Below, one piece after another: positions 1-64,000 of a stretch of 64,000 bases of DNA (position 1 is the first letter of the stretch; each line of letters opens with the position of its first letter). The notes under the pieces were generated by a model. It did no database searches and was not told the origin of the DNA. It saw only the letters and a list, made by a program, of their open reading frames with translations. The position numbers were made by a program, and so were the translations under genes. This DNA comes from Acidimicrobiia bacterium (GTDB lineage: Bacteria; Acidobacteriota; Terriglobia; Bryobacterales; Bryobacteraceae), in contig VFZE01000017.1 in the NCBI GenBank assembly GCA_016871315.1, positions 1 to 64,000 on the forward strand, written 5' to 3'.

Positions 1-1
1 C

Positions 2-883
2 GAGCCGACGCTCTTTGACGAAACGGCTCAGAGCAACGGTGTTGAGGATGGTGCTCCAGCACTCGTCCCGGGATTGCCTCATGTCAAAGCGGCTGAGGAA
101 CGCTCTGTTCTTGCCCTTTCTGTTGAGGAGGAAAAGAATCTCAGCCGGGCGATACAGCTACTTGGTGACACGTATGATCTAGTGAGCACTGTCGAGCACC
201 TGTACGATGTTCTTCCTCAACTATGCCGACTTCCGGGCGACGTTGAGACGAACGAGGCGGCGTTTGCTGCGGGTCTGAGCGGTAACCTCGTGTCGATTTG
301 CCGACGACAGTTGACGCTCGGAACACTCACCCTGCTTCGTGGCTACAGAAACGAGTCTCTACTGCATCTCCGAAGGGCAATCGAGACCTGTGCCTATGCC
401 GCAAGAATGGCGAAGCACCCGCAGATGGCCAAGGTGTGGCTACGGGCAGGAACCGATGAAGCTGCGTTCGACCTGTTCAGGAAGAAGTTCGTCAAGCTCT
501 TTCCGGCTGATGACCCCCTTTTGAGCTTCCTCGGGGAGCACTACGACATTTGCTCAAAGGCCATGCACAGCAGCATCTATGGCTTCGCTCACTACCTCGC
601 TCAATCCAGACGAGGACCAACGCTCTTCGATGTTGGCACGGATGCGAAGCTGGTTGGCTCGTTCATTACGGCAGTTGGCGTTCACTTTGTCATGGTTCGT
701 CTGTTCTACCGCCTTTTGATGCCCTACACGGTTGCCGGAATCCAGCAGTGGGCCTCCGAAATGGACGACGGTGAAAGGCTGTTTCGAGCCAGGCATGAGG
801 AGTGGCAACCGCTGATTGCGGCGGAATCGTTGAGGCTGGGAAAGGTGATCTGGGACTCAGCGGAAAGTGATCCAAAGCCATGA
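2..883 (+). CDS. Hypothetical mainly helical protein, probably 5'-truncated by the window edge
   Basis: I do not recognise the family with confidence. The reading frame is open from base 2 with no stop before the first usable start (TTG at 74), so the true start may lie outside the window; from 74 the protein has 269 residues. It looks mainly alpha-helical, with no signal peptide or membrane segment. A central segment (LRRAIETCAYAAR) and a later HYDICSKAMHSS stretch resemble the R...H layout of HEPN/DUF5677-like proteins, but that is only an impression. Its last four bases overlap the next gene (ATGA), so the two are probably co-translated. Function unknown. Confidence 0.6.
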   Translation, partial: EPTLFDETAQSNGVEDGAPALVPGLPHVKAAEERSVLALSVEEEKNLSRAIQLLGDTYDLVSTVEHLYDVLPQLCRLPGDVETNEAAFAAGLSGNLVSICRRQLTLGTLTLLRGYRNESLLHLRRAIETCAYAARMAKHPQMAKVWLRAGTDEAAFDLFRKKFVKLFPADDPLLSFLGEHYDICSKAMHSSIYGFAHYLAQSRRGPTLFDVGTDAKLVGSFITAVGVHFVMVRLFYRLLMPYTVAGIQQWASEMDDGERLFRARHEEWQPLIAAESLRLGKVIWDSAESDPKP

Positions 884-1242
884 GCCATCACGAACCTCGG
901 ACGGCCCCGCCGTGGACAACTAGTGAGATCCCGGTCGTGCTGACGTACATTCACCCCACTCCTGATGCGCGGGAACCCCGCTACCAGCTTCAGTGGGACT
1001 ACCAGATTGAGTGGCCGAAAGCCGGGCGTCCCACGATCACGCTCTTGCGCTTCCGCAGCTACCAGCAGAAGTCGGCAGAGGGGAAAGCCGAACTGGTCGA
1101 GGACATCACTGAAGACATCCCGGTGAACGAAGGGGTGATGATGGCATTGTCCCAACACGCAGCGTGGTATCTCTTTTCGACCTGCGAAATTGAAGGCGAT
1201 TGGAGATTTGCAGACAAGACGCTACTACCTAGAAGGATGTGA
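880..1242 (+). CDS. Hypothetical small soluble protein
   Basis: A 120-residue protein with no family I recognise. ATG at 880 overlaps the TGA of the upstream gene, the classic sign of translational coupling. The composition is soluble with alternating charged and aromatic residues, and there is no signal peptide or membrane segment. The C-terminus may have been altered by a frameshift: the +1 frame stays open past the stop and reads a plausible protein-like tail (see the 1190-1342 entry). Together with the upstream gene this looks like a two-gene accessory unit of unknown role. Confidence 0.55.
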   Translation: MSHHEPRTAPPWTTSEIPVVLTYIHPTPDAREPRYQLQWDYQIEWPKAGRPTITLLRFRSYQQKSAEGKAELVEDITEDIPVNEGVMMALSQHAAWYLFSTCEIEGDWRFADKTLLPRRM

Positions 1243-1342
1243 AGAGGCTGCAAAGAAACGGTTCAGCCTCTCGGCGTTTCGGCAGATGGTGCAAGCGGCA
1301 TCGCCCTGCCCGTCTATTCTGAAGGACGGCCGATCTCAATGA
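1190..1342 (+). CDS. Possible 50-residue ORF or frameshifted tail of the preceding gene
   Basis: In the +1 frame relative to the 880-1242 gene, an open stretch runs across its stop and ends with TGA at 1340-1342. From TTG at 1190 it encodes 50 residues, including the segment TRRYYLEGCEEAAKKRF, which looks more protein-like than a random shadow. It could be a separate small gene or the original C-terminus of the upstream gene after a frameshift. No homology is recognised. Confidence 0.2.
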   Translation: MKAIGDLQTRRYYLEGCEEAAKKRFSLSAFRQMVQAASPCPSILKDGRSQ

Positions 1343-1783
1343 ACTACCGCGCTGCATTGCTGGCTGCAGAGTATGCTGTATGCTGTTTGGAAGTTTGGAA
1401 TTGGAAACCCGGCCCGGCAGGCACGCGGGGCTCGCATCCGTGTATGCGAAGCCACGTTGGTTTGAAACACGTCGATTCGGGACACCAACACCAACCCCAC
1501 TGTCAACAAACGCCTCCTGTCAACAGGAGAAAGCCGAGAATTGGTACGCGAAAACTTGGGGTCCGGCCTCAACCCCGGGGGTTGAGTGCGCCACCCCGCG
1601 AATCATGTTTTCCAACGAGAGAGAACGCCCGCAACGCAAGAACTGCGGAATGTGGCGAGTACGGGCGAAGGCGGTGGCGAGCGCTGCCGTCAAGATAATG
1701 GGCCTTGGAGTTGGGACGTAGACGGTGTGGCTCCCCAGAGTGGACGCGAACTCCACTTGTTTCGGAGCAGGAGGAGTTCGTGG
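1343..1783. other. Gene-poor stretch between accessory genes and nfo
   Basis: About 440 bases with no convincing gene. Short open frames here overlap one another and have arginine/proline-rich junk composition. The only structured element noticed is at 1728-1756, which on the minus strand resembles a degenerate tRNA 3' end: a TTCG-containing loop between AGTGG and CCACT, followed by CTGGGGA and GCCA. No matching 5' acceptor strand was found downstream, so it is not an intact tRNA. Confidence 0.5.
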
Positions 1784-2698
1784 TTATGAGGCGGGCTTGC
1801 GCGGCGATGAATCGCGACGCGGCACGCCATGGGGGTGAGCCACGGCGAGGCGGCGCAGAGTTGAGAGGTTGCGCTCATCGTCGCCGTCGTCGTCGATGGG
1901 GGTTTCCAGAATGAAGGCCTTGTGGCGGAGTTTGGGATGGCGGACGATGCGGCGGAAGGCATCTTCACCGATGTGGCCTTTGCCGATGTGCTGGTGGCGG
2001 TCGATGCGGGAGCCGAGCGGGGCCTTCGAGTCGTTGGCGTGGATGACGTGGATGCGATCCAGCGGGAGGACGGCTTCGGCTTGCGCGAGGGTGTCCTTGA
2101 GACCGGCGGCGGTTGCGATGTTGTAGCCTGCGGCAAGAAGGTGGGCGGTGTCGAGACAGAAGCCGATTTCGTATTCGATGCGGTTGATGGCGAGGTGGCG
2201 GATGGCGGCGAGTTCCTCGATGCGGCTGCCGATGGCGGAGCCCTGGCCGGCGGTGTTTTCCAGAAGCAGCGTGAGGTGCGTCGAGCGGATGCCGCGAGAG
2301 GCTTCGGCGAGCGAGTCGGAGAGGGTGAGCAGCGCCTGCTCGAGCGACTGGTTCTTGTAGCTGCCGGGGTGCGCGACCAGGTACTCGGCGCCGATCAGGA
2401 TGGCGCGTTCGAGCTCGCCGCGGAAGGCGGCGATGGATTGCTTGCGGATGGAGGTGTCGGCGGAGGCGAGATTGATGAGGTAGTTGTCGTGGATGACGAG
2501 GGGGTGGAGGTTGTGTTTTTCGCGGGCGTGGCGGAGGCGGGCGATGGCCGGGAGAGAGGGCATGGAGGCGCGCCACATGCGGGGGCTGGCGGAGAAGATC
2601 TGGAAGGTGTCGCAGCCGAGGCGGTGGGCGTGGAGTGCGGCCTCTTCGAGGCTTTTGGCGATGGAGGTGTGAACGCCGGCGCGCAGAGGGGCCGGCAT
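1784..2698 (-). CDS. nfo: Endonuclease IV (AP endonuclease, Nfo)
   Basis: Class II apurinic/apyrimidinic endonuclease that cuts 5' of abasic sites in base excision repair, using three metal ions on a TIM barrel. The 304-residue length is slightly above the usual 280-300. Family signatures are visible in order: HDNYLINLA, ENTAGQG, GFCLDTAHLLAAGY (the usual LDTCH is LDTAH here) and HANDSKAPLGSRIDRHQHIG, which together carry most metal ligands. ATG at 2698 overlaps the stop of the upstream aldehyde dehydrogenase by one base, so both are probably on one transcript. The last ~15 residues are basic and divergent. Confidence 0.95.
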   Translation of the reverse strand: MPAPLRAGVHTSIAKSLEEAALHAHRLGCDTFQIFSASPRMWRASMPSLPAIARLRHAREKHNLHPLVIHDNYLINLASADTSIRKQSIAAFRGELERAILIGAEYLVAHPGSYKNQSLEQALLTLSDSLAEASRGIRSTHLTLLLENTAGQGSAIGSRIEELAAIRHLAINRIEYEIGFCLDTAHLLAAGYNIATAAGLKDTLAQAEAVLPLDRIHVIHANDSKAPLGSRIDRHQHIGKGHIGEDAFRRIVRHPKLRHKAFILETPIDDDGDDERNLSTLRRLAVAHPHGVPRRDSSPRKPAS

Positions 2699-4116
2699 CA
2701 GGCTTTCCAGCAGATCAGCTTGGGCTCGGTCATCTCTTCGATGGCGTAGCGCGGGCCTTCGCGGCCCGTGCCGCTGAGCTTGACGCCGCCGTAGGGCATC
2801 TGGTCGACGCGGTATTGGGGAACTTCGTTGATCATAAAGCCGCCGACGTGGACGCGTTCGGCGGCGCGGAAGGCTTTCTCGAGATCGCGGGTGTAGATGC
2901 CTGCTTGGAGGCCGTAGTCGGAGGCGTTGACGCGATCGATGGCCTCTTCGAGCGAGTCGTAGGCGTTGACGGAGACGAGAGGGCCGAAGGCTTCGCGGCA
3001 GCTGATGCGGACCGTGTCGGGGACGTCGGCGAGGACGGCGGGTTCGACAGTGGCGCGCTTGCGGGCGCCGCCGGTGAGAAGGCGCGCGCCAGCGCTGACC
3101 GCTTCAGCGAGCCAGTCCTCGACGCGCTCGGCTTCGGCTTCGGTGATGAGGGAGCTGATGTCGGTGGCGTTGTCGCGGGGGTGGCCGATGGTGAGTTTGC
3201 GCGTGCCTTCGATCATTTGATCGAGGAAACGGTCGCGGATCTTGCGGTGGACGTAGATGCGCTGGACGGAGATGCAGACCTGGCCGGAGTGCGCGAAGCT
3301 GCCGGCAACACAGCGGGGGACGGCTTCTTCGAGATTGGCGTCGTCTTCCATGATGACCGCAGAGTTGGAGCCGAGTTCGAGGGTGACGCGCTTGAGACCG
3401 GCGAGATTGCGGATGCGGAGGCCGACTTCGGCGGAGCCGGTGAAGGTAATCATCTTGACGTCGGGGTGGAAAACAAGCGCGTCGCCGATGTCGCCGCCGG
3501 GTCCGGTGATGACGTTGAGGGCGCCGGGAGGGAGGCCGGATTCGGCGAAGATGCCGGCCATCATGATGCCGCTGACGGGCGTGGTGGAGGCGGGTTTGTG
3601 GACGACGGTGTTGCCGGCGGCGAGCGCGGGCCCGATTTTGTGCATGGCGAGGTTCAGAGGGAAGTTGAACGGCGTGATGGCGGCGATAACGCCGAGAGGT
3701 TCGCGGATGGTCATGGCCCAGCGGCCCTTGCCTGCTGGTGAGGCGTCCATGGGGATGACCTCGCCGGTGAGGCGGTGTGCCTCTTCGGAGCTGAACAGGA
3801 GAGTGCCGGCGGCGCGCTCGACTTCGACGCGGGCTTCGCGGATGGGCTTGCCGCATTCATTGGTGACGGCGGAGGCGAAGGCGTCACGGCGCTCCAGCAG
3901 GAGCTGGTGTGCGCGGCGGAGGATGGCCGAGCGCTCCTCGCGGGTCATCGCGCGCATGGCCGGGAAGGCGGCTGCGGCGGCCGAGACGGCGGCGTCGACT
4001 TCGGGCTTCCCGGCCCGGAACACCGTGGCGACGGTTTCGCCATCGTAGGGAAGTGCGACAGGCATCGGGGCGGCGGTCTTGACCGGCTGGCCGCCGATGA
4101 TCATGGGGAGTTCCAT
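2698..4116 (-). CDS. NAD(P)-dependent aldehyde dehydrogenase
   Basis: ALDH-superfamily enzyme of 472 residues that oxidises an aldehyde to the acid through a thiohemiacetal. Visible motifs: ITPFNFPLN, HKPAS and FTGSAEVG for cofactor binding, LELGSN with the general base near Glu247, and GQVCIS with the catalytic Cys near residue 281. The C-terminus has the usual PYGGVKLSGTGREG segment. Features such as PFNFPLNLAMHK recall the lactaldehyde, phosphonoacetaldehyde and non-phosphorylating GAPDH branch, but the substrate cannot be fixed. ATG at 4116 (MELPMIIGG) is chosen because the frame's long 5' extension is antisense to penicillin acylase. It overlaps nfo by one base. Confidence 0.9.
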   Translation of the reverse strand: MELPMIIGGQPVKTAAPMPVALPYDGETVATVFRAGKPEVDAAVSAAAAAFPAMRAMTREERSAILRRAHQLLLERRDAFASAVTNECGKPIREARVEVERAAGTLLFSSEEAHRLTGEVIPMDASPAGKGRWAMTIREPLGVIAAITPFNFPLNLAMHKIGPALAAGNTVVHKPASTTPVSGIMMAGIFAESGLPPGALNVITGPGGDIGDALVFHPDVKMITFTGSAEVGLRIRNLAGLKRVTLELGSNSAVIMEDDANLEEAVPRCVAGSFAHSGQVCISVQRIYVHRKIRDRFLDQMIEGTRKLTIGHPRDNATDISSLITEAEAERVEDWLAEAVSAGARLLTGGARKRATVEPAVLADVPDTVRISCREAFGPLVSVNAYDSLEEAIDRVNASDYGLQAGIYTRDLEKAFRAAERVHVGGFMINEVPQYRVDQMPYGGVKLSGTGREGPRYAIEEMTEPKLICWKA

Positions 4117-4140
4117 AGGTCTAGTGTAGAGGGCTGGAGT

Positions 4141-6075
4141 ATGCTCATGAGGATGGCGCGAGTTCTGTTGTTCTTGTTGGTGACCGTTGCGGCGGGGAGG
4201 GATTTGCCGGAGATACGGCGGGACGACTACGGGGTGCCGCACATCTATGGCAAGACGGATGCCAGCGTGGTGATGGGGCTGATGTATGCGCAGGCGGAGG
4301 ATAATTTTTGGCAGCTGGAACAGGATGTGATTCGGGCGCTGGGGAGGTCGGGCGGGGTGAACGATGTATTGGTGCATGCGTTTGAGATTCCAAGGCTGGC
4401 AAGGGAAGAGTATGCCGCGATGGAGGCGGCTTCGAAGGCGATTTGCGATGCGTGGGCGGAGGGGTTGAATCTTTATCTGAAGATGCATCCGGCGGTGAGG
4501 CCGGCGCTGATCGACCGGTTTGAGCCTTGGCACATTTTGGCGATGCATCGGGGGACGACCGGGGTGATCGGGAAAGAGGGGGTGACGCTGGAGGAGGCGC
4601 GGAGGATGTTTCCGAAAGTGGAAGGAGAGGCAAGCAACGACGAGGAGGGGTCGAACATGTGGGCGATTGGACCGGAGCGCTCGGCGACGGGGCGGGCGAT
4701 GCTGTTCATCAATCCGCACATCCGGTTCTTTGGCGGGGGACAGCGGTATGAGGCGCACCTTGATTCCAGGCAAGGGCTGAAGGTTTCGGGGTTCGCGATT
4801 CTGGGGACGCCGTACATACGGTCCGGATTCACGGAACGGCATGGGTGGAGCCATACCAACAACAATGCGGACATGGTGGACACGTGGCTGGTGGAGCCGG
4901 ATGATCCTTCGATTACGAGCTGGACGGACGGCGGGGTAACGTATCGCAAGAGCCGGCAGGGGGTGTTGCTGGGGATGCGGGACCGGAAGTACGTGGCGGT
5001 GCGGTCGGCGCGTGTGGAGCGGCGGGGAGTGCTGGAGCAGAGGGTGGCGATGGCGCGGGCGAGAAGCCTGGCGGAGTTCAAGACGGCGATGGCGCGACGC
5101 GCCCTGACGGGATCGAACACGATGTACGCGGACCGGGAGGGGAACATTTTCTACGTGCATGGGAACGCGATCCCGCGGCGGGTGGAAGGAGACTGGCGCG
5201 GGTGGCACGAGATGGAGGAGCTGCCGCAGTACACGAATCCGAAATCGGGCTACTTGCAGAACTGCAATTCGACGCCGTTTCTGGCGGCGGGGGAAAACGG
5301 CGGATTGGAGGAGAGCAATTATCCGGCATATATGGTCCCGGAGCGGGACAATTTGCGGGCGGAGATGTCGCGGCGGCTGCTGGAGAGGGAGAAGAAGTTC
5401 ACGTTCGAGGATTGGGGGAAGGCGGCGCTCGACACCTATGTTTTGCGTGCGGAGAAAGAGCTGCCGGAGCTGTTGAGCGCATGGGAGGAGTTGAAGAAGA
5501 ATGACGCGGGGAGGGCGGCGAAGCTGGCGGACGTGATGAAGGAACTGGCGGGGTGGAATCGCGTGAGCACGGTGACCTCGGCGCCGATGACGCTGTACAT
5601 GAAGTGGTCGGCGCTGCGGGAGAAGGCGGGGGCGATGGAGGCGCTGGAGCAAGTGAAGGCGCAACTGGAGAAAGATTTCGGGACGTGGAGAGTAGCGTGG
5701 GGCGAGGTCAACCGGCTGCAGAGGATACACACGAGCGGGACGCAGGAGCGTTTTGATGAAGCGAGGCTGAGCGCGCCGGTGGCGGGCGGGCCGGGCGCAG
5801 CGGGAGTGATCTTCAACTTCACGACGCGGACGCAGGCCGGGGATAAACGCGGGTATGGGATCAGCGGGAACACGTATGTGGCGGTGGTGGAGTTCGGGAA
5901 GAAGGTGTGGGCGGGATCGGTGCTGGTGTTCGGGCAGAGCGCCGATGTGACGTCGCCGCATTATTTCGACCAGCGGGACTTGTACGCGAGCAAGGGGTTT
6001 AAGATCGCGTGGTTTTATGAGGGAGATGTGAAGAAGAGCACTGCTCGGACGTACCGGCCGGGCGATCCGGATTAG
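4141..6075 (+). CDS. Penicillin acylase family N-terminal-nucleophile amidohydrolase
   Basis: Exported Ntn-hydrolase of the penicillin/acylhomoserine-lactone acylase family, which cleaves amide bonds of acylated amines and is matured by autoproteolysis into two chains. The N-terminus is a short signal peptide (ARVLLFLLVTVAAG). Residues ~25-170 form the alpha chain (RRDDYGVPHIYG, YAQAEDNFWQLEQ), and EEGSNMWAIGP places the nucleophile Ser near residue 171, the new N-terminus after processing. The rest is the beta chain. Starts at 4141, 4147 and 4153 are all possible. The natural substrate is unknown. The gene is divergent from the aldehyde dehydrogenase, with 24 bases between start codons. Confidence 0.9.
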   Translation: MLMRMARVLLFLLVTVAAGRDLPEIRRDDYGVPHIYGKTDASVVMGLMYAQAEDNFWQLEQDVIRALGRSGGVNDVLVHAFEIPRLAREEYAAMEAASKAICDAWAEGLNLYLKMHPAVRPALIDRFEPWHILAMHRGTTGVIGKEGVTLEEARRMFPKVEGEASNDEEGSNMWAIGPERSATGRAMLFINPHIRFFGGGQRYEAHLDSRQGLKVSGFAILGTPYIRSGFTERHGWSHTNNNADMVDTWLVEPDDPSITSWTDGGVTYRKSRQGVLLGMRDRKYVAVRSARVERRGVLEQRVAMARARSLAEFKTAMARRALTGSNTMYADREGNIFYVHGNAIPRRVEGDWRGWHEMEELPQYTNPKSGYLQNCNSTPFLAAGENGGLEESNYPAYMVPERDNLRAEMSRRLLEREKKFTFEDWGKAALDTYVLRAEKELPELLSAWEELKKNDAGRAAKLADVMKELAGWNRVSTVTSAPMTLYMKWSALREKAGAMEALEQVKAQLEKDFGTWRVAWGEVNRLQRIHTSGTQERFDEARLSAPVAGGPGAAGVIFNFTTRTQAGDKRGYGISGNTYVAVVEFGKKVWAGSVLVFGQSADVTSPHYFDQRDLYASKGFKIAWFYEGDVKKSTARTYRPGDPD

Positions 6076-6141
6076 CAAGAAAATATAGCGCCCGGGCGTA
6101 TCCTTTTGGGGGCTAGCGGTAAGTCTGGGTGAAGGGCTGAT

Positions 6142-6741
6142 ATGAGGGAAGAGGAGATCAAGGAGGCGTACCGGGAGCATAAGGATGCGTTGTACCGGTT
6201 TGCGTGGCGGATGACGGGGGCAGAGGGGACGGCGGAGGATTTGGTTCAGGAGTGTTTCCTGGGGCTGGTGAGGAATCCGAATGGGTTTGAGGCGGGGAGG
6301 GCGGACTTGCGGGGGTATTTGTTTGGAGCGGTGAGGAATCAGGCGAGGAAACACTGGAGGCGGGAGCAGCGATGGGAGGAACTGGATGAGAAGAGCTTCG
6401 CGGCGGCTCCAGTAGATGTGACGAAAGGGGAGAAGGCGGCTCTGGTGGGAGAGGCGGTGCGGGCACTGCCGGCGCTGCAAAGAGAAGCGCTGCTGAGGAG
6501 ATGGGAGGCGCCTGGGGCTCCGGCGCGGCTGGAAGGGCGGATTTTTTCCAACCGGCGTTGGTATGAATGGCTGTGGAAAGGGTCGGTACGGGTGCCAGTT
6601 CCAGCGATGGTGGCGCTAGTGATCGTACTGGTGGCGGGGATCGGCTATTTGCGGAGGGCGGAGGTTAATAAGGAGGTGCGGCTGACGGATTTTCAGCCGG
6701 TGGCGGAGATGAAGACGAGGATTATCAGGAGGGAGTTATGA
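6142..6741 (+). CDS. ECF sigma factor region 2 joined in frame to an anti-sigma-like membrane tail
   Basis: Residues ~1-75 are a clear ECF sigma-70 region 2 (YRFAWRMTGAEGTAEDLVQE). Region 4 begins at LPALQREALL (~110) but stops at once: the helix-turn-helix that reads the -35 box is absent. The remaining ~80 residues contain a membrane segment (VPAMVALVIVLVAGIGYL) and a short C-terminal tail, the arrangement typical of the end of a zf-HC2 anti-sigma factor. The simplest explanation is a deletion that fused adjacent sigma and anti-sigma genes in frame, removing region 4 and the zinc-binding domain. The product may be a decayed gene or a membrane-tethered RNA-polymerase-binding protein. The stop overlaps the next ATG (ATGA). 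Confidence 0.75.
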   Translation: MREEEIKEAYREHKDALYRFAWRMTGAEGTAEDLVQECFLGLVRNPNGFEAGRADLRGYLFGAVRNQARKHWRREQRWEELDEKSFAAAPVDVTKGEKAALVGEAVRALPALQREALLRRWEAPGAPARLEGRIFSNRRWYEWLWKGSVRVPVPAMVALVIVLVAGIGYLRRAEVNKEVRLTDFQPVAEMKTRIIRREL

Positions 6742-6967
6742 GAATCGCGATGGCGGTGTTGATGGGGAGTTTGTGTTTCGGCGGGCAGGTCGTGATGAGC
6801 GGGACGCTGGCAACAATGAGTACGTGATGGAGAGCGCAGAGGAGATCGCGCCAGGAGGCGGCGTGTTCCATCTGTACGTGTCGCATGAACCGGGTTGGCG
6901 GCCTCGGGGGAATGCGGAGGAGCTTCAGTTAGGGGCGAGTACGGGAAGGCCGCAGGGATCGCGCTAG
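6738..6967 (+). pseudogene. Frameshifted remnant of a small exported protein
   Basis: ATG at 6738 overlaps the upstream stop by four bases and starts a signal-peptide-like sequence (MRIAMAVLMGSLCFGG) that stops after 29 codons. The neighbouring frame continues with plausible coding text (EYVMESAEEIAPGGGVFHLY) until 6967. This looks like a third operon gene broken by a frameshift and shortened, in line with the damage to the sigma/anti-sigma pair just upstream. Original function unknown. The remaining bases to 7008 hold nothing recognisable. Confidence 0.4.
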
Positions 6968-7008
6968 GGCTCAGGCCAGTTGTGGCGGATGTGAAAGATG
7001 CCGGTCCG

Positions 7009-9486
7009 TCATCTATAGGTGACGTAGAATGGCGAAACCCAGCCGATCTCCGGGTCGCCGTCCGGCTTTTCGGTGTCGCGCTGAAAGACGCGGAGGTAGT
7101 AGTAAGACCGGCCGGGGCGGGCATCGGTGTCGCGCCAGTTCAGGCGCGTGCGGCGCGAGGAGGGGCGTGTCGTGTAGACAAACTTGCCATCCTTGACGAC
7201 ATCTATGCGGAGGATGGTGTTGGGGGCTTCTATCGAGGCGTCCATACGCAACGGTTCGGTGACAGGGGCGTCCCATTCCTGTCCGGGCATGCGCGTTCCG
7301 TTGGCGGTGACCTTGAGGATGATCTCGTCACTGGCGGCGTAGGTTCGGCGGTCGTACATGCCGTCTAGGATGCCGCGGCGGTCTTCGGAGGCGGCCCAGA
7401 CAGCAGCCCAGGAATTGTGCGTCGAGCCGTGGTCGGAAAAGCTGACGAAGCCGTAGACGTTGCCCTTGGCCAGGGCGTCCTGGGCGAAGTGGCCGGGCTT
7501 GTCGGTCTGGGTGCGGCCGCGGAGTTCGTCCTTGGGCTGCGCGAAGGCCTCATAGCTGCCTCGCGCTCCCTGGTAGATTTCCAGCAGACAATCGAAGCGG
7601 GCGTTCGGCCAGTTCCAATCGGCCAGCGGTCCGGCGGCGAAAGTGTGGGGCACAATCACAGACTTCTGGCCGGGCTGTGAGAGGACCTTCTCCTCCCAAA
7701 ATTTCCACATCGCGGGCGGAGAGTTGTCCGCGGACTTGGGGCCCTTGCCGCGATCGATCATGCGCAGCGGCGCGCCGCGTTTCAAGAAAAGAACGTTACG
7801 GTGTCCGCCGGGGCTCTGCATGGAATGCTCGTAGCTGTACACGCCGGTGAAGTGCGGCGAGTGGGTGAACAGGTCAACCGCCTTCTGGACCCAATACCAC
7901 TGGTAATCGCGCAGACCGTCGGGCCAGCCTCCGCCAGTGACCTCGTTATGGTCGGAGGTGCCGAGGAAATCGAGCTGCGCGGCGTCGATGGCGTAGCGGT
8001 AGGTGTCGAGGATGGAACCGTCCACGCCGCTGTGGCCGCGGATGTCGGTGTGGCGGTGGGAGTCGCCTAGCAGCAGGGTGTAGGTCTTGCCGCCCGCGGT
8101 CATCGAGTGGCGTGGGCGGCGCGGCGGGCGGACGCCGGGTTTGGGGAGACGCGCGGCGGCCAGTTGAGGCTGCGACGAGGCGGCGGCTTGGGGCAGTTGC
8201 GCAAGGTAGGTGACGTAGTGCAGAGCGTGCGCCTGATCGCTGGGGCGTATGGTGGGGGAGCGGCCGTCGCTGGAATAGGCGACCTCAATGGCGCCAGCGG
8301 GATTACGGGCCAGCGAGACACGCTGCGAGTTGTGGCCAGAGCTGTCGGCGAACTGCAAGGGTAGCTCCCAGCCGGCGCCCGAGAGGCGCGTGGCGTAGAA
8401 ATGGTAGATCTCGTTGGGCTGCGTGTAGGTCCAGTGGCGGAAAACGAGCACGAGGCTGCCGGCTCCGTCGGTAATCAGCTGGGGCAGTTCGGCGTAGCGC
8501 TCCATCCGGTTGGTGAGGATCTTCTCGAGACCGTTGGAGGCGTCGTGAAGGCGGCCGCCGCTCCAGACGCGCATGCCGAGGCGGCGTGAATAGTGCAAGC
8601 CGCGGCTGCCGGGCGCGGCGCTGGAGGTGGAGTAGTCCTTTCCCCAGTTCTCGTCAGCTTCATCCCACGCTACCCAAACGCGGTTCTCCGTGTCGACCGC
8701 GACCCAGGAGTGAAACTGCGCGCAGGCTTCGGTGGTGACGCCGATCACCGGGCCGAGCTTTTCGCCAGCAAGCCCGCGCAGCATGACGTCGTAGTTGCCG
8801 TGGTGATAGGTATCCCAGCTTATCCAGGCTCGGCCGGTGGAATCGAGGGCGACGGCGGGTTCCCAGTCGCTAGCATCGCTTGTCGAGACGCGCATCTCCC
8901 TGCCCCAGCCTTGCGCGGTACGGCGGCGCGCATAGACATCGGCGTTGCCGTTGCGGAAGGACTGCCAGACGACGGTGAGTGCGCCGCCGGATTCGGCAGC
9001 CTGCACATTAAAATCCGAGTCAGGTGCAGTGGTGAGACGCTCGGGAGCGGCGGGTTGGCCGGAGGCGCGGACGTCAGCGGAGAAGAGTTCGAAGTTGCCA
9101 TCAATTTGCGAGGGCCAGATGACGCTAACGCCGTCCCGCCAAGGCGTGATGGCGGGCATGTAGTTGTCGGTGAGATTCCCGCTAACCGGGATGGGCGCGC
9201 CCCAGCGGCCCTGCGGGTCGCGGCGCTTCACAACAAGCCGGTCGGCGTCGCGGTCCCTCCATTCGATGTAAGTTGCCCACAGTGAGCCGTCGCGCGAGAA
9301 GGCGATGGCCGGGTAGTCACTTTGTTTGCCCGCGTCAGAGATGCGGACGCCATGGATGCGGCCGGAGAGTGAGGGGAGAGCGACGTTTTGGGGAGGGGGT
9401 GTTTCGGGCGAGACGGCCTGCTCGCGGCGTTGTTGGGAAAAAAGGGTGGCAGTGATGAACAGGAGAAGGAAGGCGGTCTTAATCAA
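7009..9486 (-). CDS. Secreted beta-propeller + PHP-like (DUF3604-like) metallohydrolase
   Basis: An 825-residue exported protein. The start is TTG at 9486, giving the signal peptide IKTAFLLLFITATLFSQ; it overlaps the upstream gene's end by 8 bases, and longer starts in this frame merely overlap that gene. Residues ~50-470 contain repeated propeller-like units (YPAIAFSRDGSLWATYIEW, VIWPSQIDGNFELFSADV) of sialidase/WD type. Residues ~500-825 carry PHP-type metal motifs, GDSHRHTD, DFLGTSDHNE and later FSDHGSTHN, as in the DUF3604 family. A phosphoesterase or other hydrolase activity is inferred from the family; the substrate is unknown. It ends with a beta-sandwich-like tail. Confidence 0.8.
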   Translation of the reverse strand: MIKTAFLLLFITATLFSQQRREQAVSPETPPPQNVALPSLSGRIHGVRISDAGKQSDYPAIAFSRDGSLWATYIEWRDRDADRLVVKRRDPQGRWGAPIPVSGNLTDNYMPAITPWRDGVSVIWPSQIDGNFELFSADVRASGQPAAPERLTTAPDSDFNVQAAESGGALTVVWQSFRNGNADVYARRRTAQGWGREMRVSTSDASDWEPAVALDSTGRAWISWDTYHHGNYDVMLRGLAGEKLGPVIGVTTEACAQFHSWVAVDTENRVWVAWDEADENWGKDYSTSSAAPGSRGLHYSRRLGMRVWSGGRLHDASNGLEKILTNRMERYAELPQLITDGAGSLVLVFRHWTYTQPNEIYHFYATRLSGAGWELPLQFADSSGHNSQRVSLARNPAGAIEVAYSSDGRSPTIRPSDQAHALHYVTYLAQLPQAAASSQPQLAAARLPKPGVRPPRRPRHSMTAGGKTYTLLLGDSHRHTDIRGHSGVDGSILDTYRYAIDAAQLDFLGTSDHNEVTGGGWPDGLRDYQWYWVQKAVDLFTHSPHFTGVYSYEHSMQSPGGHRNVLFLKRGAPLRMIDRGKGPKSADNSPPAMWKFWEEKVLSQPGQKSVIVPHTFAAGPLADWNWPNARFDCLLEIYQGARGSYEAFAQPKDELRGRTQTDKPGHFAQDALAKGNVYGFVSFSDHGSTHNSWAAVWAASEDRRGILDGMYDRRTYAASDEIILKVTANGTRMPGQEWDAPVTEPLRMDASIEAPNTILRIDVVKDGKFVYTTRPSSRRTRLNWRDTDARPGRSYYYLRVFQRDTEKPDGDPEIGWVSPFYVTYR

Positions 9487-9787
9487 GGTCGATATCCTTT
9501 TGGGGCGGGCGCTGGTCTGGGTCCTCCTTGGCCTGCTTGAACAGCTCATCGAACTTCTTGTTGAGCACGTCCTGGCGGTTTTTCTGGTCCTGCATCGATT
9601 TCTGGAAGACTTCCTCGCGTCGCGCCGATTCGCCTTTGAGACGCTGCACAGCGGCGGCAAGATCCTCGATGGGCTTCGGTTTCTCCTTTTCTTTGTGTGA
9701 GATAACAGCGCTGGTGATGGGGTCCACTTTGAGCGCCGCCTCGCAGCACGGGCAAGTCACTTCGAGCAGCTTGGATGGGGCCGGCAT
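9479..9787 (-). CDS. Small CxxC/coiled-coil protein
   Basis: A 102-residue protein with one CPCC pair near residue 12 followed by a highly charged predicted coiled coil from ~35 to ~90. Only two cysteines are present, so a complete four-cysteine zinc ribbon is not formed by one chain; dimerisation through the coil could provide the other half. Its last bases overlap the TTG start of the secreted propeller/PHP protein, so the two are translationally coupled. Function unknown. Confidence 0.65.
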   Translation of the reverse strand: MPAPSKLLEVTCPCCEAALKVDPITSAVISHKEKEKPKPIEDLAAAVQRLKGESARREEVFQKSMQDQKNRQDVLNKKFDELFKQAKEDPDQRPPQKDIDLD

Positions 9788-9935
9788 ACCGGCATCTTAT
9801 CGCAAACGCGCAAGGGCTAAAGATCACAATCACCTTAGCCGATAGTTAAGAGTGTTTTCTGAGGAGCCGTATTGCTTTTGCCTGATTGCTGATCTCCAGG
9901 GAAAACTCTAATTTTGGATTTGGGGAGCAACCCGG

Positions 9936-11129
9936 ATGCTTCGAGCAGTGATCATATCGCCCGATACGGAGTTGGGCGACCGGCTGGCTGAGCTGATTGC
10001 CCGCGCCGGACGGGTGGGCCTTGCGAAATCGATTGATCGCTACCTGGTCAGCCACGAACTGGAACGGTTCTTGCGCGCCAACGCACCGCAAGTGGTCTTT
10101 CTGGGTATTCAGAATCTAGGTGACGCGATGGAAGTCGTCCGCCAGGTCGAGGAATTCATGCCCGGCCTGCAAGTGGTGGCGATTGACCGGGGCTGCGATC
10201 CGGCCACGCTGCTGGATCTGATGCGGAACGGCGTGCGTGAGTTTCTTGCCTACCCATTCGACATGGCCAGCTTCATGGGAGCCGTGGAGCGGCTTGAGGA
10301 GATGGTGGACAAGCAGCCGGCGGTCTACGACACAACCGACATGGTGGTGTCGTTCCTGCCCGCTAAGGCCGGCGTCGGCACCTCCACCATCGCCCTAAAC
10401 ACGGCCATCGCGCTGTCGCGCATCACCGAAAGGAACGTCCTATTGTCGGACCTGGATCTGAACTCAGGGCTGATCGGCTTCATGCTGAAGCTGGACAACG
10501 TCTATACGATTTACGAAGCGGCGGAGAATTGCGACAAGCTGGACGAACATATCTGGCCGCAATTGGTGGCCAGCCAGGACAAGCTGGACGTGCTGCCGGC
10601 GGGCCGGTTGGACCCTCAGTCACGTATTGAGCCGGTGCAGATCCGTAAGCTGATCGCATTCGCGCGGAGATTCTATTCGGCGCTTTGCTTGGATTTGAGC
10701 GGCAACATGGAGAAGTTCTCGCTCGAGGTGATGCAGGAGTCCAAGCGGATCTTCCTGGTCTGCACGCCGGAGATTCCTTCGCTGCACCTGGCACGACAAA
10801 AGTTCCAACTGCTCAGCAACATGGACCTGGGCGACCGTGTCGCGGTGCTGTTGAACCGGTCGCAGAATCGGTCCATCATCACCCCCGCCCAAGTGGAGCA
10901 GCTGCTCGGCGTTCCGGTCTTCATGGAGTTCCCGAACGAATATAAGGGAGTACACCAGGCACTGACGGCCGGACAGGGTGTAGAGCCAGCCACCGAGCTT
11001 GGCAAACAGTTCGCGCACCTGTCCTACTACATCTTGGACAAGACGCCGCCGACGAAGACGGGAAAGGGCAAAAAGAAGTTCCTGGAGTACTTCACGGTGC
11101 CGCGCTATACGATGTCGCCGCAGAAGTAG
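9936..11129 (+). CDS. TadZ/CpaE-like pilus-assembly ATPase
   Basis: 397 residues: a receiver-like N-terminal domain (~1-125) followed by a MinD/ParA-type ATPase domain (~128-370). TadZ/CpaE proteins position Tad (Flp) pilus machinery at the cell pole. The P-loop reads KAGVGTSTI; the first deviant-Walker lysine is present, but the second is replaced by Thr, typical of TadZ-type proteins with weak or no ATPase activity. LLSDLDLNSG matches the Walker A' region and ALCLDLSG the Walker B region. A GGGGAGC-like ribosome site lies about 8 bases before ATG. No other tad genes are in the window. An orphan septum-site regulator is the alternative. Confidence 0.85.
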   Translation: MLRAVIISPDTELGDRLAELIARAGRVGLAKSIDRYLVSHELERFLRANAPQVVFLGIQNLGDAMEVVRQVEEFMPGLQVVAIDRGCDPATLLDLMRNGVREFLAYPFDMASFMGAVERLEEMVDKQPAVYDTTDMVVSFLPAKAGVGTSTIALNTAIALSRITERNVLLSDLDLNSGLIGFMLKLDNVYTIYEAAENCDKLDEHIWPQLVASQDKLDVLPAGRLDPQSRIEPVQIRKLIAFARRFYSALCLDLSGNMEKFSLEVMQESKRIFLVCTPEIPSLHLARQKFQLLSNMDLGDRVAVLLNRSQNRSIITPAQVEQLLGVPVFMEFPNEYKGVHQALTAGQGVEPATELGKQFAHLSYYILDKTPPTKTGKGKKKFLEYFTVPRYTMSPQK

Positions 11130-11134
11130 CGGCT

Positions 11135-12496
11135 CTATTGGCGCGGCGGGCGGTTGCCGGCTTCCAAGGTTGCCGTGCGCATATCTAGCTTCCACAGAAG
11201 AAGCAGTCCAATCACGAAGAAGACGATCAGGGAGAGGATCGCCAGTCGAAAGCTGCCAGTCCATTGCAAGGCCAGCCCGAGCAGAAGGGGCCCCAGCCAA
11301 CTGGTGCCCTTCTCGCTGATCTCATAGACGGAAAAGTACTCCGCTTCCTGGCCTTTGGGGATCATAAAGGTGTAGATCGACCGGCTGAGCGCCTGGCTGC
11401 CGCCAAGCACAACGCCGATCACGCCTGCGGCTAGGTAGAAATGCGTCGCCGTGTGCACTCCCAGGTAGATCCACACAAGCGTCGCCAGCCAGATGGCGAG
11501 CGACACCATCACGGCCTCCTTGTTGCCGATCCAGCGCGCCAAGTACTCGAAGCCGATGGCTCCGAAGAAGGCGACGAATTGGGTGAGCAGAATGGCGGAA
11601 GTGAGAACCTTGATCGGCAGACCCATCTCCTCGCGGCCAAACTGGGCGGCCATGGAGATGACTGTCTGAATGCCGTCGTTGTAGATGAGGTAGGCGACGA
11701 GAAAGAGCAGCGTCTGCGGATAATTGCGTATCTGGGAGAAGGTGTGGATCAGCTGGCGGACGGCTTCACCCACCTGGCTGCGTCCGGGTGGCGGAGATTT
11801 TTGAGGACCGCGGTTGCGCAGGTAGCGCAGGGGAATGATAGTGAACAGCGCCCACCAGATTCCGGCGGAGGCGAGCGAGATCCGCACGGCGTGGCCTTCG
11901 CTGATGCCCAGCGATTCCGCTTGCCAGAAGAGAACAAGATTGAGAGCGAGCAAAATGCCTCCGCCGAGGTAACCAAGTCCCCAGCCCTTCGAGGAGACCT
12001 TGTCGCGTTCCTCGGGTGGAGCTATTTCCGGCAGGAAGGAATTGTAAATAACGATGGATGCACCGAAAGTGAAGTTGGCTCCTAGGAAGAGCAGGCAGCC
12101 CAGCAGGTAGCGCTCCCCGCCAAGGAAGTACATGAGGCCGGTCGAGATGGCGCCGATGTAGGCAAGCGTGCCGAGCAACTCGCGCTTGCGCCGGCCATAG
12201 TCGGCCATTGCGCCAAACAGCGGCAGCGCGATCACCTGAGTAAGAACAGAGAGGCTCACCGCGTAGGGCCAGACCGATTGTGCGGCAATGCGTACGCCGA
12301 ACAGCGTAAGAAAGCCGTCAGCGCCCGCGGCCGATTTGGCGAGCGAAGTGAGATAGGGTCCGAGAAAGACGGTAACGGCGGTGGTGTAGAAGGCGGAGTT
12401 GGCCCAGTCATACATGTACCAGGCGCGCTGTTCCTTTGTGCTATATGCCGGCGGCGGGGGTTCCGATATCACGGAGTTTTTAGTGGGCCCCTTCAT
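11135..12496 (-). CDS. MFS transporter, UMF1/Atg22 type
   Basis: About 453 residues with around 12 predicted membrane helices. The N-terminal AWYMYDWANSAFYTTAVTVF is the signature of the UMF1 (Atg22-like) branch of the major facilitator superfamily, whose substrates in bacteria are largely unknown. ATG at 12496 is preferred over the GTG at 12526, because the protein then starts close to the conserved segment; either start lies inside the end of the upstream aas-like gene, so the pair is coupled. E. coli also pairs aas with an MFS protein (the lysophospholipid flippase LplT), so a role in lysophospholipid re-uptake is a reasonable inference, not shown by sequence. Confidence 0.85.
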   Translation of the reverse strand: MKGPTKNSVISEPPPPAYSTKEQRAWYMYDWANSAFYTTAVTVFLGPYLTSLAKSAAGADGFLTLFGVRIAAQSVWPYAVSLSVLTQVIALPLFGAMADYGRRKRELLGTLAYIGAISTGLMYFLGGERYLLGCLLFLGANFTFGASIVIYNSFLPEIAPPEERDKVSSKGWGLGYLGGGILLALNLVLFWQAESLGISEGHAVRISLASAGIWWALFTIIPLRYLRNRGPQKSPPPGRSQVGEAVRQLIHTFSQIRNYPQTLLFLVAYLIYNDGIQTVISMAAQFGREEMGLPIKVLTSAILLTQFVAFFGAIGFEYLARWIGNKEAVMVSLAIWLATLVWIYLGVHTATHFYLAAGVIGVVLGGSQALSRSIYTFMIPKGQEAEYFSVYEISEKGTSWLGPLLLGLALQWTGSFRLAILSLIVFFVIGLLLLWKLDMRTATLEAGNRPPRQ

Positions 12497-14645
12497 GAAC
12501 AGCGCGCGGGCGTTCCGCGGCCACACGGGCCATATCGCTGAGCGTGACGTAGTCGCACTTGCCGCTACCCAGGCGGGGGATCTTCTCCATGTAGTGGACG
12601 TTGCGAGGCACGGCCACCTCGGCGAGCCCCGCCTGACGCGCGGTCGATAGGAGATGTTCCCGCTTCAGGTTCGGATCCTCGGTGAACAGCACGATCGTTT
12701 CGCCGCGGCGGTCGCTGGCAACGGTGGAGGCGGCATGTGCCTTTCCGGGTGAGGCGAGAGCCGCCATCTGCTCAACCACTTCGAGCGAGACCATCTCGCC
12801 AGCCACTTTGGCAAAGCGCTTCGCGCGCCCGACGATGCGCACGTAGCCTTCATCCAGTTCGACGATGTCGCCGGTATCGTACCATTCCGGCCCCATCCCT
12901 GACTCCGGCTGCTGGATCACCCCGGGCTTGTCGTGCAGCAGGTAACCCCGCATGCGGTTCGGGCCGCGAACGTGGAGCCGCGCGCCACGCTCAATGCCCG
13001 GGACCGGCTCCAGACAACAATCCATGCCGGGCATGATTTTGCCCACCGTTCCCGGTTTGTTGAAGTAGGGCGTGTTCACGGCAATGACCGGCGAGAATTC
13101 CGTCACGCCGTAGCCCTCCAGAATGCGTAGTCCGAACTTCTCCATCCAGACCTGACGCACGGAATCAGCCAGCTTCTCGGCCCCGCTGAGAACGTAGCGG
13201 ACGGAATAGAAATCCAGTGGATGGGCGCAGCGGGCATAATTGCCGAGGAAGGTGGAGGTGCCGAAGATTACCGTGCAGTCGCGGTCATAACACATCTCGG
13301 GGACCATGCGGTAGTGGAGCGGGGACGGATAGAGGAAAAGCCGCGCGCCGGTAACGACAGGAACCAGGGCACCAGCCGTAAGTCCGAAGGAATGGAATAA
13401 TGGAAGCGCGACCAGAAACTTGTCGCGGTTGGAGAATTCGATGACGGCGCGGATCTGATTCACGTTGGCGAGAATGGATCCGTGGCTGAGTACTACGCCC
13501 TTGGGCTTGCCCTCAGAACCCGAGGTGAACAGCACCACGGCCGGGTCTTCGGAGCGCGTTTCCAGCATGCACCGGTGCGGGCGGCGCAGCGCGAAGCCGA
13601 TCAGCCATAGCTTGTCTAAGAGGGAAAACTGCGAGCGCAGGTCTTCCAGGTAGACTATGCGCACACCCTGAAGCTTGGACACTTTGTCGGTCAGCCGGGC
13701 TTTCTCCAGAAACGCCCGCGAGGTGAGCACCGTCTTGATCGCCGCCACTTCAATTGCGCTCTGCATGCCGTCGACGCCAGCCGTGTAGTTGAGCATCGCG
13801 GGCACGCGGCGGCGGGAGAACAGGCCTAGCAGCAGCATGATGGTGGGCGTCATGTTCGGCATCAAAACGCCGACGGTCTCGTCCTGCCTGGAGAGCCGGG
13901 AGACAAGCCGGCCGAGGGCGAGCGCACCCTTCAACACATCACCGAAGGTTGCTGGCTGGAAGCGGATGTCCTCGATGAGTTCGGCGTCGCGGCCAAAACG
14001 ATCCGCCGCTTTCAGGAAGGAGGCGAACAGCGTGGATGGGGGTTGTGCCTTCACCCAGTTTTCTTCCAGCAGACGCCGGATTTGATCGCTCACGTGGCGG
14101 CGGCGCTGGCGGCCACTGCGCCCTTCCCGCTCCTTCAGTTGCACCGGCGGGTAGTAAGTGACGCGCACCGGCGGCTTGCCAATGACCGGGAACGGCGCCT
14201 TCATTCGGCCGAAGCGGGAATGCACGGCGCCGTCGATATTCACCGGCAGCAGCGAGGCGCCGGTTCGCGATAGCAGAAATGCCAGCCCGTCATATACCTT
14301 CATCAGGCTCCCGGTGACCGTGATGCGGCCTTCCGGAAAAATGCAAACCCGCTTTCCCGCTTCGATCAGGTGCACAATGGATTTCATCGCAAGCGGATTG
14401 GCCGTGTCGACGACTACGTGTGGAATGAACCGGAAGAACAGCCGCAGCGGCCACTTGGCGGCGATGGTGGTGTGGATGATCCAGGTAAGCTCGAACGGAA
14501 GAAAACAGCCGACGAGAAAAGGGTCGAGAAAGCTCTGGTGATTGGCCACCACGATCAGCCGGTCCGGAATCTCGGTGCCCGTGCCGCCGCGCACCTCCAC
14601 CTTCAAGAACAACCGGAGAACAGTCTTCGCCAGAATTTTCAGCAA
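12480..14645 (-). CDS. aas: Bifunctional acyltransferase / acyl-ACP synthetase (Aas-like)
   Basis: 721 residues, matching E. coli Aas (~719). The N-terminal domain (~1-200) is a PlsC-type acyltransferase with NHQSFLD (HX4D) and FPEGRIT. The C-terminal domain (~210-710) is an AMP-forming ligase with FTSGSEGKPKGVVLSHGS, EGYGVTE, YDTGDIVELDEG and the C-terminal LGSGKCDYV. Family role: activate a fatty acid onto ACP and transfer it to the 2-position of lysophosphatidylethanolamine on the inner membrane. The start is TTG at 14645, four bases after the upstream stop. It is followed by an MFS transporter, reminiscent of lplT-aas. Confidence 0.9.
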   Translation of the reverse strand: MLKILAKTVLRLFLKVEVRGGTGTEIPDRLIVVANHQSFLDPFLVGCFLPFELTWIIHTTIAAKWPLRLFFRFIPHVVVDTANPLAMKSIVHLIEAGKRVCIFPEGRITVTGSLMKVYDGLAFLLSRTGASLLPVNIDGAVHSRFGRMKAPFPVIGKPPVRVTYYPPVQLKEREGRSGRQRRRHVSDQIRRLLEENWVKAQPPSTLFASFLKAADRFGRDAELIEDIRFQPATFGDVLKGALALGRLVSRLSRQDETVGVLMPNMTPTIMLLLGLFSRRRVPAMLNYTAGVDGMQSAIEVAAIKTVLTSRAFLEKARLTDKVSKLQGVRIVYLEDLRSQFSLLDKLWLIGFALRRPHRCMLETRSEDPAVVLFTSGSEGKPKGVVLSHGSILANVNQIRAVIEFSNRDKFLVALPLFHSFGLTAGALVPVVTGARLFLYPSPLHYRMVPEMCYDRDCTVIFGTSTFLGNYARCAHPLDFYSVRYVLSGAEKLADSVRQVWMEKFGLRILEGYGVTEFSPVIAVNTPYFNKPGTVGKIMPGMDCCLEPVPGIERGARLHVRGPNRMRGYLLHDKPGVIQQPESGMGPEWYDTGDIVELDEGYVRIVGRAKRFAKVAGEMVSLEVVEQMAALASPGKAHAASTVASDRRGETIVLFTEDPNLKREHLLSTARQAGLAEVAVPRNVHYMEKIPRLGSGKCDYVTLSDMARVAAERPRAVHEGAH

Positions 14646-14649
14646 CTCT

Positions 14650-17259
<2,610 letters not shown>

Positions 17260-17293
17260 TTAGTTATTGTAGTTTGCCGGAGCACGGCGCCGC

Positions 17294-17875
17294 CTACGCC
17301 AGAAGGTCTAGGAATGTCCCCGGACCGAACTCCGGCGGCGGCAGGAAGCCGGCATGCGCGGCCGATTGCTGGGAGCGCCGCGACAGTTCCGCTTGCGCCT
17401 TGGCCATCATTTGCGCCGCTACGGCAGCCACGGCGCGATCCTGAAAGGAGGGATCGGCGGGCGCGTGGGCGGCGGCGATGATCGTTTGCGCTTTGCGGAT
17501 GGTGGCCTCCGGATCGCCGGGCACGGGTGAGCTATCGATGCTCACCTCCCCGGCCACCGCATAGCGCTGCCCGTCCGGACCGGTGACGTAGCTGTAGCTG
17601 GCGCCGCTAGTTGCATGGGCCCCGGCCGCGGCCAGATGCGCCTGCTCGTGGGCGCGCACCTCGCGGTCGGTCTTGGCTAGCTCGGCCACCTTGCGCCGCG
17701 CCTCGTCGCTCAGGTTCAGTTGGTCGGACGCCTGGCGCGCCGCGGCGCGCTCATGGCCGCCGGCCTGGCAAAGCGAACACGTGGCCGGGTCATGAGCGGC
17801 TTTCTCGGCGCGCTTGGCATCCAGGGTGTGCTCGAACACCGGAATCGAAGCGACGGGACTGATCGGGCCTAACAC
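17294..17875 (-). CDS. SprA-related putative metalloprotease
   Basis: 193 residues starting with GTG at 17875; no other in-frame start precedes the conserved region. The core TDREVRAHEQAHLAAAG followed by YSYVTGPDGQRYAVAGEV is the SprA-related/CJM1_0395 family signature; HEQAH resembles an HExxH zinc site. An upstream CSLCQAGG pair may bind metal or be redox active. Function in the family is not established. An 18-base inverted repeat lies immediately upstream of the start. Confidence 0.8.
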   Translation of the reverse strand: MLGPISPVASIPVFEHTLDAKRAEKAAHDPATCSLCQAGGHERAAARQASDQLNLSDEARRKVAELAKTDREVRAHEQAHLAAAGAHATSGASYSYVTGPDGQRYAVAGEVSIDSSPVPGDPEATIRKAQTIIAAAHAPADPSFQDRAVAAVAAQMMAKAQAELSRRSQQSAAHAGFLPPPEFGPGTFLDLLA

Positions 17876-17893
17876 GACACGATTTCTCGTGTC
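17876..17893. promoter_or_regulatory. Inverted repeat between divergent genes
   Basis: GACACGA and TCGTGTC form a perfect 7-bp inverted repeat around TTTC. It abuts the GTG start of the SprA-related gene and lies 62 bases upstream of the divergent ThuA-TonB fusion gene. It could be an operator for either gene or a short 5' hairpin. Confidence 0.35.
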
Positions 17894-17955
17894 CCTTATC
17901 GGCCGATTGTCATCGAGTTTTAGCTTGCCGATAGTACTATGATGTTTCTCAAGCC

Positions 17956-20900
17956 ATGTTTTCTGTTTTGCGGCTCCTCTGCGCCGCGTTTGCTCTTGCC
18001 TCAGTGGCCGCTGCCGCCTCGCCCCACGTTGTTTTTGTCACCGGTGATGATGAGTACCGCTCGGAGTACTCGATGCCGGCTATTGCGCGCATTCTCGAAA
18101 CCCACCACGGTTTCCGTACCTCTATCGCCTACTCCCGCCCGACCCCGCAAACTCCCGACAACATCGAAGGCCTCGAGGCGCTCAGAACCGCCGACTTGGC
18201 GGTCTTCTATCTGCGCTGGCGGCAGCTGCCCGATTCCCAGATGCGGCTCATCTTGAACTATCTCGAGTCTGGCAAGCCATTGGCGGGTCTCCGCACCACA
18301 ACGCATTCGTTCCGCTATCCGGCCGGCCACGAGTTCGAACGCTGGAACGACGGGTTCGGCATCGAGGTATTCGGGCAAAAATGGTTCCGCCACCACGGCC
18401 ATCTTTCCACCACCGCCGTTTCGGCGGTCGCCGCGCGCAAGGCGCATCCGATTCTGCGCGGCGTCGAGCCCGGCTTCACGGCGCGCTCATGGCTCTATGA
18501 AGTGGAACCGCTGGCCGGCGACAGCCAGCCCTTGCTGGAGGGACGCGCGATCAATCCGCAAGGCAAGGACACCAGTCCGCAGCCGGTTGCCTGGACCAAG
18601 ACCTATCGCGGGGCGCGGGTCTTTTTCACGACCCTCGGCCACCCGGAGGATTTTCAATTGCTCTCGGCGAGGCGTCTTCTGATCAACGGCATTCTCTGGG
18701 CGCTTGGCGCGGAGATTCCAACCGATGGAGCGGCGGCCGATTTCGTGGGCGCCTATGAGCCGCCTGCCTCCGGAATCCCCCGGCCGGCCACAAAAAAGTC
18801 AGCCGACGCAGCCAAGGGCGGCGAGCGGGAGAACCGGCGAACAGAGCTGAACCTGCTCGCCAAGACCGATACTGCCAATGGCGAGAGCCGCCGCAACGAG
18901 AATATTCAATTCAACCTGATCGATAACAATGCCCTCAAGGAACTCAACCAGAGGATGGGCATCACGGCCACGATTGCTTCGGAGTTTCGCGCCGACCGTG
19001 GTTACTACGGCGTGGAGTACGGCAACCGGCCCACGGCTCCCATCCATCTGGGCTCCTCTTCCAACTCCGGCTTTCACGGCAGCCTTTTCTGGGGACATGA
19101 CAACTCCGTGTTCGCGGCGCGATCCTTCTTCCAAGTGGGCGGAGTCCGTCCGGCGGTGGAGAATCAATATGGCGCCGAACTGACGATGCGTCCCTGGCGG
19201 GGAGCCGCGCTCTCGCTCGATGCCAGTCAACAGTTCACCCGCGGCAACGTGAATGGAAACGTGCTGGTTCCGCTGGCCGGCGAGCGTACGCCGCGCACCA
19301 ATCATCAAGCGATCCGCCCCGTGCTCCTGCGATTCTTGAATGCTTATCCCGCCGAGCTGCCCAACCGCACCGACATCAACGAACGGGCGCTGAACACCAA
19401 CGCGCCGCAAGCCATCGATGACAGCAACCTCACCGGGCGGCTGGATCAAAGCGTCGGTTCTTCCAACGTAGTGAGCCTGCGCTACCAGTTCACCACGCAG
19501 CAGGTGGATGCGTTTCAGCTGGTGGCTGGACAGAATCCCGACACCACGACGCGCGCGCACGCCGCCGCCGTCACCTGGAGCCGGCAGTTCAGCCCTGCCA
19601 CCGTAGGGAACTTCTCGGCCGGTTTTGATCGCGTGACATCGCTGCTGGTCCCGGAGCCGAACGCCGTTGGTCAGGCGGTGAGCTTTGCGGGCGTCATTGA
19701 AAGGCTGGGGCCCAGCAGCTCTATCCCCATCGACAGGCGCCAGAACCGGTTCCGTTATTCGGCCGGTTTCGCACAAACACGCGGGAGACACAATCTGCAT
19801 GCAGGGTGGGAGGTGGCGCGCCGCCACGTGAATGGCAGCGAGGTGAGCTCGCACCGCGGCACCCTTACCTTCCGCAACGACTTCGGCCGCGACACGATGA
19901 CGAACTTTCTCACCGGCCAGCCGAGCCGGTTCTCGGGCGCCATTGGCCACATTCACCGTGGGTTCCGCGTTTGGGAGTGGAAGCTCTACCTCGGAGATAG
20001 CTTTCGCGCCACCCCGAATCTTACGCTGATCTATGGAGTGCGCTATGAGCCGTTCACACGCGCAGTAGAAGTGAATCAGCTCAACACCCTTCCTTACAGT
20101 TGCGACTGCAATAATCTCGCTCCTCGCTTCGGCTTCGCTTACAGACTTCCTTCCGGCTGGGGTACGCTGCGCGCCGCCTACGGCCTTCACTACGGCGAGC
20201 TGTTCGCGGTCACCTTTCAGCAGATACGGTACAATCCGCCCCACAACCGGAAGTTTGAAATCGTCGCTCCCGACCTGCTCGCCTCCATGGGCGCGTTGAA
20301 CATCCCGCTCGATCCCAACGCGCGCAGTACTCAATTCGAGCTGTCCCCCGGCTTGAAGGCTCCCTATTCTCACCAGTACAACTTCACCTGGGAACCATCG
20401 TTTTCCTCAAACTGGCGCCTGCAGCTTGGCTATGTCGGCAGCCGGTCTCACGGGCTGCTGATGATGTGGTACACCAACCGCGCCCAACCGGTGCCTGGCG
20501 TGCCGCAACTCACGTCCACGATCAATGACCGGCGGCCCGATTCGACCCGTTTCGACGTGCGCCGCATCCTGAACGGTTCCCGCGGGTACTTTGACGCGGG
20601 CCGCGTTTCCTTGATCCTGCCCAGGTGGCGCGGGCTGTCCATCGACGCTTCCTATTGGCTGTCGAAGGCGATCGACCTCGGTGCCGCTTACTCCAACACC
20701 GCCACCGGCGAAGATGGGCGCCAGACGCAAAGTCAGAGCGAGTTCCATGTGTGGAAGGAGATGAAAGGTCCCAGCAACTTCGATCAATCGCATGCTTTCC
20801 TGTGGCGCGCAGCTTACACGACACCGGCGCCGGCCTCGCGCGGCTGGCTGGCGCGGCTCGCCGGGAAATGGGACCTGTCCGCGATCACTCTGGTCAAAAC

Positions 20901-21330
20901 CGGGACGCCGTTCAGCGTGATTTCCGGCTCGGATGCTCCCGGCTTCGGCAATGTGGATGGCGACAACGGCGACCGCCCGCACCTTCTCAATCCATCGATT
21001 CTCGGCCGCACGATCGGTAATCCCGACACTTCGCTCGCCATGCTGCCGGTATCCGCCTTCGCTTTCGTGCTGCCAACGGAATTGCGCGGCAGCCTTGGTT
21101 CAAACACCTTCCGCCGGGCCGGCATCGGCAACGTCAACGCCTCCATCTCGCGCTCGTTTCCCATCGGCGGAGACCGCAAGCTGCTGTTCCGCGCCCAGTC
21201 GGTGAACTTCTTCAACACCCCGCAGTTTGCCGAACCCACACGCGAGCTGACCTCTCCGAGCTTTGGCTTCATCAACAACACACTCAACGACGGACGCAAC
21301 TTCCGCTTCCTGCTGCGGCTGAGTTTCTAG
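17956..21330 (+). CDS. ThuA-like domain fused to a TonB-dependent-receptor-type outer-membrane barrel
   Basis: 1124 residues. A signal peptide (~1-20) is followed by a ThuA-like domain (~22-255: HVVFVTGDDEYRS, TTTHSFRYPAGHEFE, VFFTTLGHPEDF), a charged linker (~260-300), then an Oar-like barrel that runs to a C-terminal LRLSF, the terminal aromatic typical of outer-membrane barrels. The segment LIDNNALKELN just before the barrel resembles acidobacterial TonB-dependent receptors, which usually start with a carboxypeptidase-regulatory-like domain; here a ThuA domain takes that place. No canonical TonB plug was recognised. Inferred role: outer-membrane uptake or binding of a glycan-derived ligand. 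The frame is continuous, so this is a true single ORF. Confidence 0.85.
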   Translation: MFSVLRLLCAAFALASVAAAASPHVVFVTGDDEYRSEYSMPAIARILETHHGFRTSIAYSRPTPQTPDNIEGLEALRTADLAVFYLRWRQLPDSQMRLILNYLESGKPLAGLRTTTHSFRYPAGHEFERWNDGFGIEVFGQKWFRHHGHLSTTAVSAVAARKAHPILRGVEPGFTARSWLYEVEPLAGDSQPLLEGRAINPQGKDTSPQPVAWTKTYRGARVFFTTLGHPEDFQLLSARRLLINGILWALGAEIPTDGAAADFVGAYEPPASGIPRPATKKSADAAKGGERENRRTELNLLAKTDTANGESRRNENIQFNLIDNNALKELNQRMGITATIASEFRADRGYYGVEYGNRPTAPIHLGSSSNSGFHGSLFWGHDNSVFAARSFFQVGGVRPAVENQYGAELTMRPWRGAALSLDASQQFTRGNVNGNVLVPLAGERTPRTNHQAIRPVLLRFLNAYPAELPNRTDINERALNTNAPQAIDDSNLTGRLDQSVGSSNVVSLRYQFTTQQVDAFQLVAGQNPDTTTRAHAAAVTWSRQFSPATVGNFSAGFDRVTSLLVPEPNAVGQAVSFAGVIERLGPSSSIPIDRRQNRFRYSAGFAQTRGRHNLHAGWEVARRHVNGSEVSSHRGTLTFRNDFGRDTMTNFLTGQPSRFSGAIGHIHRGFRVWEWKLYLGDSFRATPNLTLIYGVRYEPFTRAVEVNQLNTLPYSCDCNNLAPRFGFAYRLPSGWGTLRAAYGLHYGELFAVTFQQIRYNPPHNRKFEIVAPDLLASMGALNIPLDPNARSTQFELSPGLKAPYSHQYNFTWEPSFSSNWRLQLGYVGSRSHGLLMMWYTNRAQPVPGVPQLTSTINDRRPDSTRFDVRRILNGSRGYFDAGRVSLILPRWRGLSIDASYWLSKAIDLGAAYSNTATGEDGRQTQSQSEFHVWKEMKGPSNFDQSHAFLWRAAYTTPAPASRGWLARLAGKWDLSAITLVKTGTPFSVISGSDAPGFGNVDGDNGDRPHLLNPSILGRTIGNPDTSLAMLPVSAFAFVLPTELRGSLGSNTFRRAGIGNVNASISRSFPIGGDRKLLFRAQSVNFFNTPQFAEPTRELTSPSFGFINNTLNDGRNFRFLLRLSF

Positions 21331-21345
21331 AGGAAGCCGAGCGGG

Positions 21346-21351
21346 TACAAT
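21346..21351 (+). promoter_or_regulatory. Candidate -10 element (TACAAT) for the ABC exporter operon
   Basis: TACAAT lies 36 bases before the TTG start of the permease gene, in the 56-base gap after the ThuA-TonB gene. No good -35 is visible. Confidence 0.3.
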
Positions 21352-21386
21352 AGAGTCTTTGCCCGTTCGTCCAAGGAAACTCCCGC

Positions 21387-22481
21387 TTGCTAAATAAGCT
21401 CGTCATGGAAAACCTGAAGCACCGGCCCGTCCGCACTCTGCTCAGCGTCTGCGCCATCGCCGTGGAAGTGACCATGATTCTCACCCAGGTGGGCGTGAGC
21501 CGCGGCATGCTGGAGGACTCCCAGCGCCGGGCGCGCGGCGTAGGCGCCGACGTTTGGGTAAGGCCGCCGAACAGCTCCGTGCTCAGCTTCAGCTCAGCAA
21601 GCATGAATGAGAAGCTGGTGGAGTTTTTCGAGAAGCAGGCGGGCGTGGTGCTGGCCACCGGCAGCGTCTCCCACGGCATTGGCGGGATTGAGCAGATCAC
21701 GGGAATTGACCTGGAAAAATTCAGCAAGATGAGTGGCGGCTTCCGTTACATCGCCGGTGGACCGTTCCGCAATCCCGATGACATCCTCGTCGATGAGCGT
21801 TACGCCGACATCCACAAACTGTCGGTGGGGAGCAAGGTGAAGCTGGTCAACCGCGAATGGAACATCTGCGGCATTATCGAGCCCGGCAAACTGGCCCGCT
21901 TGCTGCTGCCTCTGCCGGTGGTGCAAGAGATGGCCGGCGCCACGGGCCGTGTATCGCAGATCTTTGTTAAGGTGGATCAGCCCGCGAATGCACAGCGTGT
22001 CATCGATGACCTGAAACAAAAGCTGCCGGATTACAAGATCTACTCGATCGAGGAGTTCACGTCGCTCTTCTCGGCCAGCAATGTTCCCGGTCTGCGCGCC
22101 TTCAACGGCGTTGTCATCACGGTCTCCGTGCTGGTGGGTTTCCTGGTCGTGTTTCTCTCCATGTACACGGCGGTGCTGGAACGTACGCGCGAAATCGGCA
22201 TTCTGAAATCGCTGGGCGCCTCGCGCGGCTATGTGCTCAGCCTGATGGTGCGCGAGACCTTCGTGCTCGCTTTGATCGGCACCGTGATTGGAATCCTGCT
22301 CACCTATGGAACCAGGGTGCTGGTGAACTTCTACGCCGGTCCGTCATTGACGCAGGTGATCGTCGCCGAATGGTGGCCTATCGCCGCGGCCATCGCTATC
22401 GGCGGCGCAATCCTCGGAACGCTCTATCCGGCGTGGAAGGCCGTCCAGCAGGATGCCCTGGAGGCGCTCAGCTATGAGTGA
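21387..22481 (+). CDS. FtsX/MacB-type ABC transporter permease
   Basis: 364 residues: one N-terminal membrane helix ([18 protein letters not shown]), a periplasmic domain (~45-235), then three C-terminal helices, the MacB/LolC/FtsX layout. [17 protein letters not shown] is the conserved cytoplasmic coupling segment. The start is TTG at 21387, supported by AAGGA about 9 bases upstream; ATG at 21405 is the alternative. The gene overlaps the ATPase gene by 8 bases. Such pairs work on lipoproteins, lipids or peptides by mechanotransmission; the substrate is unknown. Confidence 0.9.
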
Positions 22482-23151
22482 GCCCGTCATCATCCGCGTC
22501 AGCGGGTTGCGCAAGGTGTACCGCGCCGGGCAAGTAGATGTCCAAGCACTACGCGGGGTGGACCTGAGTATAAACCGCGGCGAATTCGTTTCCATCGTTG
22601 GTCCATCCGGCTCCGGCAAATCGACGCTGTTTCATGTCGTGGGAGGGCTGACGCCGCCCACATCGGGCTCAGTGGAGATCGACGGCGTGGATCTTGCCAA
22701 GATGGGGGAAACCGGTCGCACTAATATGCGCAAGACAAAAATCGGTTTTGTCTTCCAGAAGTACAACTTGTTGCCGACTCTGAGCGCCGGCGACAACATC
22801 GCCATCGCGCGGCACATTGCCGGCAAGGCCGATAACAGCGATGCGTGGTTCCTTGAGGCGTTGAAACTCCTCGGCATTGAGCGCAGGCTGGATCATAAGC
22901 CGCGCGCCATGTCGGGCGGCGAGCAGCAGCGCGTCGCCATTGCGCGTGCCATCGTGACTCACCCGGCGATCCTGCTGGCCGATGAGCCGACGGGCAACCT
23001 GGACACCCAGAACTCGCAAGCCGTGCTCGCCCTGCTCCGAGAACTGAACCACAAGCTGGGCCAGACCATTCTGATGATCACGCACAATCCGGAGGCGGCC
23101 GCTTTTGCCGACCGCATTGTCAGCATGCGCGACGGCAGGATCGTCAATTGA
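22474..23151 (+). CDS. ABC transporter ATP-binding protein (LolD/MacB type)
   Basis: 225 residues with Walker [11 protein letters not shown]-loop ([12 protein letters not shown]), signature [14 protein letters not shown], Walker [13 protein letters not shown] and switch His in MITHN. The NLLPT and DEPTGNLD wording is typical of the LolD/MacB/FtsE group. ATG at 22474 overlaps the permease gene by 8 bases; together they form the complete exporter. The slightly longer frame start at 22453 is less likely because it lies deeper in the permease gene. Confidence 0.93.
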
Positions 23152-23164
23152 TAGGCTGTCCTCC

Positions 23165-23635
23165 ATGGAGAAGCTCCGGTTCCGGCTGGCCGATCCCGCC
23201 GAGTATCCCGCTCTGCGCAATCTGATCCTCGAAAGCTTCGCGCCGATTACCTGGTTCCGGCAGCTCGATGAGCAGTTCGGGCCGCTCAACGGGCTTGACT
23301 GGCGCGCACGCTGGCAACGCCGCCTGGACGATGTCTTCCGCACGCAAATCATCCTGGTGGGCGAATCGGGAGGAGTCATCCTCGCTGCCGCCACCGGGAC
23401 CGCCGATGTGGCATCCAGCCTCGGCTTTATTGATCTCCTTGCCGTCGATATCCGCCATCAGGGCGGAGGGATCGGCCGCCAGATGCTGGAGGGAATGCTT
23501 GCCCATTTCCGCTCGCTTGGCATGGAGCATGCCAACCTGGAATGCCTGTCCGGCAACGAGCGTGCCAACAGGCTTTACTTGAGCGCGGGCTGGACGCTGG
23601 TCACCAGCTCGCACAAGTGGTTTATTCGGCTTTAA
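23165..23635 (+). CDS. GNAT-family N-acetyltransferase
   Basis: 156 residues with the GNAT fold order: [17 protein letters not shown] is the acetyl-CoA pyrophosphate-binding loop (Q/RxxGxG/A) and [13 protein letters not shown] the C-terminal beta-bulge motif. The acceptor (small molecule or protein) cannot be inferred. ATG at 23165 is used because the longer frame overlaps the ATPase gene. Its stop overlaps the convergent enolase-superfamily gene: the bases TTAA at 23632-23635 supply both stop codons. Confidence 0.85.
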
Positions 23636-25050
23636 GCAACCGCGCTCAGGCCGGGCTTGTTCAGCTGGCCCGTCCGCATAACGCCATCCCGGACATCAAA
23701 AATACCAGGGAACTTTGGGTCCCAGCCCTTGTTGGCCGCGGGAACATACTGCCGCGAGTTGGCCTCGATTGCCGCCACCCCGGGCACATGCGCCGCCAGG
23801 CCCGCGGAATGGATCAGGGAGGCTCCCGGGCAAGTGAGATCCTGCACGCAGAGGAACATCTTGTACTTTTGCGCGGCGGCGGCCATGAGCAATGCCTGCG
23901 CTTGGCCCTTGCATGCCTTGAGCGCCGCGCCCGTGTAGCCCATCTCGCGGGAATACAGCAGCGATTCCAGTTCGGTGAGGGATTCGTCGATCACTACTGG
24001 GCGCAGCTTGGACGCCTCGTGCATCACATTGGCGCGGTCAGCCTTCAGGTCGCGCTTGGTCGGCTGCTCGATGTACTGGATGCGCTCAAAGCCGGCCTTG
24101 GTCTTCTCGCGCACCTGGCGGATGAAGCCGAGCAGATAATCGACGTTCGGGCACTTCTCGTTGAAGTCGGTCGAATAGTACCACTGCTTCACTCCACGTT
24201 TGGACTGCGTCTCTTCCGCGGCGCGGTCCACAGCCACTACGCGATCTACGTCCCACTTCAAATCCTCGCCGTTGAGCTTGATCTTGATATGCGTCAGGCC
24301 GCTGTAGTTGATCCACTCCGGCAGCGTTTCCGGCAGGCCGTCGTTGATGCGCTTGCGGATGTCGGAGGCGGTGATCGGATCGACGGCGCCCACCAGGTGA
24401 TAGAGCGGCATTCGCGGCTTGGGCGTCTTCAGCACGTACTTTTCCAGGTGCTCGCCCTTGAAGTCCTTGCCCAGGTAATGAGACAGGTCATTGGCCATCA
24501 AGTCAGGACCGTATGTCTGGTACGTGCTCCGGCCGTGGAGTTTCCCGAAGGCGTCCGCCACCGCGGCGTCAAACGGGCTGGCCACGACCAGGGTCGCGAG
24601 TTTGGGGATCGGTTGGGAAAGTTTCGTTGCGCGCGTGACTTCATCGGCCGCCTTGAGGTACAGATGCTCCAAAGCCACGTTCAAGTCGACGGGATGCCCG
24701 TATTCCTTGTGCGCCGCGGTGATCTTCTGGATTCGCGTGGCAAGTTGCTTCATCGCTTCCAGCGTCTGGCTGTAGTTGAGCACGCGCGACGGAAAGGCCC
24801 ATACGTTGCCGAGCGGCATAGAGCCGAATCCCTTGGCTGCCTTCCCGCTTGCCGTCTTCACCCTGACGTGCACGTTCAGAATGGTGACGCGGTCCACTTC
24901 CGTGCCGCCGAACTTGATCGGCGTGCGGTACAGGTAGTCTTCGTACTCGTGACGGACTTCGTCGATACGGACGTCTGTGGACTTGCCGGCTCCGCGCAGA
25001 ATCGCGGGCGCTGCGATGGCAGTGGTGAGAAAACTTCTTCTTGTCAGCAC
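23632..25050 (-). CDS. Tat-exported enolase-superfamily protein (mandelate-racemase-like)
   Basis: 472 residues, GTG start at 25050 giving a twin-arginine signal ([16 protein letters not shown]). The barrel carries enolase-superfamily landmarks: IKIKLNG with a KxK-like base, YSTDFNEKC (first metal ligand strand), YIEQPT, VVIDES and LKACKGQ. Relatives act on acid sugars or dipeptides by proton abstraction alpha to a carboxylate. Tat export of such an enzyme is unusual, although common among Bryobacterales-type genomes as I recall. Substrate unknown. Confidence 0.8.
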
Positions 25051-25054
25051 ACGG

Positions 25055-28610
<3,556 letters not shown>

Positions 28611-28620
28611 CAGATTCCAC

Positions 28621-30027
28621 ATGAGCTTTATCCACGACGATTTTCTATTAATGGGCCGCTCCGCCCGGCGCCTCTACCACACCTTCGCCAAGGACGAACC
28701 CATCCTTGACTATCACTGCCACCTGCCCCCGAAGGACCTTGCCGAAAACCGCCGCTTCGCCAACCTGTTTGAGATTTGGCTGGAGGGAGACCACTACAAA
28801 TGGCGCGCGATGCGCGCCAACGGCGTCTCCGAACAGTACTGCACCGGAGAAGCCGCGCCGTACGAAAAATTTCTCGCCTGGGCGCGAACCGTTCCACACA
28901 CTCTACGCAATCCGCTGTACCACTGGACGCACCTGGAGCTGAAGCGCTACTTCGGTATCGACGAACTGCTCAACGAATCCAACGCCAAATCGGTCTGGAG
29001 CCGCGCCAACGAGCAGCTGGCCGGTGAGGATCTGCGGACCCAAGGCATCCTGTCGAAGTTCCGCGTCAAGGCGGTCTGCACCACCGACGACCCGACCGAC
29101 GATCTTGCTCACCATAAGGCCATCGCCGCTAGCGGGATTTCCACGCGCGTCTATCCCGCTTACCGGCCCGACAAGGCTCTGAATGTCCACCTGCCGATGG
29201 CTTTCAACGTGTGGGTGGACCGGCTAGCCGCGGTTAGCAACACTCACATCGGCAGTCTGAACGATTTCCTCGATGCCCTCCGCAAGCGGCACGACGATTT
29301 TCACGCCATCGGCGCGCGCCTTTCCGACCACGGGCTCAATCATTGTTTTGGCGAGCTGTGCACGGAATCGGAAGCCGCCGCGATTTTTTCGCGAGCCCGT
29401 TCCGGACACGCCGCCTCGGCTGAGGAGCACGCCGCGTTTGCGTCTTTCCTGATGCTGTACTTCGGCCGCCTGGACGCGGAAAAAGGCTGGACCAAGCAAC
29501 TGCATTTAGGCGCCCTGCGCAACGCCAACACACGCATGATCCGCCGCGTTGGGCCGGATACCGGTTTCGACTCCATCGGCGACTGGCCGCAGGCACAGGC
29601 GCTGTGCGCCTTCCTGGACAGGTTGGAGCAGGAAAATGCACTGCCGAAGACGATCCTCTACAACAACAACCCGATCGACAATTACGTCTTCGCGACCATG
29701 ATCGGCAATTTCCAGGACGGCAGAACGCCGGGCAAGATCCAGTTCGGCAGTGGCTGGTGGTTCCTGGATCAGAAGGAGGCGATGGAGTGGCAGATCAACG
29801 CGCTCTCCAATACTGGCCTGCTCTCCCGCTTCATCGGCATGCTGACCGATTCACGCTCCTTCATGTCCTATCCGCGGCACGAGTATTTCCGCCGCACGCT
29901 GTGCAACCTGGTGGGGGAGGACATTGATCAAGGCCTGATCCCGGATCAGGACGAGCGAGTAGGGCCCATGATCCGCAACATCTGCTTCGGCAACGCCCGC
30001 GACTACCTGGGCTTGGAGCTTGGATAA
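28621..30027 (+). CDS. uxaC: Uronate (glucuronate/galacturonate) isomerase
   Basis: 468 residues, the standard UxaC length. It converts D-glucuronate to D-fructuronate and D-galacturonate to D-tagaturonate, the first step of hexuronate breakdown. DYHCHLPP carries the N-terminal metal-binding histidines; other conserved segments are CTTDDPTDD, YFGRLDAEKGWTKQLHLG and MLTDSRSF. The other ux genes (uxaA/B, uxuA/B, kdgK) are absent nearby, but a decayed GH28 pectinase at 57.8 kb fits a pectin-related lifestyle. The end overlaps the next gene by 8 bases. Confidence 0.95.
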   Translation: MSFIHDDFLLMGRSARRLYHTFAKDEPILDYHCHLPPKDLAENRRFANLFEIWLEGDHYKWRAMRANGVSEQYCTGEAAPYEKFLAWARTVPHTLRNPLYHWTHLELKRYFGIDELLNESNAKSVWSRANEQLAGEDLRTQGILSKFRVKAVCTTDDPTDDLAHHKAIAASGISTRVYPAYRPDKALNVHLPMAFNVWVDRLAAVSNTHIGSLNDFLDALRKRHDDFHAIGARLSDHGLNHCFGELCTESEAAAIFSRARSGHAASAEEHAAFASFLMLYFGRLDAEKGWTKQLHLGALRNANTRMIRRVGPDTGFDSIGDWPQAQALCAFLDRLEQENALPKTILYNNNPIDNYVFATMIGNFQDGRTPGKIQFGSGWWFLDQKEAMEWQINALSNTGLLSRFIGMLTDSRSFMSYPRHEYFRRTLCNLVGEDIDQGLIPDQDERVGPMIRNICFGNARDYLGLELG

Positions 30028-31018
30028 CCTCACCCACACCCTCACCGGACTGATGCTGGCCCGCGCGGGCCTAGCGCGGCTAACTCCGGGCGCCACCGCG
30101 ATTGCCATCCTCGCGGCTAACCTCCCCGACATCGACGCCGTATCGGCGGTGCATGGTTCGGCAGTTTATCTGGAACATCATCGCGGCCCGACGCACGGCC
30201 TGCTTTTGATTCCCGCGATGGCGCTGCTGCCGGTGGCCGTCGTGTGGCCGTTTGTAAGGAGCCGCCTGCAATGGAGAGGCGCGTATGGCGTATCGGTGAT
30301 TGCGCTGCTGAGCCATCTGCTGATGGACTGGACCAACATCTACGGGATTCGTCTGCTGGCGCCTTACTCGGAGCGCTGGTACCGGCTTGACATCACCTCC
30401 GTCGTCGATCCCTGGATCTTGCTTGTGCTGATTGTTTGCTCGCTGTGGCCGCTGCTGTCCCGGCTTGTCTCGGGCGAAATCGGTGCCCGCACACGGCCTG
30501 GTTACGGGCTGGCCCGATTCGCGCTGGCCTTGATTTTGCTCTATGAAGGCGGCCGCTTTCTGATTCATCAACGCGCCGTGGAAACGCTGGAAGCGCGCAT
30601 GCACGCGGGCCGCCTTCCGTTTCGCGTTGCCGCGTTTCCGCACCTCGCCAATCCTTTGCGCTGGACGGGACTGGCCGAAATCGACACAGCCTACGTTCTG
30701 CACGATGTGAGACTGAGTGGAGCATTTGATCCCGACGCAGGCCGGGTTTTTTATAAAACGGCGCATTCGCCGCAACTGGAGGCGGCGAAGAATACGGCCG
30801 CGTTTCGCTCCTTCTTGCTCTTCTCGCAATTCCCGCTCTGGCGCGTATTGCCTGTCGCCGAGCCGCAAGGAGGTCATCAAGTGGAGGCTAGCGATTTGCG
30901 GTTCGGGTTGCCTGGGGAGGGCCGCTTTGCGGCGGTATGCATTCTGGACACGGACGGCATGCCACTTCGCAGCTGGTTTCAGTTCGGCCCGCCGGGTCTT
31001 CCGCCGCGGCCGCGGTGA
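30020..31018 (+). CDS. Membrane-bound metal-dependent hydrolase (YdjM/DUF457-like)
   Basis: 332 residues, TTG start overlapping uxaC by 8 bases. N-terminal DNLTHTLTGLMLA, NLPDIDA, HHRGPTHGLL and HLLMDWTN are the histidine/aspartate motifs of the inner-membrane YdjM/DUF457 metal-dependent hydrolase family. About five membrane helices cover residues ~15-175, followed by a soluble ~150-residue C-terminal domain. Substrate unknown. It ends 3 bases from the convergent acyl-CoA ligase gene. Confidence 0.85.
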   Translation: MDNLTHTLTGLMLARAGLARLTPGATAIAILAANLPDIDAVSAVHGSAVYLEHHRGPTHGLLLIPAMALLPVAVVWPFVRSRLQWRGAYGVSVIALLSHLLMDWTNIYGIRLLAPYSERWYRLDITSVVDPWILLVLIVCSLWPLLSRLVSGEIGARTRPGYGLARFALALILLYEGGRFLIHQRAVETLEARMHAGRLPFRVAAFPHLANPLRWTGLAEIDTAYVLHDVRLSGAFDPDAGRVFYKTAHSPQLEAAKNTAAFRSFLLFSQFPLWRVLPVAEPQGGHQVEASDLRFGLPGEGRFAAVCILDTDGMPLRSWFQFGPPGLPPRPR

Positions 31019-31021
31019 AGC

Positions 31022-32620
31022 CTACGCGGTTTCGATCCGCGCGGCCTGCTGCAAGCCGAGCCGTTCGATTTCGATTTCGCGGATCCTGTACTTCTGCACC
31101 TTTCCAGTCACTGTCATGGGGAAACTGTCCACGATTCGGATGTGCTGCGGGATCTTGAAGTGAGCGATTCTGTTGCGGCACCATTCGCGCAGCTCACCCT
31201 CGGTCAGCGTCTCGCCCGTTTTCAGGCGGATCCATGCCGCCACGCATTCACCAAGTCTTGCGTCGGGCAGGCCCACCACCTGCACGTCGGCGATCTTCGG
31301 ATGCGTGTAGAGGAATTCTTCGATCTCCCGCGGATAGACATTCTCGCCGCCGCGGATGATCAGATCGCGCGCGCGTCCGGTGATTTTGCAGTTGCCGTCC
31401 TCCCGCATGACGGCGAGGTCGCCGGTGTGCAGCCAGCCTTCCTTGTCGATCGCCTTTGCTGTGGCTTCCGGCTCGCCGTCGTAGCCCTGCATGACAAGGT
31501 AACCGCGCGTGCATAACTCACCTTGAACGCCGCGCTCGACCGTTTCGCCTGTTTCCGAAACGATTTTCGTTTCGGTGTTCGGGAGTGTTGTGCCAACCGT
31601 CGAGACGCGCACCTCCAGCGGGTCATCGGACTGCGACATGGTGATCACCGGCGAACTTTCGGTCTGGCCGTAGGCGATGGTGATCTGCGAACAATGCATC
31701 TCATCGACGACGCGCTTCATGACTTCGATGGGGCACGGCGCGCCCGCCATGATTCCGGTCCGCAGTGAGGTCAAGTCGAAGCGGGAGAATTCGGGATGCT
31801 CCAGCTGCGCGATGAACATCGTCGGAACACCGTACAAGGCGGTGGCGCGCTCGGCCTCTACCGCATCCAGCGTCATTCCGGCATCGAAACTCCAGTTGGG
31901 CAGCACTAGAGCGCTGCCGGTAGTCACTGCCGCTAGTACGCCCATCACGCATCCGAAGCAGTGATAAAGCGGAACGGGCGCGCAGATGACATCTTCTTCG
32001 GTGAGCTTCATCTGCGCCGCCGCTAGGCTGGCGTTGTTCAACAGGTTGCGGTGCGTCAGAAGCACGCCTTTCGGTGAACCGGTTGTACCGGACGTGTATT
32101 GGATGTTGACCACGTCACCCGATTCGTTGTCTTCTTCCAGGCCAAACTGGCCCGCGGGCAGATCATTGCGTTCGAGATAAACGCGCCGCAGATCCAGCTT
32201 TTCGCCGCCGGCGGCCTCCTCGAGAATGGTCGCGTAGTCGGCGCGCTCGTCACGGCTCCATAGAAAAATGGCGCGCATTTTCGATTTCCGAAGCACGTAG
32301 CCCAGCTCATGCGAGCGGTACGCGGGATTCACGTTCACCAGCACCATGCCGGCGCGGGCGCAGGCAAGCTGCAGCAGCACCCACTCCACGCAGTTGGTGG
32401 ACCAGATGCCCACACGATCGCCAGGACGCAAACCCAGCGCGCGCAGCCCAGCCGTCCACCCGCAAACCTCACGGTCCAGATCTACCCAGCTCAGCCGCCG
32501 GTTTTGATGGCGCGAGATGATCGCCGGACGGTCGGGAAACCGGAAGGCTGCTTCCGTCAGCCTGCGTCCGATCGTGGATTCCATCAGACCGGTTTCCGGC
32601 CCCTTGGCGTAGCTCAGCAT
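31022..32620 (-). CDS. Acyl-CoA synthetase (AMP-forming fatty-acid-CoA ligase)
   Basis: 532 residues of the ANL superfamily: P-loop YTSGTTGSPKGV, AYGQTESSP, YDGEPEAT, GWLHTGDLAV, DLIIRGGENVYP and the C-terminal MTVTGKVQKYRIRE with the catalytic lysine. The wording fits medium/long-chain fatty acyl-CoA ligases of the FadD type; chain length is not determinable. ATG at 32620 is used; ATG near 32584 (MESTIGRR) is an alternative. It is divergent from a CoA-transferase gene. Confidence 0.9.
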   Translation of the reverse strand: MLSYAKGPETGLMESTIGRRLTEAAFRFPDRPAIISRHQNRRLSWVDLDREVCGWTAGLRALGLRPGDRVGIWSTNCVEWVLLQLACARAGMVLVNVNPAYRSHELGYVLRKSKMRAIFLWSRDERADYATILEEAAGGEKLDLRRVYLERNDLPAGQFGLEEDNESGDVVNIQYTSGTTGSPKGVLLTHRNLLNNASLAAAQMKLTEEDVICAPVPLYHCFGCVMGVLAAVTTGSALVLPNWSFDAGMTLDAVEAERATALYGVPTMFIAQLEHPEFSRFDLTSLRTGIMAGAPCPIEVMKRVVDEMHCSQITIAYGQTESSPVITMSQSDDPLEVRVSTVGTTLPNTETKIVSETGETVERGVQGELCTRGYLVMQGYDGEPEATAKAIDKEGWLHTGDLAVMREDGNCKITGRARDLIIRGGENVYPREIEEFLYTHPKIADVQVVGLPDARLGECVAAWIRLKTGETLTEGELREWCRNRIAHFKIPQHIRIVDSFPMTVTGKVQKYRIREIEIERLGLQQAARIETA

Positions 32621-32640
32621 GAGCGGTTTCCACCGGATGC

Positions 32641-32646
32641 TATAGT
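32641..32646 (+). promoter_or_regulatory. Candidate -10 element (TATAGT) for the CoA-transferase gene
   Basis: TATAGT is 21 bases before the ATG at 32662, in a 41-base divergent gap, giving a predicted leader of about 9 bases. Confidence 0.3.
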
Positions 32647-32661
32647 CGTCCAGACGTCTCT

Positions 32662-33591
32662 ATGCAACCACTCCAAGGTATCACGGTGCTGGACATGACC
32701 CGCCTGCTTCCAGGCGCAGTCGCGACAATGATGCTGCGCAAGGAAGGAGCGGAGATCATCAAAGTGGAGCAGCCCGGATCGGGCGACTACTCGCGCGCCA
32801 TGGGCGGTATCTTCGCCGCCACCAACGCCGGCAAGAAATCAGTCACCTTGAACCTGAAAGAAGCCGCCGGGCGCGAAGCGTTTTTCCGCCTGCTCGAATC
32901 GGCCGACGTGGTGGTGGAGAGCTTCCGGCCCGGCGTGATGGAACGCTTGGGGCTTGGATGGGAGCAGCTGTCGGCGCACAAGGCAAGAGTGATTTTCGCT
33001 TCATTGCGTGGTTTTCCGCCACAAGGACCCTTGGCGGGCATGGCCGGCCACGACATCAACTATCTTGCCGAAGCGGGAATTCTGGAACTGCTGGGTGGAT
33101 TGCCGGCCGTTCAGATTGCCGACATCTGCGGCGGCTCACTGCAGCTGGTGCAAAGCATTCTTTTGGCGCTCCTGGCCAGGCGTCATACGGGCAAGGGGAG
33201 CCGCGTCGAGGTCAACATGGTGGACGGACTGGACCCGCTGTTGCTGTTACCGCGCGCCTATCCAGGCAATCCGCTGGACGGACAATGTCCCTGCTACCGG
33301 CTCTACACCGCCTCCGACGGGCGTCGAATCGCCGTGGGCGCGCTGGAGCCGAAGTTCTGGGTCAGCTTGTGCCGGGCTCTGGGCCGGGAGGATCTCATAG
33401 CTGCCCAGTTTTCGCCCGATGCCGTGCCGGTGATGGAGGAGATCTTCCTTGCGCGCACCGCGCGAGCATGGTGCGATTATTTCCGCGAGCACGACTGCTG
33501 CGTCACTCCCGTGCTGCCTCTTTCCGTTTCCTTGCCCGAGCATCGCGAGCCTGCGCCCGGGCTTGGCGAACACAATCATCTATTGCGCTGA
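32662..33591 (+). CDS. CaiB/BaiF (family III) CoA-transferase, racemase-like
   Basis: 309 residues, shorter than the ~400 of typical family III enzymes and closer to alpha-methylacyl-CoA racemase-like members. GITVLDMTRLLPGAVATMML is the N-terminal signature, NLKEAAGRE and VVVESFRPGVMERLGLG are conserved, and AGHDINYLAEAG carries the His-Asp pair typical of the racemase branch. Likely acts on a branched or hydroxylated acyl-CoA; divergence from an acyl-CoA ligase supports an acyl-CoA context. It overlaps the convergent isomerase gene by 12 bases. Confidence 0.85.
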   Translation: MQPLQGITVLDMTRLLPGAVATMMLRKEGAEIIKVEQPGSGDYSRAMGGIFAATNAGKKSVTLNLKEAAGREAFFRLLESADVVVESFRPGVMERLGLGWEQLSAHKARVIFASLRGFPPQGPLAGMAGHDINYLAEAGILELLGGLPAVQIADICGGSLQLVQSILLALLARRHTGKGSRVEVNMVDGLDPLLLLPRAYPGNPLDGQCPCYRLYTASDGRRIAVGALEPKFWVSLCRALGREDLIAAQFSPDAVPVMEEIFLARTARAWCDYFREHDCCVTPVLPLSVSLPEHREPAPGLGEHNHLLR

Positions 33592-34473
33592 TGCGGCCAG
33601 CAGCCGCTTCACGTAGGCGAGACTGGAATCGATCAGCGACCATGCGTCGGGATGGAAGCAGAGGTCTACACACCACCATTCCGCGCCGGGAATCGCCCTC
33701 AACCTGGGGGCGAGAGCCCAGAAATCCAGCCTGCCTTCCCCGAGAAGGCAATGCGTGCTGGTTTCCTCCCCATAAAGAGTCCCGTCGGAATCCACCAGGT
33801 GCACGTGACCAATCCGGCCCACCAGCTTCCGAAGCAACTCCGCCACGCCGCCCTCCAGCCGCTCCGGCTCCCCGTGCTGGCGCGCGCATGCAACGGCACA
33901 CATGTAGGCATGCGCGGTGTCGAACAGAATCTGGAAGTTCGGATGATGCACCTTGGCGTGCAATTCAGAGATCTCGGTAGGTTTATTGAAGACGAAGCCA
34001 GGCTCGAACTCCCACAGCAGCTTGACGCCGCACTCGCCGCCGATGCCGGCGGCCTCGTGCCAGATGTCGGCCAGACGGCCCAGGCTGGAATCGTAATCCT
34101 CCTCCAGCACCGCGCCGGGCGCTGCTCCGGTGTCCACGCGGATCGAAGGAGAACCTATGGCCGCGCACAGATCCAAGTTGCGTTTCAAGAGATCGAGGTA
34201 TCGCTGCTTGTTTCCCGAGACGATCGGATTGACGGTGGAGAAATCAGCTGCGTAGCCGGAGATCGGCAGCCTCAGGTCCTCAAGATGCCGGACCAGGCGC
34301 TTGCGCGACTCCGGCGCCTGGTAGGCTTCCGGCGTTACATGCGGCGGGAAACCGCAAACTTCGATTCCGTCGTAACCGGCTTCCGATAGCCGTTTCGCCA
34401 CCGCATCAAAGGGAACTGGACGCGTGGCGTAGGGACCGAAAGAAAACGCCCAACTTCCCAGCGACACTTTCAT
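33580..34473 (-). CDS. Sugar phosphate isomerase/epimerase-like TIM-barrel protein
   Basis: 297 residues of the AP-endonuclease-2/xylose-isomerase-like TIM-barrel family. Visible metal-ligand regions: LLWEFEPGF (Glu), ILFDTAHAYM (Asp-x-x-His), GHVHLVDSDG (His) and a C-terminal acidic WWCVDLCF. Cytoplasmic, no signal peptide. Relatives include xylulose, inosose and tagatose epimerases; the exact substrate is unknown. Confidence 0.8.
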   Translation of the reverse strand: MKVSLGSWAFSFGPYATRPVPFDAVAKRLSEAGYDGIEVCGFPPHVTPEAYQAPESRKRLVRHLEDLRLPISGYAADFSTVNPIVSGNKQRYLDLLKRNLDLCAAIGSPSIRVDTGAAPGAVLEEDYDSSLGRLADIWHEAAGIGGECGVKLLWEFEPGFVFNKPTEISELHAKVHHPNFQILFDTAHAYMCAVACARQHGEPERLEGGVAELLRKLVGRIGHVHLVDSDGTLYGEETSTHCLLGEGRLDFWALAPRLRAIPGAEWWCVDLCFHPDAWSLIDSSLAYVKRLLAASAQ

Positions 34474-34522
34474 CGATAGAAACGCCTCAACGGGTGCAGA
34501 ACATGGCGCCCGGCGCCTAGTG

Positions 34523-34531
34523 CATTATACA
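34523..34531 (+). promoter_or_regulatory. AT-rich -10-like element directly before a start codon
   Basis: CATTATACA lies 3-12 bases before ATG 34535. If used as a -10 element, transcription would begin at or next to the A of ATG, giving a leaderless mRNA. Confidence 0.3.
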
Positions 34532-34534
34532 AGG

Positions 34535-35686
34535 ATGAGCTTTTTGAGGGCCGGGACCTACAGTCCTTTTGAACCGCTGACCGAAGAAGCGATGCTCTCG
34601 CTCGGTTCGATGGAGGGTCTGCTGGAAGTTCCAGCAGCGCGGAAGCGGAGAGAGCGGCTGTGGCCCGGATATGCGGCGGCGGCGGGAATAGCGGCCATCG
34701 CCTACGGGCTGCACTACTTGCCGGTGGCGCCTTTCTTGATCCAGAACAAACGGCCGATCAGCGCGAGCATCATCGCGATCATCGTCGCGGTGATGATCCG
34801 CAATTTGCTGACGGTGCCGGCGGCGGCGCTGCCCGGATGCAAGAACGTGGTGCGGCGTATGATTCCGGCGGCGATCGTGCTCACTGGGGCGGGATTGAAC
34901 CTGGGGCAGGTGGCGGGCGTCGGGTGGCCAGCGTTGCTGATCACGGTTGCCGGCATGTGCATCGCGACGGTATCGGCGCTGTGGCTGGGGCGGCGCATGG
35001 GTCTGATGCGCAATACCTCCCTGCTGATTGGAACGGGAACGGCGGTGTGCGGCACCAGCGCCATTGTCGCCGCCGCGCCGCTGATTGAGGCCGATGAGGA
35101 AGACGTCACGCTCAGCATCGGCACGGTGAATTTCCTTGGACTGATTTTGATGTTCGCGCTGCCGGTGGCCGGCGGCTTGCTGGGATTGGATCAGACGGCG
35201 TTCGGTGTTTGGGCGGGCGCGACGATTCACGCGGTGCCGCAGGTTGTCGCGGCCGGGTTCACGTACGGGCCGGAGGCAGGGACGCTGGCGACCCTGGTGA
35301 AGCTGGCGCGGGTGACGATGCTGGTCCCCTTTCTGCTGCTGCTGCTGCTCATGACAGGCAAGCGTCGTTCCGACATTCATGCCGGCCGGCTGATTCCGAC
35401 GTTTCTTTGGGGATTTCTGGCATTGGCGGCGCTGAATTCGATCGGCCTCATTCCGTCACTGCAGTTTCAGCAGGCGCTGGGCATGACTCAGCCGGCCGTG
35501 GTCGCGTTGGGTCCGTGGCTGGTGGAGGCGGGCAACGGCTTGTTGACGCTAGCGATGGCGGCGATCGGGCTGGAGGTAAATCTGAGGCTGCTGGTGAAAG
35601 TGGGTTCCCGCGCTCTGCTTGCAGGCTCCGGCGCCGCGGTCGTCCTTTGCGGCGGAGCGTGGCTGCTGATTCGGGTTCTGCTCTAG
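34535..35686 (+). CDS. YeiH-type putative sulfate exporter family membrane protein
   Basis: 383 residues with about ten predicted helices. The family (UPF0324/YeiH) is recognised from NKRPISASIIAIIVAVMIRN, IVLTGAGLNLGQV, GTGTAVCGTSAIVAAAPLIE and ATIHAVPQVVAAGFTYG. Members have been called putative sulfate exporters, but transport has rarely been shown. ATG at 34535 is preferred to GTG at 34520. The stop is immediately followed by the next ATG, with no spacer. Confidence 0.88.
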   Translation: MSFLRAGTYSPFEPLTEEAMLSLGSMEGLLEVPAARKRRERLWPGYAAAAGIAAIAYGLHYLPVAPFLIQNKRPISASIIAIIVAVMIRNLLTVPAAALPGCKNVVRRMIPAAIVLTGAGLNLGQVAGVGWPALLITVAGMCIATVSALWLGRRMGLMRNTSLLIGTGTAVCGTSAIVAAAPLIEADEEDVTLSIGTVNFLGLILMFALPVAGGLLGLDQTAFGVWAGATIHAVPQVVAAGFTYGPEAGTLATLVKLARVTMLVPFLLLLLLMTGKRRSDIHAGRLIPTFLWGFLALAALNSIGLIPSLQFQQALGMTQPAVVALGPWLVEAGNGLLTLAMAAIGLEVNLRLLVKVGSRALLAGSGAAVVLCGGAWLLIRVLL

Positions 35687-36829
35687 ATGTTCTCGCGGCG
35701 TCTGAACTGGGAAACATCCGGCAACCAGTTGAGCCTTTTGCTGAAGAGCAAGCGGGCTGCTGGTGCACAGATCGTTGATCTCACCGAATCGAATCCCACC
35801 CAGGTTGGAGTTATGGCGTCGCCGCTAGCGGTGCTGGATGCGTTGGGTGATCCCAGTTCCCTCGTTGATGAGCCTAATCCGGCCGGGTTGATCGAGGCGC
35901 GCCGCGCCGTGGCTGGTTATTATCAGGCACAGGGAGCGAAGGTTGAGCCGGAGCAGATCCTGCTAACGGCGAGCACTAGCGAGGCGTACTCCTTCCTGTT
36001 CAAACTGCTGGCCGATCCCGGTGAGGAATTGCTCGCGCCGAGGCCTTCCTATCCTCTGTTCGACCACCTGGCGGCGCTGGATTCGATTTGCCTGGCATAT
36101 TATCCGCTCCGATACCAAGAAGGCTGGTGGATGGATCTGGATGCCTTGGAACAGCAGATCACGGTGCGAACGCGCGCGGTGATCGTTGTCCATCCCAACA
36201 ATCCGACGGGCTCCTTCTTAAAGCGCGCCGAGCTCAAGAGGCTGGAGCAGATCTGCCTCCGTCACAAGCTGGCCCTGATCTCCGATGAGGTTTTCGCCGA
36301 CTATGAACTATGCCCCGATGCCGAGCGCTTCACCACGGTCGCCAGCGCTAGTGAAGCGATGGCATTTTCCCTGAGCGGGTTGTCGAAGCTGATCGGGTTG
36401 CCGCAGATGAAGCTGGGTTGGATTGTCTGCAATGAGCCGGAAGCGATCCGGCGGCTGGAATGGATCGCCGACACCTATCTCTCCGTGAGCGCGCCGGTGC
36501 AGCATGCCACGGCGAAGTGGCTGGAGTTGCGATCCGCCTTTCAGCAGGAACTGAAGCGGCGATTGCGGGTGAACCTGGACTGCGTATCCAGCAATATGGA
36601 TACACTGCGCGTGGAAGGCGGATGGAGCGCCATAGTGCGGCTGCCAGGCCTGCGCGCCGATGAGCAATGGGCCCTGGATCTGCTGAACGAGGCCGATGTC
36701 CTGGTGCAGCCGGGCTATTTCTACGACTTTGAGCAGGAGTCACTGGTGGTGGTTAGTCTGCTCACAGCCCCTGAACTTCTCCAGGAAGGAATCCGCCGCA
36801 TGAAGGAGTTCACCGATGGTGTGGTCTGA
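35687..36829 (+). CDS. PLP-dependent aminotransferase class I/II
   Basis: 380 residues of fold type I. LTESNPT at the N-terminus, HPNNPTGS, ISDEVFADY and SLSGLSKLIGLPQMKLGWI, where SK holds the PLP lysine, identify the aspartate/alanine aminotransferase-like group. Substrate unknown. The start directly abuts the upstream transporter stop, and the end overlaps the amidase gene by 14 bases, so the three genes form one operon. Confidence 0.9.
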   Translation: MFSRRLNWETSGNQLSLLLKSKRAAGAQIVDLTESNPTQVGVMASPLAVLDALGDPSSLVDEPNPAGLIEARRAVAGYYQAQGAKVEPEQILLTASTSEAYSFLFKLLADPGEELLAPRPSYPLFDHLAALDSICLAYYPLRYQEGWWMDLDALEQQITVRTRAVIVVHPNNPTGSFLKRAELKRLEQICLRHKLALISDEVFADYELCPDAERFTTVASASEAMAFSLSGLSKLIGLPQMKLGWIVCNEPEAIRRLEWIADTYLSVSAPVQHATAKWLELRSAFQQELKRRLRVNLDCVSSNMDTLRVEGGWSAIVRLPGLRADEQWALDLLNEADVLVQPGYFYDFEQESLVVVSLLTAPELLQEGIRRMKEFTDGVV

Positions 36830-37967
36830 AAGCATTGAGCGCGCGCTGGCGCGGATTCGGGAGCGCGAAGGCGAAGTGCGTGCCTGGGTGGAAGTGTCTC
36901 CACAGCCTGCACTCGCCGAAGGCCCGCTCAGCGGCACAGGCTTTGCCGCCAAAGATACCTTTGAGACGGGTGGCCTTGCGACTGAGTACGGTTCGCCGAT
37001 CTATGCGGGCCGGCGAGGAACGTCGGATGCCGCGCTGGTGGAGATGCTGCGGCGGCGTGGCGCTGTGCTGCTTGGGAAAACGCAGACAACAGCGTTCGCC
37101 TACTTTGACCCCGCACCGACGCGAAATCCGCGGCGCCTCACCCATACGCCCGGTGGCAGCTCCAGCGGTTCGGCGGCTGCGGTGGCCGACGGGATGGCGG
37201 AGTTCGCCATCGGTTCGCAGACGCAAGGGTCCGTGATCCGGCCTGCTTCCTATTGTGGAATTGTGGGGTTCAAGCCATCGCATGGGTTGCTGCCGGTGGA
37301 AGGGCTTCTTCCGTTCGCGCCGACGCTGGACACGGCAGGGCTGTTCACCACCACCGTATCGCGCATGCGGGAGCTATGGGCTCAGATGGGATTTCCTGTG
37401 GGAGATAGCCCACCGCAGCCGCTTGCGGCGCTGCCGGTGCCGGACCACGTGGAGGCGCCGATGCGGCAGGCATTTTTCAGCGCCGTGGCGCAGCTTGGGG
37501 CAATACAGGTGGACCCTCCCGTTTCGCTTGACGAGGTATTCGAGACAATCCGCCTGATCAACGACTATGAAGGTTCACGTACGTTCAGAACTACCTACGA
37601 CGAACATGGCCGGCGGATCGGAGTGAAACTGGCTGAACTGATTGAGCGCGGCCTTCGCGTTGCCGAAAAGGACTACCGGATGGCCCTCGACAATCTCCAG
37701 CAGGCGCGCCGCGCCATGGAGCAGTGCCTAGCAGCCTATCCGATTCTGTTGTCGCCGGCGGCGCAGGGTCCGCCTCCGGAAGGGCTGACCTCCACAGGAA
37801 ATCCGATCATGAACGGCGCCTGGACGGGATTGGGAGTGCCCGTGGTGAGCGTTCCTATGCCGGTGGGGCAAGCACTCCCGCTGGGTTTGCAGTTGGCCGC
37901 AGATCGCAACCAGGAAGAGCGCTTGCTAGCGGCGGCCTTCATGGTAGAGAATGAACTGGCTGCATAA
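36816..37967 (+). CDS. Amidase-signature family amidase
   Basis: 383 residues, short compared with ~460-480 for GatA. The Ser-cisSer-Lys triad is visible: lysine in GFAAKDTF and the serines in TPGGSSSGSAAAVA; GSVIRPASYCGIVGFKP is the following conserved segment. It hydrolyses a small amide; the lack of gatB/gatC and the short length argue against a GatA role. It sits at the end of an operon with an aminotransferase and a YeiH-type transporter, perhaps for nitrogen salvage. Confidence 0.88.
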   Translation: MVWSESIERALARIREREGEVRAWVEVSPQPALAEGPLSGTGFAAKDTFETGGLATEYGSPIYAGRRGTSDAALVEMLRRRGAVLLGKTQTTAFAYFDPAPTRNPRRLTHTPGGSSSGSAAAVADGMAEFAIGSQTQGSVIRPASYCGIVGFKPSHGLLPVEGLLPFAPTLDTAGLFTTTVSRMRELWAQMGFPVGDSPPQPLAALPVPDHVEAPMRQAFFSAVAQLGAIQVDPPVSLDEVFETIRLINDYEGSRTFRTTYDEHGRRIGVKLAELIERGLRVAEKDYRMALDNLQQARRAMEQCLAAYPILLSPAAQGPPPEGLTSTGNPIMNGAWTGLGVPVVSVPMPVGQALPLGLQLAADRNQEERLLAAAFMVENELAA

Positions 37968-37984
37968 GGTGGAGGCAAGCAAGC

Positions 37985-38371
37985 ATGAAACTAGTCGCAA
38001 CAATCGTACTGATGATAGGAATGGCAACCATGGCCAACGCGGAAGTTTACGAACTGAGAACCTACACGGCTCTGCCCGGCCGGCTGGATGCGCTAAACAA
38101 GCGCTTCCGCGAGCACACGGCAAAGCTGTTCGAGAAGCACGGCATGAAGAACATCGGCTACTGGGTGCCGCAGGATGAGCCGCGCAAGGCCAACACGCTG
38201 ATCTACGTGGTTTCGCACAAGAGCCGGGAAGCGGCGGCGAAGAACTGGGAAGCGTTCCGCAATGATCCGGAATGGGTCAAGGCGAGGACGGAATCGGAAA
38301 AAGACGGCAAGATTGTCGACAAGGTGGAGTCGGTTTTCATGGATGCCGTCGACTACTCCCCGTTGAAGTAG
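37985..38371 (+). CDS. NIPSNAP-family small exported protein
   Basis: 128 residues: signal peptide (VATIVLMIGMATMANA) followed by YELRTYTALPGRLDAL, the NIPSNAP ferredoxin-like dimeric barrel signature. The family's biochemical function is unclear. A GTGGAGG ribosome site lies about 10 bases before ATG. The stop directly abuts the start of the amidohydrolase gene. Confidence 0.85.
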   Translation: MKLVATIVLMIGMATMANAEVYELRTYTALPGRLDALNKRFREHTAKLFEKHGMKNIGYWVPQDEPRKANTLIYVVSHKSREAAAKNWEAFRNDPEWVKARTESEKDGKIVDKVESVFMDAVDYSPLK

Positions 38372-39988
38372 ATGCGGCGCGCCTGGCTGCTGCTGGCGGT
38401 GAGCGCGTTGGCGCAGGACGCCGACTTGGTGGTCCGCAATGCCCGTGTGTGGACCGGCAACCCTGCCAGGCTGTGGGCCGATTCGATCGCGGTGCGCGGC
38501 GGGCGCATCATCGCGGTGGGCGGATTCACCGGTAAGGCGCGCTCGGAGATCGATGCGGGGGGCCGGATGATCACGCCCGGCTTCATCGATAGCCACGTTC
38601 ATTTCCTCGAAGGCGGCTTCCGCCTCACCAGCGTGCAGCTTCGCGACGCGGAGACGAAAGAGGAGTTCGTGCGCCGCATCGCCGCTTTTGCGAAAACAGT
38701 TCCGGAGGGGACCTGGATCACCGGCGGCGACTGGAACCATGAGCTGTGGGGCGGAGAACTGCCTTCGTGCGGCTGGATCGACACCGTGACGCCGCGCCAT
38801 CCGGTTTGGGTGAACCGGCTGGACGGGCACATGGGTTTGGCGAACAGCCTGGCGCTGAAACTCGCGGGGGTGACGAAGGCGACGCGCGAAGTCGATGGCG
38901 GAACGATTGTGCGGAACGCGGAAGGCGATCCTGCGGGCGTGCTGAAGGACAACGCCATGGGCTTGGTTGCACGCGCGGTTCCCGCGCCATCGCCGGAGCA
39001 GCTGGACAAGGCGCTGGATGCAGCGATGCGCTACGTGGCCGGCCACGGCGTGACCTCGGTCCATCACATGGGAACTTGGAATGACCTGGAAGTCTTCCGG
39101 CGTGCGCGGAAGGCAGGGCGGCTGGCGACACGCATTTACGCCGCGGCGCCGCTGGCCGACTGGGAGCGGCTGCGCCATTATGTGCACACCAATGGGCAGG
39201 GCGATGAATGGCTGCGTTGGGGTGCGCTGAAAGGTTTCGTCGACGGCTCGCTGGGCTCGCATACGGCCGCCTTCGAGGAACCGTTCTCGGATGCGCCGAA
39301 CGATCGTGGCTTGCTGCTGAATCCGCCGGAGAAGATGCGCGAATGGATCCAATCCGCCGACGGCGCGGGCTTGCAACTGGCCGTCCATGCGATCGGTGAC
39401 CGCGCCAACCGGCTGCTGCTTGACATCTACGAGGAGGTCTCCAAAGCGAACGGTAAGCGCGATCGGCGGTTCCGCATCGAGCATGCGCAGCATCTTCGCG
39501 CGGCGGACATCTCGCGGTTCGCCCGGCTCGGCGTGATCGCCAGCATGCAGCCCTATCACGCGATTGATGATGGATGCTGGGCCGACAAGGTGATCGGCAA
39601 GGAGCGGGCGAAGAGTACTTACGCCTTCCGTTCCCTGCTGGACGCGGGGGCGCGGGTGGCGTTCGGCAGCGACTGGTTCGTGGCGCCGCCGTCGGTGGCT
39701 GAGGGATTGTACGCAGCTCTGACGCGAGCGACGCTGGACGGCCGCCATCCAGGTGGCTGGGTGCCGGAGCAGAAGATCGGAATGGCAGAAGCCCTTGCCG
39801 CCTATACGCGGGCGGGCGCCTACGCCTCGTTTGAGGAGAAGGAAAAGGGCACGATCGAGACCGGCAAGCTGGCCGACTTCGCCGTGTTGGATGGGGATTG
39901 GACGAAGATCAAGCCCGGGGAGCTTCGCAAGGCGCGGGTCTGGATGACGATCGCCGGCGGCCGCGTTATCTTCAGGACAGAGAAATAG
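38372..39988 (+). CDS. YtcJ-like amidohydrolase
   Basis: 538 residues, metal-dependent amidohydrolase superfamily. N-terminal LVVRNARVWTG is the small beta-sandwich, GFIDSHVHF the first HxH metal site, then AVHAIGDRANR and RIEHAQHL supply metal histidines, and FGSDWFVAPP the catalytic Asp. A short hydrophobic start (RRAWLLLAVSALAQ) suggests export. The family includes N-substituted formamide deformylases and other broad amidases; the substrate is unknown. Translationally coupled to the NIPSNAP gene. Confidence 0.88.
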   Translation: MRRAWLLLAVSALAQDADLVVRNARVWTGNPARLWADSIAVRGGRIIAVGGFTGKARSEIDAGGRMITPGFIDSHVHFLEGGFRLTSVQLRDAETKEEFVRRIAAFAKTVPEGTWITGGDWNHELWGGELPSCGWIDTVTPRHPVWVNRLDGHMGLANSLALKLAGVTKATREVDGGTIVRNAEGDPAGVLKDNAMGLVARAVPAPSPEQLDKALDAAMRYVAGHGVTSVHHMGTWNDLEVFRRARKAGRLATRIYAAAPLADWERLRHYVHTNGQGDEWLRWGALKGFVDGSLGSHTAAFEEPFSDAPNDRGLLLNPPEKMREWIQSADGAGLQLAVHAIGDRANRLLLDIYEEVSKANGKRDRRFRIEHAQHLRAADISRFARLGVIASMQPYHAIDDGCWADKVIGKERAKSTYAFRSLLDAGARVAFGSDWFVAPPSVAEGLYAALTRATLDGRHPGGWVPEQKIGMAEALAAYTRAGAYASFEEKEKGTIETGKLADFAVLDGDWTKIKPGELRKARVWMTIAGGRVIFRTEK

Positions 39989-39990
39989 CC

Positions 39991-41142
39991 ATGCCTTGGG
40001 AATACCTTCCGTTTTTCTCTTCACTGAACCAATTCCAGAAGCAGGCGGATCTGCTGCTGGATGGACATCGCGCCAAAGTCATCGAAGCGTTGCGCATCAT
40101 TCATCACCATCACCCGCGCTTCATGAGCCCCGACCTTCCCTGGCTGCCAAGAGATTTGTCGCCCACGGAGATCGCGGAAGATCGGTTTGATGTAGCAGAC
40201 GCCAGACTCGCCGTTGCCCGCGGCTACTGCTTTTTCGATTGGCAAGCGCTGGCGGTATTCGTGGAGGCTGCCCAAGACCGGGAGTCTGAGGTCTACGCTT
40301 TCGAATCAGCCGTGGAAGCGGTCATTTCCGGCGATCTGCCAACGCTTCGATCGCTGCTTCAGAAGCGCCCCGAGCTTGTGCGTGCGCGCTCCACCCGCCG
40401 GACCAACTTCGATCCGCCGCGGCATCGCGCGACGCTGCTGCATTACGTGGCTGCCAACGGCGTGGAGAACTACCGGCAGAAAACTCCAGAGAACGCGCTT
40501 CAGATTGCGGAGACCCTGCTCGAGGCTGGCGCGGAGGCTGACGCGCTGGCGGACCTGTACGGCACCGAGTGCACGACCATGTCTTTGCTGGTTTCCAGTT
40601 GTCATCCGGCCGAGGCCGGAGTGCAGGTGCCCTTGATCCACTTGCTGCTGGACCATGGCGCGGCGGTGGAGGGCCGGGGCTCCAACAAATGGTCCACACC
40701 TTTGATGACGGCGCTGATCTTCGGATACCCGGCTGCGGCCGAGGCGTTGCGAAGCCGAGGCGCGAAGGTGGACAATATCGCAGCCGCCGCCGGGCTGGGT
40801 CTGCACGCCGAAGCCGGGCATCTTATTTCTTCCTCCGACCGACCGAGTCGTCACCGCGCGTTGGCGTTGGCGGCACAGCTTGGTCACGCGAGAGTGGTGC
40901 GGCTTCTGCTGGATAGTGGTGAGGACCCGTCGCGTTACAATCCCGACGGCTACCATGCGCACGCAACCCCCTTGCACCAGGCGGCACTGGCGGGACATGA
41001 GGCGGTAGTGAGGCTGTTGGTCGAGCGCGGGGCGAGCCTGGAAATCAAGGACAAGATCTATCAAAGCACGCCGCTGGGCTGGGCCAATCATGCGGGCAAG
41101 AGCGCGATCACAGAGTTGCTGGAGGCGGCCGGCGGCCGCTAA
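39991..41142 (+). CDS. Ankyrin-repeat protein
   Basis: 383 residues. About residues 100-380 hold ankyrin-type repeats, clearest in the last third (TPLHQAALAGHEAVVRLLVERGASLEI, shortened: TPLHQAALAGHEAVVRLL; also RALALAAQLGHARVVRLLLD). No signal peptide or membrane segment, so a cytoplasmic protein-binding role is likely. ATG at 39991 begins 2 bases after the amidohydrolase stop; the longer frame start lies inside that gene. Confidence 0.85.
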   Translation: MPWEYLPFFSSLNQFQKQADLLLDGHRAKVIEALRIIHHHHPRFMSPDLPWLPRDLSPTEIAEDRFDVADARLAVARGYCFFDWQALAVFVEAAQDRESEVYAFESAVEAVISGDLPTLRSLLQKRPELVRARSTRRTNFDPPRHRATLLHYVAANGVENYRQKTPENALQIAETLLEAGAEADALADLYGTECTTMSLLVSSCHPAEAGVQVPLIHLLLDHGAAVEGRGSNKWSTPLMTALIFGYPAAAEALRSRGAKVDNIAAAAGLGLHAEAGHLISSSDRPSRHRALALAAQLGHARVVRLLLDSGEDPSRYNPDGYHAHATPLHQAALAGHEAVVRLLVERGASLEIKDKIYQSTPLGWANHAGKSAITELLEAAGGR

Positions 41143-41151
41143 ACCGCCTGC

Positions 41152-41157
41152 TATAAT
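41152..41157 (+). promoter_or_regulatory. Perfect TATAAT -10 element
   Basis: TATAAT lies 11 bases before an ATG at 41168 that begins only a 23-codon peptide. The promoter probably belonged to the intact GntR-type regulator before its N-terminal part was lost, and may still drive the otnC-otnK genes. Confidence 0.4.
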
Positions 41158-41160
41158 CGC

Positions 41161-41613
41161 TTCCTCTATGCCCGCCCGCCGGTCCATGAAAGGCGCCTGG
41201 ATGGCATCTCCCACCTGGAACTCTTCGAGGCGCGCATGATCGTGGAGCCGGAGCTGGCATCACGCGCCGCCGCACGCGCCACTGCCGAAGACATCAGCAT
41301 CCTGCGCTCCAAAGTGGCCGGGATGGAAGCAAACATCAACGATCGCGGAAGGCAGGTAGAACTCGGCATCGCCTTCCACGATGAGATCTTCCGCACGGCC
41401 GGAAACCGCGTTTGCCGGCAGATGTTCAGCGTGATTCACCGCGGCATCCTCACCAGCATCTCGCGGCTTTTCCAGCGCGCGCGGCTGGAGGAAGTGGTGG
41501 CCCAGCACAAGGCGATCTACACAGCGATCAGCAGGCGGGAGCCGGAAGAAGCGCGGCAACGGATGACGGACCACCTGCGGCGGGCGCGCAGCCTTTTTCT
41601 CGCGGTAAGCTGA
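41161..41613 (+). pseudogene. GntR-family regulator reduced to its FCD ligand-binding domain
   Basis: The frame reads HLELFEARMIVEPELASRAA and continues through a full FCD domain (FHDEIFRTAGN, VVAQHKAIYTAISRREPEEA, MTDHL), the ligand-sensing part of FadR/GntR regulators. The N-terminal winged helix that binds DNA is missing: upstream in the same frame only ~20 codons precede the FCD before a stop, with no good start. From ATG 41236 a 125-residue FCD-only protein could be made. The position directly before otnC and otnK matches the usual place of their GntR regulator, so this is most likely a decayed local regulator. Confidence 0.7.
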
Positions 41614-41625
41614 ATCTCACGGCTG

Positions 41626-42255
41626 ATGAGATATAACGAAAACCTGATCGTGGAGATCGTGGAAACGGCCCGATCGCTTTATCAACGCGGCTATAGTTTC
41701 GGCACCGCAGGAAACATCAGCGTCCGCGCATCGGACCGCATCTACATCACCCCCACCAATTCTTGCTTCGGCGCGCTCACCGTGGAGACGATGTCCGAGT
41801 TGGATCTGAACGGCAACCGCCTCTCCGGCAACGTACCGAGCAAAGAGACGCATTTTCATTTGTCGGCCTACCGCGCGCGGCCGGAGGCCTCGGCGGTGGT
41901 TCATCTGCATTCCACCTACGCCACCGCCGTCAGCTGCCTCCGCGAACTCGACATGGAGGATGCGCTGCCTATCTTCACTCCCTACTTCGCCATGCGCATC
42001 CCTAAACTCCCCGTGGTGCCCTACCTCCCTCCGGGCGACCCGATGCTCGCACCGGAGGTTGAGCGCTGCGCCGCCGTTTCCCCGGCCATGCTGCTACGTA
42101 ATCACGGGCCGATCACTACCGGCAAGACGCTGATAGAGGCCGCTGCTCTCTCCGAGGAGCTGGAGGAGCAGTCCAAGCTCTACTTTCTGCTGAACGGCGC
42201 CGGGCAGCAATTGACCATCGATGAGGTGGCCGAGCTGCGCAGAAGATTCCGCTAG
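41626..42255 (+). CDS. otnC: Class II aldolase, OtnC-type 3-oxo-tetronate 4-phosphate decarboxylase
   Basis: 209 residues of the class II aldolase/adducin family. FGTAGNISVRASD is the N-terminal phosphate/substrate loop, AVVHLHSTYAT has two zinc histidines and LLRNHGPITTGK the third. The next gene is a DUF1537 (OtnK-type) kinase; this pairing is diagnostic of acid-sugar catabolism in which a 3-oxo-tetronate 4-phosphate is decarboxylated to dihydroxyacetone phosphate. A fuculose-phosphate-aldolase-like activity is the alternative. The dehydrogenase and isomerase usually found with this pair are not in the window. Confidence 0.85.
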   Translation: MRYNENLIVEIVETARSLYQRGYSFGTAGNISVRASDRIYITPTNSCFGALTVETMSELDLNGNRLSGNVPSKETHFHLSAYRARPEASAVVHLHSTYATAVSCLRELDMEDALPIFTPYFAMRIPKLPVVPYLPPGDPMLAPEVERCAAVSPAMLLRNHGPITTGKTLIEAAALSEELEEQSKLYFLLNGAGQQLTIDEVAELRRRFR

Positions 42256-42263
42256 GAGCATCC

Positions 42264-43583
42264 ATGCCGGATCTTCTGCTTGCCGCCGTCGCCGATGATG
42301 ACACCGGCGCTTCCGACTTGGCCGGCATGTTGGCCGAACGCGGCCTGCGCGTGATACTGGTGATCGATCTGCCCGAGCCGGAAAAGCTCGCCGAATGGGC
42401 GTGCGGCCATGAGGCCATCGTCGTCGCCACCGCCACTCGCGCCATTGCGCCACGCGATGCGTATGAAAAAACCCGCGCTGCCGTCAATCGGCTCCGCGCC
42501 TTGAAGCCGCGCCAGATTCAGCTGAAATACTGCTCCACCTTCGATTCCACCGAAAAAGGGAACATCGGTCCATCCATCGATGCGGCGATGGATGAGCTGG
42601 ATGAAAAGTTCACCGTGGCCTTGCCGGCGCTGCCTGTCAACGGACGCACGACGTTCTTCGGCCACCACTTTGTCCACGGCGAGCTTCTTTCGGATTCTCC
42701 GATGAGCCGCCATCCGCTGAATCCGATGACTAATCCCAACCTGGTCAAACATCTCCAGTGGCAGACACGACGCAAGGTGGGACTCGCCGATTTCCGCTAC
42801 GTCAACGCCGGCGCCGATGCCTTGCGCTCCCGCCTCAGGCAGCTGGCGCAGGAATTCGACATCGTCATCGTGGACTGCATCGACAACGATCAGGTCTCCA
42901 TTATCTGTGATGCTATCGCCGGGATGGCACTGATTACGGGCAGTTCCGCGCCGGGCATCGGCCTGCCGGGCGTCTGGCGCCGCTTGGGATGGTGGAAGCC
43001 GGAAGCCGGTGTGCAACAGGAGCGCGTAGCCGAGGATTCCGCGGGGTGCCTTTTCATCGCCGGCAGTTGCTCGGTGGCCACCCGTGCCCAGAATCGCTGG
43101 CTGCTTGCGCAAGGCGCGGAGCATTTCGAGATCGACCCGAAAACACTGCTGGAATCGAAGCCGGCCCAGTTGGAGGCAATCGCCGTGCGCGCGGGCCAGG
43201 CGATCGCGGCCGGCCGGCGCGTTCTCATCACCACCGCGTCCGAGCCGGACGTTGTCAAGCGCACCCAGGAGTGGGCGGCGGCACAGGGCAAATCCGCGGA
43301 GCAGATCGGGCTGGAAATCGCCGGCGCGCTGGCGCGCTTCTGTCAGATGATCGTGGAGCGGCAAAAGCCGGCCGGGCTGGTGTTGGCCGGAGGGGAAACA
43401 TCCAGTGCCATCTGCCGCCAACTGTGCTTTGGCGCCCTGCGCGTTGGCGCCAATATAGAACCCGGCGTACCCATCTGCCGCACGCTTGACCCCGCGCGCC
43501 TGCCCGTAGTGCTCAAGAGCGGCAACTTCGGAAGCGAGGACTTCTTCGGCCGCGCCGAGCGGGCCCTTCGCACGCCTGCGTAA
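42264..43583 (+). CDS. otnK: Four-carbon acid sugar kinase, OtnK type (DUF1537)
   Basis: 439 residues. AVADDDTGASDLAGML is the N-terminal DUF1537 substrate-binding motif; YCSTFDSTEKGNIGPS follows, and the C-terminal domain has SGNFGSEDFF with the nucleotide-binding glycines, plus VLAGGETSSAIC. It phosphorylates 3-oxo-tetronates in the OtnK/OtnC pathway. AGGAG lies about 7 bases before the ATG and 8 bases separate it from otnC. The usual upstream regulator is truncated. Confidence 0.9.
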   Translation: MPDLLLAAVADDDTGASDLAGMLAERGLRVILVIDLPEPEKLAEWACGHEAIVVATATRAIAPRDAYEKTRAAVNRLRALKPRQIQLKYCSTFDSTEKGNIGPSIDAAMDELDEKFTVALPALPVNGRTTFFGHHFVHGELLSDSPMSRHPLNPMTNPNLVKHLQWQTRRKVGLADFRYVNAGADALRSRLRQLAQEFDIVIVDCIDNDQVSIICDAIAGMALITGSSAPGIGLPGVWRRLGWWKPEAGVQQERVAEDSAGCLFIAGSCSVATRAQNRWLLAQGAEHFEIDPKTLLESKPAQLEAIAVRAGQAIAAGRRVLITTASEPDVVKRTQEWAAAQGKSAEQIGLEIAGALARFCQMIVERQKPAGLVLAGGETSSAICRQLCFGALRVGANIEPGVPICRTLDPARLPVVLKSGNFGSEDFFGRAERALRTPA

Positions 43584-43588
43584 GGCAA

Positions 43589-43594
43589 TATACT
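43589..43594 (+). promoter_or_regulatory. Candidate -10 element (TATACT) giving a leaderless transcript
   Basis: TATACT ends 7 bases before ATG 43602, so transcription would begin at the start codon. No ribosome binding site is visible in the 18-base gap after otnK. Confidence 0.4.
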
Positions 43595-43601
43595 GGCCAC
43601 A

Positions 43602-44423
43602 ATGGAACATTCCGGCGCGGGGCTGCATGTTCAGTTCTGGGGCGTGCGCGGCTCCATTCCCACGCCACATGCGGCAAACATGCGCTATGGAGGCAACACC
43701 GCCTGCGTCGAGGTGCGGCTCCAGGGTGGCCCGCCCGTAGTGCTTGACGCTGGAACGGGTATTCGCCGCCTCGGGCTGGAACTGCGCGGCTGCCCCCTGA
43801 TTCATCTCCTGCTCACGCATTTCCACTGGGATCACATCCAGGGGCTTCCGTTTTTTGATCCGCTGCACCATCCCGCGCAAACCTTGGACGTGTGGTCTTC
43901 GGCGCCGCCGGCGCGCTTGCAGGCGACGCTGGAGCAACAAATGAGCACCCCCTATTTCCCCGTCAATCTGACCGAACCTCCCCGGCGGCCATCCTACAAC
44001 CAGGCGACCGGGCACGGCTTCGAAGTAGGCGGGATTAAGGTCCAGCCTATAGAGCTGCACCATCCCGGTGGTTCCACCGGCTACAAACTTTCCGCCAACG
44101 GGGCGAGTGTCGTCTATGCCACCGACCACGAGCCGGGGAGCGCGGTGCACGACGCTGCGCTGCTGGAGGTGGCCGCCGGCGCCGACCTGTTGATCATCGA
44201 CTCCCAGTACACGCCGGAGGAACATCAGGCGCGCGAGGGCTGGGGGCATGGCACATGGCTCGATTCCGCCCGCACGGCTCGTGAGGCCGGCGTCAAGCGC
44301 CTGATCCTGTTCCACCACGATCCCGCTCGAGACGATGAAGCAGTTGCGGCGCTGGTGGAGAACGCGCGAACTGAGTTTTTCCCCACCGAAGCAGCACGCG
44401 AAGGTTGGACAATCCAGATTTAG
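43602..44423 (+). CDS. MBL-fold metallohydrolase (PhnP/cAMP-phosphodiesterase-like)
   Basis: 273 residues. VQFWGVRGSIPTP and YGGNTACVEV are typical of the MBL branch that includes PhnP and RNase Z-like phosphodiesterases; THFHWDHIQG is the complete HxHxDH metal motif, YATDHEPG the metal-bridging Asp region, and FHHDPARDD the last histidine. Substrate possibly a cyclic phosphodiester. The C-terminal end of the frame overlaps only non-coding frames of the next gene. Confidence 0.87.
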   Translation: MEHSGAGLHVQFWGVRGSIPTPHAANMRYGGNTACVEVRLQGGPPVVLDAGTGIRRLGLELRGCPLIHLLLTHFHWDHIQGLPFFDPLHHPAQTLDVWSSAPPARLQATLEQQMSTPYFPVNLTEPPRRPSYNQATGHGFEVGGIKVQPIELHHPGGSTGYKLSANGASVVYATDHEPGSAVHDAALLEVAAGADLLIIDSQYTPEEHQAREGWGHGTWLDSARTAREAGVKRLILFHHDPARDDEAVAALVENARTEFFPTEAAREGWTIQI

Positions 44424-44469
44424 AGCGCCCCTCACGCGTGCCGGGCAACGGCTGAGCGACAATGGAGGC

Positions 44470-45549
44470 ATGAGGCGCCGCTGGCTCCTTGGTCTCGCTT
44501 TGGCGTTGTTGCTGCCGGCCCAGATGCGCATGAGTGTCGCGCAGCTGACGGCATTCCTGCGTTCCTCGGTGGACTTGAAACACGACGACCGGCGGGTGGC
44601 CGCTTATCTCAAGAAGGTCTCTCTCACCGAGAAACTCGACGCGCGCACGTTGGAAGATTTGCAGGGATACGGGATCGGGCCGAAGACCGTGGAGGCGTTG
44701 GAGGAACTGCGCGAAGCCTCGAAGTCTCTGCCGCCACCAAAACCGGTGGCCGTCATGCCCGCTCCTTCGCCTATTCCCGCGCCGCCGCCGGCCGAGCAGA
44801 AGCGGGTGATTGAAGCGGCGCGCGAGTATGCGCTCAACTACTCCAAGCGCCTGCCCGACTTCATCTGCACACAGGTCACGCGTCGCTATGTCGATCCGGC
44901 GGGCCTGGAATTCTGGCAGCAGATGGACACCATCACCGCGCGCCTCAGCTACTTCGAACAGAAGGAGAATTACCAGGTGGTGCTGGTCAACAACCGTCCG
45001 GTGGATCTCGGCTATAACGAATTGGGCGGCGCCATCTCTTCCGGGGAATTCGGCTCGATGCTGAAGGAGCTGTTCGACCCGGAGACGTCGGCCGAGTTCG
45101 CCTGGGAACGCTGGTCCACCTTGCGCGGCCGGCGCATGCATGTTTACCGTTACCGGGTTTCGCAGTCGCGCTCCAAGTGGCGCATCAGCTATCAGCGCGC
45201 GCTCGACATCATCGCCGGCTACCGCGGGCTTGTTTTCGTGGATGCCGAGACCCAGTCGGTGGCGCGCATCCGGCTGGAGGCCGACGGCCTGCCGCCTTCG
45301 TTCCCCATCCAACAGGCCTCGGTGGAACTGGACTACGACGGCATCCAGATCAGCGGCGTCCACTTTATGCTCCCGCTCAAACACACGATGCGGATGAGGG
45401 AAGCCAAAATGCTGGTGAAGAACGAAGTAGAGTTCCGGATGTACCGCAAGTTCGGCGCTGAGGCTGTCATCACCTTCGACACACCGGACCCGCTGCCCGA
45501 AGAAGTGACGCAGGAAAAGCCGGTCCAGCCGCCTCCCCGGCAGCCATAG
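44470..45549 (+). CDS. Exported protein of unknown function with HhH-like segment
   Basis: 359 residues. Signal peptide (WLLGLALALLLPAQM), then a domain with LEDLQGYGIGPKTVEAL, which resembles a helix-hairpin-helix, a proline-rich linker (~95-115), and a C-terminal ~240-residue beta-rich domain that looks like outer-membrane-lipoprotein-carrier-type proteins. I recognise no named family. A GGAGG ribosome site lies directly before ATG 44470, deciding the start. It is one base from the convergent rfbD gene. Confidence 0.75.
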   Translation: MRRRWLLGLALALLLPAQMRMSVAQLTAFLRSSVDLKHDDRRVAAYLKKVSLTEKLDARTLEDLQGYGIGPKTVEALEELREASKSLPPPKPVAVMPAPSPIPAPPPAEQKRVIEAAREYALNYSKRLPDFICTQVTRRYVDPAGLEFWQQMDTITARLSYFEQKENYQVVLVNNRPVDLGYNELGGAISSGEFGSMLKELFDPETSAEFAWERWSTLRGRRMHVYRYRVSQSRSKWRISYQRALDIIAGYRGLVFVDAETQSVARIRLEADGLPPSFPIQQASVELDYDGIQISGVHFMLPLKHTMRMREAKMLVKNEVEFRMYRKFGAEAVITFDTPDPLPEEVTQEKPVQPPPRQP

Positions 45550-45550
45550 C

Positions 45551-46432
45551 TCAGGCGCTGACGGCGAGCTTTTCCCGCGCAGCCAGGTACTCGCGGATCG
45601 CGCCATCGAGGGAGGGCATAGGCTGAATTCCCAGACTTTCCATCTTCGCGTTCGACAAGGCGGAATACTTGGGGCGCCGCGCCGACGTGCGGTATTCGCG
45701 CTCATTGGTCGCTCGGAGGGCGGGCTTCCGTCCGGCCAGATCGAAGATCTTCCGCGCGTAGTCATACCAGGAAATCGGCGTGCCTCCGCCGATATGGAAG
45801 AGCCCGGAGTGCTTGCCGAAAACAAGATCGGCCGTTCGCGCAGCCAGCGCCGGAGCGTAGGTCGGGCTGGCCACATGATCTTCCACCACGCGGATCGGAT
45901 TGGGGCTGGCCGCCAGCCGCAGCATCAGCTCGATGAAGTTTCCGCGCGCCGTGTTCAGCCCGGCAGGTCCGAAGACCCCCGAAGTACGGATGATAAGCGG
46001 ATTGTCGAGATAGGCCTGCGCGTACAATTCGCCGGCCAGCTTCGACACCGCATAGGCGCCCAGCGGATGCGTGGGGTCGGATTCCGTGTATGGCCGCGCG
46101 GAGGCGCCGTCAAAGACGTAGTCGGTGGAGAAATGCACCAGCCGGGCGTCGAGCTGCCGGCAGGAGGCTGCCATGTGCCGCACGGCCAAGCCGTTCACCT
46201 CATAGGCGGCCAGCGGCTCCTGCTCGGCGACGTCCACCATGTTGTAGGCGGCCGAGTTGATCACCACGTCGGGACTGAAGCAGGTGAGCAGTTTCTCCAC
46301 CTTGGCGCCGTCGGTGATGTCCACTTCCTGGCGGGTGAGGCGCAGCAGTTTGCAGCCCCGAACGGTGAATTCGTTGGAGAGTTCGGCGCCGAGCTGACCG
46401 GCGCTGCCAAAAATAGCGACACGATAGGACAT
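45551..46432 (-). CDS. rfbD: dTDP-4-dehydrorhamnose reductase
   Basis: 293 residues, extended SDR fold. FGSAGQLGAEL is the NAD(P)-binding glycine motif, VDITD, VINSAAYNMVDVAEQEP, FSTDYVFDG and YAVSKLAGE (YxxxK catalytic pair) are the RfbD signatures. Catalyses the last step of dTDP-L-rhamnose synthesis for cell-surface polysaccharides. The rfbA/B/C genes are not nearby, so the pathway is dispersed. Confidence 0.92.
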   Translation of the reverse strand: MSYRVAIFGSAGQLGAELSNEFTVRGCKLLRLTRQEVDITDGAKVEKLLTCFSPDVVINSAAYNMVDVAEQEPLAAYEVNGLAVRHMAASCRQLDARLVHFSTDYVFDGASARPYTESDPTHPLGAYAVSKLAGELYAQAYLDNPLIIRTSGVFGPAGLNTARGNFIELMLRLAASPNPIRVVEDHVASPTYAPALAARTADLVFGKHSGLFHIGGGTPISWYDYARKIFDLAGRKPALRATNEREYRTSARRPKYSALSNAKMESLGIQPMPSLDGAIREYLAAREKLAVSA

Positions 46433-46447
46433 GAGAGTGGGGCGAGC

Positions 46448-46882
46448 TTAGCGCTTACGTCTAAGATAGCGCGAAACGGCGGGGCGGTGATTCATGACTT
46501 CCGCGGCGGTCTTGCTGACTGGAGCCGGCTCGGGAGTGCGGTCCGGTTGCTCCTCAAGCAGGTTGTCCATCAGCCCCTGCAGGCTGGTCAGATGAACCAG
46601 GGAGTGATGGAGCTCCAGGCCGACGGCAAACAGCTCCCCTTCCGGGATACAGTAGACCACCTCGCCAAGCATGAGAGCATCCTCGGATTCCCAGCGGAAA
46701 TCGACTCGGATCGCGGTGTCAAGCGGGAGCGGGTGTTCAAGCATGATGCGCATGCCACGCCCGGAGAGGTTGGCGAGAGTGGCCTGCAAAACCCGCGGAG
46801 TGCCGTCGGGCAGCGGATCGCTGAGCAGGTTGACTATCACCGGTTGCGAGAGCGGCAAGCGAGGCTCGTGTCGATACTCCAC
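46448..46882 (-). CDS. PilZ-domain protein
   Basis: 144 residues, GTG start. RHEPR near the N-terminus and ANLSGRGMRI provide the RxxxR and (D/N)xSxxG elements of a c-di-GMP-binding PilZ domain; D is replaced by N. The C-terminal ~40 residues form a charged tail. Probably a c-di-GMP effector for surface or polysaccharide functions. It precedes rfbD by 15 bases on the same strand. Confidence 0.8.
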   Translation of the reverse strand: MEYRHEPRLPLSQPVIVNLLSDPLPDGTPRVLQATLANLSGRGMRIMLEHPLPLDTAIRVDFRWESEDALMLGEVVYCIPEGELFAVGLELHHSLVHLTSLQGLMDNLLEEQPDRTPEPAPVSKTAAEVMNHRPAVSRYLRRKR

Positions 46883-46975
46883 TAAATGGACAATCGGCGG
46901 GGAAATCAGGAAGGTGAGGGAAAAATGGAGAGGAGATTCCTGGCCGGGCTATCGTCCCAGGCTAGTACCTGGAGT

Positions 46976-47323
46976 CTACCTCCAACTCGCTAACAGCCAC
47001 AGGCACAGCCCGATCCCTCCCAGCACCGCCAACTCGGCCACCTGACGCCACCTCTGCCCCGACACTTCCCGGTACGATCCCCTCTTCCGCAATGTTCCCA
47101 TCAACCTCGACTGAAGATCGCCCTGCTCCCCCTGCAACGACTTGATGATCTGCTGCCGGCCCGCTTCGTCGGCTATCAGCACGGTGCCGGAATTGGCGCC
47201 CGAGGTCGATTCCAGCAGTTTGCGCCTCAAATCGGCCGGCACATCCGACACCGACCGGTAGACCTGCGTGTCGTCGCCAACTGAGATCAGTATCGTGGAA
47301 GTCTTCTGCGTCAGCCGTTCCAT
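46976..47323 (-). CDS. Small tail-anchored membrane protein of unknown function
   Basis: 115 residues with a cytoplasmic region and one C-terminal membrane helix (VAELAVLGGIGLCLWLLASW), so a tail-anchored topology. No family recognised. It follows the LysR regulator by 7 bases on the minus strand and is probably co-transcribed with it. Confidence 0.65.
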   Translation of the reverse strand: MERLTQKTSTILISVGDDTQVYRSVSDVPADLRRKLLESTSGANSGTVLIADEAGRQQIIKSLQGEQGDLQSRLMGTLRKRGSYREVSGQRWRQVAELAVLGGIGLCLWLLASWR

Positions 47324-47330
47324 GCCGCGT

Positions 47331-48281
47331 TCACCTTTGGCTCACCAGCCGCGCCCGGTCCGGCCGTGTCGAAGCGGCGGTCTTGGCCGGGGCAGTGTCT
47401 TCTTCGGCATGCTCGAGGATCACATTGATGAATCCCAGCGCCGCCTTGGATAGCGACTTGTCTTTGCGGTAGATCAACCCCAGCCGCCTCATCATCGGCT
47501 CCGGCCCCAGCGAGACGGCGGCCAGTTTGCCCTGCGCTACCTCTTCCGAGCAATGACTCGCGGCCAGGAAGCTGACGCCGAGCCCCGCCATCACGAACCG
47601 CTTCGTCATCTCGGTGGCGTCCAGCTCCATCGAGATGTTCAGGTCCGGTTCCACAACATCCAGCCAGTCATTCAGTCGCGTGCGAGTGGTTCCCGACTTG
47701 GGCATCAGTAGCGGATGACCCACCAGGTCGGTCGCGGCAACCGACGCCTTACCAGCCAGGGGATGATCCGGCGGAGCCAGCAGCTTGATTTCATCGGAAT
47801 GAATGCGCACCACCTGTAATCTCTTTTCGGCAATCGGAAGCTGGGTGATGCCGAAATCGGCCTGGTTGTCGAGCACGGCTTCCACGATCCGGCTGCCGTA
47901 GCTCCGCTCCACGTGCAGCTGCACGTTGGGGAACTTTTCCTTGTATCCGGAGAAGACCTGTGGCAGCACGTAGATGCAGGTAGCCTCATTGGCCCCGATC
48001 ACGATCTCCCCGCGCGGGGCGCGCTCCAGTTCGTTGATGGCGTCCTGGGCCTGTTTGCGCAACTCCAGGATCTGCTCCGCGTATTCGGCGAAGATCTTGC
48101 CGGCAGGCGTCAGTGCGATCCGCGTTCCCAGACGGTCAAACAGGCTGGCTTGGAGGTCCTGTTCGAGCTGCCGCACTTGCGCACTGATGGCCGGCTGTGT
48201 CCGGAAACAGGTTTCGGCCGCCTTGGAGAAACTCTTCAGGCGGACGATCTCCAGAAAAGTTCGGAGCTGATCGAGGTCCAT
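47331..48281 (-). CDS. LysR-family transcriptional regulator
   Basis: 316 residues. N-terminal winged helix (LRTFLEIVRLKSFSKAAE, AISAQVRQLEQDL), linker helix and a type-2 periplasmic-binding-like effector domain (EIVIGANEATCIYVLPQV, LGVSFLAASHCSEE). The wording resembles CysB/CbbR-like members. It probably controls its divergent neighbour, the cytochrome c gene starting 71 bases away, but no LysR box (T-N11-A) was checked exhaustively. Confidence 0.9.
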   Translation of the reverse strand: MDLDQLRTFLEIVRLKSFSKAAETCFRTQPAISAQVRQLEQDLQASLFDRLGTRIALTPAGKIFAEYAEQILELRKQAQDAINELERAPRGEIVIGANEATCIYVLPQVFSGYKEKFPNVQLHVERSYGSRIVEAVLDNQADFGITQLPIAEKRLQVVRIHSDEIKLLAPPDHPLAGKASVAATDLVGHPLLMPKSGTTRTRLNDWLDVVEPDLNISMELDATEMTKRFVMAGLGVSFLAASHCSEEVAQGKLAAVSLGPEPMMRRLGLIYRKDKSLSKAALGFINVILEHAEEDTAPAKTAASTRPDRARLVSQR

Positions 48282-48335
48282 GTGCGCCTGACTCCGGCCG
48301 CGGAAAGCTTCAGTTGCAGCCCATTACGCTCGGAT

Positions 48336-48341
48336 TATACC
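48336..48341 (+). promoter_or_regulatory. Candidate -10 element (TATACC) for the cytochrome gene
   Basis: TATACC is 11 bases before ATG 48353, between the divergent LysR gene and the cytochrome c gene. Confidence 0.25.
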
Positions 48342-48352
48342 ATTGAAAGATT

Positions 48353-48757
48353 ATGTTCTTGTTGCTGAGAGCTTTACTCATCCTCGCCTGCGCCTCAAGC
48401 CTGATGGCTGAGGATAAAGTCGCCTTCGGGAAGTACTTGGCAGTGGAAATCGGCAAGTGCGCCGATTGCCACACCCCGTCCACCGCCGAAGGCCAATTGG
48501 ACCAGTCAAAATGGATGAAAGGCAAGGTCATGGAGTATCAGCCGATTGAGCCGATTCAAGGCTGGCACAAGACCTCCCCCGACATCACCCCTTCTGGCAA
48601 GCTCTGGAACAAGTGGGGCGGCGAAGAGGCGATGGTCAAGTATCTGATGACCGGTCTGACGCCATCCGGCAAGCCGGCCGGCCCGCCGATGCCCGCCTAC
48701 AAGCTGAAAAAGGCCGACGCGGAAGCCATCGTCGAGTATCTGAAAACCCTGCGCTAA
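48353..48757 (+). CDS. Exported small c-type cytochrome
   Basis: 134 residues: signal peptide (FLLLRALLILACASSLMA), one CADCH haem c attachment site near residue 42, and distal methionines such as in PMPAYKL as the likely sixth ligand. Soluble periplasmic electron carrier. One base separates it from the TIGR03790 gene, and its divergent neighbour is a LysR regulator. Confidence 0.9.
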   Translation: MFLLLRALLILACASSLMAEDKVAFGKYLAVEIGKCADCHTPSTAEGQLDQSKWMKGKVMEYQPIEPIQGWHKTSPDITPSGKLWNKWGGEEAMVKYLMTGLTPSGKPAGPPMPAYKLKKADAEAIVEYLKTLR

Positions 48758-48758
48758 A

Positions 48759-49859
48759 GTGATTCCAGGCATCCATTGCTGGCTTGTTCTGGCTCTGGCC
48801 GCCTCGGTTCTGCAAGCGAAATCGCCGGCCAACGTGCTCGTGGTGGTCAACACCCGCTCCGAGCTTAGCCGGCGTATCGCGGGCTATTACGTCAGCAAGC
48901 GGATGATCCCGCAGCAGAACGTGTGCTCGATCCAGGCGCCGCTTGAGGAAACGATTCAACGGCGCCAGTACGAGGAGGAGGTGGAGAAGCCGGTCCGGGC
49001 CTGCCTGACAGCGCTGGCCGGAGTGCGCATCCATTACATCGTGACGACGCAGGGCGTGCCGCTGATGGTTGACGGCAGTGTGGGGAAGGAGGGCACCGCG
49101 GCGGCGGTCGATTCCGAACTGACACTGCTGCGCGCGAAGATGCGCGGCGTCACGGTCAATGTTGCCGGGCCGCGCACCAATCCCTTCTATCGCCAGCTGC
49201 ATTCCAGGTTCGATCCCGATGTCTACAACATGTACCTGGCGACGCGCCTGGCGGCCTACCGGTTTGAAACGGTCAAGCGCATGATCGACCAGTGCCTGAA
49301 GGCAGCCAATAAGGGCAATTTCGTACTGGATCTGCGCGGCGATCCAGGCCAAGCCGGCGAGGACTGGCTGCTGGACGCCGCCCTCCTTCTGCCCGGCAAC
49401 CGCGTGGTGCTCGAACAAACCAACAAGGTGGTGGAACGCGAACGCGACGTGATCGCTTACGCATCCTGGGGATCGAATGATCCCAACCGCCGCAAACGGC
49501 TGCTCGGCTACCGATGGTTGCCGGGCGCCATCGTCACCGAGTTCGTTTCCACCAACGGGCGCACTTTCCAGGAGCCTCCACAAAGCTGGGAACTGGGAAC
49601 CTGGCAGGATAAGAACACCTGGTTTGCCGGCGCGCCGCAGTCGATGTCGGCCGATTATCTGGAGGAAGGCGCAACGGCGGTGACGGGCCACGCGACGGAG
49701 CCTTTCCTCGGCTTCTCGCCGCGGCCGGATTACCTGTTTCCGGCCTACTATGCCGGACGAACGCTGGCCGAGAGCTTCTACATTTCCATTCCCGCCTTAA
49801 GTTGGATGAATATTGTCGCCGGCGATCCACTGTGCAGCATTGGGCCGCCTAACCGCTAG
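48759..49859 (+). CDS. TIGR03790-family exported protein
   Basis: 366 residues, GTG start one base after the cytochrome stop, signal peptide (WLVLALAASVLQA). NVLVVVNTRSELSRRIAGYY and IHYIVTTQGVPLMV match the TIGR03790 family, known mainly from Acidobacteria and Planctomycetes and of unknown function. No catalytic residues can be assigned. Operon with cytochrome c suggests a periplasmic role. Its stop codon overlaps, on the other strand, the stop of a response-regulator remnant. Confidence 0.82.
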   Translation: MIPGIHCWLVLALAASVLQAKSPANVLVVVNTRSELSRRIAGYYVSKRMIPQQNVCSIQAPLEETIQRRQYEEEVEKPVRACLTALAGVRIHYIVTTQGVPLMVDGSVGKEGTAAAVDSELTLLRAKMRGVTVNVAGPRTNPFYRQLHSRFDPDVYNMYLATRLAAYRFETVKRMIDQCLKAANKGNFVLDLRGDPGQAGEDWLLDAALLLPGNRVVLEQTNKVVERERDVIAYASWGSNDPNRRKRLLGYRWLPGAIVTEFVSTNGRTFQEPPQSWELGTWQDKNTWFAGAPQSMSADYLEEGATAVTGHATEPFLGFSPRPDYLFPAYYAGRTLAESFYISIPALSWMNIVAGDPLCSIGPPNR

Positions 49860-50023
49860 TCGGCGCCTTCGAAGCGGTAGCCGACATCCCGAACCGTCTG
49901 AATCACCGTCGGATTCCGTGGGTCGGCCTCCATCTTTGCCCGCAGTTCGGTAACGCAGCGGTCGACGCTGCGCGCGCCAGCGTGAGTCCGGGCAACCGGT
50001 TTTTCATGTTTGAAACCTCCCGT
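49856..50023 (-). pseudogene. C-terminal stub of an OmpR-type response regulator
   Basis: On the minus strand the last ~45 codons read ARSVDRCVTELRAKMEADP followed by RNPTVIQTVRDVGYRFEG and TAG, the unmistakable end of a Trans_reg_C winged helix. Upstream in the same frame the sequence degenerates and meets a stop at 50024-50026; the receiver domain and most of the winged helix are gone. It is a decayed gene. The rest of the gap to 50179 contains no gene. Confidence 0.75.
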
Positions 50024-50179
50024 TCATGGCGGCGGCGCTGTTGTTTTCTCCACTGCGGATGCGAAGGCTATCGGATCGATGTTACTAATTCGTCACCTGA
50101 CCAGCCTTTTCCGGAAACCGAGTTGGCACGTTGCCTGGAATCGGACACATACGCAAGAATGAACCAGGAAGGCTGACCC

Positions 50180-51100
50180 ATGAACACACCGATCCAACGA
50201 CGAACTCTGCTTGGGGCCGCCGCGGCAATGGCTGCTCCATCCGCCAACCCGCAGTCCGCCCCTTCCTCTTCCGGGCGCATCCGCCTGGGCGTTTCCACCT
50301 ACAGCTATTGGCATTTCCGCACGGCGAAATACCCGATCGAGAAAGTGATCGAGGAGGCGGCGCGTCTTGGGTTTGACGGCGTGGAGATCCTGCACCGGCA
50401 GATGCAGGATGAGAGCATCCCTTACATGAACGGCTTGAAGCGGCGCGCCTTCGCGCTGGGCCTGGATCTGTACATGCTCTCCATCCACCAGAATTTTGTC
50501 TCGCCGGACAAGGAGAAGCGTGAGAAGGACATCGCGCACACCAAGCACTGCATCGATCTGGCTGCGCAGATGGGAATCCCTGCGATCCGGTTGAACTCGG
50601 GCCGCTGGGGCACGATCCGCAGCTTTGACGACCTGATGAAGGCGAAGGGCAATGAGCCTCCGCTGGAAGGCTACACCAACGACGACGCCTTCAAGTGGTG
50701 TATCGATTCGATACAGCAGTGCCTTCCGCATGCGGAAAAATCGGGCGTCGTCATGGCGTTGGAAAACCACTGGGGCCTCACCACCCGGCCGGAAGGAGTG
50801 CTGCGCATCTGGAAGGCCGTCAACTCGCCTTGGCTGGGCGTCAATCTCGATACGGGCAACTACGATGGTGATCCTTATCCGCAGATGGAAATGCTGGCTC
50901 CACACGCCACCATTGTTCAGGCAAAAACTTACTATGGCGGGGGCGAATGGTACACGCTGGACCTGGACTATCCCCGTATCGCGGGAATACTGCGCCGCCA
51001 CGGCTTCCGCGGGTGGGTATCCCTGGAAATGGAAGGCAAGGAGGATGCTTCCACCGCCGTGCCGAAGAGTCTGGATGTGCTGCGCAAGGCCTTCCTCTGA
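50180..51100 (+). CDS. Tat-exported sugar phosphate isomerase/epimerase-like protein
   Basis: 306 residues. Twin-arginine-type signal ([15 protein letters not shown]), then an AP-endonuclease-2-type TIM barrel: [31 protein letters not shown] (Glu metal ligand), [14 protein letters not shown] (Asp ligand), IVQAKTYY, and GWVSLEMEG (last Glu). Probably isomerises or epimerises a sugar outside the cytoplasm, or binds it. GGAAGG lies about 8 bases before ATG. A cytoplasmic relative occurs at 33580-34473. Confidence 0.82.
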
Positions 51101-51133
51101 GTGGCGGCCTCTGAGGTTTCACCGGCGTCTCGA

Positions 51134-52999
51134 TTACCTCGCGCTCTGCCCCTTGCCTCGCTTCGGCTTCATCCCGAGACTCTTGATCAGCCGGAACAGA
51201 TGATTCGGATGCACCCCCAATCGGTGCGCCGCCTCCGTGTAATTACCTTCCGCCTGATCGATGGCGTTCTCGATCAGTTTCTTCTTCGCCTCCCGCAGCC
51301 CGTCGTGCAGCGCCGTTACCGCTTTGCCCTCCGGCGCGGCCTCCTCCACCATCGATTCCGGTAAGTCTTCCGGCAGAATCTCCTCGGTCAGCCCCAGCAC
51401 TACCGCGCGCTCGATCGCGTTCTCCAGCTCCCGCACATTGCCCGGCCAATCATATTGCATCAGGCAGGCGCGCGCCGCCGGCGAGATTCCCGTCACTTGC
51501 CGGTTCACCTTTTCCGCGAATTTCTTCGCGAAGAAGTTGGCGAGGATCGGAATATCCTCGCGGCGGTCCCGCAGCGCCGGCATACGCACGGAAACCACAT
51601 TCAGCCGATAGTACAGATCCTCGCGGAACGTTCCTTTCTGCGACGCCTCCTTCAGATTCCGGTTCGTTGCCGCTACAAGCCGGATATTCAGCTTGATCGG
51701 CCTTGTCCCGCCCACCCGCTCGAATTCGCGCTCTTGCAGCACGCGCAATAGCTTCGCTTGCAGCGCCGGGGCCAGTTCGCCGATCTCGTCCAGAAAGACC
51801 GTGCCCCCGTCGGCCACCTCCAGTTTGCCCTTCTTCAGCGCCGTCGCCCCCGTGAAGGCCCCTTTTTCGTGGCCGAACAACTCGCTCTCCAGCAGCGTAT
51901 CGGTGATGGCGGCGCAGTTGATCGCCACAAACGGCATCTCCACCCGGCTGCTGTTACGATGAATCGCCCGAGCCACCAGTTCCTTGCCCGTTCCGCTTTC
52001 GCCCCAGATCAGCACATTGGCCTCTCGCTGCGCCACGCGGTCAATGAACTGGAATACCTGCTTGATGGAGGCGCTGGTGCCCACCATGTCGTGCTGGATC
52101 GTCAGCTCCTCCTGCAGACGCCGGTTCTCCTCGATCAGCTGCTCATGCCGCCGGGCATTTTCCAGCGCCAGCCCCGCCACCGCCGCCAGTGCCGACACCA
52201 GGTGCAGATGGTTTTCATCAAAGGCCGCCTGGCTGCAACTGTCCAGGCAGATCATCCCCACCAGTTGTCCGTATAGCTCCATCGGAGCCACCAGCAGCGA
52301 GCGCTCCTGCTCGTCGCTGATTACCGCAGCCCGGTCCTCGGCCACCTGCTCAATCACGGCGGTGTTGATCTCCGCCTCTTCCACAAAACCGCGGCCCCGC
52401 TCCCAGTTCACCGCCGGCGTCAGCTCCGGCGCCTCCAGAATCGAAATCCGCTCCGCGCCGGTAACCTGCGCCAGCGATTCCACCATCTTTTTCTCGACGG
52501 TTTTCCACTCTCGCAGTGCATTGATGGACTGGCTAAAGTGCAGCAACACACCCAGATCCCGAACCGTTCGCGCCGTCGCCGGCAACTCCGCGCTCGGGTC
52601 CGACGCTCTCCAGTAACGGGAGTGCTGGCTCCGCATCACGATCGTCGAATGGCGTGCCTCCCCCATCCGCCGGCCCTCTTCTCTCATAAGCCGGAACTGG
52701 AACGTCGCCCCACCCACCATGATTTGGTCCCCGTGCTCCAGCAGCCGCTCGCTCACCGCAACCCCGTTCACCAGCGTCGCGTTCCGGCTGCCGAGATCCT
52801 TCAGGATGTAGCTGGCGCCCTCCCGCCGGATCGTGCAATGACGCCGCGAGACCGCCGATTCCATCACGCATACTGTGTTCTCAGGCTCACGCCCGATCGA
52901 GATTTCGCTCTCGATCGCAAACACCCGTCCCGCCGCTCCCCCCCTCATCGCAACCAGTTCCGCTCCATGCTGGTTTGCGATTTCCGTTGTTACTTCCAC
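51134..52999 (-). CDS. FHA-GAF sigma-54-dependent transcriptional activator
   Basis: 621 residues. FHA domain ~15-100 ([32 protein letters not shown]), GAF domain ~160-300, AAA+ activator domain ~310-545 with Walker [15 protein letters not shown] loop that contacts sigma-54, and Walker [13 protein letters not shown], then a Fis-type HTH (~575-615, [20 protein letters not shown]). FHA binds phosphothreonine, so input from a Ser/Thr kinase is plausible, and a PD40 kinase is 6 kb away. Start GTG at 52999; TATACT at 53006-53011 would start the mRNA at the start codon. Confidence 0.93.
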
Positions 53000-53005
53000 G
53001 AGAGA

Positions 53006-53011
53006 AGTATA
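53006..53011 (-). promoter_or_regulatory. Candidate -10 element (TATACT) for the sigma-54 activator gene
   Basis: On the minus strand TATACT ends 7 bases before the GTG start, predicting a leaderless transcript. No Shine-Dalgarno sequence is seen. Confidence 0.4.
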
Positions 53012-53191
53012 GCGGATAGATCCGCAAATGAACTCGTCTGTTAGATCCAGTACGTTCAGCTGGCAACCACGCTCCGACCTGGCTCAACCGTTGGGTTCGT
53101 TTCGCAAAAACGTTGGGTGTAGCTCCCACTTGTCCCCTCGGCCTACGATCTTGCGTGCCATCACAAGTTGACCAAGTGGATATCCAAGTTG

Positions 53192-53207
53192 TGTGAAATA
53201 ATTCACA
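53192..53207. promoter_or_regulatory. CRP/FNR-family-like operator palindrome
   Basis: TGTGAAATAATTCACA is a perfect inverted repeat and matches the TGTGA-N6-TCACA consensus bound by CRP in enterobacteria. It lies 193 bases upstream of the FHA-GAF activator start. Whether this organism has a regulator with that specificity is unknown. Confidence 0.45.
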
Positions 53208-53349
53208 AATAGCAGAAAACAATCAAATGGATACACGCAGTATTGAAAAAAGTTAATACCAAAACCCCATAGCATCCTTACTTTCTTCCCTTCTCTCCGC
53301 CGGCGCGGACAAGGCCGTGCCTGTCAACAGCTCCAATTTCATTTCGTCA

Positions 53350-55305
53350 TCACCCCTTCATGTCCACCACTGCCTCTGTAATCTGCCCCAAGTAACGCCC
53401 GTCCCGAACCACATCGGCGGCGATGGCAAACCGTGGTCCAGGCGCGGTCCAGCCCCCTGGGATCGTTACCTGAAACTCAGCCACCGACTCCGCGCCTGCA
53501 GGCACTTCGAGCCGCGCGACGTCCGGAGAGATGCGCCACTCCGACGGGGCAACCAGCCCCACCTCCACCTTCATCGGCGCCGAATAATAGTTCCGCGCGC
53601 GCAGCTGCAGCTTCTGCGTCTCCCCTGCTGCGATCAGCATCTGGTAGGGATACAGCTTCACCCAGCTCGGGTCCAGCCCGAAGTTCGTCTCTCCCTCTGG
53701 CAGCATGTCGAAGAAGAACTGCTGCTGCCGCCGCAGCTTTTGCTCGGTAGCCTCCAGGATCGAGCGGTCAACCGGGTAGGCGCGCCCATGGCCCGGGCAG
53801 ATCGTCTGCGGCTCGCGCTCCAGCAATGTCCGCACGCACTTCAGGTGGCTGTCATGCTCGACATGGTTGCGGAAGATCAGGTTGTGCCGCAGCGTCCCGT
53901 CGTTACGCGGGTTCGGGAAGAACGCATCGCCCGTGAAGGCCACCTTCTGCCCGTCAATCGTCACGAACAGCGCCATCTGGTAATCGGTATGGCCGGGCGA
54001 ATGCTTGATCTCGAACTCGAACTCCTCCCAGCGGAACTTCTCCCCGTCACGGAACGATCGCGCGACCTTGAACGGCTCACCCAGGATGCAGCCCAGGTTG
54101 TGCCCGCGGGGATTCTCGAAAATGTCCACCATGTTCTCGTAACACCAGACTCGTGTCGAATGATGACGCACCAGGTGTGGAAAGCCGTTCATGTGATCGT
54201 CGTGCATGTGGCTCGGCATCGCCACGTCCACCTGCTTTAAGCCATAGTCGCGCTTCAGCCGGTCGATATTGTGCTCGACGAACCGGATGCGGTCCGTCGT
54301 CGAGGTGGCGCGCTCGAAATTACCGAAATGCACCCCCGAAGCCGAGCCGTAGTCGATGAACATCGCCTTACCGGAGTTGGAGAGAATCGCGTAAAAGCTC
54401 GACGTCGTCTGGTAGTGGCAGATCAGGTGCGGGCTCACCGCATACGGCATCCCCTCTTCGCTGGGGTCGTTGCCCGTCTGAAACTTGTAGTAGTCGGTCA
54501 GCCGGCGTATGGTCTGCCCGATGCCATCGTCTGGATTGCTCAGCACCTCGCCATGCGAGGGGCACAGCAGCGCAGGCTTCAGCTCGCGCAGCCGCGACAG
54601 GGAAAAGATCCCGAGATCGATCCCCTCCGAGCCACCGTAGTTCACCTGCGTGTCATATAAAGTCTGAATCTTGCCCGGCGCATGCATCAGGTCGCCGCTG
54701 AACGCGGTCTTCTTCCCGTCGATCGTCGCCATCAGCGTGATCGACCCCAGCGTGTGGCCCGGCGTCGGCAGCACATAAAACTCCGTCTTGCCCCACGCGA
54801 ACGTCGAATAATCCTGCAGCGGCCGCGCAACGGGAATGTCCTCGGTGATCGTGTTGAAGTCGTTCCGCACGTAGTAAAGGTGAAACACGCGCCGGTTGCG
54901 CCAGAAGTTGCGTGCATCGGCGAACAGATGGCGCTCATGCGCCGGCACGGCGACCGGGATCTTGCGCTCGGCGAGTTTCCAGTCCCCCTGGCACTGGTCG
55001 CGATGATGGTGCGTATGCAGCACCCAGTCGACCTGCGTGATCCCCAGCCCCGCCAGGTGATCAAGAATCTTGCCGGAACCGAAATCGACAAGCACGCAGC
55101 GCGAACCCTCGCGCACGACGTACACGTTGCAGGTGTCCTCGAACAAGAACAGGTTGTCGGAAATCTTCTTCGGAACTCCGGTAGGCGCAAAGCGCGTGCG
55201 GCGGTAGGCTTTCGCTGCTGGAGTCTGCGCCGGCGCGGCCGCGGCCGGCGGCGTCGCGGCCAGCCCCGCGGAGCGTAGGAAGTTGCGGCGTGTCGGTTTG
55301 CTCAT
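53350..55305 (-). CDS. Tat-exported tandem MBL-fold protein
   Basis: 651 residues with a Tat signal (TRRNFLRSAGLAA). Two MBL-fold halves: the first (~50-290) has THHHRDQ, where the final His of HxHxDH is Gln, plus GHTLGSITL and PSHGEVLS; the second (~330-530) has the complete SHMHDDHMNG, HSPGHTDYQ and FTGDAFF. A C-terminal beta-sandwich (~560-651) ends the protein. Catalysis probably sits in the second half. ATG at 55305 starts the Tat motif cleanly; ATG 55314 is possible. It is divergent from the ThuA-fusion gene. Confidence 0.82.
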   Translation of the reverse strand: MSKPTRRNFLRSAGLAATPPAAAAPAQTPAAKAYRRTRFAPTGVPKKISDNLFLFEDTCNVYVVREGSRCVLVDFGSGKILDHLAGLGITQVDWVLHTHHHRDQCQGDWKLAERKIPVAVPAHERHLFADARNFWRNRRVFHLYYVRNDFNTITEDIPVARPLQDYSTFAWGKTEFYVLPTPGHTLGSITLMATIDGKKTAFSGDLMHAPGKIQTLYDTQVNYGGSEGIDLGIFSLSRLRELKPALLCPSHGEVLSNPDDGIGQTIRRLTDYYKFQTGNDPSEEGMPYAVSPHLICHYQTTSSFYAILSNSGKAMFIDYGSASGVHFGNFERATSTTDRIRFVEHNIDRLKRDYGLKQVDVAMPSHMHDDHMNGFPHLVRHHSTRVWCYENMVDIFENPRGHNLGCILGEPFKVARSFRDGEKFRWEEFEFEIKHSPGHTDYQMALFVTIDGQKVAFTGDAFFPNPRNDGTLRHNLIFRNHVEHDSHLKCVRTLLEREPQTICPGHGRAYPVDRSILEATEQKLRRQQQFFFDMLPEGETNFGLDPSWVKLYPYQMLIAAGETQKLQLRARNYYSAPMKVEVGLVAPSEWRISPDVARLEVPAGAESVAEFQVTIPGGWTAPGPRFAIAADVVRDGRYLGQITEAVVDMKG

Positions 55306-55426
55306 GGCCAACATGCTACAGGAGTGGCGACTGGATTGCTCGTCTATTCCTGCACGGCGAAAAGTCGCCGGAGAAACGCATGGATTGCGTAATGTGGCGC
55401 AGGGTTGTGTCTGTTGGCACACAAGC

Positions 55427-57775
55427 ATGGGAAAAAGCCGCATGAAAGGCACGGCGTGTCTGTTGCTCACGGCCGCCTTGGCGGCGCAGTCGAATCCGCA
55501 CGGCCAGTTGTTCCGGCAGGCTGACGAGAACGGCCTCCAATTCGCCAAAGCTGCCGCGGCGATGCGCAAGCTCATGCTGGCATGGCTGGCCGAGGCCGAT
55601 CCGCGCACCGGTCTGCTCCCGGAACGGATCCCGGGGCTTCGCGGGCTAAAGGATGGCGACACGCGCCGCCGCTACACGCCCCACAACTCCGGCGCCGATC
55701 TGTATCCGTACCTGGTTCTGACTGCGGAACTCACCGATGGCAAACTCTACCGCGGCCGGATGCTCGAAATGCTCCGCAACGAGATCCGGTACGCGACGGC
55801 GGCCGATGCGATGCCCGCCGACCTGGATTTCCAGACCGGGCGCGCCGGCGAGATGAGTCTGTTCGGGGCGGCCGAATACGCAAAGGACGGGCTGCTGGCG
55901 GTGACGGAGTTGCTGGGCCGCACGCCATGGTTCTTCCGGATGGCGGATCTCACCGCCGGGATCATGAAACATGCGCCGGTCGACACGCGCTGGGGCACGC
56001 TGCCGGGAACGGGCGCCGAGATCAACGGAGATGTGCTGCAGGTGCTGGCGAGGCTGATCCCGATGACCGGGGAGGAACGCTACCGTCAGTGGGCGCGCGG
56101 GATCGCCGATGCCTACATCCACGAAGTGCTTCCCGGCTGCGGAGGCCTTCCTTGCATGAACTGGGATTTCAGCGCCCGGCGCGGTGACGGCCGCGTCCAG
56201 CTGCGCGACCATGGCAATGAAATGGTGGCCGGGCTCGCGCTGATTTATGCGCTGGAACATGCCGCCGGAAGCGAACGCGCCTCCTTGTACCGCCCCGTGG
56301 TGGAGCGCATGCTCCGCCGCATTCTGGAATCGGCGAACCAAGACGGTATGCTCTTTGACGCCATCGAGGCGGATTCTTTACGGCCCGTCAGGCAGCGGTT
56401 GTCGGATAACTGGGGTTACCTCTACGGCGCGATGTACACCTACTACCAGGTGACCGGTGACACGCGCTACCGCGACGCCGTGCGTCACGTCCTGTCGCGG
56501 CTCGGCAACTACCGCAACTACGACTGGGAGAACGGCTCCTTCGACGGCCTCGCCGATTCCATCGAGAGCGCGCTCTATCTGGTGAACCGCGAGCCGTCCG
56601 CAGATGCCTGGCGGTGGATCGATGCTGAAATGGAGGCCCTGCTCGGGCGCCAGCTACCCTCCGGGATGATCGAGCATTGGTACGGCGAGGGCAACTTCAA
56701 CCGCACCGTCTATCTCTACGCGCTGGCCAAGAGCCAAGGTTGTCGGCCCGACCGCTGGGTTCCGGGATTGCAAGTGGGCGCTGTGCGCATCGGCGAAATG
56801 CTGCATTTGTCGCTGGACCGGCCGGCTGTCATTCGATTCGATTTCGCCCGCCACCGCCGCGTGCTGCAACTGTCCGCGAACTATGTCCGGCTGAACGAAT
56901 TCCCGGAGTGGTTCACGGTGGAGGAGAACCGCCGGTACCGGCTCACCGGACCGGCCGGCGCAGACATGGTGCGGCGGGGCGCGGAACTCATCCAGGGAGT
57001 TCCGCTGGAGGCGGGCAACTGGCTGATCGACCCCATTCACTCAAAGGTCAAAGTGCTTATCCTCTCGGGCCGCAACAACCATGACTGGAAGACAACCTCG
57101 CCGCGGCTGCGCGAGATTCTCGAAAAAGCCGGAGGCTTCGACGTGCAGATTACGGAGGCGCCGGCGGAGTTAACCGCCGCCTCGCTCGAACCCTACCAAG
57201 TGCTTGTCTCCGACTACAACGGACCGCGCTGGGGGGCAACGGCGGAACAGGCTGTCCTGGACTTCGTGCGTTCCGGAAAGGGGTTCGTCGCCACACACGC
57301 CGCCATCTACGCGTTCGGGGAAATGGAGATCCTGGGAGACCGCCACGTTAGGACTGGGATCTACCAGCCGCCTTGGCGCGAGTATGCGGAGATGATGGGC
57401 GCGCATTGGAGCGCCGCCGCGCCCAAGAGCGGCCACGGTAAGCGCCACACCTTTCCGGTGATGTGGCGTGACCGCGCCCATCCCGTCGCCTCCGGCTTCG
57501 GTGAGAGCTTCGCGATCAGTGACGAGCTCTACCACAACCTCCGCGTTCGGCCGGGCAACCAGGTGCTGGCCGCGGCCTACGACGCGCCGGAGATGAACGG
57601 AACCGGGAACGAGGAACCCATGGCCTGGGTGCGCCCGTTCGGCAGGGGCCGCGTCTTTTACACCGCGCTAGGCCATGACGTGGAGGCGATGAAAGCGGAG
57701 GGATTTGCGAAAATGCTCGCGCAAGCCGTGGCTTGGGCGGCGGGCGCGGAGAAGGAGCAGTCATGGAGCCGTTAA
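55427..57775 (+). CDS. Exported (alpha/alpha)-barrel-like protein with C-terminal ThuA domain
   Basis: About 782 residues. Signal peptide (GTACLLLTAALAAQ); ATG 55427 or 55442 are both possible. Residues ~30-470 are helical with repeated WxxW/aromatic patterns (NWGYLYGAMYTYYQ, GNYRNYDWENGSFDGLAD), like six-hairpin glycosidase or lyase barrels. Residues ~565-775 are a ThuA-like domain: VLILSGRNNHDW, VSDYNGPRW, GFVATHAAIYAF, GRVFYTALGHD. Probably acts on an extracellular glycan. It overlaps the GH28 remnant by 13 bases, suggesting an original carbohydrate operon. Confidence 0.78.
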   Translation: MGKSRMKGTACLLLTAALAAQSNPHGQLFRQADENGLQFAKAAAAMRKLMLAWLAEADPRTGLLPERIPGLRGLKDGDTRRRYTPHNSGADLYPYLVLTAELTDGKLYRGRMLEMLRNEIRYATAADAMPADLDFQTGRAGEMSLFGAAEYAKDGLLAVTELLGRTPWFFRMADLTAGIMKHAPVDTRWGTLPGTGAEINGDVLQVLARLIPMTGEERYRQWARGIADAYIHEVLPGCGGLPCMNWDFSARRGDGRVQLRDHGNEMVAGLALIYALEHAAGSERASLYRPVVERMLRRILESANQDGMLFDAIEADSLRPVRQRLSDNWGYLYGAMYTYYQVTGDTRYRDAVRHVLSRLGNYRNYDWENGSFDGLADSIESALYLVNREPSADAWRWIDAEMEALLGRQLPSGMIEHWYGEGNFNRTVYLYALAKSQGCRPDRWVPGLQVGAVRIGEMLHLSLDRPAVIRFDFARHRRVLQLSANYVRLNEFPEWFTVEENRRYRLTGPAGADMVRRGAELIQGVPLEAGNWLIDPIHSKVKVLILSGRNNHDWKTTSPRLREILEKAGGFDVQITEAPAELTAASLEPYQVLVSDYNGPRWGATAEQAVLDFVRSGKGFVATHAAIYAFGEMEILGDRHVRTGIYQPPWREYAEMMGAHWSAAAPKSGHGKRHTFPVMWRDRAHPVASGFGESFAISDELYHNLRVRPGNQVLAAAYDAPEMNGTGNEEPMAWVRPFGRGRVFYTALGHDVEAMKAEGFAKMLAQAVAWAAGAEKEQSWSR

Positions 57776-58430
57776 GACGAAACCTCATTGGGTTCGGAGT
57801 GATCTCGGCGGCAAAGGCATGGTCGGAGCGGAAGTCGGTCACCGATTTCGGCGCCGCTCGCGACGGAAGCCGCCTGGCAACCGCACCGATTCAAAAAGCG
57901 ATAGACACCTGCGCGGAGGCGGGCGGCGGGCTAGTCTACTTCCCGCCCGGCACATATTCATCGGGCACGCTCGAGATGCGCAGCCAGGTTGGACTATACC
58001 TGGAGACCGGCGCCCGCCTGCGCGGCAGCACCGCGCTTGCCGACTATCCGCCGCGTATTCCGCTCCTTCGCTCCTATGCCGGCAACTACACGCAGCGCAG
58101 CCTGCTCTACGCCGAGCGCGTGCAGGGGATCTCGCTGCAAGGCGGCGGGCTCATCGATGGCCAGGGCGGCTCCTTCCAGGGCGATTACCTGGTGCGCCCG
58201 GCACGGAATCCAACGGCGGCTTTGAGAATATCGCCATCAGCAACTGCTCCGTCATCGACACGCGGCTGGCCGGCCTGACACTGCAGATTGTCGATGGCGG
58301 CACGCTGGAGGGCGTGGTCGTCAACAACCTCACCATGGATGGCGTCGGTGCGCCGCTCTTCCTGCGCCTCGGCAACCGCGCCCGGCCTTTCACCAAGGAT
58401 GGTTCTGTGCCAAGCCTCGATAAACTCTTT
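57763..58430 (+). pseudogene. GH28 polygalacturonase-like gene with deleted core
   Basis: The N-terminal part (57763 to ~58200) reads a typical pectate-lyase-3/GH28 start: TDFGAARDGSRLATAPIQKAID, VYFPPGTYSSGTLEM, LQGGGLIDGQGG. Just after DYLVRP the frame breaks, and the C-terminal repeats (GGFENIAISNCSVIDTRLAG, NNLTMDGVGAPLFLRLG) follow in the +2 frame. The middle with the catalytic Asp residues is missing. So there is an internal deletion and a frame change at about 58196-58210. The original role would be pectin breakdown. Confidence 0.8.
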
Positions 58431-58464
58431 TTTTACCGCACCCAGCTTTTTCTACAATGCCACT

Positions 58465-59253
58465 ATGACTCCCACCAAAGCCCGCATCCACTTCGGCTAC
58501 GTGCCCGAACCGGAACTGGACGCCCTCGCCGAACCCGCGCACTTCCTAGACACGCTCCCCTCCAGTTACACGGTCAACCTTAACTACATGCCTCTGCCTG
58601 GTGAGCAGGGCGGCCCCGGCCATATCGGCGCACCCGCTAGTTGCGCCGCCTGGTCGTTCTTGTACGGCGTCGCCACATACATGGGCGCACAGAAGGGCGG
58701 CTTCCCCGTTGTCGATGCCGCCAACCAGGTAAGCCCCGCCTACCTCTACGTCAAGCAGCGCGCCGCGGGCAAGGGCATTCCTCCCTGCAAGGGCTCCGCC
58801 TTCGCCTTCTACATTCAGGCGCTCCAGAACGAAGGCAGCCCGAACTGCGAAACCGCGCCTTACTATAACGACTGCACGCAGCTAACCAACGCCTACAAGA
58901 ACGCCACCTGCCCCTCCGACACCAGGTTCAACATCACCCAGACCAAAGTCGTCCCCACCGCGGATTTCGATTCCATCCGTCAAGTGCTGGCCAGTGATCG
59001 TCCGCTCGCCTGGTGCACCGGCCTTTACTCCGATTTCATCCACTACGACGGCTCTCCGCCCATCTACACAGGCAACGGCGTCCTCACGAAGATGGTCCAC
59101 TGCATGGTGCTGCTCGGCTACGATGACAGCAAGGAGGCCGTTTACATCCAGAACAGTTTCGGCCCCGGTTGGGGCGCCGGCGGCAGAGCCTGGATCGCGT
59201 ACGATACGTTCCAGAAACTGGCTAAGGGTTCGGCCCTTTATGTTGTCGCCTGA
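58465..59253 (+). CDS. Papain-like (C1-family) cysteine peptidase
   Basis: 262 residues. The catalytic triad is recognisable: Cys60 in GAPASCAAWSFLYG, His212 in MVHCMVLLGYDD and Asn230 in YIQNSFGPGWGAGG, the order and spacing of C1A peptidases. There is no signal peptide and no clear inhibitory propeptide; ATG at 58465 is the first start after the GH28 remnant. Eight cysteines suggest disulfides, so export by another route is possible. Cysteine rather than glutamine-glycine context (GAPAS instead of QGxCGS) is unusual. Confidence 0.85.
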   Translation: MTPTKARIHFGYVPEPELDALAEPAHFLDTLPSSYTVNLNYMPLPGEQGGPGHIGAPASCAAWSFLYGVATYMGAQKGGFPVVDAANQVSPAYLYVKQRAAGKGIPPCKGSAFAFYIQALQNEGSPNCETAPYYNDCTQLTNAYKNATCPSDTRFNITQTKVVPTADFDSIRQVLASDRPLAWCTGLYSDFIHYDGSPPIYTGNGVLTKMVHCMVLLGYDDSKEAVYIQNSFGPGWGAGGRAWIAYDTFQKLAKGSALYVVA

Positions 59254-59270
59254 GCCGCCATTGCACGGGG

Positions 59271-59276
59271 TATAAT
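59271..59276 (+). promoter_or_regulatory. Perfect TATAAT -10 element for the kinase gene
   Basis: TATAAT is 19 bases before ATG 59295, predicting a leader of about 12 bases. No good -35 at the usual spacing; TTGCAC at 59261 is too close. Confidence 0.45.
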
Positions 59277-59294
59277 TGGTCGGACTTTCCGGCC

Positions 59295-61880
59295 ATGCCG
59301 CACTTCTCGCCCGGCGATCACCTCGGACCCTACGAGGTGATTTCCTTGCTGGGCACCGGAGGGATGGGCGAAGTTTACAAAGCCCAGGACCAGCGCCTCA
59401 GGCGCATGGTCGCGCTGAAGGTGCTCTCCCGCGGCCACGCGCACGACTCCGAGGCCCGGCAGCGCTTCCTCCGCGAGGCCCGTATCCTCTCCGCGCTTCA
59501 ACACCCCAACATCATGGCCATCTACGACCTGCTCGCCGTCGATGGCGCCGACATCATCGTCACCGAGTTGCTCGAAGGCCAGACGCTCGAAAAACTCCTG
59601 GAAGCACATCCTGCGGGGTTTCCTCCAGACCGCGTCAAGGACTACGCCCTGCAGATCGCCGCTGCCCTCCACAAAGCCCACTCCAGCGGCGTCCTCCACC
59701 GCGACCTCAAGCCCTCCAACATCATGGTCTCCGCCGAGCATCATGTGAAGGTGCTCGATTTCGGCCTCGCCAAATTCGCCGCCCCACCGGTCGAGGATCA
59801 GGTCACCCTCACCAATTATCTGGCAACACGCGCGGGAACCATGCTCGGCACTTCCGCCTACATGTCGCCGGAACAGGCGCAGGGCGAGGAGATCGACGAG
59901 CGCAGCGACATGTTCAGCTTCGGCGCCGTTCTCTATGAAATGGTCACCGGCCGCCGCGCCTTCTATCGAGGCAACCTTGCCTCCACGCTCGCCGCCGTGC
60001 TGCGCGATGAGCCCGAGCCACCCAGCCCCGCCGCCGGCAATCTCGCCACCGTCATTCACCGCTGCCTGCGCAAGCCTGCCTCCGAGCGCTACCCTTCCGT
60101 AAGCGCGCTCATGGATTCACTCCGCCACGGCGATTCCGGCTCCCTCGCCGCGCCCCCAACGGCCACCGCCCAGCCCCGGCTGCCCCGCCGCCAGGCTATC
60201 TTCATCGCCGCCGGACTTCTTGCCGGGCTCATCCCGCTGGCATGGATCTACCGGCCGCAACCCCCCGCCGCCAAGACCGCAACAGCGCCTGTCACCACCG
60301 ACGGGAAGCCGAAGATCTTTCCCTCCATCTCTCCGGACGGCAACCTCGTTGCCTACCTCGACGGCGTCGAAGGTGCCGGGCAACTAACCCTCACCGTCCG
60401 CCCCGTAGAGCCCGGCCGTGCCATCGCTCTGACTGATCGGCCCGTTCCCGCCCAACGGCCTGCTTGGTCGCCCGACGGAAAAACGCTGGCCTTTGCGCGC
60501 GCCGGCGCCGCCGTCCGCGGCATTTATGTCGTGCCCGCCCTGGGCGGCCCAGAGCGTCAGATCCTGAAAACAGATATGGCAGTGGCGGGCCTGGACTGGT
60601 CACCAGACGGCAAAGCTCTGGCGGTTTCCCTGGGCGATAGGAACCACGCCGACGCTATCTGGCTGGTCGACCCGGAAACGCGCGAACAGCGTCTGCTCAC
60701 ACACCCGCCGGCGGGCTCTTTGGGCGACTCCGCGCCGGTCTTTTCTCCCGATGGAAGGCAGCTTGCCTTCATTCGCCGCTTCGGCGTTGCTTCCAGCGAC
60801 ATTTTCCTCATCCTCCTTAGCGGCGGAGAGCCGCGCCGGCTGACCAAGGAGACCCATGCGCTTTTCGGGGTCAGCTGGACCCGCGATGGCCGCAGCTTGG
60901 TCTTCAGCTCCCGGCGCTCCATGCCACCGAGACTGTGGCGCATTCCCGCTGCGGGCGGCGAGCCGCAGCTTGTCGCCGAAGCCAGTGAAGGAAGCATGCA
61001 TCCCCATGTGGCGCGCAACACCGGCCGCTTGGTTTACCTTAACCGCCTGCGTGACCTCAACCTCTGGCGCGCCGATCTCGACCCCAGCGGCCGCGCCGTG
61101 GGCGCTCCGCGATCCTTCATCGCCTCCACCTACGTCGAGTCCACTGCCGCCTTTTCCCCTGACGGCAAGCTCGTCGCCTTCGACTCCCAGCGCAGCGGCC
61201 ATGCCGAAATCTGGCTCGCCGATGCCGATGGAGTCAATCCCGTCCAACTGACGAAGTTCAACGGCCCTCACGCGGCTCATCCCAGTTTCTCGCCCGACGG
61301 CAACTGGATCGCTCTCGACTCCCGCGTTCAGGGCCAGGCCGACATCTATGTCATCGCGCGTACGGGAGGCCAACCGCGCCGCCTCACCTCCTCCCCCGCC
61401 GACGAGGTCATGCCATGGTGGTCACGCGACGGGAATTGGATCTATTACACGCTGCGCAAGGACGGCGTCGGCATCCACAAGATTCCCGCCGGCGGCGGTC
61501 CGGCGGTGTTCGTCACCGAAGGGATCAATCCGCGGGAATCACCGGATGGGCGTTTTCTCTACTATCTGAAGAATCAGGGCAATTACATCTGGCGCCGCCC
61601 CACCGCCGGGGGCGCAGAGGAAAGCATCGCCGGCCCCGTCGGCGCCGGCGTCACCAGGCTTTGGACTATCGGTCCGGCCGGCATCTATTACTTCACCTCC
61701 CAGCACGAGTTGTCCGCGCTCCTGTTCGCCAAACCCAAGCCGGAGTTAATTCTCAGGATCACCGTGCCGGCGCCGACGGAAGCCGGCTCGCTCGCGATCT
61801 CCCCGGACGGCCGCGCGTTGCTCTATCCGCAGATGGACCAGTTTCAGACCGACATCTCGATGGTGGATAATTACCGTTGA
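59295..61880 (+). CDS. Ser/Thr protein kinase with C-terminal PD40/TolB-like propeller
   Basis: 861 residues. Kinase domain ~12-270: GTGGMGEVYKA glycine loop, catalytic Lys42 (ALKVL), HRDLKPSN with Asp137, DFGLAKF, and STSAYMSPEQ-like activation segment (GTSAYMSPEQAQGE). One membrane helix near 297-318 (AIFIAAGLLAGLIPLAWIY). The C-terminal ~530 residues outside the membrane carry PD40 repeats (FSPDGRQLAF, WSPDGKTLAF, FSPDGNWIAL), a sensor propeller common in Acidobacteria. Possible partners include the FHA-domain activator at 51-53 kb. Two bases later begins the rhodanese-like gene. Confidence 0.93.
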   Translation: MPHFSPGDHLGPYEVISLLGTGGMGEVYKAQDQRLRRMVALKVLSRGHAHDSEARQRFLREARILSALQHPNIMAIYDLLAVDGADIIVTELLEGQTLEKLLEAHPAGFPPDRVKDYALQIAAALHKAHSSGVLHRDLKPSNIMVSAEHHVKVLDFGLAKFAAPPVEDQVTLTNYLATRAGTMLGTSAYMSPEQAQGEEIDERSDMFSFGAVLYEMVTGRRAFYRGNLASTLAAVLRDEPEPPSPAAGNLATVIHRCLRKPASERYPSVSALMDSLRHGDSGSLAAPPTATAQPRLPRRQAIFIAAGLLAGLIPLAWIYRPQPPAAKTATAPVTTDGKPKIFPSISPDGNLVAYLDGVEGAGQLTLTVRPVEPGRAIALTDRPVPAQRPAWSPDGKTLAFARAGAAVRGIYVVPALGGPERQILKTDMAVAGLDWSPDGKALAVSLGDRNHADAIWLVDPETREQRLLTHPPAGSLGDSAPVFSPDGRQLAFIRRFGVASSDIFLILLSGGEPRRLTKETHALFGVSWTRDGRSLVFSSRRSMPPRLWRIPAAGGEPQLVAEASEGSMHPHVARNTGRLVYLNRLRDLNLWRADLDPSGRAVGAPRSFIASTYVESTAAFSPDGKLVAFDSQRSGHAEIWLADADGVNPVQLTKFNGPHAAHPSFSPDGNWIALDSRVQGQADIYVIARTGGQPRRLTSSPADEVMPWWSRDGNWIYYTLRKDGVGIHKIPAGGGPAVFVTEGINPRESPDGRFLYYLKNQGNYIWRRPTAGGAEESIAGPVGAGVTRLWTIGPAGIYYFTSQHELSALLFAKPKPELILRITVPAPTEAGSLAISPDGRALLYPQMDQFQTDISMVDNYR

Positions 61881-61881
61881 G

Positions 61882-62178
61882 ATGAAGTTTCTTGATGATT
61901 TGCCCCTCCGTGCCAACATAGCTGAGACACCTTCCCCGGCCGTAATTACTGAGCAGGGCGAGAAGATCCCCGGCGCAAAGTGGATCGAACGAAGCAACGT
62001 CACCCAGGAGGCCCGGCCGAAGGGCCGTTTCGTTCTGTACTGTAATTGAACCAAGGAAGCTACCAGCGCCAGGCTGGCGCGGAAATTGATCGAAGCGGGA
62101 GCGCGTGAGGTCCTGCCGCTGGAGGGCGGTTTCGTCAAATGGAAGAGGCTTGGTTACCCTGTCGAGCCCGCCTACTGA
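61882..62178 (+). CDS. Rhodanese-like protein with in-frame TGA in the active-site loop (candidate selenoprotein)
   Basis: ATG 61882 starts one base after the kinase stop. The frame encodes 98 residues if TGA at 62047-62049 (codon 56) is read through. Before it: GEKIPGAKWIE and FVLYCN; after it: TKEATSARLARKLIEAGA and VLPLEGGFVKWKRLGYPVEP, both diagnostic of a single-domain rhodanese (sulfurtransferase). The first loop Cys is Cys54; TGA takes the place of the second Cys found in many YCxC-type relatives. A 6-bp GCGCCA/TGGCGC hairpin with loop GGC lies 22 bases after the TGA, within bacterial SECIS limits. The frame is otherwise intact over 98 codons. A plain nonsense mutation is the alternative. 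Confidence 0.6.
62047..62080 (+). promoter_or_regulatory. Candidate UGA-Sec codon and bacterial SECIS hairpin
   Basis: TGA at 62047-62049; hairpin stem 62066-62071 with 62075-62080 and apical loop GGC at 62072-62074, starting with G as required for SelB recognition in the known model. The stem is short and GC-rich, so chance formation cannot be excluded. Confidence 0.35.
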
Positions 62179-62243
62179 CCGGCTACTCCACCGGGACCCG
62201 GCACCGAAGCCTCGCAGCGCACAATCCATTGAACAGAAGCAGG

Positions 62244-63176
62244 TTATGTGCGCATTGGGTTTGTATAAGAGTTCCTGTCCTCGCGCGTGTGTTCATGGAA
62301 GAGCCCCAGAGCGTGGCCGATCTCGTGGATTGCGGCGCCCGTGGAGCAGTTGTCTCCGATGTTGATCGTTTGCGCCGCCTGCCCGATGTAGCCAACATAA
62401 GAGGAACAGTTGTTCGGGTTGGATGGCTTCAGGAAATGGGCGTAATTGGTCTGGTTGGTTCGCTCCACCAACTGGATCACTCCCCCAAGGCGGGAATTCC
62501 AATGCTGAATCGCCGAGGTGACCCGCGCCTGGTTCGGCATCGCGGGATCGATCGTGTAAGACATCACGCCGCCCGGCCATCGGTAGAGCGTGCTCGTCAG
62601 CCCCATGCTTTCGCGCCGACCCTTGTCAGTGCCTATCGGCAGCTGCAGATCCTCGACACGGCCCAAGAGCATGTCTCCTGCGATCACCGCCACTCCGTTG
62701 CGCACCACATAACCCACCGGAGAACCGCGGAAAATCGCTGTTCCCGTGGTTCCTTCCAACTCCGGCCTGCCGGTAGTGTCCGGCGCGGCCTCCTGCCGCA
62801 TCTTCTGCAATCCCGTCTCGTTCAAGTGGCGGACCGCCGCCAGATGAAAGGGCATGTCGGTTGGTTCTTCCTCCTCCGTCAACAGCTCAATCAGAGCCTG
62901 ACTTCCGGCCACGGCCACCGACCAGAATTCACCTGTTCCCACCGGACCGGCGCCGTCGTAGCTGCCGCGCAGCGCGTACGGCTCTCCTAGCGCATCCAAC
63001 TCCCAAATCAGCAGCTTGGCGCCCTCGGCAATGCGAACATCCTGGAAGAAGAACTGCAGGCCTTGCGCGCCGGGACTGGAAACGCGCAGGGTGAGGACCC
63101 ATAGGCCGTCACGAACGCCGATGCCGGCCATCTCCTTGATCTCGGCTACGGTCTCAAGATGAGCCCGCGCGCACAT
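62244..63176 (-). CDS. Astacin-like (M12A) metallopeptidase, truncated at both ends
   Basis: 310 residues from ATG 63176. An N-terminal prodomain-like part (LWVLTLRVSSPGAQGLQFF) is followed by the catalytic domain up to HEIGHALGLFHEHTR, the complete zinc motif of astacins. The protein ends 10 residues later: the rest of the catalytic domain, including the Met-turn, is missing. At the N-terminus no signal peptide remains, because the frame's upstream part is the TetR-side palindrome. It is therefore a decayed or inactive protease that once was secreted. It follows the TetR gene on the same strand. Confidence 0.75.
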   Translation of the reverse strand: MCARAHLETVAEIKEMAGIGVRDGLWVLTLRVSSPGAQGLQFFFQDVRIAEGAKLLIWELDALGEPYALRGSYDGAGPVGTGEFWSVAVAGSQALIELLTEEEEPTDMPFHLAAVRHLNETGLQKMRQEAAPDTTGRPELEGTTGTAIFRGSPVGYVVRNGVAVIAGDMLLGRVEDLQLPIGTDKGRRESMGLTSTLYRWPGGVMSYTIDPAMPNQARVTSAIQHWNSRLGGVIQLVERTNQTNYAHFLKPSNPNNCSSYVGYIGQAAQTINIGDNCSTGAAIHEIGHALGLFHEHTREDRNSYTNPMRT

Positions 63177-63183
63177 CCCCGTT

Positions 63184-63214
63184 ACCCGACAAGTTGTCCG
63201 ACAACTTGTCGGGT
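63184..63214. promoter_or_regulatory. 31-base palindrome between TetR regulator and protease
   Basis: Arms 63184-63197 and 63201-63214 are perfect 14-bp complements around CCG. Each arm contains its own palindrome, GACAAGTTGTC and GACAACTTGTC, so the element is two tandem GACAA-s-TTGTC half-site pairs. It starts 4 bases after the TetR stop and 8 bases before the protease ATG. It fits a TetR-type operator controlling the protease gene; a transcriptional terminator is less likely because no T-run follows. Confidence 0.5.
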
Positions 63215-63217
63215 TAC

Positions 63218-63781
63218 TCACCTGCCCACGGCCCGGATCAGGGCCTCCACCGTTCGATCCACGAACAGCTGCGGCATTCTGCCGCCGTGCGCCCCCAGCT
63301 TCTCGAAGATCGCTATGCCCTGCATGGATGACATGACGAGTAATGCGGCGGCGGGGGCATCCTCGACCTGGTTGACCCGGAAAAACTCCATCATGTCTCC
63401 GCGCAAGCGCACCATCCCGGATTGCGGATGCCTTTCGGCGAACTCCTCAAACTGGAAATCCGGATGCGACATCAGCGGCACCAGCACAGGCAGCGCGGCC
63501 CGGAAATAGTCGAGCAACGCCATGCTCACGCGGCGTAGCTGCGCCGGAAACTCCGTGCGCCGCGCAGCTTTCCCAAGCAACTTCTCCAGCCCCGCCTCTG
63601 GAGGAGACATGGCCGCGAAGAAAAGCTCCGCCTTGGTCCGGTAGCGCTGGAACAGGAGCCCTTCGGAAACCTTCGCCCGCCGCGCGATCTCGCGCGCCGG
63701 CGCGCCTAACCCCTTCTCCACGAATACCTCGCGCGCCGCCTTCAACAGCCGCGTATCCGGGATCTCTTTCTTTCTCGCCAC
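63218..63781 (-). CDS. TetR/AcrR-family transcriptional regulator
   Basis: 187 residues. N-terminal TetR HTH: RLLKAAREVFVEKGLGAPAR then EIARRAKVSEGLLFQRYRTK, where SEGLLFQRY takes the recognition helix position. The C-terminal helical ligand domain is not assignable. GTG at 63781 is chosen because it lies directly before the HTH; the longer frame adds an arginine-rich stretch that overlaps the upstream gene. It probably regulates itself or the adjacent protease through the palindrome that starts 4 bases after its stop. Confidence 0.9.
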   Translation of the reverse strand: MARKKEIPDTRLLKAAREVFVEKGLGAPAREIARRAKVSEGLLFQRYRTKAELFFAAMSPPEAGLEKLLGKAARRTEFPAQLRRVSMALLDYFRAALPVLVPLMSHPDFQFEEFAERHPQSGMVRLRGDMMEFFRVNQVEDAPAAALLVMSSMQGIAIFEKLGAHGGRMPQLFVDRTVEALIRAVGR

Positions 63782-63794
63782 GGATCTTCGAGTC

Positions 63795-64000
63795 TCACCT
63801 CTTCCGGCACAGAATGTACAGCGTTCCCGGCTGCGTCCCGCGTTCCACCACCTCCAAGCCCGCCTCCTCGAACCGGCTTCTCCAGCGCTGTTCCGCGCTG
63901 CTCCGGCCATAGTAAAGATGGCCGTGCAGGAACGGATAGGCCACCCGCACCCACATGTCCCGGTGAATGGTCAGAAACAGAAGTTGGCCTCCCGGCTTCA
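63795..64000 (-). CDS. C-terminal part of a SAM-dependent methyltransferase (cut by window edge)
   Basis: The frame enters from the right edge and ends with TGA at 63795-63797. It reads KPGGQLLFLTIHRD, then FEEAGLEVVERGTQPGTLYI, the strand-4 to strand-7 region of a class I methyltransferase (LKPGG...L, followed by the final G-strand). About 67 codons are visible; the rest and the start are outside. It is 13 bases upstream of the TetR gene on the same strand, so the two probably share a transcript. Substrate unknown. Confidence 0.75.
   Translation of the reverse strand, partial: KPGGQLLFLTIHRDMWVRVAYPFLHGHLYYGRSSAEQRWRSRFEEAGLEVVERGTQPGTLYILCRKR

Follow-up and report, generated by a model that had tools for sequence, protein, structure and literature searches.

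Does a short open frame with an in-frame TGA, a rhodanese active site and a well formed hairpin behind the TGA encode a small working selenoprotein, or is it what remains of a larger gene? The question is raised by a frame of 98 codons close to one end of the stretch of DNA analysed here (the window, 64,000 nucleotides, in contig C17 of a 6.25 Mb draft genome of 166 contigs that is 98.34% complete). A preliminary description of the window, made from the sequence, put forward a selenocysteine rhodanese-like protein directly behind a PD40 kinase. The outline of that proposal is as described: the ATG of the frame lies one base after the end of the kinase stop codon, and the only in-frame TGA is codon 56, in the context YCN-TGA-TKEATSAR, two residues C-terminal of Cys54. 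The frame itself is made of parts with different origins, and the features discussed below are as follows.

59295–61880, + strand: PD40 serine/threonine kinase gene, apparently complete (Pfam Pkinase 1.4e-51, PD40 9.1e-43)
61882–62178, + strand: frame of 98 codons, counted before the final stop, with a single in-frame TGA
61882–61903, + strand: ATG and about seven codons linking the kinase stop to the IS end (from the sequence)
61904–61964, + strand: left end of an insertion sequence (IS), presumably IS3-type, first 61 bp only, supplying codons 8–27 (from repeat copies)
61965–62178, + strand: CxU-family (LYCxU) rhodanese domain without its front; the C-terminal portion runs from KIPGA to the stop codon (NF041203, alignments)
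62047–62049, + strand: selenocysteine-type TGA, codon 56 (of 87 members aligned, 59 have TGA here and 28 have Cys)
62066–62080, + strand: bSECIS-type hairpin GCGCCA-GGC-TGGCGC (bSECIS criteria; hairpin dG -8.7 kcal/mol)
62244–63221, − strand: astacin (M12A) peptidase gene, 3′-truncated, facing the rhodanese fragment (Pfam Astacin 1–105 of 189)

Probable selenocysteine codon and hairpin

The genome was searched for the selenocysteine machinery, as had been suggested, and SelA (400.9 bits), SelB (382.2 bits), SelD (353.1 bits) and a tRNA-Sec with anticodon TCA (69.5 bits) were all found. From the established biology of selenocysteine, UGA should therefore be readable as Sec in this organism. The SelD gene has one in-frame TGA of its own (G000:C12:114032-114955), so that SelD may itself be a selenoprotein.

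To compare the TGA position across relatives, 201 genomes were searched for the family, giving 142 matches in 112 genomes, two of which (G000:C43 and G052:C54) matched the IS end only. We aligned 87 of the remaining 140 matches, which were picked by score and later partly by a listing of TGA codons. In these 87 members, window included, the column reads TGA in 59, TGC in 20 and TGT in 8, and no third residue occurs in it; given how the rows were picked, the ratio of 59 to 28 is not a frequency, and the column was read in 87 of the 140 matches. Cysteine at the position of the TGA, which the preliminary description had stated for many relatives, is found in 28 of the 87. One member, from genome G007, was considered as a case of TAG-coded selenocysteine and rejected: its codon in the column is TGT, and the TAG lies elsewhere in the match.

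Relatives are about 50% identical, and 16 of them, among which are Cys and stand-alone members, range from 39 to 54% in their identity to the fragment. A search of 237 genomes of the taxonomic family at E ≤ 1e-8 brought up no closer parent: the best other match scores 57.9 bits against 147 for the fragment itself, with 52% identity over the fragment; others reach up to 60% over parts of it. A first search of genome contigs gave no relatives of the whole frame. A pattern with Cys at the Sec position, with which only Cys members are detectable, found no relatives among viral contigs. A second scan of genome contigs, with a pattern that likewise detects only Cys members, gave 182 records, and of the 80 that were retained 67 carry Acidobacteriota names.

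A hairpin was reported behind the TGA and it is present, with a perfect 6 bp stem (GCGCCA/TGGCGC) and a GGC loop that lies 22 nucleotides after the TGA. The bSECIS criteria given in PMC13188914 are a loop of 3–9 nucleotides with G in its first two bases, a stem of 4–16 bp, a distance of 16–37 nucleotides from the TGA and an energy at or below -7.5. The window hairpin falls within all of them as worded there (GGC loop with a G in the first two bases, 6 bp, 22 nucleotides, -8.7), where energies were computed for the hairpin alone. By the same criteria a hairpin occurs in 57 of the 59 TGA members and in 4 of the 28 Cys members (Fisher p 3.4e-15). A looser measure, which asks only that the best hairpin have a G at loop position 1 or 2, separates TGA from Cys members less sharply (58/59 vs 15/28), with mean folding energies of -15.0 and -12.8 respectively. 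Of 5000 synonymous recodings of the 21 codons after the TGA, 1.46% gave an equally stable hairpin, as did 32 of 838 windows taken in frame from the adjacent kinase gene, so the window hairpin taken alone is only mildly unusual. Together, the selenocysteine machinery, a column restricted to TGA and Cys, and a hairpin that follows the TGA members argue for the proposed selenocysteine, and judging from these comparisons the TGA at 62047–62049 was very probably inherited as a genuine selenocysteine codon.

Composition of the frame

The family to which the fragment belongs is already known. The best NCBIfam match to the frame is NF041203 (rhodanese_LYCAU), a rhodanese-related (seleno)protein with the motif CxU that corresponds to "rhodanese-like form 3" in PMC13188914, and a COG0607 form 2 with the motif CxU is listed in PMC9312934. 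The fragment shares the LYCxU/C active site of this family, as VLYCNU, but it spans only positions 54–125 of the 126 in the profile (59.5 bits, E 2.5e-16). It does not reach the curated whole-protein cut-off of 115 bits, and two relatives, L028 (81.8) and L036 (93.2), are also under it.

The two halves of the frame had both been described as rhodanese-like. This does not hold for the front half, since the Pfam Rhodanese match (7.5e-6) and the NCBIfam match begin only at codon 28; codons 8–27 are terminal IS DNA and codons 1–7 are the spacer between kinase and IS. The rhodanese sequence begins abruptly at 61965, with the first 53 of the 126 profile positions missing. In intact relatives a strand carrying D-L-R and then a helix precede KIPGA, and at this place the window has the IS end; when aligned, the fragment lacks the nearly invariant D and R that stand before IPGA, and the domain is incomplete.

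The foreign origin of codons 8–27 is observed in the repeat copies. Positions 61904–61964 are identical at 57 of 61 bases to copies in the same genome, at G000:C43 and G000:C1, and the DNA of these codons recurs near contig ends of this and another genome in unrelated surroundings. A pattern for the IS end (up to 3 mismatches) occurs at 15 places, spread over 6 of the 61 genomes searched, and the reversed control pattern at none in the same 61. All 15 places start at CCCTCCGTG, as the pattern favours, and their flanks differ. At one of them (L081) the IS end is followed by an orfA (HTH_Tnp_1 1.2e-4, 22.7 bits, just under the cut-off) and then by orfB, whose product carries an integrase core (rve 1.2e-17), so that the repeated terminus stands beside an rve-type orfA/orfB transposase, and at another (L091) a matching inverted end was seen by eye behind the transposase. 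The stretch in the window is therefore the left end of an element that we take to be IS3-type. The element has the ends CCCTCCGTGCCAACAT..TGAGACA; L081 and L091 between them show its transposase and both ends, whereas the window shares the 61 bp left end alone, and no right end was found in it. Identity to the IS copies ceases at 61964/61965, where the rhodanese sequence takes over. A further copy of the IS end in the same genome (G000:C12:94239-94265) resembles the others for about 31 bp, after which the likeness stops.

On its other side the fragment faces a second broken gene. The astacin gene of the window ends after 105 of the 189 Pfam Astacin positions, while a relative from the same genus has 672 amino acids and covers positions 1–186. 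We placed this second breakpoint by eye near 62270. The stretch 62234–62256 was found in the window only, among 21 genomes, so the second breakpoint is not tied to a mobile element. The preliminary description had cautioned that the window contains pseudogenes, and the caution was apt, given a rhodanese that lacks its front and a truncated gene beside it. At 57733–58278 of the window there is also a pectate-lyase-like frame that matches only positions 3–45 of 213, followed at 58288–59253 by a papain-type peptidase frame; the two may derive from genes that were rearranged or frameshifted.

What remains of the rhodanese is in good order. It is free of additional stops and frameshifts, and of the 26 columns in which at least 75% of the members agree it retains 24, which is middling among the 87. 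Since conserved columns decay when selection is absent, either the gene broke recently or its breakage is tolerated. In the MAFFT alignment the replaced stretch is placed without gaps just before IPGA, and the junction is in frame. The model that AlphaFold2 returned when given 25 relatives has its elements arranged much as in a rhodanese (mean pLDDT 78.0, pTM 0.66), but it leans on the alignment supplied and is below the intact control (pLDDT 88.5, pTM 0.81). In a tree of the 87 members, based on about 70 residues and with branch lengths that carry no support values, no terminal branch is longer than that of the fragment (1.16 vs a median of 0.19), so the parent gene is not in hand; going by this branch, the parent would be a distant member of the family.

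Relatives fused to membrane domains

Domain scans covered 32 of the 58 TGA relatives. The rhodanese domain is present in all 32; it is accompanied by VTT in 27 and by a Na+/H+ exchanger domain in 2, and it is the only domain in three (L036, L058 and L130). In the 27, of which L028 is one, a TGA-coded C-x-Sec rhodanese shares a frame with an N-terminal VTT (DedA) domain. The comparison thus reveals many TGA-coded C-x-Sec rhodanese domains fused to VTT (DedA) membrane proteins among the relatives. These fusions have the rhodanese part, the TGA column and the SECIS in common with the window, but the window has no VTT domain and an incomplete rhodanese: Pfam gives only Rhodanese on the frame, and directly upstream lie the IS end and the kinase stop. 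In the two remaining frames, 906–2654 (−) of L106 and 154–1881 (+) of L107, located in genomes G080 and G009, a Na+/H+ exchanger domain is followed by a rhodanese with an active-site TGA; by sequence these are possible antiporter-rhodanese selenoproteins. In a literature search with most subscription journals outside its reach, we found no report of a VTT (DedA)-rhodanese selenoprotein fusion and none of a rhodanese-antiporter one.

Remnant or working gene

An intact gene for a small rhodanese selenoprotein, as first proposed, does not agree with a frame that takes codons 8–27 from an IS end, lacks the front of the domain and stands beside a truncated gene. We consider it probable that the frame is a recent, 5′-truncated remnant of a C-x-Sec (CxU) rhodanese selenoprotein gene. 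The arrangement of UGA and SECIS in intact relatives, which are mostly VTT (DedA)-rhodanese fusions and in some cases stand-alone, emerges from the comparison; in these genes the UGA would be read as Sec by means of the SECIS hairpin about 22 nucleotides downstream. In the window, the left end of the IS3-type element lies 23 bp past the kinase stop; the IS body and the front of the rhodanese would have been lost through a deletion or rearrangement, which would also have removed the VTT domain of a parent that carried one. IS position 61 is joined directly to the codon before IPGA; the order of the events that led to this junction is our reconstruction. The parent may have been a VTT (DedA) fusion, though with three stand-alone members among the 32 scanned relatives a VTT domain was not necessarily lost here.

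On the remnant reading the open frame of 98 codons would be a by-product. If it were translated, for example by ribosomes that re-initiate once they have terminated on the kinase, decoding of the UGA by SelB would still be possible, and the product could contain Sec but would be without the DLR part of the domain. A selenocysteine codon and a valid SECIS can therefore occur in a broken gene, and predictors that use the motif and the SECIS alone could name such a remnant a selenoprotein.

The same frame could instead be a working chimeric mini-selenoprotein, in which the IS end provides the start region and takes the place of the domain's first strand and helix; a free C-x-Sec rhodanese domain would be made by re-initiation behind the kinase. 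The open frame, the in-frame junction and the gap-free placement of the replaced stretch are what such a protein would show, as are the retained conserved columns, the intact SECIS, the confidence of the predicted model, the closeness of the start codon to the kinase stop and the existence of stand-alone TGA rhodaneses among the relatives. The DLR motif, however, is gone, no clear Shine-Dalgarno sequence was seen by eye ahead of the ATG, a second broken gene adjoins, the model is less confident than that of the intact control, and the 237 family genomes hold no close copy. We therefore regard a working chimera as unlikely, and slightly more so its boldest form, a newborn functional selenoprotein in which an in-frame IS-end swap gave a soluble C-x-Sec mini-rhodanese with translation coupled to that of the PD40 kinase.

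It is more doubtful again that the junction is an artefact of draft assembly and that the real gene is intact elsewhere. The assembly is in many contigs, and the two most similar IS copies lie at contig ends, a typical weak spot, but the longest exact words shared with those copies are 27 and 26 bases, and no intact member was found in the nearly complete genome. No other CxU or CxC member was found in the 166 contigs; a full-length relative used as query matched the fragment, a VTT-like frame of 221 amino acids (27% identity) and one ordinary rhodanese. NF041203 has five matches in the genome including the fragment, and the other four have ordinary active sites (CGGGYRS, CKSGMRS, CKGGYRS and CHHGMRS).

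Finally, an ordinary rhodanese pseudogene in which the TGA arose as a chance nonsense mutation would suit a gene broken at its 5′ side but was rejected as having a negligible probability, since 58 further members of the alignment also have TGA in this column, 56 of them with a SECIS-type hairpin, and 24 of the 28 Cys members are without one.
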